Source of the DNA: Frigoribacterium sp. Leaf415
GTDB taxonomy: Bacteria > Actinomycetota > Actinomycetes > Actinomycetales > Microbacteriaceae
NCBI RefSeq assembly: GCF_001424645.1
Contig: NZ_LMQR01000001.1
Span: 1-64,000 of the forward strand
Direction: 5' to 3'
Length of the DNA stretch: 64,000 nucleotides
Part shown: positions 1 to 64,000 of the stretch, in pieces
How positions within the stretch are numbered: position 1 is the first letter of the stretch
Layout of the letters: the number at the start of each line of letters is the position of its first letter
Position numbers and translations under genes: made by a program
Notes under the pieces: model-generated
The model's input: the letters and a program-made list of their open reading frames with translations, nothing else
What the model was told of the DNA's origin: nothing
Databases searched by the model: none

Positions 1-151
1 GGCGTCGTCGACGAGGCCGACAAGCTGATCGGGCACCACCGTCCACATCAGCCCCGACGCCGCGTCGCTGCTGAACCAGACCTTCAAGACCGACGCCGTC
101 CAGGACGAGATGCTCGTCGGCGTCGCGAAGATCACCGCCGCCACGGAGTAG
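1..151 (+). CDS. C-terminal fragment of an unidentified protein, with an apparent frameshift
   Basis: Only the 3' end of this gene is in the window. The last 40 codons read in one frame as a plausible C-terminus (ending ...DEMLVGVAKITAATE, then TAG at 149-151). In that frame a stop lies at 26-28. The adjoining frame reads GVVDEADKLIG over the first 33 bases, so the natural reading switches by one base around positions 30-38. This suggests a one-base insertion, real or a sequencing error. The segment HISPDAASLLNQTF faintly recalls the C-terminal strand of secreted repeat proteins of the HtaA kind, but that is too weak to name it. It converges on the NADH dehydrogenase gene across two palindromes. 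Confidence 0.4.
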
Positions 152-211
152 TACCCGTCCGGTCGGCTACCGCCGGCTCGGCCCGCCCGGCCGGCTACCG
201 CCGCCACGGCC

Positions 212-233
212 TGATCCGGTACGTACCGGAACA
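212..233. repeat. Single copy of the GATCCGGTACGTACCGGATC palindrome family
   Basis: The palindrome core CCGGTACGTACCGG is intact and the right end is diverged (GGAACA instead of GGATCA). The same element occurs four times in a regular array at 6913-7024. Both sites lie between convergent genes. Confidence 0.8.
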
Positions 234-239
234 CCCCCG

Positions 240-297
240 AACCCCGTTTCGAACCATGCACCCGCTTTCTTCCGGGTTCATGGTTCGAAACGGGGTT
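240..297. terminator. Long hairpin between convergent genes (25-bp arms)
   Basis: Arms 240-264 and 273-297 are complementary with a single mismatch and enclose an 8-nt loop (ctttcttc). The core TCGAACCATG/CATGGTTCGA resembles the inverted repeat at 52247-52280. It lies between the end of the left-edge gene and the end of the NADH dehydrogenase gene, so a bidirectional terminator role is likely. There is no U-tract. Confidence 0.6.
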
Positions 298-381
298 GTT
301 CGGCGTATGGCAGGAGGGAGCGCGCAGGTCAGGAGGCGCGGTCCGGCGAGACCGCGACGACCCGACCCGGCGGCTCGGCCG

Positions 382-1680
382 CTACTCGACCTTCTCGGTC
401 TGCCACTTCTCGGGTGCGCGGTCACCGTTCGGGCGGACCGGCCGGACGTCGCCCACGATGGGGATCGCCCGCTTCCGCAGCGCCCAGAGGTAGCGGACGA
501 AGAAGTGCGTGAGGGTCGAGAGCCGGTTGCCGTTGCCGAGCAGGCTCGTGATGTGGACGAACACCCACAGCAGCCAGGCGACGGGGCCGGTCATCGTGAA
601 GCCGTTGGGCAGCTGCACCACGGCGGCGTTGGTGCCGACCGTGGCCATGGTGCCCTTGTCGTGGTACTTGAACGGCAGGAGCTTCTTGCCGGCGAGCAGG
701 CGGACGATCTGCTCGCCGATGTGTTCGCCGCCCTGGATCGCGGGCTGGGCGAGCTGCGCGAGAGCCTCGTCGGTCGCGGCGATGTCGCCCGCGGCGAAGA
801 TGCAGTCGAGTCCCTTGACCGTGAGGTCGTCGTTGACCTGGATGCGTCCGCCGTCGGTCTGCGGCACGCCCCACGACGCGACCTCGGCGTGCGCGGCGAC
901 GCCGGTGGCCCAGATGACGAGCTCGGCCGGGATGAACTCGCCGTCGGCGGCGACGACGCCGTCGGGTCGGACCTCTTCGACACCCGTGTCGAGCCGAAGG
1001 TCGACGCCGCGCTTGCGCAGCACCTTGGCGGCGTACTTGCGCAGACGGGGGGAGAAGGGCTTGAGCAACTCACCGCTGCGGTGAACGAGGGTGATCGTGA
1101 TGCTCGACGCGTCGATCTCGGGGTAGGCGTCCTTCAACGCCTGGTCGCGCAGTTCGGCCAGCGCGCCGGCCATCTCGACGCCCGTGGCGCCGCCGCCGAC
1201 GATGACGACTCGCACCTCGCCGCTGCCCACAGAGGCCGCCGCGTTCTCGAGCTGCGTGAACAGCTCGTCGCGGATGCGCAGCGCCTGCGAGCGGGAGTAC
1301 ATCGAGTAGGCGTACTCGTAGGCGCCCTTGGTGCCGAAGTAGCTGGTGTTGACGCCGTTGGCGAGGACCAGGGCGTCGTAGGCGATCTCCTCGCCGTCGC
1401 GCAGGGTGATGATGCGCTCGTCGGCCCGGATCGTGGTGAGCAACCCGTGACGGAACTCGGCGTTCGACTGCTTGGACCGCAGGCTGCGCAGGAAGTAGGT
1501 GACGTCGCCGGCGTTGAGGCCACCCGTGGCGACCTGGTACATGAGCGGCTGGAACATGTTGTAGACGTGGCGGTCGATGAGGGTGATGCGGACGTCGGCG
1601 TCTCGCAAGGACCTCATCGCCGCGATGCCGGCGAAGCCGCCGCCGACGATGACGACGTGGGGGCGGGGGTCTGCGGTCAT
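382..1680 (-). CDS. ndh: Type II NADH dehydrogenase (NDH-2)
   Basis: This 432-aa flavoprotein is expected to transfer electrons from NADH to menaquinone at the inner face of the membrane without pumping protons. An FAD-binding Rossmann motif sits at the N-terminus (VVIVGGGFAGIAA). A second dinucleotide fold for NADH lies mid-protein (VVIVGGGATGVEMAGALAEL), followed by the ATGV and AAGDIAA flavin-contact motifs. The hydrophobic C-terminal stretch (VAWLLWVFVHITSLLG) suits membrane attachment. I placed the start at the ATG beginning MTADPRPH, preceded by an AGGAG ribosome site. An upstream in-frame extension of about 55 residues is low-complexity and unlike the family. The gene is divergent from the MarR regulator. 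Confidence 0.93.
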   Translation of the reverse strand: MTADPRPHVVIVGGGFAGIAAMRSLRDADVRITLIDRHVYNMFQPLMYQVATGGLNAGDVTYFLRSLRSKQSNAEFRHGLLTTIRADERIITLRDGEEIAYDALVLANGVNTSYFGTKGAYEYAYSMYSRSQALRIRDELFTQLENAAASVGSGEVRVVIVGGGATGVEMAGALAELRDQALKDAYPEIDASSITITLVHRSGELLKPFSPRLRKYAAKVLRKRGVDLRLDTGVEEVRPDGVVAADGEFIPAELVIWATGVAAHAEVASWGVPQTDGGRIQVNDDLTVKGLDCIFAAGDIAATDEALAQLAQPAIQGGEHIGEQIVRLLAGKKLLPFKYHDKGTMATVGTNAAVVQLPNGFTMTGPVAWLLWVFVHITSLLGNGNRLSTLTHFFVRYLWALRKRAIPIVGDVRPVRPNGDRAPEKWQTEKVE

Positions 1681-1867
1681 GGGGGTTGCTCCTGCGGTGT
1701 CGATCGTGTCGTCGGATCGTCGTCGACCCCGGTTGGCCGGACCCGAGCGGCGAGTCCGCGGCGAGTTTACTCGCCTCGAGAGGCCGTCCGTACCTCCGAG
1801 ATCGATGCTCCTCGCCCCGGCTGGGGGTCTTGTCGGGACGCCCATCAGATGTTACGTTCATCGAACT

Positions 1868-1882
1868 ACTCGCTGATCGAGT
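1868..1882. promoter_or_regulatory. Palindrome in the ndh/marR divergent promoter
   Basis: ACTCG-CTGAT-CGAGT is a perfect 5-bp inverted repeat in the 280-bp divergent intergenic region. A MarR dimer commonly binds such a site next to its own gene. This is inferred from position and symmetry only. Confidence 0.35.
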
Positions 1883-1960
1883 TGCTTGTCGTCCAAGTGA
1901 CACGTGCCCCCGACGGCACGCCGACCCCGATCGCAGTGGCCCCGAACCCCCGGAGACCCC

Positions 1961-2449
1961 ATGACCCCCGCAACCCGGACGTCCACGTCCGCCGAACCCA
2001 CCCGCGACGCCCCCACCGAGCCGCAGTCCGGTGACGTCGCCGCCGTGCTCATCGCACTTCAGCACCTGCGGTCGCAGATCGCGTTCGTCAACGACCAGAT
2101 GGCCAAACGCATCGGCGTCGGCGCGACCGACTTCCTCGCCCTGGTGCACCTCTCGGTGCAGGGCGACACCGCGCCGAAGAAGGTCGGCGAGGCGCTGGGG
2201 CTCTCGTCGGGGGCGATGACGGCCCTCGCCGACCGCCTCGAGGCGGGCGGTCTCGTGACCAGGCTGCAGCACCCCACCGACCGTCGCAGCTTCGTCCTCG
2301 CCCTGACCGACGAGGGGGCGCGGGGCGTCAACGACGCCGGCGCCACCTACGGCCGGGCCGTGCAGGAGGCGCTGCCCGCGTCCCGCAGGCCCGTCGCCGA
2401 GGCGGTCTTCCGCGACCTGGGCGACGCGCTGCGGGCACTGGCCTGGTGA
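1961..2449 (+). CDS. MarR family transcriptional regulator
   Basis: This 162-aa winged-helix regulator has the recognition segment KKVGEALGLSSGAMTALADRLEAGGLV, followed by the wing HPTDRRSFVLALTDEG. The DRR and LT-xxG signatures are typical of the MarR family. The ATG at 1961 has GGAG nine bases upstream. The preceding in-frame ATG at 1904 would add a low-complexity leader. About 25 N-terminal residues (TSTSAEPT...) precede the dimerisation helices. The ligand and targets are unknown. The divergent ndh gene and the palindrome between them suggest autoregulation or redox control, but that is inference. Confidence 0.85.
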   Translation: MTPATRTSTSAEPTRDAPTEPQSGDVAAVLIALQHLRSQIAFVNDQMAKRIGVGATDFLALVHLSVQGDTAPKKVGEALGLSSGAMTALADRLEAGGLVTRLQHPTDRRSFVLALTDEGARGVNDAGATYGRAVQEALPASRRPVAEAVFRDLGDALRALAW

Positions 2450-2547
2450 CGGCGACCGCCACCGCGCCTCCTGGTCACGGGGTCGGGTGGGGGCGGAGGG
2501 TCCGACGGTCTCGGCCCTGCCGTGCGACGACCCGCTAGGGTCGGCTC

Positions 2548-2817
2548 GTGAGACTCTCGGTGACCTGGACGGCAGGCGACGCGCAGCACGGCATGCAGGT
2601 GCATGACGACCGCCTCGTCTACGTCCTTCGCGACACCGCCGGGCGGCCCACGACCCGCGAGATCCCGGCCGACTCGCTCTCCACCGTCGACTACTCGACC
2701 GTCGGCGACCGGCCCGTCATCACGCTGAACGAGCACGACGGCACGAGCACGTCGTTCCCGTGCCCCCGCAAGATCGCCCGGGTGCTCTACCCGGCGATCA
2801 AGTGGCTCACCGTCTGA
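2548..2817 (+). CDS. Small conserved hypothetical protein
   Basis: This 89-aa soluble protein has no signal peptide or membrane segment and no motif I can name. The sequence starts MRLSVTWTAGDAQHGMQVHDD and looks like an all-beta fold with charged loops. It starts with GTG. A TAGGGT -10-like box (2536-2541) lies exactly 6 nt before the GTG and there is no convincing Shine-Dalgarno site, so a leaderless mRNA is likely. Third-position GC is high through the frame, supporting a real gene. It ends 9 bp before the end of the convergent membrane-protein gene. Confidence 0.65.
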   Translation: MRLSVTWTAGDAQHGMQVHDDRLVYVLRDTAGRPTTREIPADSLSTVDYSTVGDRPVITLNEHDGTSTSFPCPRKIARVLYPAIKWLTV

Positions 2818-2826
2818 CGGTCGCCT

Positions 2827-3090
2827 CTACGAGGTGCGCTCGAGGTCGGTGACGTGGGAGCGTCGGCGGATCGCGACCTCGCGCCTCCGGGCTCTGACCG
2901 CCCCGCGGAAGCCGACCTCGGCGACGATCGCGCCCGCGATCATCAGCGAGAAGCCGGCGAGACCGGTGGGCAGGCCGAACATCGTCGGGGCGTTCCAGTC
3001 GAAGGTGAACGCCAGCACGGCCAGGCCGATCGCCACGAGGGCGAAACCGGCGACCGACAGGCAGACGCGGCGGGCTCTCGGTGCACTCAT
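2827..3090 (-). CDS. Small two-helix membrane protein
   Basis: The 87-residue protein has two hydrophobic segments (about residues 10-28 and 37-58) separated by the loop DWNAPTMFGLPTG. A basic C-terminal tail rich in Arg follows (RARRREVAIRRRS). Positively charged residues at both ends suggest that both termini are cytoplasmic. A TACGCT box lies 6 nt upstream of the ATG (3097-3102), again a leaderless arrangement. No function is recognised. Confidence 0.65.
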   Translation of the reverse strand: MSAPRARRVCLSVAGFALVAIGLAVLAFTFDWNAPTMFGLPTGLAGFSLMIAGAIVAEVGFRGAVRARRREVAIRRRSHVTDLERTS

Positions 3091-3205
3091 CCGGCCAGCG
3101 TAGGCAACACCTGCCGTCCGGCAACGGCGTTCTCAGGGGACGCGGATCGTTCTGCCGCGTAGCCCTCAGCCTGTCCCGCGGCTCGGCGGGTTCACAGGAA
3201 GCAGA

Positions 3206-3232
3206 ATTGCACTCTGGCGCTCAAAGTGCAAT
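3206..3232. promoter_or_regulatory. Probable TetR operator (ATTGCACT-N11-AGTGCAAT)
   Basis: Perfect 8-bp inverted repeats with an 11-bp spacer lie about 70 bp upstream of the TetR start. Size and position fit autorepression of the regulator-exporter operon. The regulated gene pair is inferred from synteny. Confidence 0.6.
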
Positions 3233-3303
3233 CATCGTCTTCGGCCACGAGGCCTCCGGCGACGTCGCCGATCACACGGAGCGACGAGACGAGGAGGCGC
3301 GCG

Positions 3304-5761
<2,458 letters not shown>

Positions 5762-5773
5762 CCGGTCCCGAGG

Positions 5774-5833
5774 ACACCGTCGAGTGGACGGGACACCGCG
5801 TTCTGCGACGGTGCCCTGTCCACTCGACGGTGT
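5774..5833. terminator. 25-bp-arm hairpin downstream of the exporter
   Basis: Arms 5774-5798 and 5809-5833 match with two mismatches around a 10-nt loop. The element sits between the exporter and the convergent 50-codon ORF. It has no U-tract. Confidence 0.6.
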
Positions 5834-5887
5834 TCTGCGTTCGGGCAGGGGCAGGAGCGGGCGCCGACGCGGGCGCGGGGCGCCGGG

Positions 5888-6040
5888 TCAGACGGCGGCG
5901 GGACCCTGGGCGGGCAGGGTCGCGGCCGCGGTCGAGGTGCGGGCGGGGGCGGACGCGAGTCGCGCCTCCTGGGCGGTGTCCCAGACGACGCCGTCGACGT
6001 CGTCCTCGCGCAGGCGCGTGGGGGTGTTGTGGGTGCTCAT
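5888..6040 (-). CDS. Small acidic/Ala-rich peptide of 50 aa
   Basis: The peptide begins MSTHNTPTRLREDDVDGVVW and ends in an Ala/Pro-rich tail. The ATG at 6040 is preceded by GAGGAGA at good spacing (start of a strong ribosome site). Downstream is the convergent exporter terminator. There is no cysteine, signal sequence or membrane segment. It resembles no family I know. The good ribosome site and coding-like third positions argue that it is translated, but conservation is needed to be sure. Confidence 0.45.
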   Translation of the reverse strand: MSTHNTPTRLREDDVDGVVWDTAQEARLASAPARTSTAAATLPAQGPAAV

Positions 6041-6215
6041 GGATGTCTCCTCGGGCGGGCCGTCGGGTCGGACGCGTCAGACGATGGTGCGGCACGGTGG
6101 GGTCGTGCCGCGGCCCCCAGTTCGTGGGCTGTCGATCGATCACCGTAGCCGATCGGCACGAGGTGTCGCGACCGGCGATCGAGGACCGGCACCGCGCCTC
6201 CTCGTGGCCGTTCCC

Positions 6216-6255
6216 TAGGATCGTGCGCATGAGTGCGCGAGGCGGAGTCCGGTGA
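6216..6255 (+). promoter_or_regulatory. Leaderless 8-codon mini-ORF coupled to the GNAT gene
   Basis: A TAGGAT -10 box (6216-6221) is 7 nt before ATG 6229. That ATG opens an ORF of eight codons (MSARGGVR), and its TGA overlaps the GTG start of the acetyltransferase as GTGA (6252-6255). The arrangement suggests translation begins on a leaderless end and re-initiates at the GTG. A GGCGGAG sequence inside the mini-ORF could act as the ribosome site. Confidence 0.45.
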
Positions 6256-6821
6256 TCCACGACGTGCGGCTGGCCGGTGACGGCGTGCGGCTCGACCCGC
6301 TCGGGGTCGCCGACGCGGCCGCTCTCTGGCCGCTGACCGACGACGCGCTGTGGGCGGGCATGGTGACGCCGCGTCCGGCGAGCGTCGAGGCGTACGCCGA
6401 GCACGTGGAGGCGCAGGTCGCGAACCCGACGACCCTCGCGTTCACGGTGCGTGGCGCGGACGACGGCGAGGTGCGGGGCACGACGACGCTGTACGACCTC
6501 GTCCCGGCGCAGGGGCGGGTCGAGATCGGCAGCACCTGGTACGCCCGTGCGTTCTGGGGCGGACGGACGAACCCGGCGACGAAGCTGCTGCTGCTCGGGC
6601 ACGCGTTCGACACCCTCGGGCTGAACCGGGTCGCGCTGCGCTGCGACGCCCGCAACCTGCGGAGCGCTGCGGCGATCCGCCGGTTGGGCGCCGTGCCCGA
6701 GGGGGTGCTCCGGTCGCACCGGGTCGCCGCCGACGGCACCGTGGGCGACACGGCCTACTTCTCGATCGTGCGTGGCGAATGGCCCGACGTGCGGGCCGGT
6801 CTGGAGGCGCGGCTCGCCTGA
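6252..6821 (+). CDS. GNAT family N-acetyltransferase (RimJ/RimL-like)
   Basis: The 189-aa enzyme would transfer an acetyl group from acetyl-CoA to an amine, perhaps a protein N-terminus or small molecule. The RimJ/RimL-type core is visible: VRLDPLGVADAAALWPL at the start, the beta-strand GRVEIGSTWYARAFWGGRTNPATKLLLLGHAF (a variant acetyl-CoA loop), and LNRVALRCDARNLRSAAAIRRLGAVPEGVLRSH. The last two elements are the hallmark of this subfamily. The start is GTG, coupled to the mini-ORF described above. It converges on a membrane-protein gene across the palindrome array. Confidence 0.82.
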   Translation: MIHDVRLAGDGVRLDPLGVADAAALWPLTDDALWAGMVTPRPASVEAYAEHVEAQVANPTTLAFTVRGADDGEVRGTTTLYDLVPAQGRVEIGSTWYARAFWGGRTNPATKLLLLGHAFDTLGLNRVALRCDARNLRSAAAIRRLGAVPEGVLRSHRVAADGTVGDTAYFSIVRGEWPDVRAGLEARLA

Positions 6822-6912
6822 GCGGGTGGGTCGCGTGCCCGTGCTCGTGCCTGTGTTCGTGCCCGCGTCGTGCCTGTGCTCGCGCTCGCCCGCGGGGCTT
6901 CCTCTCTTCTTC

Positions 6913-7024
6913 TGATCCGGTACGTACCGGATCAAGGCAGGGTGATCCGATACGTACCGGATGAGGGACCGATGATCCGGTACGTACCGGATCAGGCCGG
7001 GGTGATCCGGTACGTACCGGATCA
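6913..7024. repeat. Array of four 22-bp palindromes at exact 30-bp period
   Basis: Copies begin at 6913, 6943, 6973 and 7003. Copies 1, 3 and 4 contain the perfect palindrome GATCCGGTACGTACCGGATC flanked by T and A. Copy 2 has two changes (GATCCGATACGTACCGGATG). The 8-bp spacers differ (aggcaggg, gggaccga, ggccgggg). A fifth, single copy lies at 212-233. The 30-bp period is just under three helical turns, so all copies face nearly the same side of the DNA. Confidence 0.95.
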
Positions 7025-7060
7025 AGCGCAGGGTGAACGACTGTCCGCGACGGTGACTGT

Positions 7061-7107
7061 GACGGCCACGGCCACGGCCACGGCGATGGCGATGGCGATG
7101 GCGACGG
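7061..7107. repeat. Hexanucleotide tandem repeats (GGCCAC)n and (GGCGAT)n
   Basis: Three ACGGCC-type units run into three GGCGAT units. Such runs are prone to slippage. They lie in non-coding sequence after the palindrome array. Confidence 0.8.
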
Positions 7108-7156
7108 TTACCGGGAGTGCGGCCGCTTCGTACGCGGCGCGTGTCCGTCGGGGACG

Positions 7157-7753
7157 TCAGTCGCGGATGGCCGGGGAGGCGACTCGGAGCGCCTCGAAGA
7201 GCTCGTCGGCGACGAGGTGCGCCTCGTTCGACATCAGCGTGATCGGGGCGCCGCCGTCGACGTCGACCATCACCCAGCGGCCGCCGCGGCGGCGCCGGCG
7301 TTCGTCGACCGGGGTGACACGGACGTCGTGCAGGGCGGTGGCGGGCCACTCCTCGCCCGTCACCCCACGGAGGCGCGAGATCGGGTCGGGCAGGTAGCGC
7401 AACCGCGTCGTCGACAGGGCGAAGCGACCGGGGTAGGCCGCGCCTCCTGTCGGCAGGACCCGGTCGGCGAAGGTGCCCCAGAGGAGGCGCTCGTCCGGCC
7501 CGACCGGGAGTCGTCGCCAGGACGTGATCGCGAAGACGCGCCGGACCTGGCGGACCAGGGCGACGACGTACACGATGATGAGGGCCACCATGACGTACCA
7601 GAGGCCGTCGGGGCCATCGGTCGTAAATTGCCAGGACGACTGGGCGACGAAGAGCACGGTCAGCAGCGCGCCCCAGCCGAGCGTCCACCACTGACCGCCC
7701 CGCAGCTTCTGCTCCGAGCGGCTCCGGGGTGGGTCGGGAACGGCCTTGTCCAT
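7157..7753 (-). CDS. Membrane-anchored hypothetical protein
   Basis: This 198-aa protein has two adjacent transmembrane helices near the N-terminus (WWTLGWGALLTVLFVAQSSW and LWYVMVALIIVYVVALV). A cytoplasmic domain of about 120 residues follows, reading like a PH-type beta-barrel (GRFALSTTRLRYL, WVMVDVDGGAPITLMSNEAHLVADELFEAL). The ATG at 7753 opens MDKAVPDPPRSRSEQ. Longer upstream reading is not convincing. The divergent neighbour at 7830 has a similar architecture (two helices plus a beta-rich tail), so they may be distant relatives acting together. The function is not recognised. Confidence 0.7.
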   Translation of the reverse strand: MDKAVPDPPRSRSEQKLRGGQWWTLGWGALLTVLFVAQSSWQFTTDGPDGLWYVMVALIIVYVVALVRQVRRVFAITSWRRLPVGPDERLLWGTFADRVLPTGGAAYPGRFALSTTRLRYLPDPISRLRGVTGEEWPATALHDVRVTPVDERRRRRGGRWVMVDVDGGAPITLMSNEAHLVADELFEALRVASPAIRD

Positions 7754-7829
7754 GAGGGATTGTCTACACCAGGGGGTGTGGTGGGCCCACCTCGGGGCCT
7801 CCGGAGCCGCCGGCCGGTACCGTGACCGC

Positions 7830-8432
7830 ATGCCCGACGAGACCTGGGTCGTGTTCGACGACGAGCCGAAGCAGCGCGTGCTGGTGCGGGCGATGCGGGT
7901 GTTCCTGCCGGCGATCGTGATCCTCGGGACGGCCGGTGCCTTCTTCTCTCGAGGCGGCGAGTCGCTGGTCGATCTGTTCGGCCCGATCGCCGTGCCGATC
8001 TCGTTCGTGTTCTGGGCGACCGCCGCCGCGGTCGGGTGGAACGTCGTGCTGTGGCTCAACGCCCCCTTCGCGATCGACCTCGAGGGTCGTCGACTGCGCA
8101 TCCGCCATCGCGTGGTGCCGTTCGACCAGGTCGAGCGGGCCGAGCTCGTGGGACTCAGCGACGGCGACCGGGCCGGCCTCCTGCTCAAGATCGGCCGTCG
8201 TCGGGGGCCCACGGCGTCCGTGCTGCTGCGGGAGCGCTCGACGCCCGTGCTCGACGACGCCCGACGCGACCTGCTGATCGAGGTGATCCGCGCCTCCTCG
8301 ATCGCCCGCCCGGTCAGCCCCCACGACCCGACGGGGACCTTCGGGCGGTTCAACTTCCCGGGGATGCTGGACAAGGACGGGGCCGAGCTGGTCGTCCGCG
8401 ACCCGCCGGCGCCGGGCGAGTCCGCGCCGTGA
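7830..8432 (+). CDS. Membrane-anchored hypothetical protein with PH-like tail
   Basis: The 200-aa product carries two transmembrane helices (FLPAIVILGTAGAFF at about residues 24-38 and VPISFVFWATAAAVGWNVVLWL at about 53-74). A soluble domain follows with the pattern FAIDLEGRRLRIRHRVVPFDQVERAELVG, as in bacterial PH/DUF membrane proteins. A TACCGT box lies 6 nt upstream of the ATG (7818-7823), so the transcript is probably leaderless. It is divergent from 7157-7753 with a 76-bp gap. No catalytic motif is visible. Confidence 0.7.
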   Translation: MPDETWVVFDDEPKQRVLVRAMRVFLPAIVILGTAGAFFSRGGESLVDLFGPIAVPISFVFWATAAAVGWNVVLWLNAPFAIDLEGRRLRIRHRVVPFDQVERAELVGLSDGDRAGLLLKIGRRRGPTASVLLRERSTPVLDDARRDLLIEVIRASSIARPVSPHDPTGTFGRFNFPGMLDKDGAELVVRDPPAPGESAP

Positions 8433-8499
8433 CGGGCCGCCGTCCTGACGTACCGCCGCCCTGACGCACGTCCTCACGAGCCACCCCGCGACGACCTAC

Positions 8500-8559
8500 C
8501 CGCCACGAAGTGAACAGCCCGCCACGAGATGTCGTGGCGGGCTGTTCACTTCGTGGCGG
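8500..8559. terminator. Perfect 28-bp-stem hairpin with a 4-nt loop
   Basis: Arms 8500-8527 and 8532-8559 are exact reverse complements (start CCGCCACGAAGTGAACAG) with loop GATG. The hairpin lies between convergent genes ending at 8432 and 8584. A stem this long and perfect is rare for a simple terminator and may instead be a young repeat element. Confidence 0.7.
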
Positions 8560-8583
8560 CGTGACCGGTCGGTCGGGCTCGGC

Positions 8584-9915
8584 TCAGCGGCGACGCAGGC
8601 GCAGACGTCCGGCGACGAGGGCCCCGGCACCGGCGAGGACCGCACCGAGGGCCCAGGTCAGCGCACCCGACGGCTCCGACCCGGTGTAGGCGAGCGACGT
8701 CGCGCGGGTCGGCGTCACGGCGGCGACGCGACGCACCGGCAGTGCGGCCGGGGCGACGGTGCTCGGCGTCGTGGTGACGGGGACGGTCGCGGCGGAGGCG
8801 ACCGAGAACACCACGGCGGCCGAGAAATCGCTCTCCGTCGTCAGGTCGGCGTCGAAGGTGTAGGCGTCCGTCGCGAAGTCGCCGACGGGCAGGACGAAGC
8901 GGGCCGCGAAGCGTCCGTCGGCGTCCACGGGCACCACGGCCGTCGCGGAGCCCGAGACCTCGTACGGGACGGGGTCGACGTCCACCGGGATCTCGAAGGC
9001 GATCTCGTCGCCGGTGGGCTCGGCGTCGGACGCCGGGTCGGGCTCAGCCGACGGGTCGGCGTCCGACGGCGCGTCTGTCGACGGATCGGGCAGGTCGGTG
9101 ACCAGCTCGTCGGCGTCGTAGACCTCGACGAGGGCATAGCCGCCGGGTACGCCGTTCTGGCCGTTCACCGTGACGACACCGGCCGTCGCGCCGACCGGTG
9201 CGGTGAGCGCCGGGGCGGGGACGGAGGTCGTCACCGGCACGTCGGACGAGGACGAGAGGCCGCTGCCGTCCGTGACCGTGACCGTGACGAAGCCCCCGAC
9301 GGCGAAGGTCGCGGGCAGCTCCACGAAGAACACGGTCGAGCCGTCCTCGTCGAAAACGGGGGAGTCGTCGAAGGTGACGTAGTCGGCATCGGCGGGCACG
9401 CCTTCGCCCGACACCGTGACGCCGACGACATCACCGGGCGTGAAGCCCTGGGCGAAGACGGGGAAGGCCTGGCCCGGGTGGGCTGCGTTGACGGGGATGA
9501 ACACGAAGAGGTCGTCGACCACCATGTCGGTCGCCACTTCTGTCGGGGCGACCTCGCGGGTCGGAGCAGAGGTCTCGACCGGGGCGTCGACCTCGGGAGC
9601 GGCTGCGTCGGACGCGTCCTCCGACGATCCTGTCGCGTCGGGGACGTCGGTCGGGAGTGTTGCCGGGGCGACGGCCTGGGCGCCGGGTCCGGCTGGCTCG
9701 GCCGCTGCCGGTGAGGCATCGCCCGGGACGGCGACGGCGGAGACGCTCGTCGAGTCGCCCGTCGTCGTGGTGCCGGTCGTGGCGTCGGTCGTGGCCTCGG
9801 CGGCCACGGGGTCGCCGTCGGCGGCGAAGGCCGTGGCGGGCGTGAGGACGAGGGCCGCGGCGAGGACGACGGCGGGCAGGGCGGTGGCGGCGCCGAGGCG
9901 GCGTGATCTGGACAT
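8584..9915 (-). CDS. Secreted cell-wall-anchored protein with LAYTG sorting signal
   Basis: This 443-aa protein begins with a Sec signal peptide (AVVLAAALVLTPATAFA, cleavage after about residue 31). A low-complexity Ala/Thr/Ser/Asp region rich in V-P-A follows, then beta-sandwich-like repeats (AHPGQAFPVFAQGFTPGDVVGVTVSGEGVP and a similar stretch later). Near the C-terminus LAYTGSEPSG precedes a hydrophobic helix and the tail RLRLRRR. LAxTG is the motif cut by class E sortases of high-GC actinobacteria. The ATG at 9915 has GGGGGAA upstream. Adhesion or surface-layer roles are possible but not shown. Confidence 0.78.
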   Translation of the reverse strand: MSRSRRLGAATALPAVVLAAALVLTPATAFAADGDPVAAEATTDATTGTTTTGDSTSVSAVAVPGDASPAAAEPAGPGAQAVAPATLPTDVPDATGSSEDASDAAAPEVDAPVETSAPTREVAPTEVATDMVVDDLFVFIPVNAAHPGQAFPVFAQGFTPGDVVGVTVSGEGVPADADYVTFDDSPVFDEDGSTVFFVELPATFAVGGFVTVTVTDGSGLSSSSDVPVTTSVPAPALTAPVGATAGVVTVNGQNGVPGGYALVEVYDADELVTDLPDPSTDAPSDADPSAEPDPASDAEPTGDEIAFEIPVDVDPVPYEVSGSATAVVPVDADGRFAARFVLPVGDFATDAYTFDADLTTESDFSAAVVFSVASAATVPVTTTPSTVAPAALPVRRVAAVTPTRATSLAYTGSEPSGALTWALGAVLAGAGALVAGRLRLRRR

Positions 9916-10083
9916 GGTTCCCCCGGGACGAGTGGTGCCGCGCGTCGGGTGAGCGCGGTCGGTCGACTGTAGACAGCCCTGTCGGGCAGGTCGAGGGGGC
10001 GGATCGTCCCCAGGGTCCGCCGTGATGAGACCGTGACCGATTTGTCCCCCGGACGACTCGCGAGCGGGTACGGCGTCACTCCC

Positions 10084-10141
10084 CGAGATGTCACGACGTG
10101 CCGCTCAGCTCCGGACGTGAGCGGCAGGTCGTGACATCTCG
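10084..10141. terminator. Hairpin of the GAGATGTCACGAC family, copy 1
   Basis: Arms starting CGAGATGTCACGAC and ending GTCGTGACATCTCG pair with few mismatches, with TGCCGCTCA/TGAGCGGCA as inner stem. It follows the stop of the LysR gene (transcribed leftward). Related copies occur at 18033-18092 and 21063-21120. Confidence 0.75.
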
Positions 10142-10158
10142 GTCGGTTGGTCCGGGCC

Positions 10159-11097
10159 TCAGGCGCCGATGAGCTCGAGGGTGATGCGGCCGGCCCGCAG
10201 GTCGCGGTCGCGCATCACGGTGAGCTCGGTGCGGATCTGGGCCGTGAACGCCGTCGTCATGGGGTTCGGTCGCCCCGAGAGCCAGAGCATCGAGAGGGCC
10301 GTGCGGGCCCAGTCCTCGGCGATCGTGACGAACCGGACGCCGGGGATCGGGATGTAGGACGACAGGTAGGGCATGAGCGAGACGCCGAGGCCGCAGGCGA
10401 CCGTGCTCAGCATCGAGAGGTCGTTCACCGCGTGGATGGGGATGCGCGGGTTGAAACCGGCCCGGACGCACGACATCACGATGCGGTCGTAGGCCTGGGG
10501 TGCGTCCTCGCGGTTGAACATGATGAAGTCGTCGTCGGCCAGCTCGCCCAGGGGTACCGAGGTCTCACCGGCCAGCCGGTGCGTGTCGGGCAGGGCCACG
10601 ACCAAGGGCTCGAGCGCCAGCTGCTCGACCTCGAACCGGTCGTCGATCGAGCGCACGCGCGTGAAGCCCAGGTCGACCGAGCCCCGCACGAGGTCGGACA
10701 GGATCGCCTGCTCCTCGCTCTCCTCGACCAGCACCCGGGCACCCGGGTGCGACGCCGAGAACGCCCGCACCACGGTCGGCAGCAGCCCGGCGAGAACCGA
10801 GCTGATGCTGCCCACCCGCAGCGGCTGCACGTCGGCCACGACCGAGTCGAGCAGCGACTCGGTCTGCTCGATCTGGTGCAGGATGCGCTTGCCCTCACGC
10901 TTGAGCAGCTCGCCCGCGGGGGTCAACCGCGGGGCCGTGCGCGCCTGCCGCTCGAACAACCGCGTGCCGAGCTTCGCCTCGAGCCGCGAGATCGCCTGGC
11001 TGAGCGGCGGCTGGCTCATCTGCAGCCGCGCCGCGGCCTTCGTGAACGAGAGGTCGTCGGCGACCGCCATGAAGTAGGTGAGCTCTCGGATCTCCAT
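10159..11097 (-). CDS. LysR family transcriptional regulator
   Basis: This 312-aa protein is of normal LysR length. The N-terminal helix-turn-helix reads FTKAAARLQMSQPPLSQAISRLEAKLGTRLFER (about residues 18-50). The rest is the periplasmic-binding-like effector domain. I chose the ATG before EIRELTYFM because GAGAGG lies six bases upstream. A GTG seven codons earlier is possible. It is divergent from the flavin oxidase and ABC importer, which it most likely activates in response to an amine or amino acid. Confidence 0.87.
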   Translation of the reverse strand: MEIRELTYFMAVADDLSFTKAAARLQMSQPPLSQAISRLEAKLGTRLFERQARTAPRLTPAGELLKREGKRILHQIEQTESLLDSVVADVQPLRVGSISSVLAGLLPTVVRAFSASHPGARVLVEESEEQAILSDLVRGSVDLGFTRVRSIDDRFEVEQLALEPLVVALPDTHRLAGETSVPLGELADDDFIMFNREDAPQAYDRIVMSCVRAGFNPRIPIHAVNDLSMLSTVACGLGVSLMPYLSSYIPIPGVRFVTIAEDWARTALSMLWLSGRPNPMTTAFTAQIRTELTVMRDRDLRAGRITLELIGA

Positions 11098-11123
11098 CGT
11101 CGGCCTCTCGTCGGTCACGCCTC

Positions 11124-11138
11124 ATACGCAGCGGGTAT
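11124..11138. promoter_or_regulatory. T-N11-A site (ATAC-N7-GTAT) between LysR and oxidase genes
   Basis: The interrupted palindrome fits the T-N11-A rule for LysR-type regulators and lies in the 98-bp divergent gap. Binding is inferred, not shown. Confidence 0.5.
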
Positions 11139-11195
11139 CAGATCATCCCTTTTTGGTATTTGAGAGCGCAAGCGTCGGCTCGATAGACAGGCTCC

Positions 11196-12512
11196 ATGAA
11201 CGACGCCACCAGCGCCTCCTCGGCACCCGGACCCCTCGACCCGCCCCTCGACGCCGACGTCATCGTCGTCGGTCTCGGCGCCTGGGGAGCCCAGGCGCTC
11301 TGGCGGCTGGCCGAGCGCGGGCAGCGCGTGATCGGCGTCGAGCGCTTCGGCATCGGCCACCCGATGGGCTCGACCCACGGCGCGACCCGGCTGTTCCGCA
11401 TCGCCTGCATGGAGCACCCGGGGCTCGCCCCGATCGCGACCCGCGCCCGCGACCTCTGGTACGACCTGGGTGAGCGCACCGGACAGACCCTGTTGCGTCA
11501 GACGGGCGGCGTCATGGTCGGCCCCCGCGACGGTCACGTCGTCGCCGGCACCCTGCGAGCCGTCCACGAGGCCGGGCTCGAGTCGACCGTGTTCGAGCAC
11601 GACGAACTCGTCGCCCGCTTCCCGCAGTACGCCGGTTTCGGCCCGGACGACATCGGCGTGTGGGACCCGGCCGCCGGCATCAGCTACCCCGAGAAGGGCG
11701 TGCGGGCCGCGGTCGAGGTGGCCCGGTCGCTCGGGGCGACGGTGCTGACCGACACCCGGGTGACATCGATCGACCCGGTCGAAGGGGGAGTCGAGGTCAC
11801 GGCCGGCGGACGGGTGCTGCGGGCCGCCCGCGTCGTGGTGACGCTCGGCGCCTGGACCCCGCAGTTCGTCGACCATCCGCTCGTCGCCCGCCGCACCCCG
11901 CTGTTCTGGTTCGAGGGCACGACTCCCGAGGCGACGGCACCGGGCGGCGACTTCGACCTCGCGGCGTTCCCGGTGTTCATCCGCCAGCTGCCCGACGGCA
12001 CCACCCTCTGGGGTCACGGCGCGGACCACGGCGACGGCGACGGCTACGCCGTCAAGATCGGGCTCGAGGACTCGGGCGGCGCCTTCGAGGACGCCGAGGC
12101 CGACACGGTCGACCGGTACATCCACCCCGCGGCGGATTACGGCATGCTCTCGGCGGCCGTGGCCCGAGCCTTCCCGGGGCTCGACCCGACCCCCGCCAAG
12201 GCGATCGCCTGCATGGTGACGAACTCGCCCGACCGCCAGTTCGTCATCGGCCACCCGGGCGGCGACCCCCGCGTCGTCGTCGCCGGCGGCGACAGCGGCC
12301 ACGGTTTCAAGCACGCCCCCGCGATCGGTGAGCTGCTCGCCCAGCTCGCCGTCGACGAGGAACCGTTCACCGACATCGACTTCATGAGCCCGGACCGCGG
12401 CTACGACGGCACGTCCTGGCTCGACGAGGACGACCACGAGGCCACCCGCGCCGCGACAGCAGACCCGGCCGCGGCGGCCGACGCGACCGAGCGCCTGACG
12501 GTGCCGTCCTGA
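11196..12512 (+). CDS. FAD-dependent N-methyl amino acid oxidase (sarcosine / N-methyltryptophan oxidase type)
   Basis: A 438-aa DAO-fold flavoenzyme, expected to demethylate N-methyl amino acids giving formaldehyde, the amino acid and H2O2. The FAD-binding motif VIVVGLGAWGAQALWRLAERG lies at about residues 24-44. HGATRLFRIA corresponds to the substrate-loop motif of monomeric sarcosine oxidases. Cys339 in IACMVTNSPDRQFVIG matches the cysteine that holds FAD covalently in that family. The C-terminus has about 35 extra acidic/Ala residues. The ABC importer follows after 97 bp, so substrate uptake and oxidation are probably coupled under the LysR regulator. The exact substrate is unknown. Confidence 0.82.
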   Translation: MNDATSASSAPGPLDPPLDADVIVVGLGAWGAQALWRLAERGQRVIGVERFGIGHPMGSTHGATRLFRIACMEHPGLAPIATRARDLWYDLGERTGQTLLRQTGGVMVGPRDGHVVAGTLRAVHEAGLESTVFEHDELVARFPQYAGFGPDDIGVWDPAAGISYPEKGVRAAVEVARSLGATVLTDTRVTSIDPVEGGVEVTAGGRVLRAARVVVTLGAWTPQFVDHPLVARRTPLFWFEGTTPEATAPGGDFDLAAFPVFIRQLPDGTTLWGHGADHGDGDGYAVKIGLEDSGGAFEDAEADTVDRYIHPAADYGMLSAAVARAFPGLDPTPAKAIACMVTNSPDRQFVIGHPGGDPRVVVAGGDSGHGFKHAPAIGELLAQLAVDEEPFTDIDFMSPDRGYDGTSWLDEDDHEATRAATADPAAAADATERLTVPS

Positions 12513-12565
12513 CCCGGCCGACCCGCGCCTCCCGAACCCACCCCGCACTCCCCTCGCACCGCACC

Positions 12566-12595
12566 GCCTCGCATCGCCCCGCCTCGCATCGCCCC
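12566..12595. repeat. 15-bp tandem duplication
   Basis: GCCTCGCATCGCCCC occurs twice in direct tandem in the gap between the oxidase gene and the substrate-binding protein gene, just before the ribosome site of the latter. Confidence 0.85.
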
Positions 12596-12609
12596 GACAG
12601 GAGAGAACC

Positions 12610-13440
12610 ATGACCAGACGAACGACCACCCGCCTCACGGCCGCCCTCGCCGCGGTCGCAGCCCTCGGCCTCGCCCTGACCGCCTGCTCGTCGGGCGGGG
12701 CCGAGGCCGGCGCCTCGAACGAATTGGGCACCATCTCGGCCGGCACGCTGCGCATCGGCACGACCGGCGACACCAAGCCGTACGCCTACACCGAGGACGG
12801 CGAGCTGCAGGGCTTCGACGTCGAGATGGCGAAGGAGGTCGCCAAGCGCCTCGGGCTGAAGACCGAGTTCGTCACGCAGGAGTTCTCGGCCCTGCTGCCC
12901 GCCGTCGCCAACGGGCAGCTCGACATGGCCGCCGCGTCCATCAGCGACACCGAGGAGCGCGAGAAGACCGTCGACTTCAGCGACCACTACTTCATCGGGT
13001 ACATCTCGGTGCTGGCCGCAGACGGCTCGGGCATCACCGACGACGAGTCCTCGCTCGACGGCAAGCGGCTCGGCATCGTCCAGGGCACGATCCAGGACAG
13101 CTACGCCCAGGAGAACTTCACCGGCGCCGAGCTCGTCCGCTTCCCCGACAACAACAGTGCCGTCGCGGCGCTGAGCTCGGGCACGATCGACGCGCACTTC
13201 CTCGACTTCCCCGTGGCCGAGGAGTACGCGGCGGCGTCGAACGGCTCGCAGAGCATCGCGATCAACGTCGCCGTGCCCGAGTTCCCGGTCGGCTTCCCGA
13301 TCGCGAAGGGCAACGACGCGCTGAAGACCGCCGTGGACGGGGCCGTGGCCGACATCGTCGCCGACGGCACCTGGCTCGAGATCGACCAGAAGTTCTTCCC
13401 GGACCAGCCCGTCCCCGACGAGTTCCAGCCGAGCGAGTGA
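12610..13440 (+). CDS. Amino acid ABC transporter substrate-binding lipoprotein
   Basis: A 276-aa family 3 solute-binding protein. The lipoprotein signal ends in LTAC with Cys26 as the lipidated residue. The mature protein carries the family pattern: GTLRIGTTGDTKPYAY, GFDVEMAKEVAKRLG, LLPAVANGQLDMAAASISDTEEREKTVDFSDHY and LGIVQGTIQDSY. It would bind a polar amino acid or amine outside the membrane and deliver it to the permease 13 bp downstream. GGAGAGAACC precedes the ATG as ribosome site. The neighbouring oxidase suggests an N-methylated amino acid as ligand. Confidence 0.92.
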   Translation: MTRRTTTRLTAALAAVAALGLALTACSSGGAEAGASNELGTISAGTLRIGTTGDTKPYAYTEDGELQGFDVEMAKEVAKRLGLKTEFVTQEFSALLPAVANGQLDMAAASISDTEEREKTVDFSDHYFIGYISVLAADGSGITDDESSLDGKRLGIVQGTIQDSYAQENFTGAELVRFPDNNSAVAALSSGTIDAHFLDFPVAEEYAAASNGSQSIAINVAVPEFPVGFPIAKGNDALKTAVDGAVADIVADGTWLEIDQKFFPDQPVPDEFQPSE

Positions 13441-13453
13441 GCGGGGTGCGACC

Positions 13454-14347
13454 GTGAACTTCTCCGACGCGCTGGCCAACATCGGACGCAGTTTCTTCGA
13501 CGGCGAGGCGATGCTGCGCACGCTGCCCGACATGCTCGCCTACGGGGTGTGGAACACGCTGCTGCTGGCGATCTGCGCCACGGCGATCGGCGTCGTGGTC
13601 GGCCTGCTGCTCGCCGTGATGGGCACGAGTCGTCACCTCCTGCCCCGCGTGCTCAGCCGCATCTACACCGACGTGTTCCGTGGGCTCCCCGCCATCCTGA
13701 CGATCCTGCTCATCGGGACGGGCTTGTCGCCGCTGTTCAACCTGTTCACGCGGGGCAACCCGTACCCGCTGGGCATCCTGGCGCTCAGCCTGATCGCCAG
13801 CGCCTACATCGGCGAGATCTTCCGGGCCGGCATCCTCGCGGTCGACCGCGGCCAGCTCGAGGCGTCCCGGGCGCTCGGCATGAGCCACGGCGACTCGATG
13901 CGGCTCGTCGTGATCCCGCAGGGCATCCGTCAGGTGCTGCCGTCGCTGGTGAACCAGTTCATCGCCATCGTGAAGGACTCGTCGCTCGTGTACTTCCTCG
14001 GGCTGATCACGTCGCAGCGCGAGCTGTTCCGCATCGGCCAGGACGCGGCCATCACGAACGGCAACCTCTCTCCGCTGGTGCTGGCGGGCGTGTTCTACCT
14101 GATCATCACGGTGCCGTTGACGCACCTGGTCAACGTCATCGACCGCCGGCTGCGCGAGGGCCGCTCGTTCGGACGGCGTCCGTCGGGCGCGGTTCCGCCG
14201 GGCACCCCGCCGTCGCCCTCGGCCTTGGCATCGGCCTCGGCCTCGGCATCGTCGGCACCGGCCGCGGACGCCGCGGGCGCCCCCTCGGCCGCGGGCGCCC
14301 CCACCACCGAACCCCTCGCCCCCGCCACGTCAGGAGCCCCTCGATGA
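13454..14347 (+). CDS. Amino acid ABC transporter permease (HisMQ type)
   Basis: The 297-aa permease starts with GTG. It has the characteristic segment [27 protein letters not shown], then [16 protein letters not shown]. The EAA loop reads [48 protein letters not shown]. About five membrane helices are expected. The last 60 residues are an Ala/Ser/Pro-rich cytoplasmic tail not typical of the family. The stop overlaps the ATPase start as ATGA, indicating translational coupling. Confidence 0.9.
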
Positions 14348-15111
14348 CCACCCTCACCGCGCCACCGGCCGTGCCCTCGGTGCAGACCGCCGGCGCCCTC
14401 GAGATCCGGGGGCTGACCAAGGACTTCGGGGCCACCCGGGTGCTGCACGGCATCGACCTCGTGGTGCCCGCCGGCACGACGACCTGCATCATCGGCCCGT
14501 CGGGGTCGGGCAAGTCGACGGTGTTGCGCTGCGTCAACCGCCTCGAGGAGCCCTCGGGCGGCGAGGTGCTGCTCGACGGGACGGACGTGCTGCACGGCTC
14601 CGAGGACGCGTTGCGTCGTCGGGTCGGCATGGTGTTCCAGCACTTCAACCTGTTCCCGCACCGGACGGTGCTCGACAACATCGTGCTGCCGCTGCGTCGG
14701 GTCCGTCGGGTGTCGAAGGCCGAGGCCCGACGGGTCGCGCTCGAACGCCTCACCGAGGTCGGGCTCGCCGAGAAGGCCGACGTCCGGCCCGCGTCGCTCT
14801 CGGGAGGCCAGAAGCAGCGCGTCGCCATCGCCCGGGCCCTGGCGCTCGGACCCGAGGTGATGCTCTTCGACGAGGCCACGTCGGCGCTCGACCCCGAGCT
14901 GGTGAAGGGCGTGCTCGCCCTGATGAAGGGGCTGGCCGGTGCGGGCATGACCATGGTCGTGGTCACCCACGAGATGGGCTTCGCCCGCGAGGCCGCCGAC
15001 CAGGTCGTCTTCATGGACCGCGGCGTCGTCGTCGAGGCCGGGCCGCCGGCCCAACTCTTCGACCACCCGCGCACCGACCGGCTGAAGACGTTCCTCGACC
15101 AGGTGCTCTGA
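14344..15111 (+). CDS. Amino acid ABC transporter ATP-binding protein
   Basis: This 255-aa cytoplasmic ATPase has Walker [11 protein letters not shown]-loop [10 protein letters not shown], signature [15 protein letters not shown], Walker [15 protein letters not shown] and the H-loop VVTHEMGF. The QHFNLFPH and GGQKQR variants are those of GlnQ/HisP-type polar amino acid importers. The ATG at 14344 overlaps the permease stop. It is the last gene of the oxidase-importer operon, and a hairpin follows 14 bp after the stop. Confidence 0.93.
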
Positions 15112-15124
15112 ACCGAGGGACCCG

Positions 15125-15163
15125 AGGAGGCGCGGTGTCGGCGGGGCCGGAACCGCGCCTCCT
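15125..15163. terminator. Hairpin with AGGAGGCGCGGT arms
   Basis: Arms 15125-15136 and 15152-15163 are perfect complements (12 bp) around a 15-nt G/C-rich loop. It lies 13 bp after the ABC ATPase stop. The arm word recurs in the hairpins at 18097, 19303 and 53795. Confidence 0.75.
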
Positions 15164-15216
15164 GCAGTCTCCGCACTTTTCTCGTGCCCCCCGTTCGCGT
15201 ACTGGACAGGGAGGTC

Positions 15217-15271
15217 TTGTTTCGTCGTCGAGGCGGGCGTAGCGTCCGGATCGGGTGGCAACGACGCCACC
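15217..15271 (+). promoter_or_regulatory. Sigma-70-like promoter and 5' hairpin of the glucanase operon
   Basis: TTGTTT (15217-15222), 17-bp spacer, TAGCGT (15240-15245) is a good housekeeping promoter. The predicted transcript would start near 15252, right before the small hairpin GGTGGC-N6-GCCACC (15254-15271), which could protect the 5' end. GGAGACGAGAAG follows as ribosome site. Confidence 0.55.
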
Positions 15272-15286
15272 GGAGACGAGAAGATC

Positions 15287-17074
15287 ATGCACAGACGGAT
15301 GAGGACTCTGATCGCGGCGGGGGTCGCCGCGAGCGTAGTGGGGGCGGTGGTGCCCGCGCTCGCCGCGCAGTCGGCACCGGCCGTGACCACCAGCGACCGG
15401 CCGGACTTCGGGCCGAACGTGACCGTGTACGACCCGAGCGTGCCGGCCTCGACGATCCAGGCCGACATCGACGCGGCCTTCGACGCGCAGCTGCGCAACC
15501 CCACGGCGCAGTTCGGCGACCAGCGCCACGCCTTCCTGTTCGAGCCCGGCACCTACGGCCGGGTCTTCGCCAACCTCGGCTTCTACACGGCCCTTCAGGG
15601 CCTCGGCAAGAACCCCGACGACGTCACGATCCAGGGTGCGGTCAACGTCGACTCGGGCTGGAACTACGGCGACGAGAAGAACGCGACACAGAACTTCTGG
15701 CGGTCGGTCGAGAACCTGGCCGTCGAGCCCGAGTCGGGCGTCGACCGGTGGGCCGTGTCGCAGGCTGCCCCCATGCGCCGCGTCCACATCAAGGGCGACC
15801 TGACCATGGGGCCGTCGAACCAGGACGGCGGACAGGGCTACTCGTCCGGCGGGTACATCGCCGACAGCAAGGTCGACGGCACCGTCACCTCGGGTTCGCA
15901 GCAGCAGTGGTACACCCGGGACTCGACCCTCGGGTCGTGGCAGGGCGGCAACTGGAACATGACCTTCTCGGGTGTGCAGGGCGCCCCCGCGAACGACTTC
16001 TCGAAGAGCTACACGACCCTCGCCACGACGCCGGTCACGCGCGAGAAGCCGTACCTCTACGTCGACGACGCGGGTGATTACCACGTGTTCGTCCCCGCGC
16101 TGCGACGGGACTCGGCCGGGGTCACCTGGCCCGACACGGCCGGCACCGACCTGCCGATGCACGACTTCTACGTCGCCCACCCCGGTGACTCGGCCGCGAC
16201 CCTGAACGGTGCGCTGGCGCAGGGCCTGAACCTGTTCCTCACGCCGGGCACCTACCGGCTCGACCAGGCGATCGAGGTCACGCGGGCCGACACCGTCGTC
16301 ACCGGCATCGGCTTCCCGACGCTCGTCCCGACCAGCGGAAACGCGGTCCTGACCACGGCCGACGTGGCCGGGGTGACCGTCTCGGGCCTCGTCGTCGACG
16401 CCGGCACGCAGAACAGCGACCAGCTGATGCGGCTCGGCACCACGGGCTCGCACGTCGACCACGCGGCGAACCCGCAGAGCGTGCAGGACGTGTACTTCCG
16501 CGTCGGCTCGAGCATCCAGGGCAACGCGACCACCACGCTGCAGGTGAACAGCGACGACACGATCGTCGACCACATCTGGGCCTGGCGCGCCGACCACGGC
16601 GGTGCCCCCACGGGCTGGACCGTCAACCGCGGCGCGACGGGCGTCGAGGTGAACGGCGACGACGTGCTGGCCACCGGCCTGTTCGTCGAGCACTACCAGC
16701 AGTACCAGGTGGTGTGGAACGGGGAGCGTGGTCGCACGGTCTTCTTCCAGAACGAGCTGCCGTACGACGTGCCCGACAACGCCTCGTGGCAGAGCCCGAC
16801 CGGCGAGGGGTGGGCGGCCTACAAGGTCGCGGACGGCGTGACCAGCCACGAGATCTGGGGTGGCGGCGTCTACTCGTTCTTCAACGCGAACCCGCAGGTG
16901 CGCCTGGCCCAGGCGTTCGAGGTGCCCCGCACGTCGGGCGTGAAGGCCCACGGCGTCTTCACGGTCTCGCTCGGTGACGTCGGCACGATCTCGAGCGTCA
17001 TCAACGGCGTCGGCGACTCGGTGCCGACGCCCGCGGGCAACACCGTCCCCAGCCGGGTGGTGACGTACCCGTGA
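15287..17074 (+). CDS. Secreted GH55 exo-beta-1,3-glucanase (laminarinase)
   Basis: This 595-aa protein has a signal peptide (AAGVAASVVGAVVPALA). The mature part matches, from memory, the bacterial GH55 enzymes exemplified by Streptomyces SacteLam55A across its whole length: AFLFEPGTYG, GFYTALQGLGKNPDDVTI, NFWRSVENLAV, WAVSQAAPMRRVHIKG, SGGYIADSKVDG, QQQWYTRDS, TTLATTPVTREKPYLYVD, LATGLFVEHYQQYQVVWNGE and RGRTVFFQNELPYD. The fold is a double right-handed beta-helix that releases glucose from beta-1,3-glucan ends. Conserved acidic residues Glu468 (VEH) and Glu480 (WNGE) lie in the catalytic region; I do not assign the acid. It is followed by a GH16 endo-glucanase. Confidence 0.88.
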   Translation: MHRRMRTLIAAGVAASVVGAVVPALAAQSAPAVTTSDRPDFGPNVTVYDPSVPASTIQADIDAAFDAQLRNPTAQFGDQRHAFLFEPGTYGRVFANLGFYTALQGLGKNPDDVTIQGAVNVDSGWNYGDEKNATQNFWRSVENLAVEPESGVDRWAVSQAAPMRRVHIKGDLTMGPSNQDGGQGYSSGGYIADSKVDGTVTSGSQQQWYTRDSTLGSWQGGNWNMTFSGVQGAPANDFSKSYTTLATTPVTREKPYLYVDDAGDYHVFVPALRRDSAGVTWPDTAGTDLPMHDFYVAHPGDSAATLNGALAQGLNLFLTPGTYRLDQAIEVTRADTVVTGIGFPTLVPTSGNAVLTTADVAGVTVSGLVVDAGTQNSDQLMRLGTTGSHVDHAANPQSVQDVYFRVGSSIQGNATTTLQVNSDDTIVDHIWAWRADHGGAPTGWTVNRGATGVEVNGDDVLATGLFVEHYQQYQVVWNGERGRTVFFQNELPYDVPDNASWQSPTGEGWAAYKVADGVTSHEIWGGGVYSFFNANPQVRLAQAFEVPRTSGVKAHGVFTVSLGDVGTISSVINGVGDSVPTPAGNTVPSRVVTYP

Positions 17075-17160
17075 GCGCACGCCCGATCGACACGGACCCA
17101 CGGAGCGACACCAAGCCACGTACGGACACTGATCGACGCACGACGACGAGCGGAGACATC

Positions 17161-18000
17161 ATGAGAACCCACCAGCACCTGACGCGCCGCGCCCTGACCG
17201 GCGTCGGCCTGGCGGCCGCTGCCGCGCTCGCCGCGACCACGGTAGCCGCCGCACCCGCCCCGGCCTCGGCCGAGACCTCGGCCCAGCAGGCGATCGTCTG
17301 GTCGCAGGAGTTCGACGGCGGCGCCGGCAGCGCGCCCGACCCCTCGGTCTGGAACCTCGAGACCGGTGGGGGCGGCTGGGGCAACGGCGAGTTGCAGAAC
17401 TACACGTCGTCGCGCTCGAACTCGGCGCTCGACGGCAACGGCAACCTCGTGATCACGGCCAAGCGTGAGAGTGACGGGTCGTACACCTCGGCCCGACTCA
17501 CGACGCAGAACAAGTACACGGCGCAGTACGGCCGGGTGGAGGCGCGCATCCAGATCCCGCGTGGTCAGGGCATCTGGCCGGCCTTCTGGATGCTCGGCGC
17601 CGACCTGCCGACGAACGCCTGGCCGAGCGCGGGCGAGATCGACATCATGGAGAACGTCGGCTTCGAACCGCACCGCGTGCACGGGACCGTGCACGGCCCC
17701 GGCTACTCGGGCGGTGAGGGCCTGACCAGCACGTGGCAGCACCCGCAGGGCTGGTCGATCGCCGACGACTTCCACACCTTCGCGGTCGACTGGGCACCCG
17801 GCTCGATCACGTGGTCGGTCGACGGGCAGGTCTACCACCAGGTCACCCCGGCCAGCACCGGCGGTGACCCGTGGGTCTTCGACAAGCCGTTCTTCCTCAT
17901 CCTCAACGTGGCGGTCGGGGGTGCGTGGCCCGGCTACCCCGACGGCAGCACCCAGCTGCCGCAGCAGATGAAGGTCGACTACGTGCGCGTGTACCGGTGA
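17161..18000 (+). CDS. Secreted GH16 endo-beta-1,3-glucanase
   Basis: This 279-aa enzyme has a signal peptide ending near PAPASAET and consists of one GH16 domain. The catalytic motif is GEIDIMEN: nucleophile Glu159, Asp161 and acid/base Glu164 (ExDxxE, beta-bulge type of laminarinases). Other family stretches are WSQEFDG, WGNGELQNYTS, GRVEARIQIPRGQGIWPAFWMLG and FFLILNVAVGGAWPG. There is no carbohydrate-binding module. I started at the ATG after GGAGA. An in-frame ATG/GTG upstream adds 30 polar residues. The 86-bp gap to the GH55 gene suggests one operon: the endo-enzyme cuts chains and the exo-enzyme trims them. Confidence 0.93.
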   Translation: MRTHQHLTRRALTGVGLAAAAALAATTVAAAPAPASAETSAQQAIVWSQEFDGGAGSAPDPSVWNLETGGGGWGNGELQNYTSSRSNSALDGNGNLVITAKRESDGSYTSARLTTQNKYTAQYGRVEARIQIPRGQGIWPAFWMLGADLPTNAWPSAGEIDIMENVGFEPHRVHGTVHGPGYSGGEGLTSTWQHPQGWSIADDFHTFAVDWAPGSITWSVDGQVYHQVTPASTGGDPWVFDKPFFLILNVAVGGAWPGYPDGSTQLPQQMKVDYVRVYR

Positions 18001-18032
18001 CCGGGCCGGCCGGCCGGGCCCGGACCGGCCGC

Positions 18033-18092
18033 CCGAGATGTCACGACTTGCCGCTCACCTTCAGAGGTGAGCGGCAAGTCGTGCCGTCTCGG
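18033..18092. terminator. Hairpin of the GAGATGTCACGAC family, copy 2
   Basis: 28-bp arms (18033-18060 and 18065-18092) with two mismatches and loop TCAG. It is 33 bp after the GH16 stop. Inner stem TTGCCGCTCACCT/AGGTGAGCGGCAA is perfect. Confidence 0.8.
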
Positions 18093-18096
18093 TGAC

Positions 18097-18215
18097 GAAG
18101 GAGGCGCGGTGCGAGGAGGTCTCGCACCGCGCCTCCTTCCGTGGCCTCGAGACCCCAGGAAGTCGCCGAGACACCCGCGCGCGCGAGAGGGTCTCGGCGA
18201 CTTCCTGGGGTCTCG
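18097..18215. repeat. Left copy of a 119-120 bp direct repeat made of two hairpins
   Basis: The first hairpin has arms 18097-18115 and 18121-18139 (GAAGGAGGCGCGGTGCGAG and its complement, loop gaggt). The second has arms 18148-18172 and 18191-18215 (25 bp, perfect, starting CGAGACCCCAGGAAGTCGCC) with an 18-nt GCGC-rich loop. The same module, about 97 percent identical, is at 19303-19422. The two copies bracket the dioxygenase gene in the same orientation. Confidence 0.95.
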
Positions 18216-18220
18216 GTGGC

Positions 18221-19201
18221 TCAGCGCGAGCCGGGGGTGCCGCCGCCGGGTGCGGCACCGGCGGTGGGCGCGGTGCCCGTGTCGACGCGGACGGTCAGGG
18301 CCAGCGCGTAGCCCGAGGTCGCGTCTCCGGTCACCGTCGGCAGCTGCAGCGCCCCGCTGTCGTCGCTGAACACGTTGTCGCTCGCGAGGCTCACCTGCGC
18401 GAGGTTGGCCGTCGACCCGTCGTAGTCCGAGAGTGCGTAGACGGTCCGACACGCGTCCTCGGGCAGGGCGAGCTGTGACGTGGCGATCGCGTTCGTCGAA
18501 TCGATGATCGACCCCACGTCGGGGTAGACCTCGAAGTGGATGTGCGGCCACCGCCCCGAGTAGCAGGCCGGGAAGACCGACGAGAAGGTCACGGTGCCGG
18601 AGGCGTCGGCGACCTGCACGCCGCGCAGGTACGTCTCGTCCGTGATGCCGTCCGAGTACATCGAGTACCCGCCGGCCGCGTCGCAGTGCCAGACGTAGAC
18701 GGCGACGTCGGCGAACGGCACGTCGCCGTTCGCCATGTCGAGCACCGTCATGCTCAGCGTGATGGGCACCCCCGCCGCGGTGGTGCCGCCGTCGAGGCTC
18801 GACCGGATGTCGCTGCGCACGATGCCCGACCGCTCGAGCACGTCGGCGCCGTTCGACCCGTCGCCCGGATAGGGTCCGGCGGTCTCGTCGGGGATCTCAC
18901 CCGCCGGCAGGGTGGTCGCCGTGCCCGCGGACGCGCTCGGGCTCGGCGTCGCCGTGGCGGTCGAGGAGGCGCCGGTTCCGCCGGTCCCCGTGGCCGACGT
19001 GCAGGCGGCGAGCACGACGCTGCCCGCGCCGAGCCCGATCAGGCTCAGCACGCCGCGGCGCGAGACCAGCGTCCGCAGGTCGAAGGCGACGCCCTGGTCG
19101 ACGACCTCGTCGTCGACGCGGTCGAGCAGTCGGCCCTCGTAGGCCGGGCCCTCGGGGGTGCGGTCGGGTTCGGGGATGCGGGTGGGGCGGGGGTCGCTCA
19201 T
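18221..19201 (-). CDS. Intradiol ring-cleavage dioxygenase-like secreted lipoprotein
   Basis: This 326-aa protein has a twin-arginine-like signal (SRRGVLSLIGLG, Arg48-Arg49) followed by LAAC with Cys67, so it is probably an exported lipoprotein. The protocatechuate/catechol dioxygenase beta-sandwich follows: PYPGDGSNGADVLERSGIVRSDI, VYVWHCDAAGGYSMYSD and RWPHIHFEVYP. HIH supplies two iron-ligand histidines and a Tyr of the YSMYSD segment a further ligand, as in the exported branch of this family, whose substrates are unclear. The roughly 47 residues before the RR are unusual. The gene is enclosed by 119-120 bp direct repeats. Confidence 0.8.
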   Translation of the reverse strand: MSDPRPTRIPEPDRTPEGPAYEGRLLDRVDDEVVDQGVAFDLRTLVSRRGVLSLIGLGAGSVVLAACTSATGTGGTGASSTATATPSPSASAGTATTLPAGEIPDETAGPYPGDGSNGADVLERSGIVRSDIRSSLDGGTTAAGVPITLSMTVLDMANGDVPFADVAVYVWHCDAAGGYSMYSDGITDETYLRGVQVADASGTVTFSSVFPACYSGRWPHIHFEVYPDVGSIIDSTNAIATSQLALPEDACRTVYALSDYDGSTANLAQVSLASDNVFSDDSGALQLPTVTGDATSGYALALTVRVDTGTAPTAGAAPGGGTPGSR

Positions 19202-19302
19202 GGTCACGCTCTCGGCTCGGGGCTGGTCGCCTCGGATGGGATCGCCGTCAGCCTGACGCCGGTCCCGATGACCCGGCCCTGCGCCTCCGATGAACCGGCC
19301 AT

Positions 19303-19422
19303 GAAGGAGGCGCGGTGCGAGCGGGTCTCGCACCGCGCCTCCTTCCGTGGCCGCCGAGACCCCAGGAAGTCGCCGAGACACCCGCGCGCGCGAGAGGGTC
19401 TCGGCGACTTCCTGGGGTCTCG
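19303..19422. repeat. Right copy of the 119-120 bp two-hairpin direct repeat
   Basis: Arms 19303-19321/19327-19345 and 19355-19379/19398-19422 reproduce the module at 18097-18215. Differences are limited to the first loop (cgggt for gaggt) and the short linker between the hairpins. It also lies just downstream of the TetR gene, where it may serve as terminator. Confidence 0.95.
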
Positions 19423-19444
19423 GGCTTCCGCTCGCGGGTCTGCG

Positions 19445-20008
19445 TCAGCCGGCGAGCGCGCGCAGCTGCGCGAGCGTGTCGCGCGAGATCTCGGCGAACG
19501 GGCGGGTCTCGCCGTCGGCGATCCAGCTCGTGAACGAGACGCCGAACACCGTGAGGCACGACTGGGCCGCCAGCGTGGCCGCGGGCTCGGCGACCCCGTG
19601 GGCGCGCAGGGCGGCGGCCACCTCGATCGCGAGCCCCGACAGCTTGAGCAGCTCGCGTTCTTGCAGGGCGGGGTGCGCGTCGATGATCGCCTGACGGCTG
19701 CGTGACCACTCGCGCCGTTCGTCGGGGAAGAACGCTGCCGCCCCCTCGAGGGCCGAGGCCACGACCGTGAGCGGCGCGTCGTCGGGCCGGGCGGCCTGGA
19801 CGCCGTCGAGGAACGCTCTGGAGAAGAACTGCTGCCCGTCGAAGAGCACCTCGCGCTTGTCGGCGAAGTGTCGGAAGAAGGTGCGCTCGGTGACGCCGGC
19901 GGCGTCGGCGATGTCGGCGGCGGTCGTCTCGTCGTAGCCGCGGTCGACGAACAACTCGAGCGCCGCCGCCTGCAGGCGGGCTCGGGTGTCGGGTTGCCAG
20001 CGGACCAT
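19445..20008 (-). CDS. TetR family transcriptional regulator
   Basis: A 187-aa TetR protein: TRARLQAAALELFVDRGYDETTAADIADAAGVTERTFFRHFADKREVL spans the DNA-binding domain (residues 8-56). The C-terminal domain belongs to the group with the QEREL...A..LA pattern seen in actinobacterial regulators of reductases. TAGACT lies 6 nt upstream of the ATG (20015-20020), a leaderless start. The first of two TGTCAG-N3-CTGACA operators overlaps its -35 region. It is divergent from the epimerase-like gene, which it most likely represses together with itself. Confidence 0.9.
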   Translation of the reverse strand: MVRWQPDTRARLQAAALELFVDRGYDETTAADIADAAGVTERTFFRHFADKREVLFDGQQFFSRAFLDGVQAARPDDAPLTVVASALEGAAAFFPDERREWSRSRQAIIDAHPALQERELLKLSGLAIEVAAALRAHGVAEPAATLAAQSCLTVFGVSFTSWIADGETRPFAEISRDTLAQLRALAG

Positions 20009-20038
20009 GGCGCGAGTCTACGGGTTCCGGGCCGAGTG

Positions 20039-20097
20039 TTGTCAGTCGCTGACATCGGGTGTAACGTCACGGTCGCGGCTGATGACAGTCGCTGACA
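20039..20097. promoter_or_regulatory. Epimerase promoter with twin TetR operators
   Basis: Operator 1 is TGTCAGTCGCTGACA (20040-20054), operator 2 TGACAGTCGCTGACA (20083-20097); their centres are 43 bp apart. TTGTCA (20039-20044), 17 bp, TAACGT (20062-20067) form the rightward promoter. Operator 1 covers its -35 and operator 2 its start region, giving a bracketed promoter. Confidence 0.75.
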
Positions 20098-20151
20098 TCA
20101 TGCTCACCTCCGGGCGCCGTTCCGAGGGTGGGCAGGGACAAGGGAGCACTC

Positions 20152-21051
20152 ATGAACGTCTTCGTCACCGGAGCATCCGGCTGGATCGGGTCGGCCGTCG
20201 TCGACGAACTCCTCGCCGCGGGCCACCGCGTCACGGGCCTCGCGCGATCCGACGCCTCGGCGGCCTCGCTCGAGGCGAAGGGCGCCTCGGTCCGACGGGG
20301 CGACCTCGACGACCTGGGCGCCGTCCGCGCGGGCGCGACTGACGCCGACGCCGTGCTGCACCTGGCGAACAAGCACGACTGGTCGGACATGGCGGCGTCG
20401 AACCGCGCAGAACGCGGAGCCGTGGAGGCGCTGGTCGCGGTCGTCGAGGGCAGCGGCCGCCCGCTGCTGCTCGCCTCGGGCACCGCCGGTCTCGCCCAGG
20501 GTCGACTCGCCACCGAGGCGGACCGCACGCCGTTCCGCGGTCCCGACGCCCCGCGCGGCGGGAGCGAGAACCTCGCCCTGGACGCGGCCGAGCGGGGAGT
20601 CCACACGGTGAGCGTCCGCTTCGGACCGACCGTGCACGGAGCAGGCGACCACGGGTTCGTCGCGTCGCTCGTCGCCGTCGCACGGGAGAAGGGCGTCTCG
20701 GCCTACCCGGGCGACGGATCGAACCGGTGGCCGGCCGTGCACCGGTCGGACGCCGCGCGCGCGGTCGCGCTCGGGCTCGAGAAGGCCGCGGCCGGCGACG
20801 TGTTGCACGTCGTGGCCGAGGAGGGCGTGTCGACGCGTGCCATCGCCGGGGCCATCGGTCGCGCTTACGGCCTGCCCGTCGAGTCGGTGCCGACCGAGCG
20901 CGTGACCGAGCACTTCGGGTGGATCGGGGGCTTCTTCGGCCTCGACCTAGCTGCGTCGTCCGAGGCCACGCGTCGCCTGCTCGGGTGGACTCCGACCGGA
21001 CCGACCCTGCTCGAGGACCTCGACGCCGGGGCCTACGGCTCGGGGCGCTGA
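20152..21051 (+). CDS. NAD-dependent epimerase/dehydratase family protein (extended SDR)
   Basis: The 299-aa protein opens with the cofactor motif VFVTGASGWIGSAVVDELLAAGHRVTGLARS. It contains the downstream Asp-Leu of GDLDDL and the strand DAVLHLANKHDW, and its substrate domain has VRFGPTVHGAGDHGFV and WPAVHRSDAARAVALGLE. The usual YxxxK catalytic pair is not evident at the expected place, as in several atypical SDRs that act as reductases. The substrate is unknown. The ATG at 20152 has AAGGGAG upstream, about 80 bp after the predicted transcription start. It is controlled by the divergent TetR. Confidence 0.85.
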   Translation: MNVFVTGASGWIGSAVVDELLAAGHRVTGLARSDASAASLEAKGASVRRGDLDDLGAVRAGATDADAVLHLANKHDWSDMAASNRAERGAVEALVAVVEGSGRPLLLASGTAGLAQGRLATEADRTPFRGPDAPRGGSENLALDAAERGVHTVSVRFGPTVHGAGDHGFVASLVAVAREKGVSAYPGDGSNRWPAVHRSDAARAVALGLEKAAAGDVLHVVAEEGVSTRAIAGAIGRAYGLPVESVPTERVTEHFGWIGGFFGLDLAASSEATRRLLGWTPTGPTLLEDLDAGAYGSGR

Positions 21052-21062
21052 GGGGCGAGCCT

Positions 21063-21120
21063 CGAGATGTCACGACATGCCGCGTCCTGCGAGAGGTGAG
21101 CGGCATGTCGTGACATCTCG
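21063..21120. terminator. Hairpin of the GAGATGTCACGAC family, copy 3
   Basis: Perfect 21-bp arms (21063-21083, 21100-21120) begin CGAGATGTCACGACATGCCG. It is 11 bp after the epimerase stop. Confidence 0.8.
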
Positions 21121-21135
21121 GCGGGAGACGAGAGA

Positions 21136-21171
21136 GGGGCACGGCCGCGGAAGAGTCCGCAGCCGTGCCCC
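21136..21171. terminator. Second hairpin after the epimerase gene
   Basis: GGGGCACGGC pairs with GCCGTGCCCC, extended by GCGG/CCGC inside. The sequence between here and 21304 shows no gene, tRNA or other element I can recognise. Confidence 0.55.
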
Positions 21172-21304
21172 GGATGCCGATGTTGTCGCATGAGCTTCAC
21201 GGGCAGGGATGCGAGCAACACCGGCCAATGAAGACGCAAGAAACGCCTTCGACCCGTGGGACGGTACGCGGTCGTCGCCGAACGTGTTCTCAGGTCGTCG
21301 CGGA

Positions 21305-21544
21305 TCAGGCCGAGTTCTTGCCGCCGGCCGAGCGGGACATGCCGGCCGCTTCGCCGCGAGGGCCCTCGTGCCGGCGCTCGGACTCGGCCTGCGCGCGGAC
21401 ACCGGCCCCGGGGTCGGTGGCGTCGAGGCGGGCGGCGATCGCCCGGTCACGTCGCCCGCGCCGCACGACGCCGACGGCGGCCACGATGCCGACGGCGACG
21501 ATCAGGGAGACGACGACGACGGTGCTGACGTCCACGATGCTCAC
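21305..21544 (-). CDS. Small single-pass membrane protein
   Basis: This 79-aa protein starts with GTG overlapping the stop of the upstream gene as GTGA (21541-21544). One transmembrane helix (VVVVSLIVAVGIVAAVGVV, about residues 8-26) is followed by a strongly charged cytoplasmic tail (RRGRRDRAIAARLDATDPG) and a Gly/Ser-rich end. The coupling indicates that it is made with the 159-aa membrane protein, possibly as partners. No family is recognised. Confidence 0.55.
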   Translation of the reverse strand: MSIVDVSTVVVVSLIVAVGIVAAVGVVRRGRRDRAIAARLDATDPGAGVRAQAESERRHEGPRGEAAGMSRSAGGKNSA

Positions 21545-22020
21545 GGTGTCGGCACCCCCGACGACACGACGACGATCATGGCGACGGCGAATCCGAGAAC
21601 GGTCAATCCGAGGTAGAGCCAGAGAGGCGCGGCACTGCCGCCGGCGCGGCGGCGGACGACGACGCTGCGTCCGATCAGGTAGACCAGCGGGCCGATGATC
21701 GACCACCCCCACGGGAAGGGCCGGTCGACCCCGCGGTCGCGCAGGGTGCGGTGGTCGAGCCAGGCGAGCACCACGGTCCCGATCCAGAGCACGAGCGAGG
21801 CGATCTGCACGACGCCCAGGTCGCCGGCGTCGACGCCCGTCCGGCCCGGGATCGCCAGTTCGAGAGCGCGTCGCATGGTCACCACGACCAAGCCCATCGT
21901 GATGATCGGCGACAGCGCGATCGCGGTGACGAACGGGGTCGCCGTGAGGGCGATCCGCGGTTCGGCCGCGGCTGCCCCTGACGCGATGTCGCCCTGGCCG
22001 AGGCCTCGGTGGTCGGTCAC
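21541..22020 (-). CDS. Multi-pass membrane protein of unknown function
   Basis: The 159-aa protein has four hydrophobic segments: FVTAIALSPIITMGLVVV, IASLVLWIGTVVLAWL, WGWSIIGPLVYLIG and LWLYLGLTVLGFAVAMIVVV. The motif FPWGWSIIGPLVYLIGRSVVVRRR is like that of small phospholipase-D-nuclease-N or DUF membrane proteins that keep proline-rich loops, but I cannot name it firmly. GTG start at 22020 with GAGGGGG upstream. First gene of a two-gene unit. Confidence 0.65.
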   Translation of the reverse strand: MTDHRGLGQGDIASGAAAAEPRIALTATPFVTAIALSPIITMGLVVVTMRRALELAIPGRTGVDAGDLGVVQIASLVLWIGTVVLAWLDHRTLRDRGVDRPFPWGWSIIGPLVYLIGRSVVVRRRAGGSAAPLWLYLGLTVLGFAVAMIVVVSSGVPTP

Positions 22021-22206
22021 GATGTCCCCCTCGTTCCCGGGTGGGAGTCCACCCGCCCGTCGTCCGCCCGGACGTCTGCGTCCCGGGACCTGCTGCCCAC
22101 CCTAGGGCGTCGACCTCGCCGGCGGACCGTCGGGGGATAACCCCCGGGCGAGTCCGTGGGTGCACGTGATGTTCCGGTACCGGGCCCCGCGGCGAGGATC
22201 GTGGAC

Positions 22207-22761
22207 ATGAACGACACGACCTCCGCGACCATCGCGACCCGCGCCTCCTCGTCCCCCACCACGACCACCACCCGCCGCCGTGGCGCCCTCGCCGCCGGTC
22301 TCGGCCTCGCGGCGCTCGCCGCCGTCACGCTCACCGGCTGCTCGGGCGCGGTCGACGCCGCGAAGAGCGCCCTCGGTGCCGAGCAGGTGCAGGAGCGCCA
22401 CTTCGACACCGCGGCCGACGCGCCGAGCTCGGCCGACTCGACCGACGTCGCCTGGTTCCTGCCCGAGTGGGTGCCCACCGACGCGCGCGACGTCGACGTG
22501 CGCCTCGACACGCAGGAGCCCGGCTACGAGCTCTCGTTCACGTCGGAGACCGGCCCCGACCTCGCGGCGTGCACCCCCGTCGACGGCGACCTCGGCGGCC
22601 CGGCCCTCGAGCCGACCACGCTGCCCGAGCCCCTGCCGACCTCGGGGCTCGTCAGCTGTGGCGACGGCCGCGTCGTCGCCCAGGTCGACGGCCGCTGGGC
22701 CAGCTGGACGACCGTCGACGCGGTGCCCGGCGACGACGTCAACTCGACGCTGCGCCACTGA
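22207..22761 (+). CDS. Putative lipoprotein of unknown function upstream of an ABC/FtsX exporter
   Basis: A 184-aa protein with signal helix [17 protein letters not shown] and a lipobox cysteine at residue 45. The N-terminus before it is Thr/Ser-rich. The mature part has the segment [33 protein letters not shown] and two further cysteines (AACTP, LVSCGDG) that could form a disulfide. It precedes the ABC ATPase by 61 bp and probably acts outside the membrane with that system. The ATG at 22207 is chosen for the GAGGA nine bases upstream. Function unknown. Confidence 0.65.
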
Positions 22762-22822
22762 TCGCCCGACGCCTTCACCCGCTCCCGCCTCACGCACCCG
22801 CCTCACGAACAGGAAGACCACC

Positions 22823-23629
22823 ATGTCCCGTCCCGACCAGCCCCAGGGCGTCCCGTCCGCCCGTCCCGCCGACCCGACCCGAGGAGGCGCGGGCCCCGTC
22901 GCCCGCGTCCGGAACGTCACGAAGTCCTTCGGCCAGGGCGACGGCCGCGTCGACGCGCTGCGCGACGTCTCGCTCGACCTGCAGGCCGGACAGTTCACCG
23001 CCGTCATGGGCCCGAGCGGTTCGGGCAAGTCGACGCTGATGCACATCACCGCAGGCCTCGACTCGGCCACCTCGGGCCGGGTGCTGCTCGGCGACACCGA
23101 CATCACCGGCCTCGACGACACGCAGCTGACCCTGCTGCGCCGCCGTCGCATCGGCTTCGTCTTCCAGGCGTTCAACCTCGTGCCGACCCTCGACGTGTCG
23201 GCCAACATCGAGCTGCCGTTCCGTCTCGACGGACGCCGCGCCACCGCCGACGAGCGGGCCTGGATCGACTGGCTCGTCGCCACGCTCGGCCTCGGCGCCC
23301 GGCTGACCCACCGCCCCCACCAGCTCTCGGGCGGGCAGCAGCAGCGCGTCGCGATCGCCCGCGCCCTGGCCACGAGGCCCGACCTGATCTTCGCGGACGA
23401 GCCCACCGGCAACCTCGACTCGAAGGCCGGCCGCGACGTGCTCGACGTGCTGCGCACCGCGTCGACCGACCACGGCCAGAGCATCGCCATGGTGACCCAC
23501 GACCCGGTCGCGGCGAGTTACGCCGACCGCGTGGTCTTCCTCGCCGACGGCCGCATCGTGCACGAGATCGACCGCAGCAGCGCCACCGAGATCTCGGGCG
23601 TCATGCTCGATCTGGAGCGTGTCGCGTGA
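22823..23629 (+). CDS. ABC transporter ATP-binding protein (MacB/LolD type)
   Basis: This 268-aa ATPase shows Walker [11 protein letters not shown]-loop [10 protein letters not shown], signature [15 protein letters not shown], Walker [15 protein letters not shown] and H-loop MVTHDP. The [14 protein letters not shown] form marks the MacB/LolD/FtsE-like subgroup, which works with FtsX-type permeases in mechanotransmission or export rather than classical import. The ATG follows AGGAAG. The stop overlaps the permease GTG (GTGA). Confidence 0.92.
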
Positions 23630-25023
23630 GCGCCCGCGACCAGCTGGTCGAGCACCGTCCGAGCATCCTCGTCGCCGGGCTCGGCACGACGTTCGGCGTC
23701 GGGCTGCTCGGCGTCACCCACGTGCTCGAGCAGGTCATCGCCTCCGACGCCGCGGTCGCCACGAGCGGCACGGTCTCGACGATGCTCGGCTTCGTCGCCG
23801 CGGTCTTCGTCGGCCTCGCGCTCTACGTCGGCGCGATCGTGACGGCCAACACCTTCGCCACCGTGGTCGCCGGCCGCACGCCGACGATCGCCCTGATGCG
23901 CCTGCTCGGCTCGTCCGCTCGCGACCAGCGTCGGGCCGTCGCCCGGGAGGGTCTCGTGGTCGGCGTCGCCGGGGCCGTGCTCGGAACGATCGTGGGGCTC
24001 GCCCTCGTCGTCGTCGCCGTGCGGGTACTCGTCGGTCGGGGTCAACTGCCCGACCTCGCGTACTCGTACGCCTCGGTGGGCGGTCTCGTCCCGGCCGTCG
24101 CGGTCGTGCTGACCACGGTCGCCGCGGCCTGGGTCGGTTCGCGCCGCGTCCTCCAGGTGACGCCGCTGCAGGCGACCGACGCCGCACAGGACGCGCCCGT
24201 CGCGGCTCGGTCACGACGCGTCGTCCGGACGGTCTTCGCCGCCCTGCTCGTCGGAGGCGGTGGTCTGCTGCTCGTCGCCGGGGTCGTCGTCGGGCTCGCC
24301 GACGCGATGGGCGTGCTGATCGCGTTCTTCGGTGGCGTGCTGTCGTTCACCGGGGTCGTCGTCGGCGCCCACGCGCTGATGCCCACCGTGCTGAGCGCCG
24401 TCGGCCGCGCCTTCGGCACGAGCCAGGTGGCACGCCTCGCCGCCGAGAACGCGGTGCGTCAGCCCGAGCGCAGCACCCGGGCGACGATCGGCATCGTCAT
24501 CGGCGTGACCCTCGTCACCACCCTGTCGGTCGCCCTCGAGACGCTGCGCTCCTTCATCTACTCGATCGAGCAGGACCCGTCGTACGCCGCCGAGCTCGAC
24601 CAGATGTTCACCACGACGCTGCTGATCGTCGCCGCCCTGGTCGGTTTCTCGGCCGTGATCGCCGCCGTCGGCATGGTCAACGACATGTCGCTGAGCGTCA
24701 TGCAACGGAGGCGCGAGCTGGGTCTGCTGCGCGCGATCGGCTCGACCGCGGGTCAGGTGCGCCGCATGATCCTGCTCGAGGCGACCCAGATGGCGCTGAC
24801 GGCGATCGTCGTCGGGGTCGTGCTCGGCGTCGTCTACGGCTGGGCCGGAGCCCAGGCGCTGCTCGGTTCGGCCAACCAGGGCCTGCTGATCGCGCCGACG
24901 CTGCCCGTGCCGCTGCTGCTCGGGCTGGCCGTGACGGCTGCCGTGCTGGCCGGGGCCGCCGCCCTCGTCCCGGCCCGCCGTGCCACGTCGGTCACCCCGG
25001 TCGAGGCGCTCGCCGCCCGCTGA
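23626..25023 (+). CDS. FtsX-like ABC transporter permease
   Basis: The 465-aa membrane protein has about eight to ten helices in two FtsX-like halves. The first contains VFVGLALYVGAIVTANTFATVVAGR then ALMRLLGSSARDQRRAVAREGLVVG. The second has VGMVNDMSLSVMQRRRELGLLRAIGSTAGQVRRMILLEA, the diagnostic cytoplasmic loop that couples to the ATPase. It ends with PARRATSVTPVEALAAR, another family hallmark. GTG start, coupled to the ATPase. It may export antimicrobial peptides or signal envelope stress, but a cargo cannot be deduced. Convergent with the VanY-like gene. Confidence 0.88.
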   Translation: MSARDQLVEHRPSILVAGLGTTFGVGLLGVTHVLEQVIASDAAVATSGTVSTMLGFVAAVFVGLALYVGAIVTANTFATVVAGRTPTIALMRLLGSSARDQRRAVAREGLVVGVAGAVLGTIVGLALVVVAVRVLVGRGQLPDLAYSYASVGGLVPAVAVVLTTVAAAWVGSRRVLQVTPLQATDAAQDAPVAARSRRVVRTVFAALLVGGGGLLLVAGVVVGLADAMGVLIAFFGGVLSFTGVVVGAHALMPTVLSAVGRAFGTSQVARLAAENAVRQPERSTRATIGIVIGVTLVTTLSVALETLRSFIYSIEQDPSYAAELDQMFTTTLLIVAALVGFSAVIAAVGMVNDMSLSVMQRRRELGLLRAIGSTAGQVRRMILLEATQMALTAIVVGVVLGVVYGWAGAQALLGSANQGLLIAPTLPVPLLLGLAVTAAVLAGAAALVPARRATSVTPVEALAAR

Positions 25024-25043
25024 CCCGGGCGCGGCCCGACCGC

Positions 25044-25727
25044 CTACGGATTCATCCGCGGGTCCTCGGTCGGGTCGCGGAACATCGGCGGGCAGCCCTG
25101 GTCGGCGGCCTCGGGGCGCAGCTCGTAGTGCCACGACTCGTTCTCGTAGATCTGGCAGAGGCCGTAGGCGGCCCCGTTCCCCGACAGCCACGACGTCGCG
25201 TCCCACGAGCCGACGTCGACCGCGTCGCCGTGCACGTGGGCCGACGTCTCGGGGGTCGCGACCCAGCGGGCCGCCTCGGTGCGCGAGCCGTACTGGACCA
25301 CCGCGTCGTCCAACAACTGCTCCTGGTAGGCCGCCGACCGCCAGCCGCCGTTCACGACGACCACGACGCCGGCGGCGGTCGCGTCCGTCGTGGCCCGCTG
25401 CAGGGCGTCGAGGAGGCGCGGGTCGAGTCCCGAGACGGCCGGCACGTCCTCGTCGAACGGCGAGGTCCCGGGCGGGACGACGCCGCCCGCCTCGCCCGTC
25501 GCCTCGTCGCGACCGAGGGCGGCACCGACCGCGGCGGTCCCGAGGAGCCGGCCCGCGCCTCCTGGTCCGTCCACCGTCGCGGCGCGGGAGACCGCGACGG
25601 CCACGGCCAGCAGGACGACGAGCGAGAACGCGATCGCGCCGGCGACGACGGCCAGGACGACGGCGGGGCGTCGTCGGTGCCGGGCGGGGACGGGGCGTGT
25701 GGAGGGCGACGTGTCGAGGTTTCGCAT
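25044..25727 (-). CDS. Membrane-anchored D-alanyl-D-alanine carboxypeptidase (VanY / M15 type)
   Basis: A 227-aa protein. A basic N-terminus and one transmembrane helix (VVLAVVAGAIAFSLVVLLAVAV) anchor an extracellular M15B peptidase domain. Visible motifs: VVVVNGGWRSAAYQEQLL (substrate Arg), SAHVHGDAVDVG (zinc ligands His and Asp in the H-x-x-x-x-x-x-D pattern) and ESWHYEL (catalytic Glu and third zinc ligand). The enzyme would trim the terminal D-Ala of peptidoglycan peptides. It is divergent from the response regulator, so it may be a target of that two-component system. Confidence 0.85.
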   Translation of the reverse strand: MRNLDTSPSTRPVPARHRRRPAVVLAVVAGAIAFSLVVLLAVAVAVSRAATVDGPGGAGRLLGTAAVGAALGRDEATGEAGGVVPPGTSPFDEDVPAVSGLDPRLLDALQRATTDATAAGVVVVVNGGWRSAAYQEQLLDDAVVQYGSRTEAARWVATPETSAHVHGDAVDVGSWDATSWLSGNGAAYGLCQIYENESWHYELRPEAADQGCPPMFRDPTEDPRMNP

Positions 25728-25813
25728 GCCCTCAGTCGACGGGATCCGCCGTTGCCGGCCCGTATGCGTTTCTCGATACGCGGACGATACGGCCCGGCTC
25801 GTAGCATCGGGAC

Positions 25814-26578
25814 GTGCGTGTGCTGATCGTCGAGGACGAGCCCCTGTTGGCCGAGGCCATCCGCGACGGACTCCGTCTCGCGGCCATCGCGTCCGACGTC
25901 GCGGGCGACGGCGACACCGCGCTCGAGTTGCTGAGCGTGAACGAGTACGACGTCGCCGTCCTCGACCGCGACGTGCCCGGGCCCTCGGGCGACGAGATCG
26001 CCGAGCACCTCGTCGCGACCGGCAGCGGTACGCCGATCCTGATGCTGACGGCCGCCGACCGCCTCGACGACAAGGCCTCGGGCTTCGAGGCGGGGGCGGA
26101 CGACTACCTCACCAAGCCGTTCGAGCTGCGCGAACTGGTGCTGCGGCTGCGCGCGCTCGACCGGCGTCGGGCGCACCATCGGCCACCGGTCACCGAACTG
26201 GCGGGCCTGCGCGTCGACCCGTTCCGCCGCGAGGTGCACCGTGACGGTCGCTACGTGGCGCTCACCCGCAAGCAGTTCGCCGTGCTCGAGGTGCTCGTGG
26301 CGGCGGGTGGCGGGGTGGTCAGCGCCGAGCAGCTGCTCGAGCGGGCCTGGGACGAGAACGCCGACCCGTTCACGAACGCCGTCCGCATCACGGTCTCGGC
26401 GCTGCGCAAGCGGCTCGGCGAGCCCTGGGTGATCGCGACGGTGCCCGGCGTCGGCTACCGCATCGAGGCCGACCCTGTCGGCATCGCTCCCGTCGGCGTC
26501 GACCCCGTGGGCGTCGACCACGCCGGTGTCGACCCCGTCGGCGTCGACCCCGTCGAGGAGGCGCGGGGTCGTGGGTAG
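25814..26578 (+). CDS. OmpR/PhoB family response regulator
   Basis: In this 254-aa regulator the receiver domain has acidic residues Glu7/Asp8, phospho-acceptor Asp51 in AVLDRDVPGP, and Lys in DDYLTKPFEL. The C-terminal winged helix reads VALTRKQFAVLEVLVAAGGGVVSAEQLLERAWDENADPFTNAVRITVSALRKRLG and ends VPGVGYRIEA. After it come about 35 residues of repeats of the type VGVDP/AGVDP, not found in normal family members. GTG start with TAGCAT 6 nt upstream (leaderless). It overlaps the kinase gene by 8 bp. Confidence 0.92.
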   Translation: MRVLIVEDEPLLAEAIRDGLRLAAIASDVAGDGDTALELLSVNEYDVAVLDRDVPGPSGDEIAEHLVATGSGTPILMLTAADRLDDKASGFEAGADDYLTKPFELRELVLRLRALDRRRAHHRPPVTELAGLRVDPFRREVHRDGRYVALTRKQFAVLEVLVAAGGGVVSAEQLLERAWDENADPFTNAVRITVSALRKRLGEPWVIATVPGVGYRIEADPVGIAPVGVDPVGVDHAGVDPVGVDPVEEARGRG

Positions 26579-27770
26579 GACGCGCGGCCCCAGCGTCCGC
26601 CTGCGTCTGGCCCTCAGCTACGCCGCGGTCGTCGTGGTGACGGGGGTGCTGCTGCTCGGCGTGGTGTGGTTGTTCCTGTTGCGCTACGTCCCGCAGGAGT
26701 CGCTCTCGGGTGTCTCGGCAGGGTTCGTGCCGAACCGGGGCGACCTGACCCGGGCGTTCCTGCCGCGGGCCGTGGGCGCGCTGGTCGTGCTGCTCGCGGT
26801 GGGGCTGCTGGGTGGTTGGCTGCTCGCGGGGCGCCTGCTCGCACCGCTCGACCGGATGACCGGGGCGGCGCGGCGGGCGGCCGAGGGGTCGCTGTCGCAC
26901 CGCATCGCGTTGCCCGGTCGGGCCGACGAGTTCCGCGAGCTGGCCGACGCGTTCGACACGATGCTCGAGCGGCTCGAGGCCCACGTCTCGGCGCAACGCC
27001 GGTTCGCGGCGAACGCCTCGCACGAGTTGCGCACGCCCCTCGCCATCTCGCGGACCCTGCTCGAGGTCGCGCACGACGACCCGGCGGCGGACGCCCGGGT
27101 GCTCGCGGGTCGACTGCGCGAGGTCAACGACCGGGCGATCGACCTGACCGAGGCGCTGCTGGTGTTGAGCCGGGCCGACCAGCGATCGTTCGACCGGTCA
27201 CCCGTCGACCTGTCGCTGCTCGCGGACGAGGCCGTGGAGCTGCTCGCGCCTCTCGCCGACGCACGGGGCGTCGCCCTCGAGGTCGAGGGCGAGGTGACGC
27301 CGACGACCGGGTCGTCCGCCCTGCTGCGTCAGGTGGTCACGAACCTCGTGCACAACGGCATCGTCCACAACGTCTTGGCGGGGACCGCGGAGCGGGCGGG
27401 CTCCGGGGTCACGGACTCGGCGGGATCGGCGCCCGAAGTGGGGTCGGTGGTCGGTCGATCGGCGCCCGAAGTGGGGTCGGTGGTCGGTCGATCGGCGGCG
27501 TGGGTGTCGGTCGCCGCGGCCCCGCAGGGTGGTGGGGCCGTCCTCGTCGTGGAGAACTCGGGGCCGGTCGTGTCGCCGAGTCTCGTGGCGACGCTGGTCG
27601 AGCCGTTCCAGCGCGGCGACGCCCGCGTGCGGGGCGACCACCAGGGCTCCGGGCTCGGTCTGGCGATCGTCGACGCGATCGTGCGCGCCCACGACGGGAC
27701 GCTCGAGGTGCGGCCGCGGGTCGGCGGCGGCCTGCGAGTCACCGTCGAGCTGCACGCCTTCTCGGGGTGA
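26571..27770 (+). CDS. Two-component sensor histidine kinase
   Basis: This 399-aa kinase starts with GTG at 26571, with GAGGAGG (part of the recurring GAGGAGGCGCGG word) as ribosome site. Two helices (LALSYAAVVVVTGVLLLGVVWLF and AVGALVVLLAVGLLGGWLLAG) enclose a short extracellular loop. HAMP, then H-box FAANASHELRTPLAISRTLLE, N-box LLRQVVTNLVHNGIVHN, G1 VLVVENSGP and G2 GSGLGLAIV follow. Between N-box and G1 it carries a tandem duplicated SAPEVGSVVGR, an insertion in the lid region. Partner of the response regulator. Confidence 0.92.
   Translation: MGRTRGPSVRLRLALSYAAVVVVTGVLLLGVVWLFLLRYVPQESLSGVSAGFVPNRGDLTRAFLPRAVGALVVLLAVGLLGGWLLAGRLLAPLDRMTGAARRAAEGSLSHRIALPGRADEFRELADAFDTMLERLEAHVSAQRRFAANASHELRTPLAISRTLLEVAHDDPAADARVLAGRLREVNDRAIDLTEALLVLSRADQRSFDRSPVDLSLLADEAVELLAPLADARGVALEVEGEVTPTTGSSALLRQVVTNLVHNGIVHNVLAGTAERAGSGVTDSAGSAPEVGSVVGRSAPEVGSVVGRSAAWVSVAAAPQGGGAVLVVENSGPVVSPSLVATLVEPFQRGDARVRGDHQGSGLGLAIVDAIVRAHDGTLEVRPRVGGGLRVTVELHAFSG
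27424..27489 (+). repeat. 33-bp perfect tandem duplication inside the kinase gene
   Basis: Two identical 33-bp units (27424-27456 and 27457-27489) plus the first 8 bp of a third. They encode SAPEVGSVVGR twice in frame. The insertion lies between the N-box and G1 motifs of the ATPase domain. Confidence 0.95.
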
Positions 27771-27833
27771 CGGACCGGATGGCCGGCGGGTCGACGAGCA
27801 GACGAGCCGGAGAGAGACCGGTCCGCCCCGGCT

Positions 27834-28589
27834 TCAGCCGAAGGTGTCCGGGTCCAGTGCCGGGCACGCCGCCTCGACACGTGCCAGCTCGGCATTCGAC
27901 AGTCCTCGGTTGGATTTCGAGCCCGCGCTCGGGTACCAGCCCTGGTGGGGCCACGTCGTCGCGAACTCCTCGCGGGTCATGCCCGGCTCGGTCGAGGGGG
28001 CGCCGAGCGCCTCGAAGCACGGCAGCTGGAACGTCGTCAGGTAGTCGAACAACCACGCCGCTTGATCGACCGTGAGTGATTCGCCGACGGGGCTCGGGTA
28101 CATGACGTCGCACCGGTACCTGGCGAGCTCGCCCCACTCGGGCAGCGGCCCGCCGTCGGGCATCTCGATGGAGTAGCCCTGGGCGATCGAGCCGTCCTCG
28201 CCGACCCCGTCGTCGTCGACCACCGGCAGGCCGGCCTCGCGCAGGCACGAGACGAGCGGCTCGAGGTCGCCGCCGTCGATCTCGTGGACCAGGGCGACCT
28301 CGGGTCGGACCGCGTCGGGGAACTGCTGTGTCACCTGGTCCCAGCGCTGGTCGGTGGCTTCCTGCCGCAGTTCGGCGAGGCGGGTCCGGTCGGGTGGCCC
28401 CGAGGCAGGAGGCGCGCCGAGCGCGTCGAGGACGGCCTGCCGGTCCGGCACCCCGGCCGCGGTCGTCGCCGTGCCGCTCGAGCTGGGCGGGCCGCCTGCC
28501 TCGCCGCCCGTCCCGGCACACCCCGTCAGCAGCAGTGCAAGCGCCGCGACGGCGACCCTCGTCGTCAGTCTCCCCATGGGCCACATCAT
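27834..28589 (-). CDS. Putative lipoprotein of unknown function
   Basis: A 251-aa protein with signal helix VAVAALALLLTGC (lipobox Cys24). A Ser/Thr/Gly linker and a globular domain follow, with several conserved-looking cysteines (LVSCLREAG, RYRCDVMYPSP, FQLPCFEALG, EAACPAL). Trp/Tyr-rich motifs FATTWPHQGWYPSAG and AAWLFDYLTTF are present. I set the start at the first of two adjacent ATGs because GAGGAG lies seven bases upstream. Four cysteines outside the membrane suggest two disulfides. No family is recognised. Its 3' end is 63 bp from the kinase stop. Confidence 0.68.
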   Translation of the reverse strand: MMWPMGRLTTRVAVAALALLLTGCAGTGGEAGGPPSSSGTATTAAGVPDRQAVLDALGAPPASGPPDRTRLAELRQEATDQRWDQVTQQFPDAVRPEVALVHEIDGGDLEPLVSCLREAGLPVVDDDGVGEDGSIAQGYSIEMPDGGPLPEWGELARYRCDVMYPSPVGESLTVDQAAWLFDYLTTFQLPCFEALGAPSTEPGMTREEFATTWPHQGWYPSAGSKSNRGLSNAELARVEAACPALDPDTFG

Positions 28590-28773
28590 ATGAGGACTCC
28601 TCGATCTGGCGTGTGTAGTCGAGGCGGAGTCCGCAGCTCGCATCGGCTGTCATCCCGCACTTCGAGTCAGCCGAGCCGCTTATCTGGCGAGGGGGCGGAC
28701 GCACGCCGACGAAGTCCTACTGGGCGCCGGTGGTCGCAGCCGGACGGTCATGCGAGCCCCTTCAGAAATATGA

Positions 28774-29733
28774 GTGAAATGTTTGTCTGTGCGCGCTCAG
28801 TCTGATTTGATCGGAAACATAAATAATGTAAGACACTGGTTCTCTTCTCACGGTCGGTCGGGAGTGGCTCGAGTCGTCACCGGTGGGGTGGCGGCTCTTG
28901 CCGTCGTCGCCACCTCGGCGGTCGTTCTCGTGGCGGGTGCGCCTGCGGCTGTGGCGGCAACGCCCCCGTCCGCAGTTCTCACCGTGAGCTGCACAGGCTC
29001 CGTGACGGCCGACGTCAAGGTCAAGGTGACCGCAGACGGCGACCCATGGGCCTCGAACGTCACGTGGACATCTCAAGGGACCGACTATCGCTTCGGAAAG
29101 CAGCCATCGATGGCTCGTGGCGTCATCAGTGTCGCGGCGATGGCGGGTGGCTCACTCATCGACTACGGACAGGACAGATCGTCAGCTAATTACCTTTCCA
29201 TGGACGGGGCCTGGCACTCGGTCGAGGCGAACACCATCAGTCACAAGATCGACTTGTCACGAGCCTCGACCCTCGGGCTCTGGTTCGACGCCGGCATGAT
29301 GGGGTCGTCGTCCAAATGCCACAGTGACCAGAACTGGGATGCGTCCAAGCAGGTATCTGGCGCCCACAAGGACGGAACCCTCTCCGTCGACTACGACCAG
29401 CCACTAGCGTTCTGCTCCATCGGGAACGGCGGAGGTGTCTGCAGCATCGCCTCGACGAAAAGCTCCGAGAGTTCCGTCGACGTCGGCATCGCGGCAGAGT
29501 TCTACGGCTGGCTGACCGGATCGCTCTCCAAGACCTGGACCCACTCCGCCTCAGTCGAAGTCCAATGCACCTCACCAGAGCTGCCGGCCAACTCGAAGTA
29601 CTTCGCCTACGCGGCCGGGTACACATACAACTACGACGTAAGCGTCAACTTCTTCGGCAACGACCTCGGAACCAAACGCGGCACCGCCTTCGAAGTCGTT
29701 CACAACGGGCTCCACTGCGAGCTCGCGGCCTAG
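28774..29733 (+). CDS. Secreted hypothetical protein in an A+T-richer patch
   Basis: The 319-aa product has a long signal region (VTGGVAALAVVATSAVVLVAGAPAAVA, cleavage near residue 61). The mature protein is beta-rich and contains several cysteines (LTVSCTGSV, SSSKCHSDQNW, LAFCSIGNGGGVCSIAS, EVQCTSPE, LHCELAA). Start unsure: GTG 28774 lacks a ribosome site, and GTG 28864 would give a shorter signal peptide. Upstream sequence (28745-28840) is unusually A+T-rich and codon use is less GC-biased than the neighbours, which suggests recent transfer. The function is not recognised. Possibly a lectin-like or toxin-like exoprotein, but that is speculation. Confidence 0.6.
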   Translation: MKCLSVRAQSDLIGNINNVRHWFSSHGRSGVARVVTGGVAALAVVATSAVVLVAGAPAAVAATPPSAVLTVSCTGSVTADVKVKVTADGDPWASNVTWTSQGTDYRFGKQPSMARGVISVAAMAGGSLIDYGQDRSSANYLSMDGAWHSVEANTISHKIDLSRASTLGLWFDAGMMGSSSKCHSDQNWDASKQVSGAHKDGTLSVDYDQPLAFCSIGNGGGVCSIASTKSSESSVDVGIAAEFYGWLTGSLSKTWTHSASVEVQCTSPELPANSKYFAYAAGYTYNYDVSVNFFGNDLGTKRGTAFEVVHNGLHCELAA

Positions 29734-29824
29734 TTTCCCTTCCTGAGCAACAGCGATGCCCACGCGCGATCTCCGCCCGTGGGCATCACTCGTTCACGAC
29801 CCCTGCCCTCGGTCGTAAAAATCG

Positions 29825-30262
29825 GTGTCCGTGGTAAGACAGCGTTCAGTGGTGCCGATCCTGTCGCGAGCGTTCGGCGGCAGACGCCGTCACCGTGACC
29901 AGGTCCGCGCTCCTGCTGATGAGCTGCTGGACGCAGTCGGTCTCGCCAAGCACGGTCGGAAACGTCCCGCACAGCTCTCCGGCGGTCAACGTCAACGAGT
30001 CTCCATCGTTCGAGCACTGGTGAACAACCCCTCCGTCCTGCTCGTCGACGAACCCACCAGCGCCCTCGACCAGGACCGTGGTGCGGAGATCATGGACCTC
30101 ATCGCACGACTCGCCCACGAGCAAAGCTCCGCGACGATGCTCGTCACCCACGAACTCATCCACCGTGACGCACTCGACGCTCTCGTCACCGTCGTGGACG
30201 GCAAGATCACGGACACCGACTTGCCCGCGACGACTCGACTCGAGACCGCTGGCGTGCAGTGA
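29825..30262 (+). pseudogene. Truncated ABC transporter ATPase (no Walker A)
   Basis: The 145-aa reading frame contains a good C-terminal half of a MacB/LolD-type ATPase: DELLDAVGLAKHGRKRPAQL, signature [15 protein letters not shown], Walker [14 protein letters not shown] and H-loop LVTHELIH. The N-terminal part that should carry the P-loop and Q-loop is replaced by about 30 unrelated Arg-rich residues. It cannot bind nucleotide normally and there is no permease next to it. It is most likely a decayed remnant of an exporter lost during the rearrangement that produced this patch. Confidence 0.75.
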
Positions 30263-30389
30263 GTCGCGCCGCTGGGCGATGCGGACGTCAATCGATCACC
30301 CCCAGCTCGCCAGTCGGGACGGAGCGCAACCGATCGTCATCGGGACGCATGCACGCCACCTACGGGCCACACGCCCCGATGGCCCGGGC

Positions 30390-31715
30390 TCAGTTCCGCG
30401 TGGTGTCCGGGGTGGTCGCGTCGTCCGCGGGTGTCTCGTCGACGTCGGGGATGACGAGCAGCTCGGAGATGCGGCGTCGGTCCATCTGGGTCACCTGCAG
30501 GCGGGCGCCGTCGATCTCGACGACGTCGCCCACGGCCGCCAGGCGCCCGAGGGTCTCGATGACGTAGCCGGCGACGGTGTCGGAGGCGCTCTCGGGCAGG
30601 TGGATGCCGGTCGCCTCCTCGAAGTCCTGGAAGTTCAGGCGGCCGTCCACGATCCCGCCGCCCGCCTCGAGGTCGGCAGCGGCGAACTCGGTGTCGTACT
30701 CGTCGAAGATCTCGCCGACGACTTCCTCGACGAGATCCTCGAGGGTGACGATGCCGTCGGTTCCGCCGTACTCGTCGACGATGACCGCGATGTGGTGGCC
30801 GTCCGCCCGCATCGAGGTGAGCGTCGGGAGGACGCGCGCCGTGGCCGGCAGGTACGAGATCGTCCGCACGATGTCGCGGACCGGCGTCGCCGAGTCCTTG
30901 GTGATCGCCTCGAACAGGTCGCGGACGTGCACGAAGCCGATGATGTCGTCGATGGACCGGTCGATGACCGGGTAGCGCGAATAGGGCTGGTCGTGGACCT
31001 CGCGGGCGGCGTCGCTGACGCTCCCGGTGCCGTCGACGGCCGTGACCTCGGGGCGAGGGCGCATGACCTGGCTGAGCTGACGGTGCCGGAGGGAGAGCAC
31101 GTCGTCGAGGATGCGGCGTTCGTCCTCGGGGAGCCCCTCGTGGCTCGAGACGATGTCGCGCAGCTCCTCCTCGGTCATCTCCTCGCCCGTCTTGTGCGGG
31201 TCGCCTCCGAGCAGGCGGACCACGAGGTTGGTCGAGATCGACAGCAACCAGATGACGGGCCGCATCAGCACGGCGAACACCGCGAGGACGGGGGCGACGG
31301 CGTAGGCGAAGGAGGCGTTCCGCTGGATCGCGAGCCGCTTCGGTGCCAGTTCTCCGAGCACCAGGGACAGGTAGGCGATCACGAGGGTGAGGACGATGGT
31401 CGCGACCGTGGAGGCGGCCTGTTCGCCGAGCCCGAACCCGATGAGTACCGGCGTGACCGAGGGGGCGATGGAGGAAGCGCCGTACGCCGCGGACGCGAAC
31501 CCGGCGACCGTGACGCCGATCTGGACGGCGGCGAGGAACATGTTCGGGTCGCGGGCGAGGCCCGCGACCTTCTCGCCGCGCTTGCCGCGCGCGGCGATCG
31601 CGTTGACCTGGCTCTCGCGGAGGGTGACGAGCGCCATCTCGGTGGCGGCGAAGACACCGCCGACCAGGACGAAGACGACGACCAGGACGATGTTGAGGAG
31701 CAGGTCGCCGTTCAT
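30390..31715 (-). CDS. CNNM/CorC (HlyC) family transporter
   Basis: This 441-aa protein carries the CNNM domain (DUF21): about four helices starting NIVLVVVFVLVGGVFAATEMALVTLRESQV, with VTVAGFASAAYG and LVLGELAPKRLAIQRN. Two CBS motifs follow (MRPRPEVTAVD...; VRDIVRTISYLPATARVLPTLTSMR) and then the C-terminal transporter-associated domain (GGIVDGRLNFQDFEEATGIHLP). It probably exports or gates Mg2+ or another divalent cation. ATG at 31715; no strong ribosome site is seen. Confidence 0.88.
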   Translation of the reverse strand: MNGDLLLNIVLVVVFVLVGGVFAATEMALVTLRESQVNAIAARGKRGEKVAGLARDPNMFLAAVQIGVTVAGFASAAYGASSIAPSVTPVLIGFGLGEQAASTVATIVLTLVIAYLSLVLGELAPKRLAIQRNASFAYAVAPVLAVFAVLMRPVIWLLSISTNLVVRLLGGDPHKTGEEMTEEELRDIVSSHEGLPEDERRILDDVLSLRHRQLSQVMRPRPEVTAVDGTGSVSDAAREVHDQPYSRYPVIDRSIDDIIGFVHVRDLFEAITKDSATPVRDIVRTISYLPATARVLPTLTSMRADGHHIAVIVDEYGGTDGIVTLEDLVEEVVGEIFDEYDTEFAAADLEAGGGIVDGRLNFQDFEEATGIHLPESASDTVAGYVIETLGRLAAVGDVVEIDGARLQVTQMDRRRISELLVIPDVDETPADDATTPDTTRN

Positions 31716-31877
31716 CGGGCGGGGAGGTCGATCGGCCGGGGGGTGCCCGGGGTCTTCCGGGCGCCCGGACTATGGCAGTCGGACGAAGGATCTGAGATGC
31801 GCGTCATGAATCGAGATTACGCACCCAGCTCCTGTGCTCGACCCAAGAGCATGCCCGTGGCGCCGCGGACGGGCTCG

Positions 31878-32690
31878 TCACCGAACCTCACGGTCCGGGT
31901 CGTGGACCGGTGGGGGGTTGCGCAGGGAGGAGTGACGTCCGGACGAGGAGACGAGCTCTCGTGCCTCGAGGCACGCCGCCATGAGGCTCCGGCTCCACAG
32001 GGAATAGGTGCGGGTGTACCGCTCCTGCTGGGACTGGGGGACCCAGAGTCGATCGGTGAGCTCCGGCGGGAACGGGACCGCCGTCGCGCGCGGGTGGGAC
32101 CGGAGGAGTTTCCTCGTCCGGTGGTTGAGCAGCGTCGAGCGGTATCCGGCTGCGAGGCGGGCTGATCGGCTCAGACTGCCGGCGTTCTCGAGCGGGGGGA
32201 TCTCGGCGACCGCGACGTGTGCGTCGAGGGGAAGGTGCTCGAAGAGAGCCGTCAGCATCTCGTCGAGGCCCCGGTGCCACCGCGCTGCCGAGGTCAAGGT
32301 CAGGCAGTCGGAGATCCCGGCCAGGACGACGACGAGATCGGTCTTCGCGATGTCACCGGCGTGCCTGCCCACGAGGACTCGCCCGTCGTCGATGCTGTCG
32401 CCGGGAAGCGTGGCGACGGACCAGGCGCAGCCGCGTCCCGTTCGCTGGTGGTGCTCTCGAGCGGTGTATCCGGCGATCGACAGTTCGTGGGTCACGACCC
32501 CGAGGCTGATCTCGCCTCGTTCACCCATCACCATGATCCGGTCAGGGTCCACTCCCGGGACCTGCCCGTGAGGCTCGTCGTCCGGGTAGATGTCGCCGGA
32601 GCGGTCGGCTCGGCGGAAGAAGAACTCGACCCAGTGCACGGCAGTCGCCGCCAGACGGAGTGGCTTCGCTGCAGGAGAACCGTTCGTCAT
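31878..32690 (-). CDS. SGNH-hydrolase-like protein, probably catalytically altered
   Basis: A 270-aa cytoplasmic protein with an SGNH-type alternation of strands and helices: RIMVMGERGEISLG (block I position, GDS replaced), DLVVVLAGISDCLTLTSAARWHRGLDEML (block III-like) and VAVAEIPPLENAG. It shares the central stretch with the protein at 52939-53688 (VVV..G.SD.L..TSA..W.R.LD). The nucleophile serine and the C-terminal catalytic His are not evident (WVPQSQQERYTRTY in that place), so it may be non-enzymatic. Upstream is a long gene-free region shared with the GAF-ANTAR pair. Confidence 0.6.
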   Translation of the reverse strand: MTNGSPAAKPLRLAATAVHWVEFFFRRADRSGDIYPDDEPHGQVPGVDPDRIMVMGERGEISLGVVTHELSIAGYTAREHHQRTGRGCAWSVATLPGDSIDDGRVLVGRHAGDIAKTDLVVVLAGISDCLTLTSAARWHRGLDEMLTALFEHLPLDAHVAVAEIPPLENAGSLSRSARLAAGYRSTLLNHRTRKLLRSHPRATAVPFPPELTDRLWVPQSQQERYTRTYSLWSRSLMAACLEARELVSSSGRHSSLRNPPPVHDPDREVR

Positions 32691-32765
32691 GTGGGCCTCG
32701 TCATCCGATCGCTCGTCGAACGCCGCGCCGGCGCGCTGCGGGGGAGGCACGGTTCGCCGTCGAGA

Positions 32766-32806
32766 AGAGTGGGCATCCGGCGGTTCAGGTGCCGGATGCC
32801 CGCTCT
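32766..32806. other. Hairpin with 15-bp arms in the long intergenic region
   Basis: AGAGTGGGCATCCGG (32766-32780) pairs with CCGGATGCCCGCTCT (32792-32806) with one mismatch around an 11-nt loop. It lies about 75 bp upstream of the SGNH-like start on the minus strand. Confidence 0.6.
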
Positions 32807-33050
32807 CGTCTGCTCGACCGCCAGGCGGTGCGACTGTGGATGCGACCACGAGAGAAGGCGGAACCGGTCCCCGGGGAGCGCAACACAGTGCGACGTGCCA
32901 TCAGCGGGGTCTCGGCCGACGACCTGACCCTAGCGGCAACGAACCCCCGCGTCGATGGGGACTTCGCAGGGCTCGGCCGCGAGGAGCAGACCACCCCCGC
33001 TGTGACCGGAGTCGATGAGGGCACGACCTGTCGTCCCGTCGGGAGGACCG

Positions 33051-33093
33051 CTTGCATCCTCGAGACCAACGGGTGAGATCACGAGGGTGCAAG
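33051..33093. other. Inverted repeat CTTGCAtCCTCG / CGAGGgTGCAAG
   Basis: 12-bp arms with one mismatch are separated by 19 bp. The position is 425 bp before the first GAF-ANTAR start codon, in the possible leader of that transcript. Confidence 0.5.
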
Positions 33094-33517
33094 TCAGGGG
33101 CGACCGGAGCCTGGTGCCGGGGCGCCGGACGGCGAGGTGTCGTTCAGGCCTGTTCGGGGCGGGGCCGGTCGTGGCCTGGCTCGAGAACGGAGGAAGGTGA
33201 CTTCAGACCGTGGTTCGGGCAGGGCTCGCGCTCGTGGGGTGCCGGCTGCCTGTGGTCTGGGGTGGCCGTGCTTCACGGTAGGGCCGATGGCCACACGACC
33301 GCAACCTTCTCTCGTCATCACCGGACCGGGAAGGGGGCGGGCAGGACGTCGAGGAGCGATCAAAGGGGTGTGCACAACGGGCAATCACGGGCTTCCCGTC
33401 GGTGGTGTCGGTGTGCCATGCTCGGGGGCTATCGGCTCTCGCCAAGACCTCGCGACCCCGTCACCGTCATCGCGAGATCGGTCCTGATGCACACCTTCAA
33501 CGAACCCCCGTCGGCTC

Positions 33518-34255
33518 ATGGTTGACCTGTCCCGCACCGATGTCGGACTGGTCGCCCTCGCCCGGGCGGCCGGCGACGAACCCACCGACAGGGCCTCGGA
33601 CCTGACCTCGCCTTTCGTCGCGGCCTTCGGGGTGACCGGTGCTGCCGTCTCGTCCCTCGGCGATCCCCTGGGGGTCGAGACCCTCTCGGCCTCCGATGCT
33701 CGCTCCGCCCGGTGGGAGGAGATCCAGCTGGACCTCGGGGAAGGGCCGGCATGGCAGGCCGCCGCCTCCCACCGGGCGGTCCTGGAACCCGATCTCCGCT
33801 CGGCCGCCGGCGAGGCCTGGCCGTTCGCGTTGTCTGCGCTCGTCGCCGAGGGGCTCTCCGCGGTGTACTCGTTCCCGCTCTCGGTCGGCACCATCCCCAT
33901 CGGGGTGCTCGACCTCTACGACGACACCACCCACACCTTCGACCTCACCCGGACGCCCGACGTCCAGCGGATGGCCGCGATGGTGGGCAGGACGCTCCTG
34001 GTCCGCGGGATCGAGCAGGCAACAGCACAGGGCGACGACGCCGCAGCTCCGGCGACCTTCAGTCGCCGCGAGATCCACCAGGCCACCGGCATGGTGATCG
34101 CCCAGGCGTCGGTGTCGGCAGCGGATGCATTGTTGATGCTCCGCAGCCATGCCTACAGCGCCGGCGAGACGGTCGACGAGACCGCCCAGCGGGTCCTCGA
34201 CCGCACCCTGACCTTCATCCAGCCCACGACACCCCGAGGGGGCATCGTTCCATGA
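33518..34255 (+). CDS. GAF and ANTAR domain protein (first of a pair)
   Basis: The 245-aa protein has an N-terminal GAF-like sensor (residues about 10-160; GPAWQAAASHRAVLEPDL, AVYSFPLSVGTIPIGVLDLYDD). A C-terminal ANTAR RNA-binding helix bundle follows (FSRREIHQATGMVIAQASVSAADALLMLRSHAYSAGETVDETAQRVLD). ANTAR proteins bind paired hairpins in nascent RNA and prevent termination. ATG at 33518; the stop overlaps the next start as ATGA, so both proteins are made together and may form heterodimers. Confidence 0.85.
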   Translation: MVDLSRTDVGLVALARAAGDEPTDRASDLTSPFVAAFGVTGAAVSSLGDPLGVETLSASDARSARWEEIQLDLGEGPAWQAAASHRAVLEPDLRSAAGEAWPFALSALVAEGLSAVYSFPLSVGTIPIGVLDLYDDTTHTFDLTRTPDVQRMAAMVGRTLLVRGIEQATAQGDDAAAPATFSRREIHQATGMVIAQASVSAADALLMLRSHAYSAGETVDETAQRVLDRTLTFIQPTTPRGGIVP

Positions 34256-35037
34256 GCGCCACACAGATCCATCGAGAACGGCAACTCGTCGATGCGTTCG
34301 TGACCGTCGCCGACAGCCTCGTCCGCGATTACGACCTCATCGGCCTGCTGCAGTCCCTCGTCGACCGGTCCATCGGCCTGTTCCACGCCTCGGCGGCGGG
34401 CATCGTCCTCGGCAACGCCTCCGACGGGTACGACGTCGTCGCGTCCACCAGCGAGCGCAGCCAGTTCGTCGGGCTGATGCAGCTGCGCGCGGACGAAGGT
34501 CCGTGTGTGGAGGCCATCACTTCGGCGCGGGTCGTCTCCGTCGGCTCTGCCCGTGAGATCCAGGAGCGGTGGCCGACGTTCGCGACGATGTCCGAAGGGC
34601 TCGGCTTCGTCGCCGTCCACGCCATCCCGTTGCGGCTACGGGACGAGACGATCGGTTCGTTGAACCTCTTCCGCGACCGAGAGGGCGAGCTCAACGACGC
34701 CGACGCCGTCGCCGCGCAGGCCTTGGCGGACGTGGCGACGATCAGCATCCTGCAGGAGCGGGTCGTCTCCGATCTGTCGGTGACCAAGCAGCAGCTGCAA
34801 CGGGCCCTCGACAGTCGCGTCCTGATCGAGCAGGCGAAGGGTTTCGTCGCGCACACCCACGATCTGGACATGGAGGCTTCGTACCGGCTCATCAGGCACG
34901 AGGCCCGGAAGACCCAGACCAAGATCGGCGAGGTCGCCCGAGCCATCGTCGAAGGCGGCCTCGTCCTCGAGCTCACCGAACCGCCGGAAGCTGACAATGC
35001 ACCGACCGGACGTGAACGGAGGCGCCCGGAGGCCTAG
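34252..35037 (+). CDS. GAF and ANTAR domain protein (second of a pair)
   Basis: This 261-aa protein starts inside the stop of the first (ATGA). The GAF domain reads LVDRSIGLFHASAAGIVLGNASDGYDVVASTSERSQF and GPCVEAITSARVVSVGSAREIQERWPTFATM. The ANTAR domain reads LQRALDSRVLIEQAKGFVAHTHDLDMEASYRLIRHEARKTQTKIGEVARAIVEG, with the conserved EQAKG motif. It keeps the short linker helix LSVTKQQLQRAL between domains. The signal sensed is unknown. Confidence 0.87.
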   Translation: MSATQIHRERQLVDAFVTVADSLVRDYDLIGLLQSLVDRSIGLFHASAAGIVLGNASDGYDVVASTSERSQFVGLMQLRADEGPCVEAITSARVVSVGSAREIQERWPTFATMSEGLGFVAVHAIPLRLRDETIGSLNLFRDREGELNDADAVAAQALADVATISILQERVVSDLSVTKQQLQRALDSRVLIEQAKGFVAHTHDLDMEASYRLIRHEARKTQTKIGEVARAIVEGGLVLELTEPPEADNAPTGRERRRPEA

Positions 35038-35186
35038 CGTCGGAGGTCAGCGCCCCGAGACCCAGGCCGCGACCTGACGGCCCCTTCCGCACCCGGCGGA
35101 CGCCGTCGCAGCCCCGTCCGAGCGAGCGCTCCCTCCGCTCCCGCGTGCTCGACGACGGCTGCCCACGCGACTCGAAGGCGGGCACC

Positions 35187-36329
35187 ATGACGACCACCAC
35201 GACCACCACGCCCGTCTCGGCGACCGGACCTGACCCCGTCGACGGGCACGCGCCTCCCGGGTTCCGACCCACCGTCGCCGGCACGCCGTCGACTCCGGTG
35301 AGCACGTATTCGACCCTTCTGTCCCAGGTGCGCGACGCCGGCCTGATGCGCCGACGGACGGGCTTCTACGTGACGGCGTTCGTGCTCGTCACCGTCTGTT
35401 TGGCAGCCGCCGTGACCGGGTCGGCCCTGCTCGGCGACAGCTGGTTCCAGCTGCTGATCGCGGCGGCCCTCGGCGTCATCTTCACCCAGTACGCGTTCCT
35501 CGCCCACGAGACGGCGCACAAGCAGGTGTTCGAGTCGGGCCGTGCCAGTGAGCGGGTCGGTCGCGTGCTCGCCGCGGGCGTGGTCGGCATGTCGTACGCG
35601 TGGTGGATGAGCAAGCACACCCGTCACCACGGCAACCCGAACACGGTGGGCAAGGACCCCGACATCGCCCCCGACGTGATCGTCTTCCGGGAAGAGGACG
35701 CGGTCGGCAAGACCGGCGTCGCCCGGTGGTTCGCGCACCGCCAGGGGTACGCGTTCTTCCCGATAATCTTGCTGGAGGGCGTCAACCTGCACGTGACGTC
35801 GTACAAGACCCTCGTCGGTCGGGGACGCGTCGACAAACGCTGGCACGAGATCGGCTTGATCACCGCACGCTTCGCCGTCTACCTCGGGCTGGTGTTCTGG
35901 CTGCTGGACCCTGGCATGGCCGTGGCGTTCGTCGGCGTGCAACTCGGGGTCTTCGGCCTCTACATGGGCGCGTCGTTCGCTCCGAACCACAAGGGGATGG
36001 CGATGATCCCCGAGGGCACGCGGGTGGACTTCCTGTCCAAGCAGGTGCTCACCTCGCGGAACGTCGGGGGCAGCCCCCTCATGAACGCCGCGCTGGGCGG
36101 GCTGAACTTCCAGGTCGAGCACCACCTCTTCCCGAGCATGGCCAGGCCGCACCTCCGTCAGGCCAGCGTGCTCGTCAAGCGGCATTGCGCCGAGCACGGC
36201 ATCCCGTACACCGAGACGACGCTGTGGCAGTCCTACGGCATCGTGATCCGGTACCTGAACCGGGTCGGACTCGCGACCGGGGGCGACGTGTTCGACTGCC
36301 CGGCCGCCACCCAGCTACGACCTCGATGA
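35187..36329 (+). CDS. Membrane fatty acid desaturase
   Basis: This 380-aa integral membrane di-iron enzyme has three histidine boxes: HETAHK (His107, His111), HTRHH (His144, His147, His148) and QVEHHLFP near residue 312. A pair of helices lies between them (FAVYLGLVFWLLDPGMAVAFVGVQLGVFGLYMG). The QxxHH third box is typical of front-end or acyl-lipid delta desaturases of the actinobacterial DesA3/linoleoyl-CoA type. It would introduce a double bond into membrane lipids, for example at low temperature. ATG at 35187; it is 149 bp after the GAF-ANTAR pair. Confidence 0.88.
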   Translation: MTTTTTTTPVSATGPDPVDGHAPPGFRPTVAGTPSTPVSTYSTLLSQVRDAGLMRRRTGFYVTAFVLVTVCLAAAVTGSALLGDSWFQLLIAAALGVIFTQYAFLAHETAHKQVFESGRASERVGRVLAAGVVGMSYAWWMSKHTRHHGNPNTVGKDPDIAPDVIVFREEDAVGKTGVARWFAHRQGYAFFPIILLEGVNLHVTSYKTLVGRGRVDKRWHEIGLITARFAVYLGLVFWLLDPGMAVAFVGVQLGVFGLYMGASFAPNHKGMAMIPEGTRVDFLSKQVLTSRNVGGSPLMNAALGGLNFQVEHHLFPSMARPHLRQASVLVKRHCAEHGIPYTETTLWQSYGIVIRYLNRVGLATGGDVFDCPAATQLRPR

Positions 36330-36354
36330 GCCCCCGTCACCGAGACCGTCGCGG

Positions 36355-37290
36355 CTAGTTCGTCGGGACCACGTCCCAGTGCTCGCGGATGAGGCCGTCG
36401 TCGACGCGGAACAGGTCGGCAGCGAGCAGCGGGTCGCCGGGTTTCGCGCCGACCGCCTGGGAGAAGGTCCAGACGATGTCGCCGTCGGAGAGCGAGATGA
36501 CGGACTGCTGCGCCGGGAACTGCGAACCGCTGCCGAACAGCTGCTTCAGCGCCGCCGTCCCGTTCGGAGCGACCGGGTTGTGCTGCAGGTACGCGGGGTC
36601 GAAGGCGCGGTCGAGGATTGACGCGTCGTGGTCACGGAACAGCGTGTCGTACGCCGACACCGCGAGGACGCGATTGCGTTCTTCCTGACGTTCCGACGGC
36701 GCGGCGGTCGGACGTGCCGGCCGGTACAGGTCGCTGAACATGGTGTTCGTGTTCCCGCTGGCCGGCGTGCCGGTCGGAACGGGCTGCTCGAGCGACCAGT
36801 GCTCGACGATCCGGCCGTGCTCGAGGCGGAACAGGTCGACGGCGGCGTCACCGCGTCGTTCGTCGCGCGGGTCGGGGGTGATCTGCCAGTGCACCGCGAC
36901 GAGGTCGCCGTCGGCTGCGACGCGCTTGATCACGGCGTGAGCACCGGGGACGCGGGTCCGGTCCGCCGCGAACTGGGCGAGGAGTCCCTGCGGCCCGGCG
37001 GTGGTCCCTGCTCCGTGCGCGACCGCGCCCGGGGAGACGAACCGCCCCGCGAGCTGCTGGGAGGACGTGCTGTCGGGATCGGCGAAGGTCGTGGTGATGA
37101 GCGTCCGCACGGCGCAGGCGTTGCGGCGTTCGGTGGTGGTGTCCCGCCGGTCCGCGGCAGTCGTCACGGTCGGCTTCGGTGTGGATCCGGGAGCAGCGGC
37201 TGCCGGCGTGGAGACGCCGAGTCCGGCGAGGAGGGCGGCTCCGGCGAGGACGGCCGTGCCGCGGGCGAGGCGGCTGGATGCGACGGACAT
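36355..37290 (-). CDS. Secreted protein with two SnoaL/NTF2-like domains
   Basis: The 311-aa product has a signal peptide (AVLAGAALLAGLGVSTPAAAA). It has two similar halves: residues about 55-165 (LLAQFAADRTRVPGAHAVIKRVAADGDLVAVHWQI, FRLEHGRIVEHWSLEQPVP) and 195-311 (AFDPAYLQHNPVAPNGTAALKQLFG, FRVDDGLIREHWDVV). Each half has the SnoaL-like pattern of an orphan NTF2 cone: YIQHNP, HR-V-DGD-V-H, and D.FR...G.I.EHWD. A tandem SnoaL protein exported from the cell is uncommon; its ligand is not known. AAGGAG before the ATG. Confidence 0.8.
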   Translation of the reverse strand: MSVASSRLARGTAVLAGAALLAGLGVSTPAAAAPGSTPKPTVTTAADRRDTTTERRNACAVRTLITTTFADPDSTSSQQLAGRFVSPGAVAHGAGTTAGPQGLLAQFAADRTRVPGAHAVIKRVAADGDLVAVHWQITPDPRDERRGDAAVDLFRLEHGRIVEHWSLEQPVPTGTPASGNTNTMFSDLYRPARPTAAPSERQEERNRVLAVSAYDTLFRDHDASILDRAFDPAYLQHNPVAPNGTAALKQLFGSGSQFPAQQSVISLSDGDIVWTFSQAVGAKPGDPLLAADLFRVDDGLIREHWDVVPTN

Positions 37291-37588
37291 GAAGGCTCCT
37301 TCAGCGATGGTCGGCGGGTGATCGCAGCATCTCAGGAAGCCCCGTCGAACGGAGGTACGCACTTTCTCGTAAGCCACTCACGTGGATGTCGGAATCGTGG
37401 AACCGCCTGCACCGCCCGCGCAGGATCGGGACGCTCGCGAACGCTTCCGTGCGGCGTGTCCTACGCGAGTAGTGCTCACACGCGTCCGAACCGGTCCGGG
37501 ACCGCAGAGACTTCTGCGTCCGCACGACCCTCCGGAGCACGGCCGGCCACGGCACCGACCGACCCCGACGGCGCGCTAGGGTCCGGGC

Positions 37589-37861
37589 ATGACGCGTCGT
37601 GCCTTCCAGACCTCCCGCCTCGTCCTGGCTGCCGGCTCGGCCCTGTCGGTCGTGGGCGTCGTCGTCTTCGCCGTGGCCTCGGCGCGACCCGTGTCCTTCG
37701 GGTGGTTCGCGTACGCGCCCTCGTCGGACACGACGTTCACCCCTGACGGTGTGCACCTGTTCTCGACCACGAGCCTCGTGGGCGCGGGCGTCCTCGTCCT
37801 CGGCTTGCTCGTGCTCGCCGCATGGTTCGGCTACCGACGGGGTGTGCGCCGCCGGCCCTGA
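37589..37861 (+). CDS. Small two-helix membrane protein
   Basis: This 90-aa protein has hydrophobic segments LVLAAGSALSVVGVVVFAVASA and LVGAGVLVLGLLVLAAWFG. An external loop with a Phe/Tyr motif (FGWFAYAPSSDTTFTPDG) lies between them, and RRGVRRRP ends the chain. TAGGGT lies 6 nt before the ATG (37577-37582): leaderless. No family is recognised. The preceding 298 bp contain no gene. Confidence 0.65.
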   Translation: MTRRAFQTSRLVLAAGSALSVVGVVVFAVASARPVSFGWFAYAPSSDTTFTPDGVHLFSTTSLVGAGVLVLGLLVLAAWFGYRRGVRRRP

Positions 37862-37890
37862 CGCAGCGACCGGCGAGGTCGGTGATTCCG

Positions 37891-37914
37891 GTTGTCGATA
37901 TCGATTACGTCAAC
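37891..37914. promoter_or_regulatory. 24-bp imperfect palindrome upstream of the His-rich peptide
   Basis: The site runs GTTGTCGATATCGATTACGT then CAAC and is symmetric at 18 of 24 positions around the ATCGAT centre. It lies 65 bp before the His-rich peptide gene and would suit binding of the ArsR-type sensor encoded just downstream. Confidence 0.45.
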
Positions 37915-37978
37915 GCATTGCCATACGTGCATGCATCTGGTGTCATGGACCCATCCACCCGCTGAGAGAGGCACCACC

Positions 37979-38134
37979 ATGGCTGACACCGAAGTCCACG
38001 CAGAGCACACCGTCACGGAGCACGAGCACGGCAGCGCCTGTGGTCACGAGACGGTGATGCACGACGACCACGTGGACTACGTCCACGGCGACCACAAGCA
38101 CGCCCAGCACGGCGACCACTACGACGAGCACTGA
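37979..38134 (+). CDS. Small His/Asp-rich metal-binding peptide
   Basis: The 51-residue peptide begins MADTEVHAEHTVTEHEHGSA and ends in alternating HGDH motifs (DYVHGDHKHAQHGDHYDEH). Small proteins with this HGDHxDYVHxGHxHxxHxxHYDEH signature are widespread in actinobacteria, often labelled zinc transporter permease without proof. It has 12 His and 1 Cys and should bind zinc or nickel. GAGAGAGG is a good ribosome site. It precedes the ArsR zinc sensor with a strong hairpin between them, so it may buffer metal or serve as regulated export cargo. Confidence 0.8.
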   Translation: MADTEVHAEHTVTEHEHGSACGHETVMHDDHVDYVHGDHKHAQHGDHYDEH

Positions 38135-38158
38135 TCGTCGGGCGCCGATCGGCGCCGC

Positions 38159-38198
38159 GTGACCGAGGGCCCCACCGGCTGGTGGGGCCCTCGGTCAC
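38159..38198. terminator. Perfect 18-bp-stem hairpin after the His-rich peptide
   Basis: Arms 38159-38176 and 38181-38198 (GTGACCGAGGGCCCCACC and its complement) with a GGCT loop. A perfect 16-bp palindrome GGCGCCGATCGGCGCC precedes it at 38141-38156. The ArsR promoter follows directly. Confidence 0.75.
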
Positions 38199-38223
38199 AT
38201 TCGTCGGCGCTAATGTGTCCGTC

Positions 38224-38511
38224 ATGAGCACCGATGCCCTCGAGTCCGCCGCGGAGCTCTTCAAAGCTCTCTCATCGGCCTCGAGGCTCCGCCTCCTCCG
38301 TCGCCTCGGGCAGGGCGAGGCCGGGGTGACCGCCCTCGTCGAGTCCTCGGGCCTGGCGCAACCGCTCGTGTCCCAGCACCTGCGCGTCCTCCGATCGGCA
38401 GGCCTCGTCGAGGTCACCCGTGTGGGTCGCGAGGCGATCTACTCCGTGAGTGACCGGCACGTCTCGCACATCGTCGACGACGCCGTCGAACACGTCGGCG
38501 AGAACTCCTAG
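38224..38511 (+). CDS. ArsR/SmtB family metal-sensing repressor
   Basis: A 95-aa winged-helix protein with helix-turn-helix VTALVESSGLAQPLVSQHLRVLRSAGLVEV. The C-terminal helix contains the exact alpha-5 site D-x-H-x10-H-x2-E (Asp77, His79, His90, Glu93), which binds zinc or cobalt in SmtB/CzrA/NmtR-type sensors across the dimer. There is no alpha-3N cysteine site. Metal binding should release the protein from DNA. TAATGT lies 7 nt before the ATG (leaderless). The His-rich peptide upstream is the likely partner under its control. Confidence 0.9.
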   Translation: MSTDALESAAELFKALSSASRLRLLRRLGQGEAGVTALVESSGLAQPLVSQHLRVLRSAGLVEVTRVGREAIYSVSDRHVSHIVDDAVEHVGENS

Positions 38512-38560
38512 AGCTGCGACGCGGCCCGAGGGGCCCCTGATCTGAACGCCTGCAGGCCCG

Positions 38561-39496
38561 TCAGGGTGCCGCCGTCTCCGTCTCCGTCTCGTCCATCGCG
38601 AGTCGCAGTGCCAGTTCCATGCAGCGCAGGCGGGCCGGGGAGAAGTCGTAGGGCATGCTCCGGATGATGTCTCCCGCGCTCCTGGCGCGAGAGTCCCCTG
38701 CCTTCCCGGGGGCCGGTGCCCCGGCGGCGTCCTCGGGTGGGTGCCGCTCGTCCCAGGCGTCGAAGATCGCGTCGTCCTCGTCCGGCTGGCCGGACTCCTC
38801 GATCATGCCCAGCAGTCTGGTGTCGAAGGCGTGACGTTCGGCCGCCACCTGTGCGACCCGGGGATCGTCGACGGCGACCGAGTCGTCGAGCGCCTCCTCT
38901 GCGGCGTCGACGCGGTCGGACTCGGCGCGGAGGTCGGGATGGAGGGCCAGCACGAGGAACCGGCTCGCCTGGAGGACGGCACCGAGCGGACCGAAGATCC
39001 GCTCGGTGACCAGCAGCGTGTCGAGGTCGTCCTCGCGCAGGGAGCCCTCGGGCGCGGCCTCGAGGCGGGTGGAGACGATGTCGTCGAGCAGCCCCAGACG
39101 GCTGCCGAGCGTTCGCATGCGCCGAACCGAGTCCCGCTTCCGTCGCAGCTCGTCCTCCTGCGCCTCGAGGGCGTCTTCCAGTCGGGCGAGAACGCCGGCG
39201 ACCTCGTCCGTGCCGTCGGACACGCCGGTGTCAGCACCGTCGGCCCCGCCCGACGCGGCCCCGGCGAACGCGTCACGGATGTCCTCGAGGGCGATCCCGG
39301 CGTCGGCCATCCGTCGGATCCACAGCAGCCGGATGATCTCGGCGTAGCCGTAACGGCGCCTGCCGTCGGCACCCCGCTCGCGCTCGGGCAGCAGGCCGAT
39401 CTGGTGGTAATGGCGGATCGCCCGGGGAGTGATGCCCACGAACGCCGCGGCGTCACCGATCAGGACCTGACGGGGCGGAACGGGGATGGCGTGCAT
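38561..39496 (-). CDS. MerR family transcriptional regulator with extended effector region
   Basis: This 311-aa protein has the N-terminal MerR domain IGDAAAFVGITPRAIRHYHQIGLLPERERGADGRRRYGYAEIIRLLWIRRMADAGIALEDI (about residues 13-72). A coiled coil (LARLEDALEAQEDELRRKRDSVRRMRTL) and a long C-terminal domain of about 170 residues with many acidic residues follow. Its ligand is unknown. The length and the absence of cysteines argue against a metal sensor. ATG preceded by AAAGG. Confidence 0.85.
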   Translation of the reverse strand: MHAIPVPPRQVLIGDAAAFVGITPRAIRHYHQIGLLPERERGADGRRRYGYAEIIRLLWIRRMADAGIALEDIRDAFAGAASGGADGADTGVSDGTDEVAGVLARLEDALEAQEDELRRKRDSVRRMRTLGSRLGLLDDIVSTRLEAAPEGSLREDDLDTLLVTERIFGPLGAVLQASRFLVLALHPDLRAESDRVDAAEEALDDSVAVDDPRVAQVAAERHAFDTRLLGMIEESGQPDEDDAIFDAWDERHPPEDAAGAPAPGKAGDSRARSAGDIIRSMPYDFSPARLRCMELALRLAMDETETETAAP

Positions 39497-39647
39497 GGCG
39501 GGCCTTTCGACGCGGGACGAGACGGGACGTGCTTCGAGCAGACCACATGACGCTGCGGCACCTGCAACCCGAGCGGTCCCGGAACGCCGACCCCGACTCG
39601 ACGTCGTGAGGGTCGCTCGCCGAACGGAACGCTGCTAGCTTCCCTGC

Positions 39648-40061
39648 ATGACCTGGCCCGTCGTCCACATCTCGCGCGCGTTCGACCACGACGTCGCCGC
39701 CGTCTCGAGCATCGCCGGCGACCCGGAGAACCTCCCCGCGTGGGCGGCCGGTCTGAGTGCCGGCATCCGTCAGGACGAGGGGCGGTGGATCACGGACTCA
39801 CCCATGGGGGTCGTCGAGGTCGCGTTCACCGGGCCGGTCGAGCTCGGCATCCTCGACCACGACGTGACCCTGCCGGACGGATCGGTCGTGAGCAACCCCT
39901 TCCGTGTCGTGGCCAACGACGAGGGCAGCGAGGCCGTCTTCACCCTCTTCCGCCGTGACGGCATGTCGGAGGCGGACCTCGCGTCAGACGCTCACCTCGT
40001 GCGCGGTGACCTCGATCGGCTGGCGATGCTGCTCGATGAACGGTTCTCCCGCGGCCGATAG
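39648..40061 (+). CDS. SRPBCC-fold (polyketide cyclase-like) small protein
   Basis: The 137-aa protein shows VHISRAFDHDVAAVSSIAGDPENLPAWAAGLSAGI and GVVEVAFTGPVELGILDHDVTLPDGSVVSNPFRVV, typical of the START/SRPBCC lipid- or ligand-binding fold. No metal or catalytic residue can be assigned. The last third is helical (FRRDGMSEADLASDAHLVRGDLDRLAMLLDERF). TAGCTT (39636-39641) lies 6 nt before the ATG: a leaderless start. Confidence 0.72.
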   Translation: MTWPVVHISRAFDHDVAAVSSIAGDPENLPAWAAGLSAGIRQDEGRWITDSPMGVVEVAFTGPVELGILDHDVTLPDGSVVSNPFRVVANDEGSEAVFTLFRRDGMSEADLASDAHLVRGDLDRLAMLLDERFSRGR

Positions 40062-40137
40062 GGGATCGGATCGCGGCCGCACGCGCAGGCGAGCCAGGCC
40101 GAGTCTGTCCGGCGGCGGCCCCTCCAGGACCGACGCG

Positions 40138-40683
40138 TCACGCGGGGAGTTCGTCGGCGAGCATCGCGAAGACGAGGGTGTCGGTCCACTCGCCCTTGCT
40201 CCAGAAGTCCTGCCGGTGGTGTGCCTCCTGCCGCATGCCGACCCGGGCCGCGAGGCGCGCGGACGACGTGTTGCGAGCGTCCATCTGCGCGGTCACACGG
40301 TGGACGTCGTCGCGCGCGAACGCGAGCTGCAGAGCGGCCGCGACCGCCTCGCTCGCGTACCCCCGGCCCCCGTGCTCGGGATCGAGCGTCCACCCGATCT
40401 CGAGCGTGCGCCGTTCCTGCTCCGTGCGCCACAGCGACACCGTGCCGATCGCCGACCCCTCCCGCTCGACGACGAGAGCGAGTGCCCCGACGGGCTCGGC
40501 CAGGTCCGTCCGACCCAGGCGTCGTTCGAGTTGCACCCGCGCGGACTCGACCGTCCAGGGCTCCTCCAGGAGGTACCGCGCGACGTCCGGTCGTGAGTAG
40601 ATCGAAACGAGTCGACCCAGATCGCTCTCCCGGTGCAGGCGGAGGATCAACCGGGCAGTCGTCGCCAGCGTGTCCGTGTCCAT
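40138..40683 (-). CDS. GNAT family N-acetyltransferase (RimJ/RimL-like)
   Basis: A 181-aa acetyltransferase: LILRLHRESDLGRLVSIYSRPDVARYL at the start, GTVSLWRTEQERRTLEIGWTLDPEHGGRGYASEAVAAALQLAF (acetyl-CoA loop with GGRGYA), and VTAQMDARNTSSARLAARVGMRQEAHH (substrate/AcCoA segment). It would acetylate a protein N-terminal residue or a small amine. It is divergent from the ABC exporter, 111 bp apart, and both are probably transcribed from that gap. Confidence 0.87.
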   Translation of the reverse strand: MDTDTLATTARLILRLHRESDLGRLVSIYSRPDVARYLLEEPWTVESARVQLERRLGRTDLAEPVGALALVVEREGSAIGTVSLWRTEQERRTLEIGWTLDPEHGGRGYASEAVAAALQLAFARDDVHRVTAQMDARNTSSARLAARVGMRQEAHHRQDFWSKGEWTDTLVFAMLADELPA

Positions 40684-40794
40684 GACCTCGATCCTCCCGC
40701 ATCACCGGTCACGACCGCCCGACGGATGCTGCTGCTGCGAGCCCGGGGCGGCCTGCCGTCTACATTGGGCCAGGCCCCCACGGAAGGAACCCCC

Positions 40795-42696
40795 ATGAGC
40801 ATGGAAGGCGCGGCCTGGAGCTCGCTCTACAAGATCTCGTCGGCACGAGACGGCGGGCACGGCATCTCCCGCGAGTCCGTCCGGCGGATCATGACGTTCG
40901 CCGTGCCCTACCGGTCCAAGCTGGTGATCTTCATCGCCCTCTCCGTCGTGGGCGCCTTCCTCGCGGTCGCGACACCGGTGCTGGCCGGCCGCGTGGTCGA
41001 CGTCATCGTCGCGCGGGGCGAACTCGCGGCCATCGTGCGGCTCGCCGTCCTCATCGCCGTCGTGGCGTTGGCCGACGCCGGCGTCTCGCTCGTGACGCGC
41101 TGGTTCTCGGCCCGGATCGGCGAGGGCGTGATCCTCGACCTCCGCACGGCCGTCTTCGACCACGTGCAGAAGATGCCGATCGCGTTCTTCACCCGCACCC
41201 GGACGGGCGCCCTCGTGAGCCGTCTCAACAACGACGTCATCGGCGCCCAGCAGGCCTTCAGCGGCACCCTCTCGGGCGTCGTCACGAACGTGGTTGCCCT
41301 CGTCCTCACCCTGATCGTCATGCTCAGCACCTCCTGGCTCGTGACGGTCCTCGCCGTGGTCATGCTCCCGATCTTCCTGGTGCCCGCGCGGCGCATGGGC
41401 AGCCGTCTCGCGGCCCTCCGCCGCGAGGCCGCCGACCACAACTCCGCGATGAGCACGCAGATGACCGAGCGCTTCTCCGCGCCCGGCGCCACGCTCGTGA
41501 AGCTGTTCGGCCGCCCCGACGAAGAGGCCGAGGAGTTCCGCGTCCGCGCCGCCCGCGTCCGCGACATCGGGGTCCGGACCGCGCTGCTGCAGTTCGTCTT
41601 CGTCACCGCGCTGACGCTCGTCTCCGCTCTCGCCCTCGCACTCGTCTACGGGCTCGGCGGTGCCCTCGCGCTCGCCGGCCAGCTCGACACCGGAGAAGTC
41701 GTCACCCTGGCCCTCCTCCTCACCCGCCTCTACGTTCCGCTGACCGGACTCGCGAACGCGCGGGTCGAGATCATGAGCGCGGTGGTCAGCTTCGAGCGCG
41801 TCTTCGAGGTCTTGGACCTCGAACCGCTGATCCAGGAGAAGCCCGCCGCCGCCTCCGTCCCCGAGGGCCCGGTCAGCGTCGAGTTCGACGACGTCCGCTT
41901 CGCGTACCCGTCCGCCGACAAGGTGTCCCTCGCCTCCCTCGAAGAGGTCTCCACCCTGGACACCCGCGGCGGTGAGGAGGTGCTGCACGGCGTGTCCTTC
42001 CGGATCGAGCCGGGGCAGACCGTCGCGCTCGTGGGTACGTCCGGTGCCGGGAAATCCACGATCGCGCAGCTGATGTCGCGTCTGTACGACGTCGACGGCG
42101 GCGCCGTGCGTCTCGCGGGCACGGACGTCCGCGACGTGACCTTCGCCTCGATGCGTCACACCCTGGGCATGGTGACGCAGGACGGCCACCTGTTCCACGA
42201 GACCATCCTCAGCAACCTGCGCCTCGCGAGACCCGAGGCGACCGACGAGGAGGTGTGGGACGCCGTCCGCCGTGCGCGGCTCGAGCCGCTCATCCGGTCC
42301 CTGCCGGACCAGCTCGACACGATGGTGGGCGAGCGCGGCTACCGGCTCTCGGGAGGCGAGCGTCAGCGGATGACCATCGCGCGCCTCCTGCTGGCACAGC
42401 CCCGCGTCGTCATCCTCGACGAGGCGACCGCGGCTCTCGACTCGACGTCCGAGGCCGCCGTGCAGGCCGCCCTCAGTGAGGCGCTCGAGGGGCGGACCGC
42501 CCTGGTCATCGCGCACCGCCTGTCCACCATCCGCAGCGCGGACCAGATCCTCGTGGTCGAGGACGGCTCGATCGTGGAGCGCGGCACGCACGAGGAGTTG
42601 CTGGCCGCGGGGGGACGCTACGAAGAACTGCACCGCACGCAGTTCGCCGTGCAGAAGGACGTCGCCGCGGACGAGCAGGCACCGAGCGCGCTGTAG
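40795..42696 (+). CDS. ABC exporter with fused membrane and ATPase domains
   Basis: This 633-aa half-transporter would work as a dimer. The six-helix membrane domain spans about residues 35-330 (VIFIALSVVGAFLAVATPVLAGRVVD, FSGTLSGVVTNVVALVLTLIVML). The ATPase has Walker A GTSGAGKST, signature LSGGERQRMTIARLL, Walker B VVILDEATAALD and H-loop VIAHRLSTIRSADQ. Between them lies an unusually long linker of about 55 residues. It resembles multidrug or lipid exporters of the MsbA/LmrA group. A GGAAGG ribosome site precedes the ATG. Confidence 0.92.
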   Translation: MSMEGAAWSSLYKISSARDGGHGISRESVRRIMTFAVPYRSKLVIFIALSVVGAFLAVATPVLAGRVVDVIVARGELAAIVRLAVLIAVVALADAGVSLVTRWFSARIGEGVILDLRTAVFDHVQKMPIAFFTRTRTGALVSRLNNDVIGAQQAFSGTLSGVVTNVVALVLTLIVMLSTSWLVTVLAVVMLPIFLVPARRMGSRLAALRREAADHNSAMSTQMTERFSAPGATLVKLFGRPDEEAEEFRVRAARVRDIGVRTALLQFVFVTALTLVSALALALVYGLGGALALAGQLDTGEVVTLALLLTRLYVPLTGLANARVEIMSAVVSFERVFEVLDLEPLIQEKPAAASVPEGPVSVEFDDVRFAYPSADKVSLASLEEVSTLDTRGGEEVLHGVSFRIEPGQTVALVGTSGAGKSTIAQLMSRLYDVDGGAVRLAGTDVRDVTFASMRHTLGMVTQDGHLFHETILSNLRLARPEATDEEVWDAVRRARLEPLIRSLPDQLDTMVGERGYRLSGGERQRMTIARLLLAQPRVVILDEATAALDSTSEAAVQAALSEALEGRTALVIAHRLSTIRSADQILVVEDGSIVERGTHEELLAAGGRYEELHRTQFAVQKDVAADEQAPSAL

Positions 42697-42698
42697 TC

Positions 42699-43532
42699 CT
42701 ACTCCGCGGGCGGCCCGTCGACGGGCACGGTCCGACGTCGTCGCAGCACGAGGGTGGTGCCTGCCGCGAGCAGGCCGGCGGCGAGGGCGCCGACCCCGGC
42801 GACCTGTCCGCCGGTGAAGGCGAGGGCTCCGTCGGCGGAGGGCCGGGCCGTGGCCGAGGGGCGCGGCGTCGAGCCCGTTCCCGCCCCGGCACCGTCCGTG
42901 GGCGCGGGGGAGGGCTCCGTGCCGGGATCGGTCGGCACCGCGGTCGGGTCGTCCGTCGGCGGCGCCGGGTCGACCTCGGCGCCGGGCACCGACCAGGTCC
43001 CTGCGGCGAAGGTCACCGGCAGCGTCGCGGCCACAACGACCGTCGACGGGATGCCCGACTCGACGACGAGGCATTCCAGCGAGAGCGTCGCTCCGCCCGC
43101 CTCGACGCCGGCGGCGACGACCTCCTCGAGCGAGATCGCCATGGGCACCTCGACCGGCTGCCCCGCGGCCACCGCGACACTCGGCGACGTGACGACGGTC
43201 GCGCCTCCTGACGTCACCGAGAGTCGGGCGGCATCGTCCGCGTCGGACGGGCAGCCCGCGGCGAACAGCGCCGAGGCGAACGACGGGTCGGCACGGGCGT
43301 CGCCCGACACGACCGCGGTGCCGGCGGCGTCGCGCAGCACGAGCGGTGCGGGGCCGGCGGCTGCCTGGGCGGCGACGGCGGCACCGGGCCCGGCCAGGCC
43401 CGCGACCGTGCCGGCGGCGAGGACCGCCCCGACGAGCAGGGCCCGTCCGGAGGCGCGCGAGGCGAGGCGGCGGGCGGCCGGGACGGAGGCGCGCGAGGGG
43501 AGGCGGCGGGCGGTGGGGGCGGAGGAGGGCAT
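42699..43532 (-). CDS. Secreted cell-wall-anchored protein with LAFTG sorting signal
   Basis: The 277-aa product has an Arg-rich leader, a signal helix (ALLVGAVLAAGTVAGLAGPGAAVAA) and one beta-rich domain with two Cys (FAAGCPSDADD and LECLVVESG). A Pro/Thr/Asp-rich stalk (PAPPTDDPTAVPTDPGTEPSP) and LAFTGGQVAG then a hydrophobic helix and RRRR complete it. It is the second LAxTG protein in the window and differs in its domain from the one at 8584-9915. ATG with AAGG upstream. Stop is 2 bp from the convergent exporter stop. Confidence 0.78.
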   Translation of the reverse strand: MPSSAPTARRLPSRASVPAARRLASRASGRALLVGAVLAAGTVAGLAGPGAAVAAQAAAGPAPLVLRDAAGTAVVSGDARADPSFASALFAAGCPSDADDAARLSVTSGGATVVTSPSVAVAAGQPVEVPMAISLEEVVAAGVEAGGATLSLECLVVESGIPSTVVVAATLPVTFAAGTWSVPGAEVDPAPPTDDPTAVPTDPGTEPSPAPTDGAGAGTGSTPRPSATARPSADGALAFTGGQVAGVGALAAGLLAAGTTLVLRRRRTVPVDGPPAE

Positions 43533-43711
43533 CGGGACCTTCGGTGGGTGCGGTGGGCCCCCGCGGCGGGGAGCGCGCGGCGACGCCAGGACTGTCGCGC
43601 ACCCGGGGGAACGGTTCGTGAACGCCGGGTGTCGCCCACGTCCCCGACCGTTGGCCTGCGGTTCAGGCCCGATGCCTACGGTCGGGACGCCCACCCGACG
43701 AAAGTGATGCC

Positions 43712-45406
43712 ATGTCCCTCGACCCCCGCCCCGAGCAGTCCGCCCCGACCGGATCGGGCTTCTCCCGCCGGGCCTTCCTGGGGGCCTCCGTCGCCGCGAC
43801 GGTCGCCGTGGGGGCGACCGCCCAGGGACTGCGGGGAGCGGACCCCGCCGAGGCCGCGCCGCTGCCGTCGGCGTCCGCCGTGGTCGACCCGGCCGCGCTC
43901 TCGTGGTTGGTGTTCGACCACCACGTGCACTCGGTCTACTCGCACGACGCGAAGTACCCCATGACGACGATCCTCGACCAGGCGCAGCGCTTCGGGGTCG
44001 ACGCGATCGCCTTCACCGAGCACAGCAACAAGGGCCACGCCAACGTCGGCGGGGTGTTCAACGCCGCCCGCGAGATCGAGACCGCGCGGGCGGCGCGCCC
44101 CGACCTGCTCGTGCTGCAGGGTCTCGAGTGGTACATCCCCGGCGCCGAGCACGCCACCGTGCTCGTCGCTCCCGGGCCCGCGACGACCCGCGTGCTGCGC
44201 CGCTTCGAGCTCGACCACGACGGCAAGCTCAACGGCTGGGAGAAACCGCGCCCCGGCACCGACGACGCCGCCGAGTGGCTCGTGCACGCCACCGACGCCA
44301 TCGCCTGGCTCGGCGCCCAGAAGAGCGCGGGCGTCGTCGACGACGTGATCGTCCTGGCGAACCACCCGAGCCGTCTCGGCATCGACTCGCCCGGTGAGCT
44401 GCGTGCCTGGCAGGACGCCGACCCCGAAGTGTTCGTCGGCATGGAAGGTGCTCCCGGCGCCCAGGCCGGCGCGATCGCCGCGAACGCCGGCGAGCGCTCG
44501 CGGCGGGGAGAGTACGAGAACGCCCCCAGCGAGTTCTCGTTCGCCGGCTACCCCACCGAGGCCTACCTCACCCACGGTGGCTTCGACTGGACGACGGCCG
44601 TCGTCGGCGGCGTGTGGGACTCGTTGCTCAGCGAGGGGCGGCGCTGGTGGGTCACCTCGAACAGCGACCTCCACCTCAAGGAGTCCGACTCGACGCGCGT
44701 CGGCGACTTCCCGACCGGGCCCGGCTGGGAGGCCGGGGCGACGCTCGCCAACTTCGACCGTGCCGGCCGTCGGCCCGACCCGGTCGCCACGGCCACGCCC
44801 CAGAACGGCGCCGACTTCTGGCCGGGCGAGTTCAGCCGGAACCACGTCGGGGCCGTCGACCGGTCGTCCGCCGCCCTGCTCGACGCCGTCCGTGCCGGTC
44901 GGCTCTGGGTCGACCACGGGCACCTGGTCGCCGGGCTCTCCGTCGTGCTCCGGGCCACCGGCGGTCAGGAGGCGCAGGCCACCCTGGGCGGGACCCTCAC
45001 CGTCCCGCGCGGTACCGCCCTCGAGCTCGTGGTGGACGTCGTGCCCACGACGACGCCCACCTCGCGGGGCACCGTCCCGCGGCTCGCCCACCTGGACGTG
45101 ATCCGCGGCCGCGTCACCGGACCCGCGGCCGACCGTGACGAGCAGCGCGCGCCCGGCACCCGGGTCGTCGAGCTGCTCGACGTCGCCGACCGCTCCGCCG
45201 CTCCGTTCCGCGTCGTGGTGCCGCTCGAGCCCGCCACCGAGGACGGTTACGTGCGCCTCCGCGGCAGCGACGGCCGGGTGCACGGCGTCGGCCCGCTCGG
45301 CTCCGAGGTCGACCCCCGCGCGCCCCAGCCGTACCCCGTCGCCCCGGCCGACCCGTGGGCCGACACCTGGCTCTACGCGAACCCGATCTTCGTCAGCGTG
45401 CGCTGA
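43712..45406 (+). CDS. Exported PHP-domain metallohydrolase (CehA/McbA family)
   Basis: A 564-aa protein with a twin-arginine signal (GFSRRAFLGASVAATVAVG). The PHP domain starts with FDHHVHSVYSHDAKYPMTTILDQAQRFGVDAIAFTEHSN: the HxH and EH metal ligands. LQGLEWYIPG, ANHPSR and WVTSNSDLHLKESD supply further conserved His/Asp ligands, typical of the CehA/McbA branch that hydrolyses ester or amide bonds or phosphates. A C-terminal beta domain follows. Likely substrates are unclear: no sugar or phosphate specificity is visible. GTGATGCCATG context; weak ribosome site. Confidence 0.82.
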   Translation: MSLDPRPEQSAPTGSGFSRRAFLGASVAATVAVGATAQGLRGADPAEAAPLPSASAVVDPAALSWLVFDHHVHSVYSHDAKYPMTTILDQAQRFGVDAIAFTEHSNKGHANVGGVFNAAREIETARAARPDLLVLQGLEWYIPGAEHATVLVAPGPATTRVLRRFELDHDGKLNGWEKPRPGTDDAAEWLVHATDAIAWLGAQKSAGVVDDVIVLANHPSRLGIDSPGELRAWQDADPEVFVGMEGAPGAQAGAIAANAGERSRRGEYENAPSEFSFAGYPTEAYLTHGGFDWTTAVVGGVWDSLLSEGRRWWVTSNSDLHLKESDSTRVGDFPTGPGWEAGATLANFDRAGRRPDPVATATPQNGADFWPGEFSRNHVGAVDRSSAALLDAVRAGRLWVDHGHLVAGLSVVLRATGGQEAQATLGGTLTVPRGTALELVVDVVPTTTPTSRGTVPRLAHLDVIRGRVTGPAADRDEQRAPGTRVVELLDVADRSAAPFRVVVPLEPATEDGYVRLRGSDGRVHGVGPLGSEVDPRAPQPYPVAPADPWADTWLYANPIFVSVR

Positions 45407-45453
45407 GCCGACCGCGGCTCACCCCTGGGGGCCGTCGTCGCGACCGACCCACG

Positions 45454-46254
45454 TCACGTCGCGGGCTGACATCGCGGGCACCACCAGGCCCGACGCGTGC
45501 GCCCGTCCGGCGTCGGCGGGTCGTCGCGCGCCTCGACGCGGGTGCCGCAGCGCAGGCACGGGCGTCCGGCGCGGCCGACCACCCAGTGCGTCTCGCCGCG
45601 GTGGGTCCGGCCCGTCGTGACCTGGTACGCGCCGGGCGTCGTGGCCGAGAAGCGCAGGGCGCGCGCGGCGACGTCGACGAGCTTCACCAGGTCGACCTCG
45701 CCGATCGGCGTGGCCGGGTGCACCCCGCGCAGGTAGCCCACCTCGTTGACCCAGAGGTTGCCGAGGCCGGCCATCGGACGTTGGTCGAGCAGGGCGGCAC
45801 GGATCGTGACGTCCGGCAGCGCGGCCAGGCGACGTCGCGCCTCCTCGGGGTCCCAGTCGGGGCGCAGCGGGTCGGGGCCCAGGTGGCCGATGAGGGCGTG
45901 CTCGTCCCGGGTCGGCACGAGGTCGACGACCGGCAGGTCGACGCCCCAGAGGGTGTGGCCGTCGTCGAGCCGGGCGCGCACGCGGACCTGCCGCTGCAGC
46001 CGCGACGGCAGGACGCGACCGGGTCGGGTCAGCGTCCACGACCCCTGCATGCGCAGGTGCGTGTGGAGGGTGGTGGCGTCGTCGAAGCGGGTCAGCAGGT
46101 GCTTGCCGTGGGTGTCGACCTCGACGATGCGCCGACCGGCGAGCGACTCGCCCGCCCGGCCGCCCGACCGCAGCTCGCCGTCGACGACGACGCGGTCGAC
46201 GAGCGAGGGACGGAGGCGCGCCGCCAGCAGGTGGACGCTGTCACCCTCGGGCAT
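45454..46254 (-). CDS. DNA glycosylase/AP lyase of the Fpg/Nei family (Nei2-like)
   Basis: This 266-aa DNA repair enzyme opens MPEGDSVHLLAARL, with Pro2 as catalytic nucleophile after Met removal and Glu3. Lys51 in DTHGKHLL matches the conserved lysine of the family. RPMAGLGNLWVNEVGYLRGVHP is the helix-two-turn-helix. The zinc finger is CLRCGTR...WWCPRCQ at the C-terminus. The MPEGD start marks actinobacterial Nei2, which removes oxidised pyrimidines and cleaves the abasic site. It is the last gene of the leftward operon. Confidence 0.9.
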   Translation of the reverse strand: MPEGDSVHLLAARLRPSLVDRVVVDGELRSGGRAGESLAGRRIVEVDTHGKHLLTRFDDATTLHTHLRMQGSWTLTRPGRVLPSRLQRQVRVRARLDDGHTLWGVDLPVVDLVPTRDEHALIGHLGPDPLRPDWDPEEARRRLAALPDVTIRAALLDQRPMAGLGNLWVNEVGYLRGVHPATPIGEVDLVKLVDVAARALRFSATTPGAYQVTTGRTHRGETHWVVGRAGRPCLRCGTRVEARDDPPTPDGRTRRAWWCPRCQPAT

Positions 46255-46263
46255 GCCGCGATG

Positions 46264-46680
46264 CTACGCGGCGTGCCTCGGGGCGACCGCCGCGACGAAC
46301 TCGATCTCGACCCGGGCGCCCTTGGGCAGGGCGGCGACCTGGTACGCGGCGCGGGCCGGCAGCACCGCACCGTGGAACACCTCGGCGTAGGCCTCGTTCA
46401 CGACGGCGAAGTCGGCGATGTCGGCCAGCAGCACCGTCGTCTTGACGACGAGGTCCATGCCCGATCCCGCGGCCTCGAGCACGGCGGCACCGTTGCGCAA
46501 CGACTGGGCCGCCTCGTCGCGGACGTCCGGCCCGGCGAACTCGCCCGTGGCCGGGTCGATCGGCAGCTGGCCCGACACGAAGACCAGGTCGCCGACGCGG
46601 ACGGCCTGTGAGTAGGGGCCGATCGCGGCCGGGGCCTCGTCGGTGTGCACGGCGTGGAGGGGGTTCGGGTCGAGGGTCAT
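46264..46680 (-). CDS. ridA: RidA family enamine/imine deaminase
   Basis: This 138-aa protein has the YjgF/YER057c/UK114 fold: APAAIGPYSQAVRVGDLVFVSGQLPIDPATGEF, NLEAV-type helix replaced by LRNGAAVLEAAG, and PARAAYQVAALPKGARVEIEFVA with the conserved catalytic Arg of PxRAAY. It hydrolyses reactive 2-aminoacrylate and other imines made by PLP enzymes. Its start overlaps the aminotransferase stop as ATGA, so the scavenger is produced together with its source. Confidence 0.9.
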   Translation of the reverse strand: MTLDPNPLHAVHTDEAPAAIGPYSQAVRVGDLVFVSGQLPIDPATGEFAGPDVRDEAAQSLRNGAAVLEAAGSGMDLVVKTTVLLADIADFAVVNEAYAEVFHGAVLPARAAYQVAALPKGARVEIEFVAAVAPRHAA

Positions 46681-47858
46681 CGGCGTCCTCCCAGGACGGT
46701 CAGGGCCGCGTCGATCGCGGCCGGGGTGGTGGTGGCGTGCACGCTGAGGCGCACGCGGTCGTCGCCGTGGACGGTCGCCGTGACGCCGGCGGTCTCGAGT
46801 CGTGCCCCGGCGGCGGCGGCCTCACCAGCCGGAACGCCCGCCACGACGAGTCCTGCCCGCCGCGATCGGTCGACGGGGGAGAGCACGGGCACCCCGGTGG
46901 ACTCGAGTCGGCCGATCAGGTCGCCCGCCGTGTCGGCCACGCGGGACGCCACGACGTCGACCCCCACCGACTCGAGCTGCTCGAGCGCCGTGGCCAACGC
47001 CCCCGACGCGAACGGCGATCCGTTGGTCACCGACAGGCGCTGCGCCCCGGGCAGCGGGGCGTGCGGCAGGCCGTCGTAGCGCGAGGCACCCTCGACGCCC
47101 GTCCACCCCCCGAGGACCGGACGGAGGCGCGCGAGTGCCCGCGAGGACAGCGCCACGAACCCGGTTCCCCAGCCCGCGCGCAGCCACTTCTGGCCGCCGA
47201 CGACGAGGGCGTCGGCGAGGGTCCAGTCGGCGTCGAGGACGCCGAACCCCTGGATGCCGTCGACGACGAGCAGACGGTCGCCCACGGCCTCCCTCAGCCC
47301 GGCGAGGTCGGCGACGGTGCCGGTGCGGAAGTCGACCGCGCTCACCGCGACGGCCACGGTGTCGGGCCCGACCGCGTCGGCCACGCGCTCGGGCGTGACG
47401 GGCGCGAGCGGCTGCCCCGGGACGGCGGGCAACGGCCGGACCGTCGTGAGCCCTGCCTCTTCCGAGCGCCACCACGCGTACAGGTTCGACGGGAACTCGG
47501 CGCTGCTGACCACGACCTCGCCCCGGGGCAGGCCGAACGCGATCTGCATCAGCCCCAGCGACGTGCTGCCGGTGAGGGCGACCCCGCCGCGGTCGAACCC
47601 GGTGAGGCGCGAGACCGCGGCGAGGGCCCGCTCGTCCTCGGCGTGCAGGCCGGACGAGGGGACGCCGGCGCTCGCCGCGGAGGCGAGGCGGCCGATCGTC
47701 TCGACGACGTCCCGTGACGGCGGCCCGTAGCTGCCGAAGTTCAGGTAGCCGACCGGCTCGGCGAACGACGCGAGGTAGGCGTCGAGCGCCGAGCCGGGGG
47801 TCGCCGCCGGGCCCGAGCCCGTCCCCGGGCCCGAGCCCGTCGCCGTGCCCGACGTCAC
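46677..47858 (-). CDS. Class V PLP-dependent aminotransferase
   Basis: The 393-aa enzyme has the fold-type I core: [17 protein letters not shown] at the N-terminus, [42 protein letters not shown] and [18 protein letters not shown] with the cofactor lysine in GGQKW. It belongs to the branch containing isopenicillin N epimerase and cysteine desulfurase-like racemases. Glycine/alanine-rich residues 1-22 are an extra leader. GTG start overlaps the ABC ATPase stop. The reaction is inferred: transamination, racemisation or beta-elimination of the imported amino acid. Confidence 0.83.
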
Positions 47859-48670
47859 GCCAGCACCCGCTGCAGGAACTGCTTCGTGCGGGCCTCGCGC
47901 GGGGTGCCGAGCACCTGGTCGACCGGCCCTTGCTCGACGATGCCGCCGTCGGCCATGAAGACGACGCGGTCGGCGACCTCGCGGGCGAACTGGATCTCGT
48001 GCGTCACGACGAGCATGGTCATGCCGTCCCGGGCCAGGTCGCCCATCACCTTCAGCACCTCGCCGACCAGCTCGGGGTCGAGGGCCGAGGTCGGCTCGTC
48101 GAAAAGAAGGAACAGCGGCTTCATCGCGACGGCCCGGGCGATCGCCACGCGCTGTCGCTGCCCGCCCGAGAGCTGACCGGGGTAGGCGTCGACCTTGTCG
48201 CCGAGGCCCACCCGCTCGAGGATCTCGACGGCCTCGCGCCGCGCCTCCTTCGCCGACCGGCGCTGCACGCGGACGGGGCCCTCGAGCACGTTGCCCAGCA
48301 CGGTCAGGTGCGGGAACAGGTTGAAGTGCTGGAACACCATGGCCGTGCGTGCCCGCTGAGCCGACAGGCGGCGTTCGCTGAGCTCGTGCAGCCTGCCGTC
48401 GCGCAGCTCGAAGCCCATCGGTTCGCCTCCGACCCAGACCTCGCCCGCGTCGGGTTCCTCGAGCCGGTTCAGGGTGCGGAGGAACGTCGACTTGCCGGCT
48501 CCGGACGGGCCGATGATGCAGACCACCTCGCCGCTGCGCACCGTCATCGAGACGTCGCGCAACACCTCGTGGCTGCCGTACGACTTGCCGATGCCGATGG
48601 CCTCGAGGACGGGGGCCGCCTCGGCGGCGGGACCCGCGCCTCCTGCGGTCGTCGTGTCGGTCGTGGTCAC
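47855..48670 (-). CDS. Amino acid ABC transporter ATP-binding protein
   Basis: A 271-aa ATPase of the GlnQ/HisP group: Walker [11 protein letters not shown]-loop [10 protein letters not shown], signature [14 protein letters not shown], Walker [17 protein letters not shown]-loop [11 protein letters not shown] start at 48670 overlaps the permease stop (GTGA), and its own stop overlaps the aminotransferase GTG. Compared with the ATPase at 14344, it has an insertion [19 protein letters not shown] before the Q-loop, as in HisP/ArtP-like proteins. Confidence 0.93.
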
Positions 48671-49665
48671 GGGGTGCTCCTCACGAGGGGTGCGCGGCCG
48701 AGGTCGGCGGCGACTTTGCGGCGGAGGGCGCGGGCGTTGGGCGGCCCGCCGGGGCGGCGGTCCTGCCGGTCGAAGCTGCGCTCGAGGTAGAACTGGCCGA
48801 CGCTCGCGACGCTGACGATGACCATGTACCAGATGGCCGCGGCGATCAGGGTCTCCATCACCTGCAGGTTGAACGAGGCGATGTTGTTCGCCGCCTTGAT
48901 CAGCTCGAGGTAGCCGATGACCGACGCCATCGCCGTGCCCTTGAGCATGTTGATGAAGTCGTTGCCGGTCGGCGGGATGATGATGCGCATCGCCTGGGGC
49001 AGCACGATGCGGGCCATCCGCTGCATCGGGGTCTGCCCGATCGACTGGGCGGCCTCGATCTGGCCGCGGTCGACGCTCTTCAGGCCGGCACGCACGATCT
49101 CGGCCATGTAGGCGCTCTCGTTGAGGGCGAGGCCGAGGAATGCCGCGACGAACGTGGTCATGACGTCGTTCGTGCTGACGTCGAGGAACACCACGTCGGT
49201 GAACGGCACCCCGACGGTCAGGCGCGGGAAGATCAGCGCCAGGTTGTACCAGAGCAGGATCTGCAGCAGCACGGGCAGGCCGCGGAACAGCCAGGTGTAG
49301 CCGGCCGCGAAGGCCTGCGCGACCGGGTTCTTCGAGATGCGCATCAGGGCGATGACGACGCCGATGACCACCGCGCTCACCTGGGCGACCACGGCGAGCA
49401 CGATCGTGCCGACGAGGCCCTGCAGGATGATCGGCGACACCAGGTAGTACGGGATGTCGCGGTACGAGATGTCGCCCTGCGACGCCCCGTAGACCAGGGC
49501 GACGAGCAGCACCACGATGACGACGGCGCTGACCCAGCGGCCCCAGTGCTTCAGGCGGACCTGGGGCAGCAGCTCGCGGCCGCCTGCGGGCCCGCCGTCG
49601 CGTCCACCCGAGGAGGCGCGGGTCGTGTCGCCCGGGTCGGTTCCCGTCGGTCGTGCGGTCGCCAC
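48667..49665 (-). CDS. Amino acid ABC transporter permease
   Basis: This 332-aa permease has about 50 N-terminal residues before the first helix ([17 protein letters not shown]). The HisMQ core follows: [73 protein letters not shown] and the EAA loop [39 protein letters not shown] start directly after the substrate-binding protein stop. No second permease gene is present, so it presumably acts as a homodimer. Confidence 0.92.
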
Positions 49666-50637
49666 CTACTTGCCGCCGTTGACGGTGGCCTCGGCGACGC
49701 TGCCCGAGGTGATGCCCCAGGCGTCGAGCACCTCGCCGTAGGTGCCGTCGTCGATGAGCGAGTCGAGGGCGGCGGCGATGGCGTCGCGCAGCTCGGCGTC
49801 GTCCTTGTTGACGCCGATGCCGTAGGGGGCGCCGTCGATGACGTCACCGGGGACGACCTCGAAGGCCTGGCCGTCCTGGGCGGTCTTCGAGATGTAGACC
49901 GCGCTGGGCAGGTCGTTGACGATGGCGTCGATGCGGCCGGTGCGCAGCTGCGTCTGGTTCTGGCTGTCGCTGTCGGTCACCGTGATGTCGAGTGCCTCGT
50001 CGCCGTCGGACTCGCACTGCGTGCTGGTCGCCTCGGCGAACTCCTGCTGGCTGGTGCCGGTGACGACGGCGATCGACTTGCCGCAGAGCGCGTCGGGGCC
50101 GGTGATGTCGTCGGGGTTGCCCTTCTGCACCATCAGCGTGATGCCCGAGGTCAGGTAGTCGACGAAGTCGATCGCCTGCTGGCGCTCGGCCGTGTCGTTC
50201 ATCGCGGCGATCGTCACGTCGACGCGGCCGGACTGCAGGCTGGTGATGAGTGAGCCGAAGTCCTGGTTCTGGTACTCGACGTCGAGGCCGAGCTTCTTGC
50301 CGACCGCGGTGATGAGGTCGTGGTCCGAGCCGATGACGGTCGAGCCGTCGGCCGCGTAGAAGTTGTTCGGCGCGGACTGGACGTTCGAGCCGACGACGAG
50401 CGTGCCCTTGTCCTTGATGTCCGTGGGCACCTGGGCGGCGAGGGTGTCGTCGACCTGGACCGCGTCGAGCAGTGCGCTCGTGTCGGGGATGGTCGACGAC
50501 GACGACGACGAGGCGTCGCCGGACGCGTCGCCGGGCTGAGGTGCGCTCGGGCCGCCGCACGCCGTCAGGCCCAGGGCCAGGACGGCGCCCGTGGCGACGG
50601 TGCCCCAGAGGGCGGAGCGGGAGCGGGTTCGGGTCAT
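49666..50637 (-). CDS. Amino acid ABC transporter substrate-binding lipoprotein
   Basis: This 323-aa family 3 binding protein has a lipobox LTAC (Cys27), then a Ser/Asp linker. The core reads [77 protein letters not shown] and [17 protein letters not shown] at 50637 chosen for AAAGG seven bases upstream; a longer start at 50658 lacks a ribosome site. It is the first gene of the six-gene leftward operon and is divergent from the YheO-type regulator. Confidence 0.92.
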
Positions 50638-50726
50638 GGTCGAGCCTTTCGTGAGCATCGTCGGTCATCGCAAGCTAGCCGAGTGATCGGCCGGGTGAGA
50701 AGAAATTATCACAGTGCGACGATTTC

Positions 50727-50744
50727 GTTACATGCCGGTAACCT
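50727..50744. promoter_or_regulatory. Palindrome GTTAC-N6-GTAAC overlapping the regulator's -10 box
   Basis: The inverted repeat (50727-50742) runs into TAACCT (50739-50744), which lies 6 nt before the ATG of the YheO-type gene. Binding here would block that leaderless promoter and could also act on the divergent ABC operon. Confidence 0.5.
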
Positions 50745-50750
50745 GGACCC

Positions 50751-51491
50751 ATGTCGAGAGCCAGCAGCGCCACCGTGGTCGACGCCAGCCGCGTCCTGCG
50801 GGCCGAGTTCGAGCCCTATCTGCCGCTCATGGACTTCTTCGCCGAGTTGCTCGGGCCTCGGACCGAGGTCGTGCTGCACGACACGAGCGACCTGAGTCGG
50901 TCGATCGTCGCCCTGACGAACGGCCACGTGAGCGGTCGCAGCGTCGGCGGGCCGGCGACCGACCTCGTGCTCAAGGTGTTGCAGAACCACGAGCACGACG
51001 ACCGCGACTACCTGGCGAACTACCTGGCCGAGTCCCGCACCGGCGGCACGTTCCGCTCGTCGACCTTCTTCATCCGCGACGCCGGCGGCGACGTCGTCGG
51101 CATGTTGTGCCTCAACATCGACGACGAGCCGTTGACCCGGGCCCGCGACCTGCTCGCGGCCATCACGGCGACGACGGGGTTGGTCAAGGGGGCGACCTTG
51201 GGCTCCGGCTCCGAGGCGGGCCCTGCCTCGACGTCGTCGTCGGGGCCGGTCGCCGAGCGGCTGAGCATGAACGTCGACGAGCTCGCCCTCGACGGTGTCG
51301 CCCGCATCGTCGCCGCCCAGGGCGTCGAGCCGCACCGCATGACGCCCGACGAGAAGGTCGCGGCGGTGCGCGAGATCGAACGGGCGGGGGTGTTCCTGCT
51401 CAAGGGGGCGGTGGCTCAGGTGGCCGAGGCGTTGCACGTGTCCGAGCCGACGGTGTACCGGTACGTGCGACAGGTGCGGCAGGGCGGCTGA
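50751..51491 (+). CDS. YheO-like PAS and helix-turn-helix regulator (DauR type)
   Basis: The 246-aa protein contains the YheO/PAS-like sensor domain (YLPLMDFFAELLGPRTEVVLHDTSDLSRSIVALTNGHVSGRSVGGPATDLVLKVL) with FRSSTFFIRDAGGDVVGMLCLNID. A C-terminal winged helix follows (KVAAVREIERAGVFLLKGAVAQVAEALHVSEPTVYRYVRQV). The Pseudomonas member DauR controls D-arginine catabolism. Here the divergent operon (importer, PLP enzyme, RidA) makes control of an amino acid pathway likely. The palindrome in the gap is a candidate operator. Confidence 0.85.
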   Translation: MSRASSATVVDASRVLRAEFEPYLPLMDFFAELLGPRTEVVLHDTSDLSRSIVALTNGHVSGRSVGGPATDLVLKVLQNHEHDDRDYLANYLAESRTGGTFRSSTFFIRDAGGDVVGMLCLNIDDEPLTRARDLLAAITATTGLVKGATLGSGSEAGPASTSSSGPVAERLSMNVDELALDGVARIVAAQGVEPHRMTPDEKVAAVREIERAGVFLLKGAVAQVAEALHVSEPTVYRYVRQVRQGG

Positions 51492-51528
51492 CGGACGCCG
51501 CGCCGGCCTCGGTGCCGGTCACGCGGAA

Positions 51529-51594
51529 GTCGCACCACCGATTGGACATCGCACCGCGGAAATGGACGGTGCGATGCTCAGTTCACGGTGCGAC
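51529..51594. terminator. Nested hairpins between convergent genes
   Basis: CATCGCACCG (51547-51556) pairs with CGGTGCGATG (51567-51576). An outer pair GTCGCACC (51529-51536) matches GGTGCGAC (51587-51594) and extends into the methyltransferase stop. The element sits at the meeting point of two convergent genes. Confidence 0.6.
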
Positions 51595-52188
51595 ACGGGC
51601 GACGATCGCGCCGTGGGGCCTCGGGCCGGACGGTGGTCCCGTCCGCGTGTGGGTCTCGAGCACGACGAACCCGGAGGCGCGCAGCTCGTCCGCGAGCAGG
51701 TCGGGCGCCCAGCGCCACGCGGTCGCGATCGCGTGGTCGAACGGTTCGTTGCCCGACCCGGTGAAGAAACCGACGAGCAGCCCACCGCCCGGTCGGAGGA
51801 CGCGCGCGAACTCGCGGAGGGGGCGCCGGATGCTGCTCGGGTCGTGATGGATCAGCGAGTACCAGGCGAGGACTCCCGAGAACGCGTCGGGCTCGTAGGG
51901 CAGGGCGTCGACGTCGCCCAGGTCGAACGAGACGCCCGGGTGGGTGCGGCGCGCGTGCTCGACGAAGGCCGGGACCTGGTCGAGTCCGCGCACGTGGACG
52001 CCCCGCGCGGCGAGGTGTCCCGACCAGTGGCCCGGCCCACAGCCCGCGTCGAGCACGGGGCCCTCGACCGCGGTCGCCCACGACGTGACCAGGTGCTCGT
52101 CGGACGGGTGCACCGACGACATCGAGCCGAGGTGGTCGACGTACTCACGGGCCCGCGCGGCGTAGCGTGCCCCGACCTCCCGTGTCAT
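51583..52188 (-). CDS. SAM-dependent methyltransferase (class I)
   Basis: The 201-aa enzyme has motif I VLDAGCGPGHWSGHLAARGVHVRGLD, motif II/III VSFDLGDVDALPYEPDAFSGVLAWYSLIHH and post-motif LREFARVLRPGGGLLVGFF, the usual type 11/25 methyltransferase order. The target is unknown. I placed the start at 52188, 7 nt after TAGGAT (52196-52201 on the minus strand), a leaderless pattern; an ATG three codons upstream is also possible. Confidence 0.87.
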   Translation of the reverse strand: MTREVGARYAARAREYVDHLGSMSSVHPSDEHLVTSWATAVEGPVLDAGCGPGHWSGHLAARGVHVRGLDQVPAFVEHARRTHPGVSFDLGDVDALPYEPDAFSGVLAWYSLIHHDPSSIRRPLREFARVLRPGGGLLVGFFTGSGNEPFDHAIATAWRWAPDLLADELRASGFVVLETHTRTGPPSGPRPHGAIVARVAP

Positions 52189-52246
52189 GCCCCGCATCCT
52201 AGGAGGCCTGCCGCGCAGTCGGGACTCGCAGTCGAACCATCGATGG

Positions 52247-52280
52247 GTCGTCGAACCATCGTGTTCCGTGGTTCGACGAC
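52247..52280. repeat. Inverted repeat GTCGTCGAACCA / TGGTTCGACGAC
   Basis: Perfect 12-bp arms with a 10-bp loop lie in the 153-bp gap between the MarR gene (ends 52342) and the methyltransferase start. An extra copy of TCGAACCATCG precedes it at about 52232-52242. The core matches the 240-297 hairpin. Confidence 0.7.
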
Positions 52281-52296
52281 ACATCGGTGGTGCGAC

Positions 52297-52325
52297 CTCG
52301 ACCTCGACCTCGACCTCGACCTCGA
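52297..52325. repeat. Hexanucleotide tandem repeat (CGACCT)n
   Basis: About five copies of CGACCT, ending in the AGGAGGCGCGG word, just before the MarR stop codon. Confidence 0.85.
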
Positions 52326-52341
52326 GGAGGCGCGGCGCGGG

Positions 52342-52812
52342 TCAGGACGCGGATTCGCGGGCGGCCGCGTCGAGCGCCGCGGCGATGCTGTCGAGCTGGG
52401 GGAGGGCCTCGCCGATGGTCTCGTCCGTGCCCGTGGTCGAGAGGACGTACTGGTAGGCCTCGCGCAGGGTGGTCGTGGTGTCCTCGCCCTGCGCGGTCAG
52501 GTGCAGGAAGAGGCTGCGGCGGTCGCCCGGGTGCCGGCTGCGCGTGACGTGCCCCGACTTCTCGAGCCGGTCGACCACGGCCGTCGTCGCCCCCGTGCTG
52601 AGCAGGAGCTCTTGGGCGAGCGCGCCCGGGGTGAGTCCCGGGGCATCGGCGACGGCGAGCAGCGCGGCCAGTTCGGTGTGGCCCATGCCGACGACCTTCG
52701 CGGCGTGGAGTCGGTAGCGGCGGTGTGCCTCGTCCAGGCTCTGCAGGGTCGCGGCGAGACGCCGGACGGACTCCGGGTGGTTCTCCGGAGTGGCGGGAAG
52801 GTCGGGGCTCAC
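52342..52812 (-). CDS. MarR family transcriptional regulator
   Basis: The 156-aa protein has VVGMGHTELAALLAVADAPGLTPGALAQELLLSTGATTAVVDRLEKSGHVTRSRHPGDRRSLFLHLTAQGED, the complete MarR winged helix with DRR wing. GTG start at 52812. Its target is unclear: neighbours are a methyltransferase and an SGNH-like gene. It is not closely similar to the MarR at 1961 beyond the fold. Confidence 0.87.
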   Translation of the reverse strand: MSPDLPATPENHPESVRRLAATLQSLDEAHRRYRLHAAKVVGMGHTELAALLAVADAPGLTPGALAQELLLSTGATTAVVDRLEKSGHVTRSRHPGDRRSLFLHLTAQGEDTTTTLREAYQYVLSTTGTDETIGEALPQLDSIAAALDAAARESAS

Positions 52813-52938
52813 GACAGCAGGTTATTCGAGCGTCGCCCCCGGTGTCGCCAGGGCGGCGCGAAACGGATGACCCCGTTCGGGGCCGTGACGGTCGCCGCGG
52901 GCGGTGCCGCCGGCGGTGCCGCGGGCCCGCGGGGGCCG

Positions 52939-53688
52939 TCAGGCGTGCGTGTCGAGGAGGCGCGCGAGCTCGGGTGCGAGGGCCGAGGCCCAGGACTTGT
53001 GCACCTGCGCCCACGAGTAGAACTCGGGTCCGACCCGGGCGGGGCCGTCGGGGTCGGGGAACGGCACGAACACGCAGTCCCCGCGGCGACCCACGACGGT
53101 CCGGGTCGCGGCGTCGAGACGAGCCACCTGGCGTCGGATGCGTCCCCGGCCGAGTCGGGCGGTCTGCGCGAAGCGGTGCATCGGCGGGATGCCCGCCACG
53201 ATCACCGGGCTGAGCCCCCGGCCCGGACGTCGCGCATGGTCGAGCAGTCGGTCGAGGTCGCGCTGCCACGCCCGTGCCGAGGTCATCAGCAGCACGTCGC
53301 TGAAGCCCAGTGCCACGACCACCGCGTCGACGTCGGCCTCCGCCAGGGACGACGACGACTCGGCGGCGTCGTGCACCGTCAGCACTCCCGGAGCCACCTC
53401 GATCCAGGCGAACGGCCTGCCGCGCAGGGCTCCCACCTGCGACGCGACCCGGCTCAGGGTCGTCAGGTCGTCGTCGAGCACGCCGAAACGCGCCGCGGCG
53501 GCACTGCCGAGGTAGCCCACGTGGTCGGCCGCGCAGGTCATCGCGTCAGGACGCCGGGGCGGGAAGGTCCCCGTCCGGATGACGTGCCGGAAGTAGGCGA
53601 GTCGGAGCCGGAGGACCGGCCTCAGCGCGGACCAACCGAACTCCTCGACGCGTCCGGCGACCGCCGTGAGGCGTCGGTTGCTCGCCAT
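52939..53688 (-). CDS. SGNH-hydrolase-like protein
   Basis: This 249-aa protein is a paralogue of 31878-32690. The central stretch DAVVVALGFSDVLLMTSARAWQRDLDRLL and VIVAGIPPMHRFAQTARLGRGRIRRQVARLDAATRTVV aligns well. Unlike the paralogue it keeps a C-terminal YSWAQVHKSWASAL, where His fits the catalytic His of the SGNH family. GYLGSAAAARFG stands at the GDS position. The oxyanion Asn is replaced (FSD). So it may retain partial esterase chemistry. AGGAGG gives a strong ribosome site. Substrate unknown. Confidence 0.65.
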   Translation of the reverse strand: MASNRRLTAVAGRVEEFGWSALRPVLRLRLAYFRHVIRTGTFPPRRPDAMTCAADHVGYLGSAAAARFGVLDDDLTTLSRVASQVGALRGRPFAWIEVAPGVLTVHDAAESSSSLAEADVDAVVVALGFSDVLLMTSARAWQRDLDRLLDHARRPGRGLSPVIVAGIPPMHRFAQTARLGRGRIRRQVARLDAATRTVVGRRGDCVFVPFPDPDGPARVGPEFYSWAQVHKSWASALAPELARLLDTHA

Positions 53689-53794
53689 CGGGCCTCCTGC
53701 GTCGTCGCGTCGCCGGGCCGCCCGACGGGCACGCCCTCGATGTCCGGATGAGGCCGAAGCTACACGCGTGCGGGCCGCCCGGCCCGGCCCGGAA

Positions 53795-53843
53795 CGCAGG
53801 AGGCGCGGTGCCGGCCCCGAGGACCGGCACCGCGCCTCCTGCG
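53795..53843. terminator. 20-bp-stem hairpin of the AGGAGGCGCGGTG family
   Basis: Arms 53795-53814 (CGCAGGAGGCGCGGTGCCGG) and 53824-53843 are perfect complements with a 9-nt loop. It is 8 bp after the end of the SDR gene, which is transcribed leftward. Confidence 0.8.
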
Positions 53844-53851
53844 GTCACCGT

Positions 53852-54532
53852 TCAGTAGTCGATGCGGCCCCGGCGGTCGTGGAACTCGCCGGTCGGCCCG
53901 TCGGGGCCGAGCAGGGCGAGGGCGACGGTGGCGTCCGTGCCCTCGGTGACGGTCTGGTGGCCGCCGTGACCGTTGAAGTCGGTGGCGGTGTAGCCGGGGT
54001 CGCTGACGTTCACGCGGAAGGTGGGCAGGTTCTTGGCGTACTGCACGGTCAGGGCGATCACGGCCGCCTTCGAGGACGCGTAGGGCACCGCGGCGACGGG
54101 GTGCTCGTCGTGGCCCTCCGTGCTCAGCCAGCGCGGCCAGCCGACGCCCGAGGCGACGTTGACGATCACGGGCCGGTCGGAGCGGCGCAGCAGCGGCAGC
54201 GCGGCCTGGGTGACGCGGACGAGCCCGACGACGTTGACGTCGAGCACCTCCTGCATCGTCTCGGGGCTGAGGTCGTCGACGCCGAACGACGAGCCGAGCA
54301 CGCCCGCGTTGTTGACGAGGACGTCGAGCTCGGGCAGGGAGGCGAGCGCCGCGTCGACGCTCGCCTGGTCGGTGACGTCGAGCTGCACGGCACGGGCGCC
54401 GAGGGCCCGGACGGCGTCCCCCGAGTCGAGGTCGCGCATGCCGGCGTAGACGGTGTGGCCCGCCTCGAGGAGGCGGCGGGCGGTCTCGAGGCCGAGGCTC
54501 TTGTTGGCCCCGGTGATGAGTGTGGTGGTCAT
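53852..54532 (-). CDS. Short-chain dehydrogenase/reductase
   Basis: In this 226-aa SDR the NAD(P) motif is TLITGANKSLGLETARRL (TGxxxxxG variant). LDVTDQASVDAALASLPELDVLVNNAGVLG contains NNAG, IVNVASGVGWP supplies the Ser and YASSKAAVIAL the Tyr and Lys of the active site. It ends SDPGYTATDFNGHGGHQTVTEG, as in carbonyl reductases that accept aldehydes or quinones. It is divergent from the XRE regulator in the common SDR-regulator arrangement. ATG at 54532. Confidence 0.9.
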   Translation of the reverse strand: MTTTLITGANKSLGLETARRLLEAGHTVYAGMRDLDSGDAVRALGARAVQLDVTDQASVDAALASLPELDVLVNNAGVLGSSFGVDDLSPETMQEVLDVNVVGLVRVTQAALPLLRRSDRPVIVNVASGVGWPRWLSTEGHDEHPVAAVPYASSKAAVIALTVQYAKNLPTFRVNVSDPGYTATDFNGHGGHQTVTEGTDATVALALLGPDGPTGEFHDRRGRIDY

Positions 54533-54634
54533 GGGTCCATGCTGCGCCCGACACCGCCCCGGCACCCAGGCCCCGCACGACGGGAGGACTGCCGGTACCA
54601 CCCTCGGGCGACCGGACCGGGGGAGGATGGGCGC

Positions 54635-55477
54635 ATGAGCGAGTTCGCGGATGTCTTGCGGTCGTGGCGTGACCGGGTGAACCCGGCCGACGTGGGGCTG
54701 CCGGCGGGGGCGGGACGCCGGACGACGGGCCTGCGCCGCGAAGAGCTGGCGGCGCTCGCCGGGGTGAGCGTCGACTACGTCGTCCGCCTCGAGCAAGGGC
54801 GGGCGACGAACCCGTCACCGCAGATGCTCCGTGCCCTGGCGGTCGCCCTGCGCCTGAGCGACGACGAACGCGACCATCTCTACCGCTCGGCCGGCGCCGC
54901 GCCTCCGTCCGCCGGGGTCGTCCCGCGCCACGTGGGGCCCGGCGTGCAGCGCATCGTCGACCGGCTCGGCGACGTGCCCCTGGCCGTCTTCTCGGCGACC
55001 CACGACATCCTGCTGTGGAACCCGCTGTGGGCCGCGGTGAACGGCGACCCGTCGCGCCTCGTCGGGCTCGAGCGCAACCTCGTCTGGCGGCACTTCACGT
55101 CGGGCCACGCGGGCACCGACTTCGACGCGCAGCACGAAGAGGACTTCGCGAGCGACCTGGCCGCCGACCTGCGGGCCGCCGTGGGGCGCTACCCGTCGGA
55201 CCGCTCGCTCGACCACCTCGTGTCGCGCCTGCTCGAGACGTCTCCCGAGTTCGCACGCCGCTGGGCCGAGGCCAAGGTGGCCGAGCACCGGGCCAGCCGC
55301 AAGACGGTGACGGACACGCCGGCCGGCCCGATCACGATCGACTGCGACGTGCTGACCGCACCCGGCGACCTGCGGATCGTCGTCTACACGGTCGCACCGG
55401 GCTCCGATGACGAGGCGCGACTCGACCTGTTGCGCGTGACCGGGCTGCAGTCGTTGGCGGCGACGCCGGTCGTCTGA
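54635..55477 (+). CDS. XRE-type regulator with MmyB-like ligand domain
   Basis: The 280-aa protein has the helix-turn-helix LRREELAALAGVSVDYVVRLEQGRATNPSPQMLRALAVALRLSDDERDHLYRSAG at residues 32-86. The MmyB-like PAS domain follows (VQRIVDRLGDVPLAVFSATHDILLWNPLWAAVNGDPS, RNLVWRHFTSG). This family usually controls an adjacent short-chain dehydrogenase, present here on the opposite strand. GGGGAGG precedes the ATG, which is also 6 nt after a GAGGAT that could be a -10. Confidence 0.9.
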   Translation: MSEFADVLRSWRDRVNPADVGLPAGAGRRTTGLRREELAALAGVSVDYVVRLEQGRATNPSPQMLRALAVALRLSDDERDHLYRSAGAAPPSAGVVPRHVGPGVQRIVDRLGDVPLAVFSATHDILLWNPLWAAVNGDPSRLVGLERNLVWRHFTSGHAGTDFDAQHEEDFASDLAADLRAAVGRYPSDRSLDHLVSRLLETSPEFARRWAEAKVAEHRASRKTVTDTPAGPITIDCDVLTAPGDLRIVVYTVAPGSDDEARLDLLRVTGLQSLAATPVV

Positions 55478-55514
55478 CACCTCGGCCCGGCCGACCGCGG
55501 AGGCCGTGGCGTGG

Positions 55515-56111
55515 TCAGCGCTCGCGGGCCCCTTCCCGGGCCGCTGCCCGGGCCGCGCGAGCCCGCGCCTTGATCGCGGCGATGACCTCGGTCTTGGCAT
55601 CGGCGTAGTCGTTCATGTCCTCCCAGCGGCGGCCGAGCAGGTCACGCTTGACGCTCGCGTAGAGCTCGCGGTCGGCGACGTCGGTGCGCAGGTGGTCGCG
55701 CAGCAGCAGGTACCCGTCGATCGCGTCGGCGCCCTGCTCGTAGACGTGCACGTGCACGCTGCGCTCGGGCGTCCGCACGAGTCGGTGCCCGGGTTCGCGC
55801 ACCCGCAGCTCGTAGCCCGCGGTGAGCAGCGGGGCGAGGTAGTCCTCCTCGGCGGTGATGTCGGGCACCGCGACCACGACGTCGACGATCGGCTTCGCGG
55901 CCAGGCCGGGCACCGACGTCGAGCCGATGTGTTCGACGTCGGCCGCGATCCCCGACGGCGCGAGGGCCTCGACGATGCGGCGTCGGTGCTCCACGAACAC
56001 CGAGGGCCAGCGCTCGTCGTACTCGTGCAACGAGACGTGGACGGCCTCGGCACCGCCCACGATCTCGGTGGTCGTGACGTCGGGTCGGCGGGGGGTCCGG
56101 TCGGCAGGCAT
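55515..56111 (-). CDS. GrpB/Dephospho-CoA-kinase-like UPF0157 family protein
   Basis: A 198-aa protein with the GrpB pattern: VHVSLHEYDERWPSVFVEHRRRIVEALAP, VEHIGSTSVPGLAAKPIVDVVVAV, ERSVHVHVYEQGADAIDGYLLLRDHLRTDVADRELYASVKRDL. GSTSVPGLxAKPIxDxxV is the family mark, a nucleotidyltransferase-like fold whose activity is unproven. The convergent XRE gene ends 37 bp away. It is divergent from the kmtR gene. Confidence 0.88.
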   Translation of the reverse strand: MPADRTPRRPDVTTTEIVGGAEAVHVSLHEYDERWPSVFVEHRRRIVEALAPSGIAADVEHIGSTSVPGLAAKPIVDVVVAVPDITAEEDYLAPLLTAGYELRVREPGHRLVRTPERSVHVHVYEQGADAIDGYLLLRDHLRTDVADRELYASVKRDLLGRRWEDMNDYADAKTEVIAAIKARARAARAAAREGARER

Positions 56112-56152
56112 CAGGAGATCCTGCCAGACGCCGGAACCGGTCGACCCTGTAC

Positions 56153-56176
56153 TAACATCTGCGCATGCACGTAGAT
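56153..56176 (+). promoter_or_regulatory. KmtR promoter and operator overlapping its start codon
   Basis: TAACAT (56153-56158) lies 6 nt before the ATG, so the transcript is leaderless. The inverted repeat ATCTGCG-N6-CGTAGAT (56157-56176, one mismatch) has the initiating ATG at its centre. A repressor bound here would cover -10, start site and start codon together. Confidence 0.5.
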
Positions 56177-56518
56177 AAGAAGGTTTGCGGACTCGACCCC
56201 GATTCCGAGTACGTCGAACTCGCCGTCGAGGTGTTCGCGATGCTCGCCGACGCGACCCGCATCCGCATCATCCTGGCGCTGCGGAACGCCGAAGAGCTGT
56301 CGGTGAACCACCTCGCCGACATAGTCGACAAGAGCCCGGCGGCGGTGTCACAGCACCTGGCCAAGCTGCGACTCGCTCGCATGGTGCAGCCGCGCCGCGA
56401 GGGGACGACCGCCTTCTACCGTCTGACGGACGAGCACGCGTCCGAGCTCGTCAGCGACGCCGTGAGACAGGCCGAGCACGCCGTCGGCAACGCACCCCAC
56501 CACGCCGGGGGGCAGTGA
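56165..56518 (+). CDS. kmtR: KmtR-type nickel/cobalt-sensing ArsR repressor
   Basis: The 117-aa protein resembles Mycobacterium tuberculosis KmtR throughout (VEVFAMLADATRIRIILALRNAEELSVNHLADIVDKSPAAVSQHLAKLRLARMVQPRREGTTAFYRL). KmtR uses residues equivalent to His91, Glu104, His105, His112 and His113 here (DEH, AEH, PHH). All are present, so nickel/cobalt sensing is expected. The metal should relieve repression of the adjoining CDF gene, which starts 1 bp after the stop. In mycobacteria KmtR likewise controls a CDF exporter. Confidence 0.88.
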   Translation: MHVDKKVCGLDPDSEYVELAVEVFAMLADATRIRIILALRNAEELSVNHLADIVDKSPAAVSQHLAKLRLARMVQPRREGTTAFYRLTDEHASELVSDAVRQAEHAVGNAPHHAGGQ

Positions 56519-56519
56519 G

Positions 56520-57560
56520 GTGGCCGAACACGAACACGAACACAGCCATGAGCACGAACACAGCCACGAGCACGAGCACGAGCACGAGCATGAGCACGGG
56601 CACCCGCACGGTCGGGTGAAGGCCTGGCTCTACGACCTGTTCGTCCCGCACACGCACGACTCCGCCGATTCCGTCGACGACGCCCTCGAGGCATCGACGG
56701 CGGGCATCCGAGCGGTCAAGATCAGCTTGTTCGTCCTGCTCGCGACGACGGTGTTGCAGGCCGTCCTCGTCGTGGCCACCGGGTCCGTCGCCCTCCTGGC
56801 CGACACGATCCACAACTTCGCCGACGCGCTGACCGCGGTGCCGCTCTGGATCGCCTTCGTCCTCGGTCGACGAGTCGCCACCCGCCGTCACACCTTCGGT
56901 TTCGGCCGCGCCGAGGACCTCGCCGGTCTCTTCATCGTCATCGTCGTGGCCCTCTCGGCCGTGGTCGCCGGGTGGGAGGCGGTCGACCGTCTCGTCCACC
57001 CGCAGCCCGTCCAGGCGCCTTGGTTGCTCGTCCTGGCCGGCGTCGTCGGCTTCGCCGGCAACGAGGTGGTCGCGATCTACCGCATCCGGGTCGGCCGCCG
57101 GATCGGTTCGGCCGCGCTGGTGGCGGACGGCGTGCACGCTCGCCTCGACGGGTTCACGTCGCTGTCGGTGGTGCTGGGGGCCGTCGGTGTGCTGCTCGGC
57201 TTCCCCCTCGCGGACCCGATCATCGGCCTGCTGATCGCCGTGTCGATCATGATCCTGTTGTGGGGCACCGTGAAGTCCGTCGGTGCCCGCCTGATGGACG
57301 CCGTCGACCCCGACCTGCTCGACCGGGTCGAGCACGCGCTCGAGCACGCCGCCAGGGTCGTCGCCGTGCGCGACCTCCGACTCCGGTGGATCGGGCACCG
57401 GCTGACGGGCTCGGCGACCGTCGAGGTCGCCACCGACGACCTTGTCGACGCATCGGGCATCGCCGACCACGCCTGCCTACGCGTCCGAGGGGCGCTCCCG
57501 AACCTCGACGCCTTCACGATCACCCCGGTACCGGTCGCCCGGGTCGCCCCTCAGGACTGA
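56520..57560 (+). CDS. Cation diffusion facilitator (CDF) metal exporter
   Basis: This 346-aa transporter starts with a His-rich cytoplasmic tail (residues about 4-30, alternating His-Glu). Six helices follow. ALLADTIHNFADAL (helix 2 HNFAD) and ALVADGVHARLDGFTSL (helix 5 HxxxD) form the transport site, with the usual cytoplasmic loop RRHTFGFGRAEDLAGL. The C-terminal domain (residues about 260-346) is the metallochaperone-like beta-alpha domain. GTG start, 1 bp after kmtR stop. It probably exports Ni2+/Co2+ or Zn2+ out of the cell. Its 3' end overlaps the rhodanese gene by 10 bp. Confidence 0.92.
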   Translation: MAEHEHEHSHEHEHSHEHEHEHEHEHGHPHGRVKAWLYDLFVPHTHDSADSVDDALEASTAGIRAVKISLFVLLATTVLQAVLVVATGSVALLADTIHNFADALTAVPLWIAFVLGRRVATRRHTFGFGRAEDLAGLFIVIVVALSAVVAGWEAVDRLVHPQPVQAPWLLVLAGVVGFAGNEVVAIYRIRVGRRIGSAALVADGVHARLDGFTSLSVVLGAVGVLLGFPLADPIIGLLIAVSIMILLWGTVKSVGARLMDAVDPDLLDRVEHALEHAARVVAVRDLRLRWIGHRLTGSATVEVATDDLVDASGIADHACLRVRGALPNLDAFTITPVPVARVAPQD

Positions 57561-57850
57561 ACGAGGGGCAGTCCTGCCGCTGCCCAGGCGGTCGTTCCTC
57601 CGACGACGTCGACGGCGTCGATGCCGCGAGACCGCAAGACCCGTGCCGCGCGGGCGCTCCGCATCCCGCCCTGGCAGACGAGGTACACGGCGACTCCGTG
57701 GGGCATCTCGTCGAGCCGGTCGGCGAGCTGCGAGGGGTGGAGGTTGAGCGCGCCGGGGAGGTGGCCCTCGGCGAACCGGTCGGCGCTCCTCACGTCGACG
57801 ACGAACGGGGCCGGGAGGGCAGCCAACCGGTCGACGGTGATCTGGGTCAT
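57551..57850 (-). CDS. Rhodanese-like sulfurtransferase
   Basis: The 99-aa single-domain protein has the rhodanese pattern FVVDVRSADRFAEGHLPGALNLHPSQL and the active-site loop VYLVCQGGMRSARAARVLRSRGI with the sulfur-carrying Cys. Single-domain rhodaneses shuttle persulfide sulfur or act in sulfide and cyanide handling. ATG at 57850 with GAGGA upstream. It converges on the CDF gene and its stop lies inside the CDF 3' end. Confidence 0.9.
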   Translation of the reverse strand: MTQITVDRLAALPAPFVVDVRSADRFAEGHLPGALNLHPSQLADRLDEMPHGVAVYLVCQGGMRSARAARVLRSRGIDAVDVVGGTTAWAAAGLPLVQS

Positions 57851-57915
57851 GCTGTCCTCGATCTCTCCTGGTGGGCGGTTCGGGGCGGTCGTGCCACGAC
57901 GGGGCGAGGTGTCGG

Positions 57916-58647
57916 TCATCCGATGCCCGCAGTGCCGAGCAGGCTGCCCACGAGGTAGGTCGCCGCGAGGGCGAGGGCACCGCCGACGACGACGCGGAGC
58001 GTGGCACGGCCGACGGCCCCACGTCCGAGGCGTGCCCCGAGTGCGCCGGTCGCCGCCAGCGCGAGCAGGACCACCGCGACCGTCACCGGAATCCGCAGCC
58101 CCTCGGGCGTCAGCAGCACGGCGAGCAGCGGCAGGATCGCGCCGGCGAGGAAGGCCACGGCCGACGACAGGGCGGCGTGCCACGGGTTGGCGACGTCGTC
58201 CTGGTCGATGTGCAACTCGGCCGAGAGGTGCGCCGCGAGGGCGTCGCGCTCGGTCAGTTCGGTCGCCACGAGGGACGCCGTCTGCTCGCTGAGTCCCTGT
58301 GCGCGCCAGAGAGCCGTCAACTCGGCGAGTTCGGCCTCGGGGTCGTCGGCCAGCTCGGCGCGTTCCTTCTCGATCAGGGCTCGCTGGCTGTCGCTCTGGC
58401 TGCTGACGGACACGTACTCGCCGAGGGCCATCGAGATGGCGCCGCCGACCAGTGCCGCGGCACCGGCCGTCGCGACGGCCGACGTCGACGTGGTCGCACC
58501 CGCGACGCCGACGACGACGGCGGCGACCGACACGATCCCGTCGTTGGCGCCGAGCACTCCGGCGCGCAGCCAGTTGAGACGCCCGGCGAGACTGCCGGCG
58601 TGCGGTTCGTCCGGGTGCGTGGGCAGAACGGAGGAGACGTCGGTCAT
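57916..58647 (-). CDS. VIT1/CCC1-family Fe2+/Mn2+ transporter
   Basis: The 243-aa membrane protein begins GRLNWLRAGVLGANDGIVSVAAVVVGVAGA, the signature GANDG of the VIT family. It continues with MALGEYVSVSSQSDSQRALIEKERAEL, whose cytoplasmic metal-binding helix bundle is rich in Glu (LADDPEAELAELTALWRAQGLSEQTASLVATEL). Three or four further helices follow. It would move Fe2+ or Mn2+ out of the cytoplasm and protect from metal stress. ATG at 58647, 3 bp from the end of the DUF2231 gene. Confidence 0.9.
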   Translation of the reverse strand: MTDVSSVLPTHPDEPHAGSLAGRLNWLRAGVLGANDGIVSVAAVVVGVAGATTSTSAVATAGAAALVGGAISMALGEYVSVSSQSDSQRALIEKERAELADDPEAELAELTALWRAQGLSEQTASLVATELTERDALAAHLSAELHIDQDDVANPWHAALSSAVAFLAGAILPLLAVLLTPEGLRIPVTVAVVLLALAATGALGARLGRGAVGRATLRVVVGGALALAATYLVGSLLGTAGIG

Positions 58648-58650
58648 CCG

Positions 58651-59148
58651 TCAGCCCTCGCTCGAATCCGACCAGACCGCCTTCGCGCCCGAGTCCCCGA
58701 TGCGCACCGTCGTGACGATGCCGCCGATCGCGGCGACGGCGACCGCCACGGTGAGCGCGACCCCGACGATCGTGCGCGTGCCCTTCTTCAGGGTGGGATG
58801 CGGTCGCTTCGCGTCCGGGGTCAGCACGTAGTGCTGCCAGGCCCACTGCGCCACGGCGACGACGAACACGGCGATCGCCCAGGGCAACAGTGTGTCGCCG
58901 AGCTGCGTGTGCGTCTCGAGCAGGGCGCTGTGGCCGACCCGCTCCTCGAGCGATTCGCCCGACGACGTCGCCAGGGGCACCGCGACGAGCGAGACGAGGG
59001 CGACGAGCGGCGTGATGATGCCCAGTCGTCGGCGCAGCCGCGTCGACACGGCGCCGGCCACGATCAGCAGCGAGGCCGTCGGGAAGGCGACCGTGACGAG
59101 GTGCACGATCAGCGGGTGGAGGGGGAGTCCGTTCAGTTGCCAGTCCAT
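58651..59148 (-). CDS. DUF2231-like multi-pass membrane protein
   Basis: This 165-aa protein has NGLPLHPLIVHLVTVAFPTASLLIVAG, the HPxxVHxP-like motif of DUF2231 membrane proteins with its conserved His. Helices at IITPLVALVSLVAVPLAT, LPWAIAVFVVAVAQWAW and VGVALTVAVAVAAIGGIVTTV follow. The pattern is also found in heme- or copper-related membrane proteins. The function is not established. Start ATG at 59148 with AGGA upstream. The stop is 3 bp from the VIT start, giving a two-gene operon. Confidence 0.75.
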   Translation of the reverse strand: MDWQLNGLPLHPLIVHLVTVAFPTASLLIVAGAVSTRLRRRLGIITPLVALVSLVAVPLATSSGESLEERVGHSALLETHTQLGDTLLPWAIAVFVVAVAQWAWQHYVLTPDAKRPHPTLKKGTRTIVGVALTVAVAVAAIGGIVTTVRIGDSGAKAVWSDSSEG

Positions 59149-59170
59149 GGCGTGATCCTGATCGGGGGCG

Positions 59171-59244
59171 TCCCAGAAACCCCCCAGACAGCGGATCGAG
59201 GAGGCGCGGGTCGGCTCGATCCCGCCGCTGGGCGCTTTCTGGGA
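59171..59244. promoter_or_regulatory. Inverted repeats in the DUF2231 / PAP2 divergent promoter
   Basis: TCCCAGAAA (59171-59179) and TTTCTGGGA (59236-59244) are perfect 9-bp arms 56 bp apart. An inner pair GCGGATCGAG and CTCGATCCCGC lies between them. A looped or dimeric regulator binding this divergent gap is a reasonable guess; the two-component system encoded downstream is a candidate. Confidence 0.4.
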
Positions 59245-59266
59245 GGGGCGCGGCGACCCTCGGACC

Positions 59267-60016
59267 ATGACCGCACTCGACGGAAGACCCCCGGTGACGT
59301 CCCCGGGTGGACGACCCGCGCCTCCTGCCTCTCGTCCTGCTCGTCGGCCGGTCCGCCGCGGCGTCGGGATCGCGGCGGCGGGTGGGATCGGCATCGTCGC
59401 GGTCGTCGCGGCGGGACTCGTGATCACGTCGGGTGCCGGGGGAGTCACGGCAGCCGACCTCGCCGTCGTCGAGGACGTCAGTGGGATGCACTCGCCCCTG
59501 CTCGACGGGGCGGCGCTGCTGATCGACCGACTTCTCGGGCCGCAGCTCGGGGCGGCGCTCGTCCTGCTGTTCGCCGTCGCCGTGTGGGTGACGACACGGC
59601 GGGCCGCCGAAGCGCTGACCGTCCTCGGCGTCTCGGTGCTGCCGTGGGCAGCGGCCGAGACCGTCAAGCTGATCGTCGGACGCGACCGACCCGACCCGCG
59701 CCTCCTCGTCGACCCTCTGCTGGTCGAAGCGCACTCGTTCTCGTTCCCCAGCGGCCACACCGCCCTGGCGACCGGTCTCGCGCTGGCGATCGTGATCGTC
59801 GTCCGAGGGCGGAGCGGGCGGCGCCTGGTCGCCGTCGTGGCCGCGCTTGGCGTCGTCGTCGTGGCGGCGTCACGGGTCTGGATCGGCGTGCACTACCCCA
59901 CCGACACGATCGCGTCGGTCGTGCTCGGCTGCTCGGTCGTCGCGCTCGCTCTTCCCTTCTGGCGTCGAGTCCTCGACCGGTTCGACCGGCGATGTGTCGA
60001 CGGGGGCCCGTCGTGA
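59267..60016 (+). CDS. PAP2 family lipid phosphatase
   Basis: The 249-aa membrane protein has the three PAP2 motifs: KLIVGRDRPDP (motif 1, KxxxxxxRP), FSFPSGHTALATG (PSGH motif with catalytic His) and SRVWIGVHYPTD (SRxxxxxHxxxD). About six helices are present. It probably dephosphorylates phosphatidic acid or undecaprenyl pyrophosphate at the outer face. It is the first gene of an operon with the response regulator and kinase downstream (52-bp gap). Confidence 0.9.
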   Translation: MTALDGRPPVTSPGGRPAPPASRPARRPVRRGVGIAAAGGIGIVAVVAAGLVITSGAGGVTAADLAVVEDVSGMHSPLLDGAALLIDRLLGPQLGAALVLLFAVAVWVTTRRAAEALTVLGVSVLPWAAAETVKLIVGRDRPDPRLLVDPLLVEAHSFSFPSGHTALATGLALAIVIVVRGRSGRRLVAVVAALGVVVVAASRVWIGVHYPTDTIASVVLGCSVVALALPFWRRVLDRFDRRCVDGGPS

Positions 60017-60067
60017 TCGCCGCCGTGCGACGATCGGCAGGGACACGACGGCGGAAGGAGGCCCTGG

Positions 60068-60739
60068 GTGACCGATCCTGATCCGCGCCCGCGCCTCCTG
60101 CTGGTCGAGGACGACCCCGCGCTGGGGCCGATCGTCGCCGACGTGCTCGCCGAGGCGTGGCGCGTCGACCTCGTGGCCGACGGCCGTCGAGGGCTCGACG
60201 TCGCCCGCAGCGGCGTCCACGCCGTGCTGGTCGTCGACCGACGCCTGCCCGGGCTCGACGGCACCGCACTCGTCGCGACCCTGCGTCGCGAGCACGTGAC
60301 CACCCCGGTGCTGATGCTGACCGCGCTCGGCTCGACGGCCGACCGGGTCGAGGGCCTCGACCTCGGCGCCGACGACTACCTCGTCAAGCCGTTCGAGTTC
60401 GACGAGCTGTTCGCGCGGCTGCGCGCCTTGACCCGGTCGTTCGCTTCCCACGAGCCGTGGCTCGACGTCGGTGCCGGGCGGTTCTTCCCCGACAGCCGCA
60501 TCGTGGTCACTCCGTGGTCGAGCCGGGTGGTGCTGAGCGACCGCGAGGCCGGGCTGCTGGCCGCGCTCGCCGAGCGGCCCGACCACACCTTCGACCGGGC
60601 CGAGCTGTTGGCCGCGGTGTTCCCCCGCGGGGAGCAGCTCGGCACCGTCGACACCTACGTCAGCTACCTCCGGCGCAAGCTCGACCGCGACGTCGTGCTG
60701 ACCGTGCGCGGGCGCGGCTACCGGATCGGAGCGTTGTGA
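60068..60739 (+). CDS. OmpR/PhoB family response regulator
   Basis: In this 223-aa regulator the receiver has acidic pair LLVEDDP, phospho-acceptor Asp57 (LVVDRRLPGLDG), and Lys in DDYLVKPFEF. The winged helix reads VVLSDREAGLLAALAERPDHTFDRAELLAAVFPRGEQLGTVDTYVSYLRRKLD and ends VRGRGYRIGAL. GTG start with GGAGG ribosome site. GTGA overlap with the kinase. Confidence 0.92.
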   Translation: MTDPDPRPRLLLVEDDPALGPIVADVLAEAWRVDLVADGRRGLDVARSGVHAVLVVDRRLPGLDGTALVATLRREHVTTPVLMLTALGSTADRVEGLDLGADDYLVKPFEFDELFARLRALTRSFASHEPWLDVGAGRFFPDSRIVVTPWSSRVVLSDREAGLLAALAERPDHTFDRAELLAAVFPRGEQLGTVDTYVSYLRRKLDRDVVLTVRGRGYRIGAL

Positions 60740-61830
60740 CCGGGCGACCCCGGGGGGCGGGGTGGCCGGGCCGACGTCCCTCCGGCCGGCCGCCGATCGT
60801 GCGGGGGCCCGACCCCGACGCGGCGGCGCTCCACGCGGCGGCGCGGTCGGTCGGCCGCCAGATCGTGCTCGTCTCGGCCGTGGTGGTCGTGGCCGCCCTC
60901 GCGCTGACGATCGCGTGGGTGCTGCACCAGACGGTGCCGAGCGAGCGGCTCGAGCAGGTCGCGGCGGCCCGCCGCGGCGAGGTCTTCATCAGCGCCACCG
61001 ACGTCGTGGCCGGTCTGGTCGTGCTCGGACTCGCCGGCGTGGTCTTCGCCGGGGTCGTGAGCGTCGTCATCGCCCGACGCGCCGTCCGGCCGCTCGGCGA
61101 CGCCCTGCGCCGGCAACGCCGGTTCGTCGCCGACGCCAGCCACGAGCTGCGCACCCCGCTGGCCGTCCTCGACGCGCGGCTCCAGGCCCTCGAGCGCAAG
61201 ATCTCCGGAGGCGCGGTGGCGGCCGACGCGCAGGTCGCGTCGGACGTCGCGCACCTCCGCGAGGATTCTCGGGCGCTGATCGACATCGTCGGCGACCTGC
61301 TGGAGGCCGCCGGTGGCGAGGACCACGACGGGGGTGCACCCGGGGTCGTCGACGTGGACGCCGTGGTGGCGGAGGTCCTCGGGTCGATGGCCGTGCTGGC
61401 CGACGAGCGGGCGGTCCGTCTCGAGCTCGTCGCCGGCGGTGGGGAGGCGCGGGTCGCCGTGCCGAGGACGAGCCTGCGACGGTCGGTCCTCGCCCTGGTC
61501 GACAACGCCCTCGGCCACGCCCCCGAGGGATCGGTGGTCGTGACGACCGTCCGCGCCGACGGCCGGGACGCCGCGGCGACCGTGGTGATCGCGGTCGCCG
61601 ACCGGGGACCCGGCATCACCGGGATCGACCCCGCGCGGGTCTTCGACCGCTTCGCCCGGGCCGACCAGCCGTCGGGCCCGGCCTCTGCGCGCCCGGGCTT
61701 CGGCATCGGTCTCGCCCTCGTCCGCGAGATCGCCCGCCGTCACGGCGGTGACGTCCGGGTCGCGGCGACGTCGGACACCGGCACGACGATCGAGGTCACC
61801 CTGCCGCTCGCGCGCCCGACGGCGGAGTGA
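60736..61830 (+). CDS. Two-component sensor histidine kinase lacking HAMP
   Basis: A 364-aa kinase with two helices (IVLVSAVVVVAALALTIAWVL and VVAGLVVLGLAGVVFAGVVSVVIA) around a short loop. H-box FVADASHELRTPLAVLDARLQ begins almost straight after helix 2 (ARRAVRPLGDALRRQRR between), so no HAMP domain is present. N-box LRRSVLALVDNALGHAPEG, G1 VADRGPGITG and G2 GFGIGLALV follow. GTG start coupled to the regulator. The phosphatase upstream suggests an envelope-lipid signal. Confidence 0.9.
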   Translation: MTGRPRGAGWPGRRPSGRPPIVRGPDPDAAALHAAARSVGRQIVLVSAVVVVAALALTIAWVLHQTVPSERLEQVAAARRGEVFISATDVVAGLVVLGLAGVVFAGVVSVVIARRAVRPLGDALRRQRRFVADASHELRTPLAVLDARLQALERKISGGAVAADAQVASDVAHLREDSRALIDIVGDLLEAAGGEDHDGGAPGVVDVDAVVAEVLGSMAVLADERAVRLELVAGGGEARVAVPRTSLRRSVLALVDNALGHAPEGSVVVTTVRADGRDAAATVVIAVADRGPGITGIDPARVFDRFARADQPSGPASARPGFGIGLALVREIARRHGGDVRVAATSDTGTTIEVTLPLARPTAE

Positions 61831-61833
61831 GCC

Positions 61834-61956
61834 TCACCCCTGGCGGGTGTTCCACCGCGGGTCCTTCTTGTTGATGACGTAGACCCGACCGCGGCGGCGG
61901 ACGACCTGCGAGCCGGGGATGGCCTTGAGTGCCTTGAGTGAGTTGCGGACCTTCAT
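61834..61956 (-). CDS. rpmJ2: Zinc-independent ribosomal protein L36 (paralogue 2)
   Basis: The 40-aa protein begins [20 protein letters not shown] and ends [12 protein letters not shown]. It has the L36 fold but no cysteines, unlike the zinc-ribbon form, so it replaces the zinc protein during zinc shortage (C- form). GGAGGCACCC is its ribosome site. It is encoded opposite to the CobW-like gene with a Zur box between, which predicts induction when zinc is scarce. Confidence 0.92.
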
Positions 61957-61989
61957 GGGTGCCTCCTGGTGTCGGTGTGGTGGTGCCGG

Positions 61990-62019
61990 TTGTTAGTGAG
62001 AACCATTATCACCTAGCGT
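61990..62019 (+). promoter_or_regulatory. Zur box inside the divergent L36/CobW promoter
   Basis: TGAGAACCATTATCA (61997-62011) is a 15-bp near-palindrome like the actinobacterial Zur consensus (TGAAAATGATTTTCA type). It lies between TTGTTA (61990-61995) and TAGCGT (62014-62019) of the CobW-like promoter, whose transcript starts at or next to the ATG. Zinc-loaded Zur should block both divergent genes. Confidence 0.8.
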
Positions 62020-62025
62020 GGGGGC

Positions 62026-63075
62026 ATGACCGAATCGACCCGCGCCTCCTCGTCCTCACGCCACCGGGGCGTCGTCCTCGTGACGGGGCAGAGCCCCACG
62101 GTGGTGGACCGGGTGGCCGACCGGCTGGCCGGGTCGACGACCCGTCAGGTGGACTCGGGGCCGGACGTGCACGACGCCGCGGACGCCGTGCACCGGCTCG
62201 CGCTCGACCTCGCGCACGACGGGCAGCCGATCGACGTCGTCGCCACGCTCGCGGCCGGCACGCCGAGCCGCGCCGCCGGGCTGCTGCTCGGTTCCCTGCT
62301 CGACTCGTCCCTGGGTCGCCCCGACGGTCGCTCGCTGCTGCAGCACGTCGTCTCGGTCGTCAGCGCGGTCGACCTGGTCGACCTCGTGCTGGGCGGTGTC
62401 GACGACCGATTCCTCGCCGCCGAGCACGTCGTCGACCTCGTCGAGTACGCGACCGTGATCGTCCTGGTCGACACGGCCGCCGTACCCCCGCGCGACCTGC
62501 GGACGATCCGCCGGTTGCTCGCACGACTGGCACCGGAGAGCCGCGTGACGAGCGTCGACGCCGTGCGACGCGAGACCCTCGAGAGCCCGGGAGGCGCGGC
62601 GCAGCTCGGTGGCGCCGCCGGCTGGATGCAGGCCCTCTCGGAGCACACCCCCGACCTCGACCACGACGGGGTCATCACGACGTGCGTCTACCGGGACGAG
62701 CGACCGTTCCACCCCGGCCGCCTCGCCGTGGCGGTCGAGCACACCTTCGCCCCGGGCGCCGTCGGCACGGTGCTGCGCTCCCGCGGGTTCACGCAGTTCG
62801 CGACGCGCTGCGACCGGGTGGGCTCGTGGTCGAGCGTCGGGCAGATGCTGAGCCTCGACCCGACCTCGAGCCCGTCGTGGCACCCCGATTCGCCACACGG
62901 CCAGCAGATCGCCTTCTTCGGTCTCGACCTCGACGTCGCGACGATCCGTCGAGAGCTCGACGCGTGCCTCCTGACCGACGACGAGTTGCTGGGCGACCCG
63001 GCCGGCTGGCGCGACTTCGCCGACCCGTTCCCGGTGTGGAGCGGGCCGGGGGCCGGGCCGGGGCACCGGCACTAG
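62026..63075 (+). CDS. CobW C-terminal domain protein with a degenerate GTPase half
   Basis: This 349-aa protein has the CobW_C domain at residues about 230-345 (RPFHPGRLAVAVEHTFAPGAVGTVLRSRGFTQFATRCDRVGSWSSVGQMLSLDP, FFGLDLDVATIRRELDACLLTDDELLGDPAGWRDFADPFPVW). In normal CobW/ZigA metallochaperones the N-terminus has a P-loop GxxGxGKT. Here it is replaced by GVVLVTGQSPTVVDRVADRLAG, without the Lys-Thr. The metal motif CxCC is also absent. So it may bind zinc or protein partners but not hydrolyse GTP in the usual way. Leaderless ATG 6 nt after TAGCGT. Confidence 0.8.
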   Translation: MTESTRASSSSRHRGVVLVTGQSPTVVDRVADRLAGSTTRQVDSGPDVHDAADAVHRLALDLAHDGQPIDVVATLAAGTPSRAAGLLLGSLLDSSLGRPDGRSLLQHVVSVVSAVDLVDLVLGGVDDRFLAAEHVVDLVEYATVIVLVDTAAVPPRDLRTIRRLLARLAPESRVTSVDAVRRETLESPGGAAQLGGAAGWMQALSEHTPDLDHDGVITTCVYRDERPFHPGRLAVAVEHTFAPGAVGTVLRSRGFTQFATRCDRVGSWSSVGQMLSLDPTSSPSWHPDSPHGQQIAFFGLDLDVATIRRELDACLLTDDELLGDPAGWRDFADPFPVWSGPGAGPGHRH

Positions 63076-63111
63076 GTTCGAGGGACGGCTCGCGGCGAAA
63101 AGGGGGTGGCC

Positions 63112-63411
63112 ATGGAGTTCGCGTTCGACGCCGACCTGTGGCGGTGGGAGAGTCGTCGGGCCTTCTACACGTTCGTCAGCCTGCCGCCCGAGGTCGAGGA
63201 CCACGTCCTGATGGTGGCCGGCGATCTGCTGCGCGGCTGGGGTTCCGTCCGGGTGGAGGCGCGGGTCGGCTCGTCGACGTTCGCCACGTCGGTCTTCCCC
63301 CTCGGTGACGACAATGCCTACGCGCTGCCTGTCAAGCGGGCCGTGCGCGATGCCGAGGGCGTCGCGGTCGGCGACACCGTCGCCGTGAGGTTGCGCCTGC
63401 TCGACTTCTGA
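63112..63411 (+). CDS. DUF1905 domain protein
   Basis: The 99-aa protein begins MEFAFDADLWRWESRRAFYTFVSLP and continues RVEARVGSSTFATSVFPLGDDNAYALPVKRAVRDAEGVAVGDTVAVRLRLLDF, the DUF1905 beta-barrel fold with the AxxVKxAxRxxxGxxxGDxVxVxL pattern. Function is unknown; such proteins are often linked to antimicrobial or metal stress regulons. AAGGGGG is placed at good distance to the ATG at 63112; a GTG two codons upstream is possible. Confidence 0.87.
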   Translation: MEFAFDADLWRWESRRAFYTFVSLPPEVEDHVLMVAGDLLRGWGSVRVEARVGSSTFATSVFPLGDDNAYALPVKRAVRDAEGVAVGDTVAVRLRLLDF

Positions 63412-63492
63412 GCGGGCCCTGGGTCTTGACGGTGCGCCGGGGCGGGTCCCCTGTGTGGCTCACCACTCGTGGACCGTTCGAAGGAGAACCCC

Positions 63493-63960
63493 GTGCCCAT
63501 GATCTTCGTCAACCTGCCCGTGACCGACCTCGACCGGGCGAAGTCGTTCTACACGGCGCTCGGGTTCACCGTCAACCCGCACTTCACCGACGAGAACGCC
63601 GCCTGCATGGTCGTGGAGGAGGACCACAGCGCGTTCATGATCCTCACGCGCGACTTCTTCCAGACCTTCACCGACCTGCCCATCGGCGACCCGACCGCCG
63701 CGGCCTCGGTCGCCACGGCCGTCATGCTCGACTCGCGGGACGAGGTCGACTCGACGGTCACGGCCGGCCTCGACGCCGGAGGTGCGGAAGCGCGCCCCGC
63801 GACCGACTACGGCTTCATGTACCAACGTCAGCTGACCGACCCGGACGGCAACATCCTCGAGTTCGGCTGGATGGAACCGGCCGCCGCCGAACAGGGCCCC
63901 GAGGCCTACGCGCAGCAGCAGGGCGTCGACCCGCAGGGCGTCGACCCGCGCGGCGCCTGA
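63493..63960 (+). CDS. VOC family (glyoxalase/bleomycin resistance-like) protein
   Basis: The 155-aa protein starts with GTG after AAGGAG. Its single VOC unit reads FVNLPVTDLDRAKSFYTALGFTVNPHFTDENAACMVVEEDHSAFMILTRDFF and ends DYGFMYQRQLTDPDGNILEFGW. It has the beta-alpha-beta-beta-beta module twice and probable metal ligands at Glu residues (LEFGW). It belongs to the glyoxalase-like group of unknown substrate. The C-terminus carries GVDPQGVDPRGA, the same VDP-repeat as the response regulator tail at 26.5 kb. Confidence 0.85.
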   Translation: MPMIFVNLPVTDLDRAKSFYTALGFTVNPHFTDENAACMVVEEDHSAFMILTRDFFQTFTDLPIGDPTAAASVATAVMLDSRDEVDSTVTAGLDAGGAEARPATDYGFMYQRQLTDPDGNILEFGWMEPAAAEQGPEAYAQQQGVDPQGVDPRGA

Positions 63961-64000
63961 CGATCGAGTGGGCAGAAGTCGTCCTTGGTGCGACCGGGAA

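Follow-up and report, generated by a model that had tools for sequence, protein, structure and literature searches.

REP/REPIN sequences are short dispersed palindromes that tend to lie on 3′ sides and in convergent gaps, sometimes in genes, and in clusters (PMC3733652). The palindrome of Frigoribacterium described here is alike in these respects and differs in being a symmetric unit without a GTAG tag, in its low copy number, and in having two arms whose differences between clades match each other at a shared locus. GTAG was found within 6 bases on either side at 0 of 143 sites; CGTC or GACG stood beside the palindrome 10 times among the same sites, and CGTC is contained in one of its two types (type B, below) on both strands. 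The RAYT-type family Y1_Tnp (PF01797) had no match in any of the 16 genus genomes, and 5 of 14 control genomes matched; a RAYT-mobilised REP was rejected on this ground.

Rickettsia palindromic elements (RPE) are comparable as palindromes in protein-coding genes that are read in frame. Their length is about 150 bp (PMC10969869). The Frigoribacterium unit, in contrast, measures 22 bp and also forms arrays. The RefZ motifs of Bacillus, which SlmA and Noc sites resemble in type, offer another comparison. These motifs are near-palindromic, scattered rather than placed at promoters, and protein-bound, as the Frigoribacterium sites putatively are, and their position with respect to oriC is conserved throughout a genus (PMC6657595). 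RefZ has five motifs, whereas the Frigoribacterium sites number 0–29 copies per genome, form tandem arrays, and show a weak origin-proximal trend. Among the titles and abstract openings listed by literature searches, none was an account of this 22-bp repeat. In our favored explanation, to which we assign a probability of slightly above one half, the sites are kept for a putative homodimeric DNA-binding protein, and the array studied here would be a local expansion of a 22-bp dyad-symmetric family of Frigoribacterium.

The array and its dispersed family

The window, a stretch of 64,000 nucleotides from Frigoribacterium sp. Leaf415 (genome G000; G-numbers denote genus genomes and L-numbers loci), contains four near-identical 22-bp palindromes at start-to-start steps of exactly 30 bp and a fifth copy (Table 1). 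This description by the sequence-only reading was confirmed, as was its statement that 8-bp spacers and symmetric repeats exclude a CRISPR by form. Copies 1, 3, and 4 are identical in sequence, and the spacers (aggcaggg, gggaccga, and ggccgggg) are mostly dissimilar to one another. The window gave five matches with at most three mismatches, against 0 in 100 dinucleotide shuffles. Our reading of the sequence and open reading frames agreed that both places lie in convergent gaps. Our own gene caller returned the same setting for the array, with gene ends at 6821 and 7157; the left neighbor of the single copy rests on sequence reading because the caller miscalled bases 1–234. Counterparts of the single copy occur at the aligned place in G010 (L095) and in a contig of Frigoribacterium sp. 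PhB24 (L061).

Table 1. Positions of the palindromes and neighboring features in the window
Feature	Position	Strand	Remarks
Palindrome copy 1	6913..6934	.	TGATCCGGTACGTACCGGATCA, perfect
Palindrome copy 2	6943..6964	.	two mismatches
Palindrome copy 3	6973..6994	.	perfect
Palindrome copy 4	7003..7024	.	perfect
Fifth, single palindrome copy	212..233	.	one mismatch; adjoins hairpin with 25-bp arms (240–297)
Stretch of about 290 bp: array and simple-sequence flanks	6843..7132	.	missing from the same gap in G008
Left convergent neighbor of array, GNAT acetyltransferase gene	6252..6821	+	PF13302
Right convergent neighbor of array	7157..7753	-	no Pfam family; start 7753 from our own reading of the sequence

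A search of the genome for further copies had been proposed as a check, and 22 copies were found at three or fewer mismatches to the 22-mer (reversed control, 0); holding the outer arms constant and leaving the center free gave 19. The pattern GATCCGGN6CCGGATC was present in 11 of 60 genomes, G000 included. Seven of these belong to the genus, and the remaining four have one or two copies each, with unrelated centers. Among 150 family genomes (including G000, G004, and G007 of the genus), the wider pattern matched three genomes beyond G000 and G007, once each and with other centers. In the 16 genus genomes, the wider pattern gave 0 palindromes in five, G002–G006. When a collection of 84,980 species, which possibly does not include records of the window's own genome, was searched for the exact 20-mer, 25 stretches matched; every one was titled Frigoribacterium. 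Within the collections searched, the palindrome family was confined to Frigoribacterium. A plasmid or viral origin of the array was rejected, there being only three weak matches to Sinorhizobium plasmids (E about 0.5) and none of the exact 20-mer in viral contigs.

Copy number per genome varied from 0 to 29, with three, one, and two copies in G008, G013, and G015, respectively, and 29 in G010. Strict sites, defined by fixed outer arms and eight free central bases, sum to 126 over the genus genomes; the collected loci, minus eight non-genus loci, yielded 143 unique sites, 124 of them strict, with a pair of identical array copies in G007 counted once. A weak GC preference was seen immediately outside the 22-bp conserved unit. 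The possibility that the palindrome is part of a composite element, accompanied by another fixed motif, was rejected, as k-mer comparison of 145 flanks revealed weak enrichment only (e.g., TCTCT, 10/145 vs 0/142).

The window array was missing in the same gap of G008, G009, G014, and G015; in G013 and G010, other sequence follows the array's left gene, with no array beside it. The closest approach to either palindrome type in these six loci was 8 mismatches. G000 has about 290 bp extra in this gap, simple repeats included, bounded by an imperfect 16-bp direct repeat (6827–6842 and 7133–7148; 12 of 16 bases alike by eye). The window array is recent or easily lost, and orthologous loci differ in array size. 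Arrays with 30-bp steps also occur in G010 and G014; the steps between other neighboring copies are 31, 33, 35, 48, 50, 51, 52, 53, 54, 56, and 60 bp or more, and 30 bp is no family-wide rule for spacing.

The earlier suggestion that the strict period reflects a constraint is not supported, because periods differ between loci and the array is missing in relatives. Conservation of the period in relatives, which had been named as a test, was found in part, in the arrays of G010 and G014 and not at the other steps. Of phased protein binding, the binding half gains support from the paired arm difference between clades and from one site that formed in place. Drifted spacers alongside intact palindromes and an intact period were seen in the array of the window and in a portion of that of G012; in arrays L196, L050, L054, and L198, the spacers are identical or near-identical, and such arrays look young. 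These near-identical spacers uphold one part of a further suggestion, duplication of a REP-like unit; the part that fell is REP membership, given the lack of PF01797 in 16 of 16 genomes. Two arrays have features of their own: L198:3303-3474 (G010) comprises six copies at 30-bp steps, all of mixed type, upstream of an ArsR-family gene, and in L063:3325-3360 a run of N, probably an assembly gap, starts inside the third 30-bp repeat.

Placement between and within genes

Placement was assessed with our own simple gene caller against site-free gaps of at least 60 bp. Convergent gaps accounted for 33 of 62 intergenic loci with both neighbors called, compared with 24 of 170 site-free gaps (Fisher p = 9e-9), whereas divergent gaps accounted for 3 of 62 and 55 of 170, respectively (Fisher p = 5e-6); orthologous loci are not independent in these statistics, and the tests were computed with 63 because one locus has both a convergent and a divergent site and counts twice. 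The convergent share is lowered by some FliK and array loci of the B genomes that the caller probably took for gaps in error. With only 3 of 62 site loci in divergent gaps, a promoter operator was rejected as a general rule. Clustering near the origin, with dnaA as the landmark, was weak (p = 0.002–0.025 by treatment in G000; p = 0.10–0.11 in G007) and is suggestive in G000 only.

The preference for convergent gaps recalls the extragenic and downstream placement of REP, yet 40 of the 143 sites, at 27 loci, were called coding by our gene caller. As in RPE, coding copies were read in frame: 37 of the 40 coding sites share one frame, mostly encoding DPxRxGS, and the three others are L193 (GNAT), L194 (the end of a protein without a Pfam family), and L001 (a miscall at a contig start). 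In ten host genes checked, the linker or tail positions were mostly low-complexity by eye, L185 being less clear. The one-frame preference is explained by linker tolerance as well as by binding. A partner gene beside the sites was also rejected: the neighbors and hosts were varied by Pfam (MFS, FliK, GAPDH domains, ROK, beta-lactamase family, GNAT, and ArsR type), and no candidate for a binding protein stood out among the genes neighboring or hosting sites.

Two palindrome types at shared loci

Type A (TGATCCGGTACGTACCGGATCA) occurs in 7 of 16 genus genomes and type B (TGATCCGTCACGTGACGGATCA) in 4 of 16, and both arms of type B differ from type A in a matching way. With loci assigned to clades by hand from their handles, one odd site (L163) dropped, and two identical array copies collapsed, the 82 strict sites of the A clade comprised 56 GT/GT, 7 mixed GT/TC, 1 TC/TC, and 18 other sites, and the 41 of the B clade comprised 33 TC/TC, 1 mixed, 7 other, and 0 GT/GT sites. 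Six of the seven mixed A-clade sites form one array of G010, the A-clade genome that also has one pure B site. The two outer free pairs were complementary in 204 of 248 cells; 2000 shuffles, which do not keep relatedness, averaged 126 and never exceeded 153. Of the 124 strict sites, 106 have a CG center, and 53 have a noncomplementary pair immediately flanking the center. A tree of the MFS gene from 15 of the 16 genomes (midpoint root; G005 left out, with no match at the limit set) supported clade A with 100/99, clade B with 94/94, and A plus B against the rest with 98/97.

Several loci carry sites in both clades. In the MFS gene, a palindrome follows the same LVPxP codons as type A in G000, G008, G009, G010, and G014 and as type B in G001 and G007. 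The site is altered in G013, G015, and G012 and missing in G011, which makes it ill suited to an essential role; it is also missing in G002, G003, G004, and G006. At the FliK locus, identified by Pfam in L020 only and elsewhere by tblastn, four A genomes have 12 sites (7 type A, 5 related, and 0 type B) and four B genomes have 14 sites, all type B. Two more gaps with sites in both clades, a peptide-transporter operon and a helicase/ligase gap (both named by eye), present a blurred A/B contrast because G010 has a type B site or mixed sites there. A single codon position of a single gene that holds type A or type B depending on the clade amounts to a natural experiment. In nine of nine chosen ortholog groups (ungapped), the palindrome was more conserved than its flanks, differing by 0–16% against 9–50% for the adjacent 11 + 11 bases, a conservation biased upward because the groups were chosen for members sharing the site.

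In all seven A-clade genomes, the TGA of a palindrome is the stop codon of a small gene (L032, L036, L060, L105, L059, L026, and L069); these loci seem to be one gap, judging by the neighboring gene in L036, L060, L069, and L105 and by aligned flanks in L032, L059, and L026. In three B-clade genomes, a palindrome lies inside one gene (L129, L189, and L136), assigned to ROK by Pfam in L129 and L189 and by eye in L136.

A site of a different kind was found in G001 (L193), where the residues LIRHVTDH, part of the main helix of a GNAT protein, are encoded by an exact type B palindrome read in a frame differing from that of the linker sites. Solved GNAT relatives align across the site without gaps; of 126 homologues found, 119 of the 120 listed cover the segment, and a gap over those residues occurs in 0 of 119. 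The same eight residues were present in none of the homologues listed. Since no residue is inserted relative to the homologues, the site arose by substitutions in place. Judged from these alignments, insertion cannot explain the GNAT copy and substitutions can, a conclusion that applies to one site only.

Weighing the explanations

Homodimer sites are favored because the symmetry is kept through the arm change, the center is free apart from CG, mixed sites are tolerated, and one site was made in place. A putative sequence-specific homodimer would read the sites as double-stranded DNA, mostly away from promoters. Arrays would arise by local tandem duplication, after which the palindromes would be kept and the spacers would drift, and a change in the specificity of the protein between two sister clades would have changed the sites genome-wide on both arms. 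From these patterns we infer that the protein exists and binds as a dimer, in which direction and sequence the change ran, and that selection lies behind the conservation. Unstable copy number, mixed sites, the pure B site in G010, and array turnover count against binding sites. If such a protein exists, the A/B pair would show a specificity change carried through a whole genome. Its task might, as a guess, be chromosome organisation or division control; the full proposal of a genus-own protein for either task, whose specificity switched between the sister clades while its sites were rewritten on both arms genome-wide, even inside protein-coding genes, we consider unlikely.

The main rival of the binding-site reading is a selfish or mobile palindromic mini-repeat akin to REP, RPE, and other small dispersed repeats, copies of which would be spread by a putative enzyme and tolerated where harm is small, with A and B as the active sequences of two lineages. 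The range of copy numbers, the absence of the window array from four relatives with about 290 bp extra in G000, and the location in convergent gaps and, in genes, mostly in one frame in linkers or tails speak for such a repeat, which accounts for the turnover and the harmless placement no less well than binding sites do. Reported REPs lie between genes in unidirectional or convergent orientation and at times within genes, and those of the CGTC type are described as having no dedicated transposase (PMC3733652). Against this, PF01797, the transposase family searched, is missing from the genus, the site in the conserved GNAT helix came without an insertion, and neither the window locus nor the MFS gene, the two places compared, offered a clean empty site at which the target was exactly duplicated. 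Where the clades share a position but differ in type, either separate insertions would have had to hit one codon or old copies would have had to be converted. Divergence is below that of the flanks in the chosen ortholog groups. On balance, we regard the selfish repeat as a possible but somewhat doubtful explanation; if correct, it would be a very small one, residing in coding linkers and having no REP-type transposase that could be recognised.

An RNA hairpin at transcript ends, serving as a terminator or as a processing or stability element, would also account for the preference for convergent gaps and for the several loci at which the palindrome TGA is the neighboring gene's stop codon. The RNA of the four-copy array folds far better than shuffles (z = -8.5), but it does so via copy-to-copy pairing. 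Such a role seems improbable with more than a quarter of the sites (40/143) called inside reading frames, no U-tract after the window copies, no Rfam family in window positions 1–9000, and a predominant CG center (106/124 strict sites) that a loop does not need. Template switching can restore symmetry in quasi-palindromes. Functionless duplications, tandem and dispersed, that arose neutrally and regained symmetry by this process would suit the identical or near-identical spacers of L196, L050, L054, and L198 and the variation in array size between orthologous loci, but they leave the same new arms of copies dispersed genome-wide unexplained, and we consider this origin highly improbable.

Other repeats and hairpins accompany the palindromes in the window. 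The hairpin next to the single copy has its 25-bp arms around TTCGAA, and DNA like it was observed near palindromes in at least 11 other loci. Inter-gene hairpins with 28-bp arms and other sequences lie at 8500–8559 and 5771–5836 (100% and 89% complementary, respectively). The simple-sequence stretches flanking the array (6833–6890 and 7037–7108) match low-complexity DNA elsewhere in many genus genomes.
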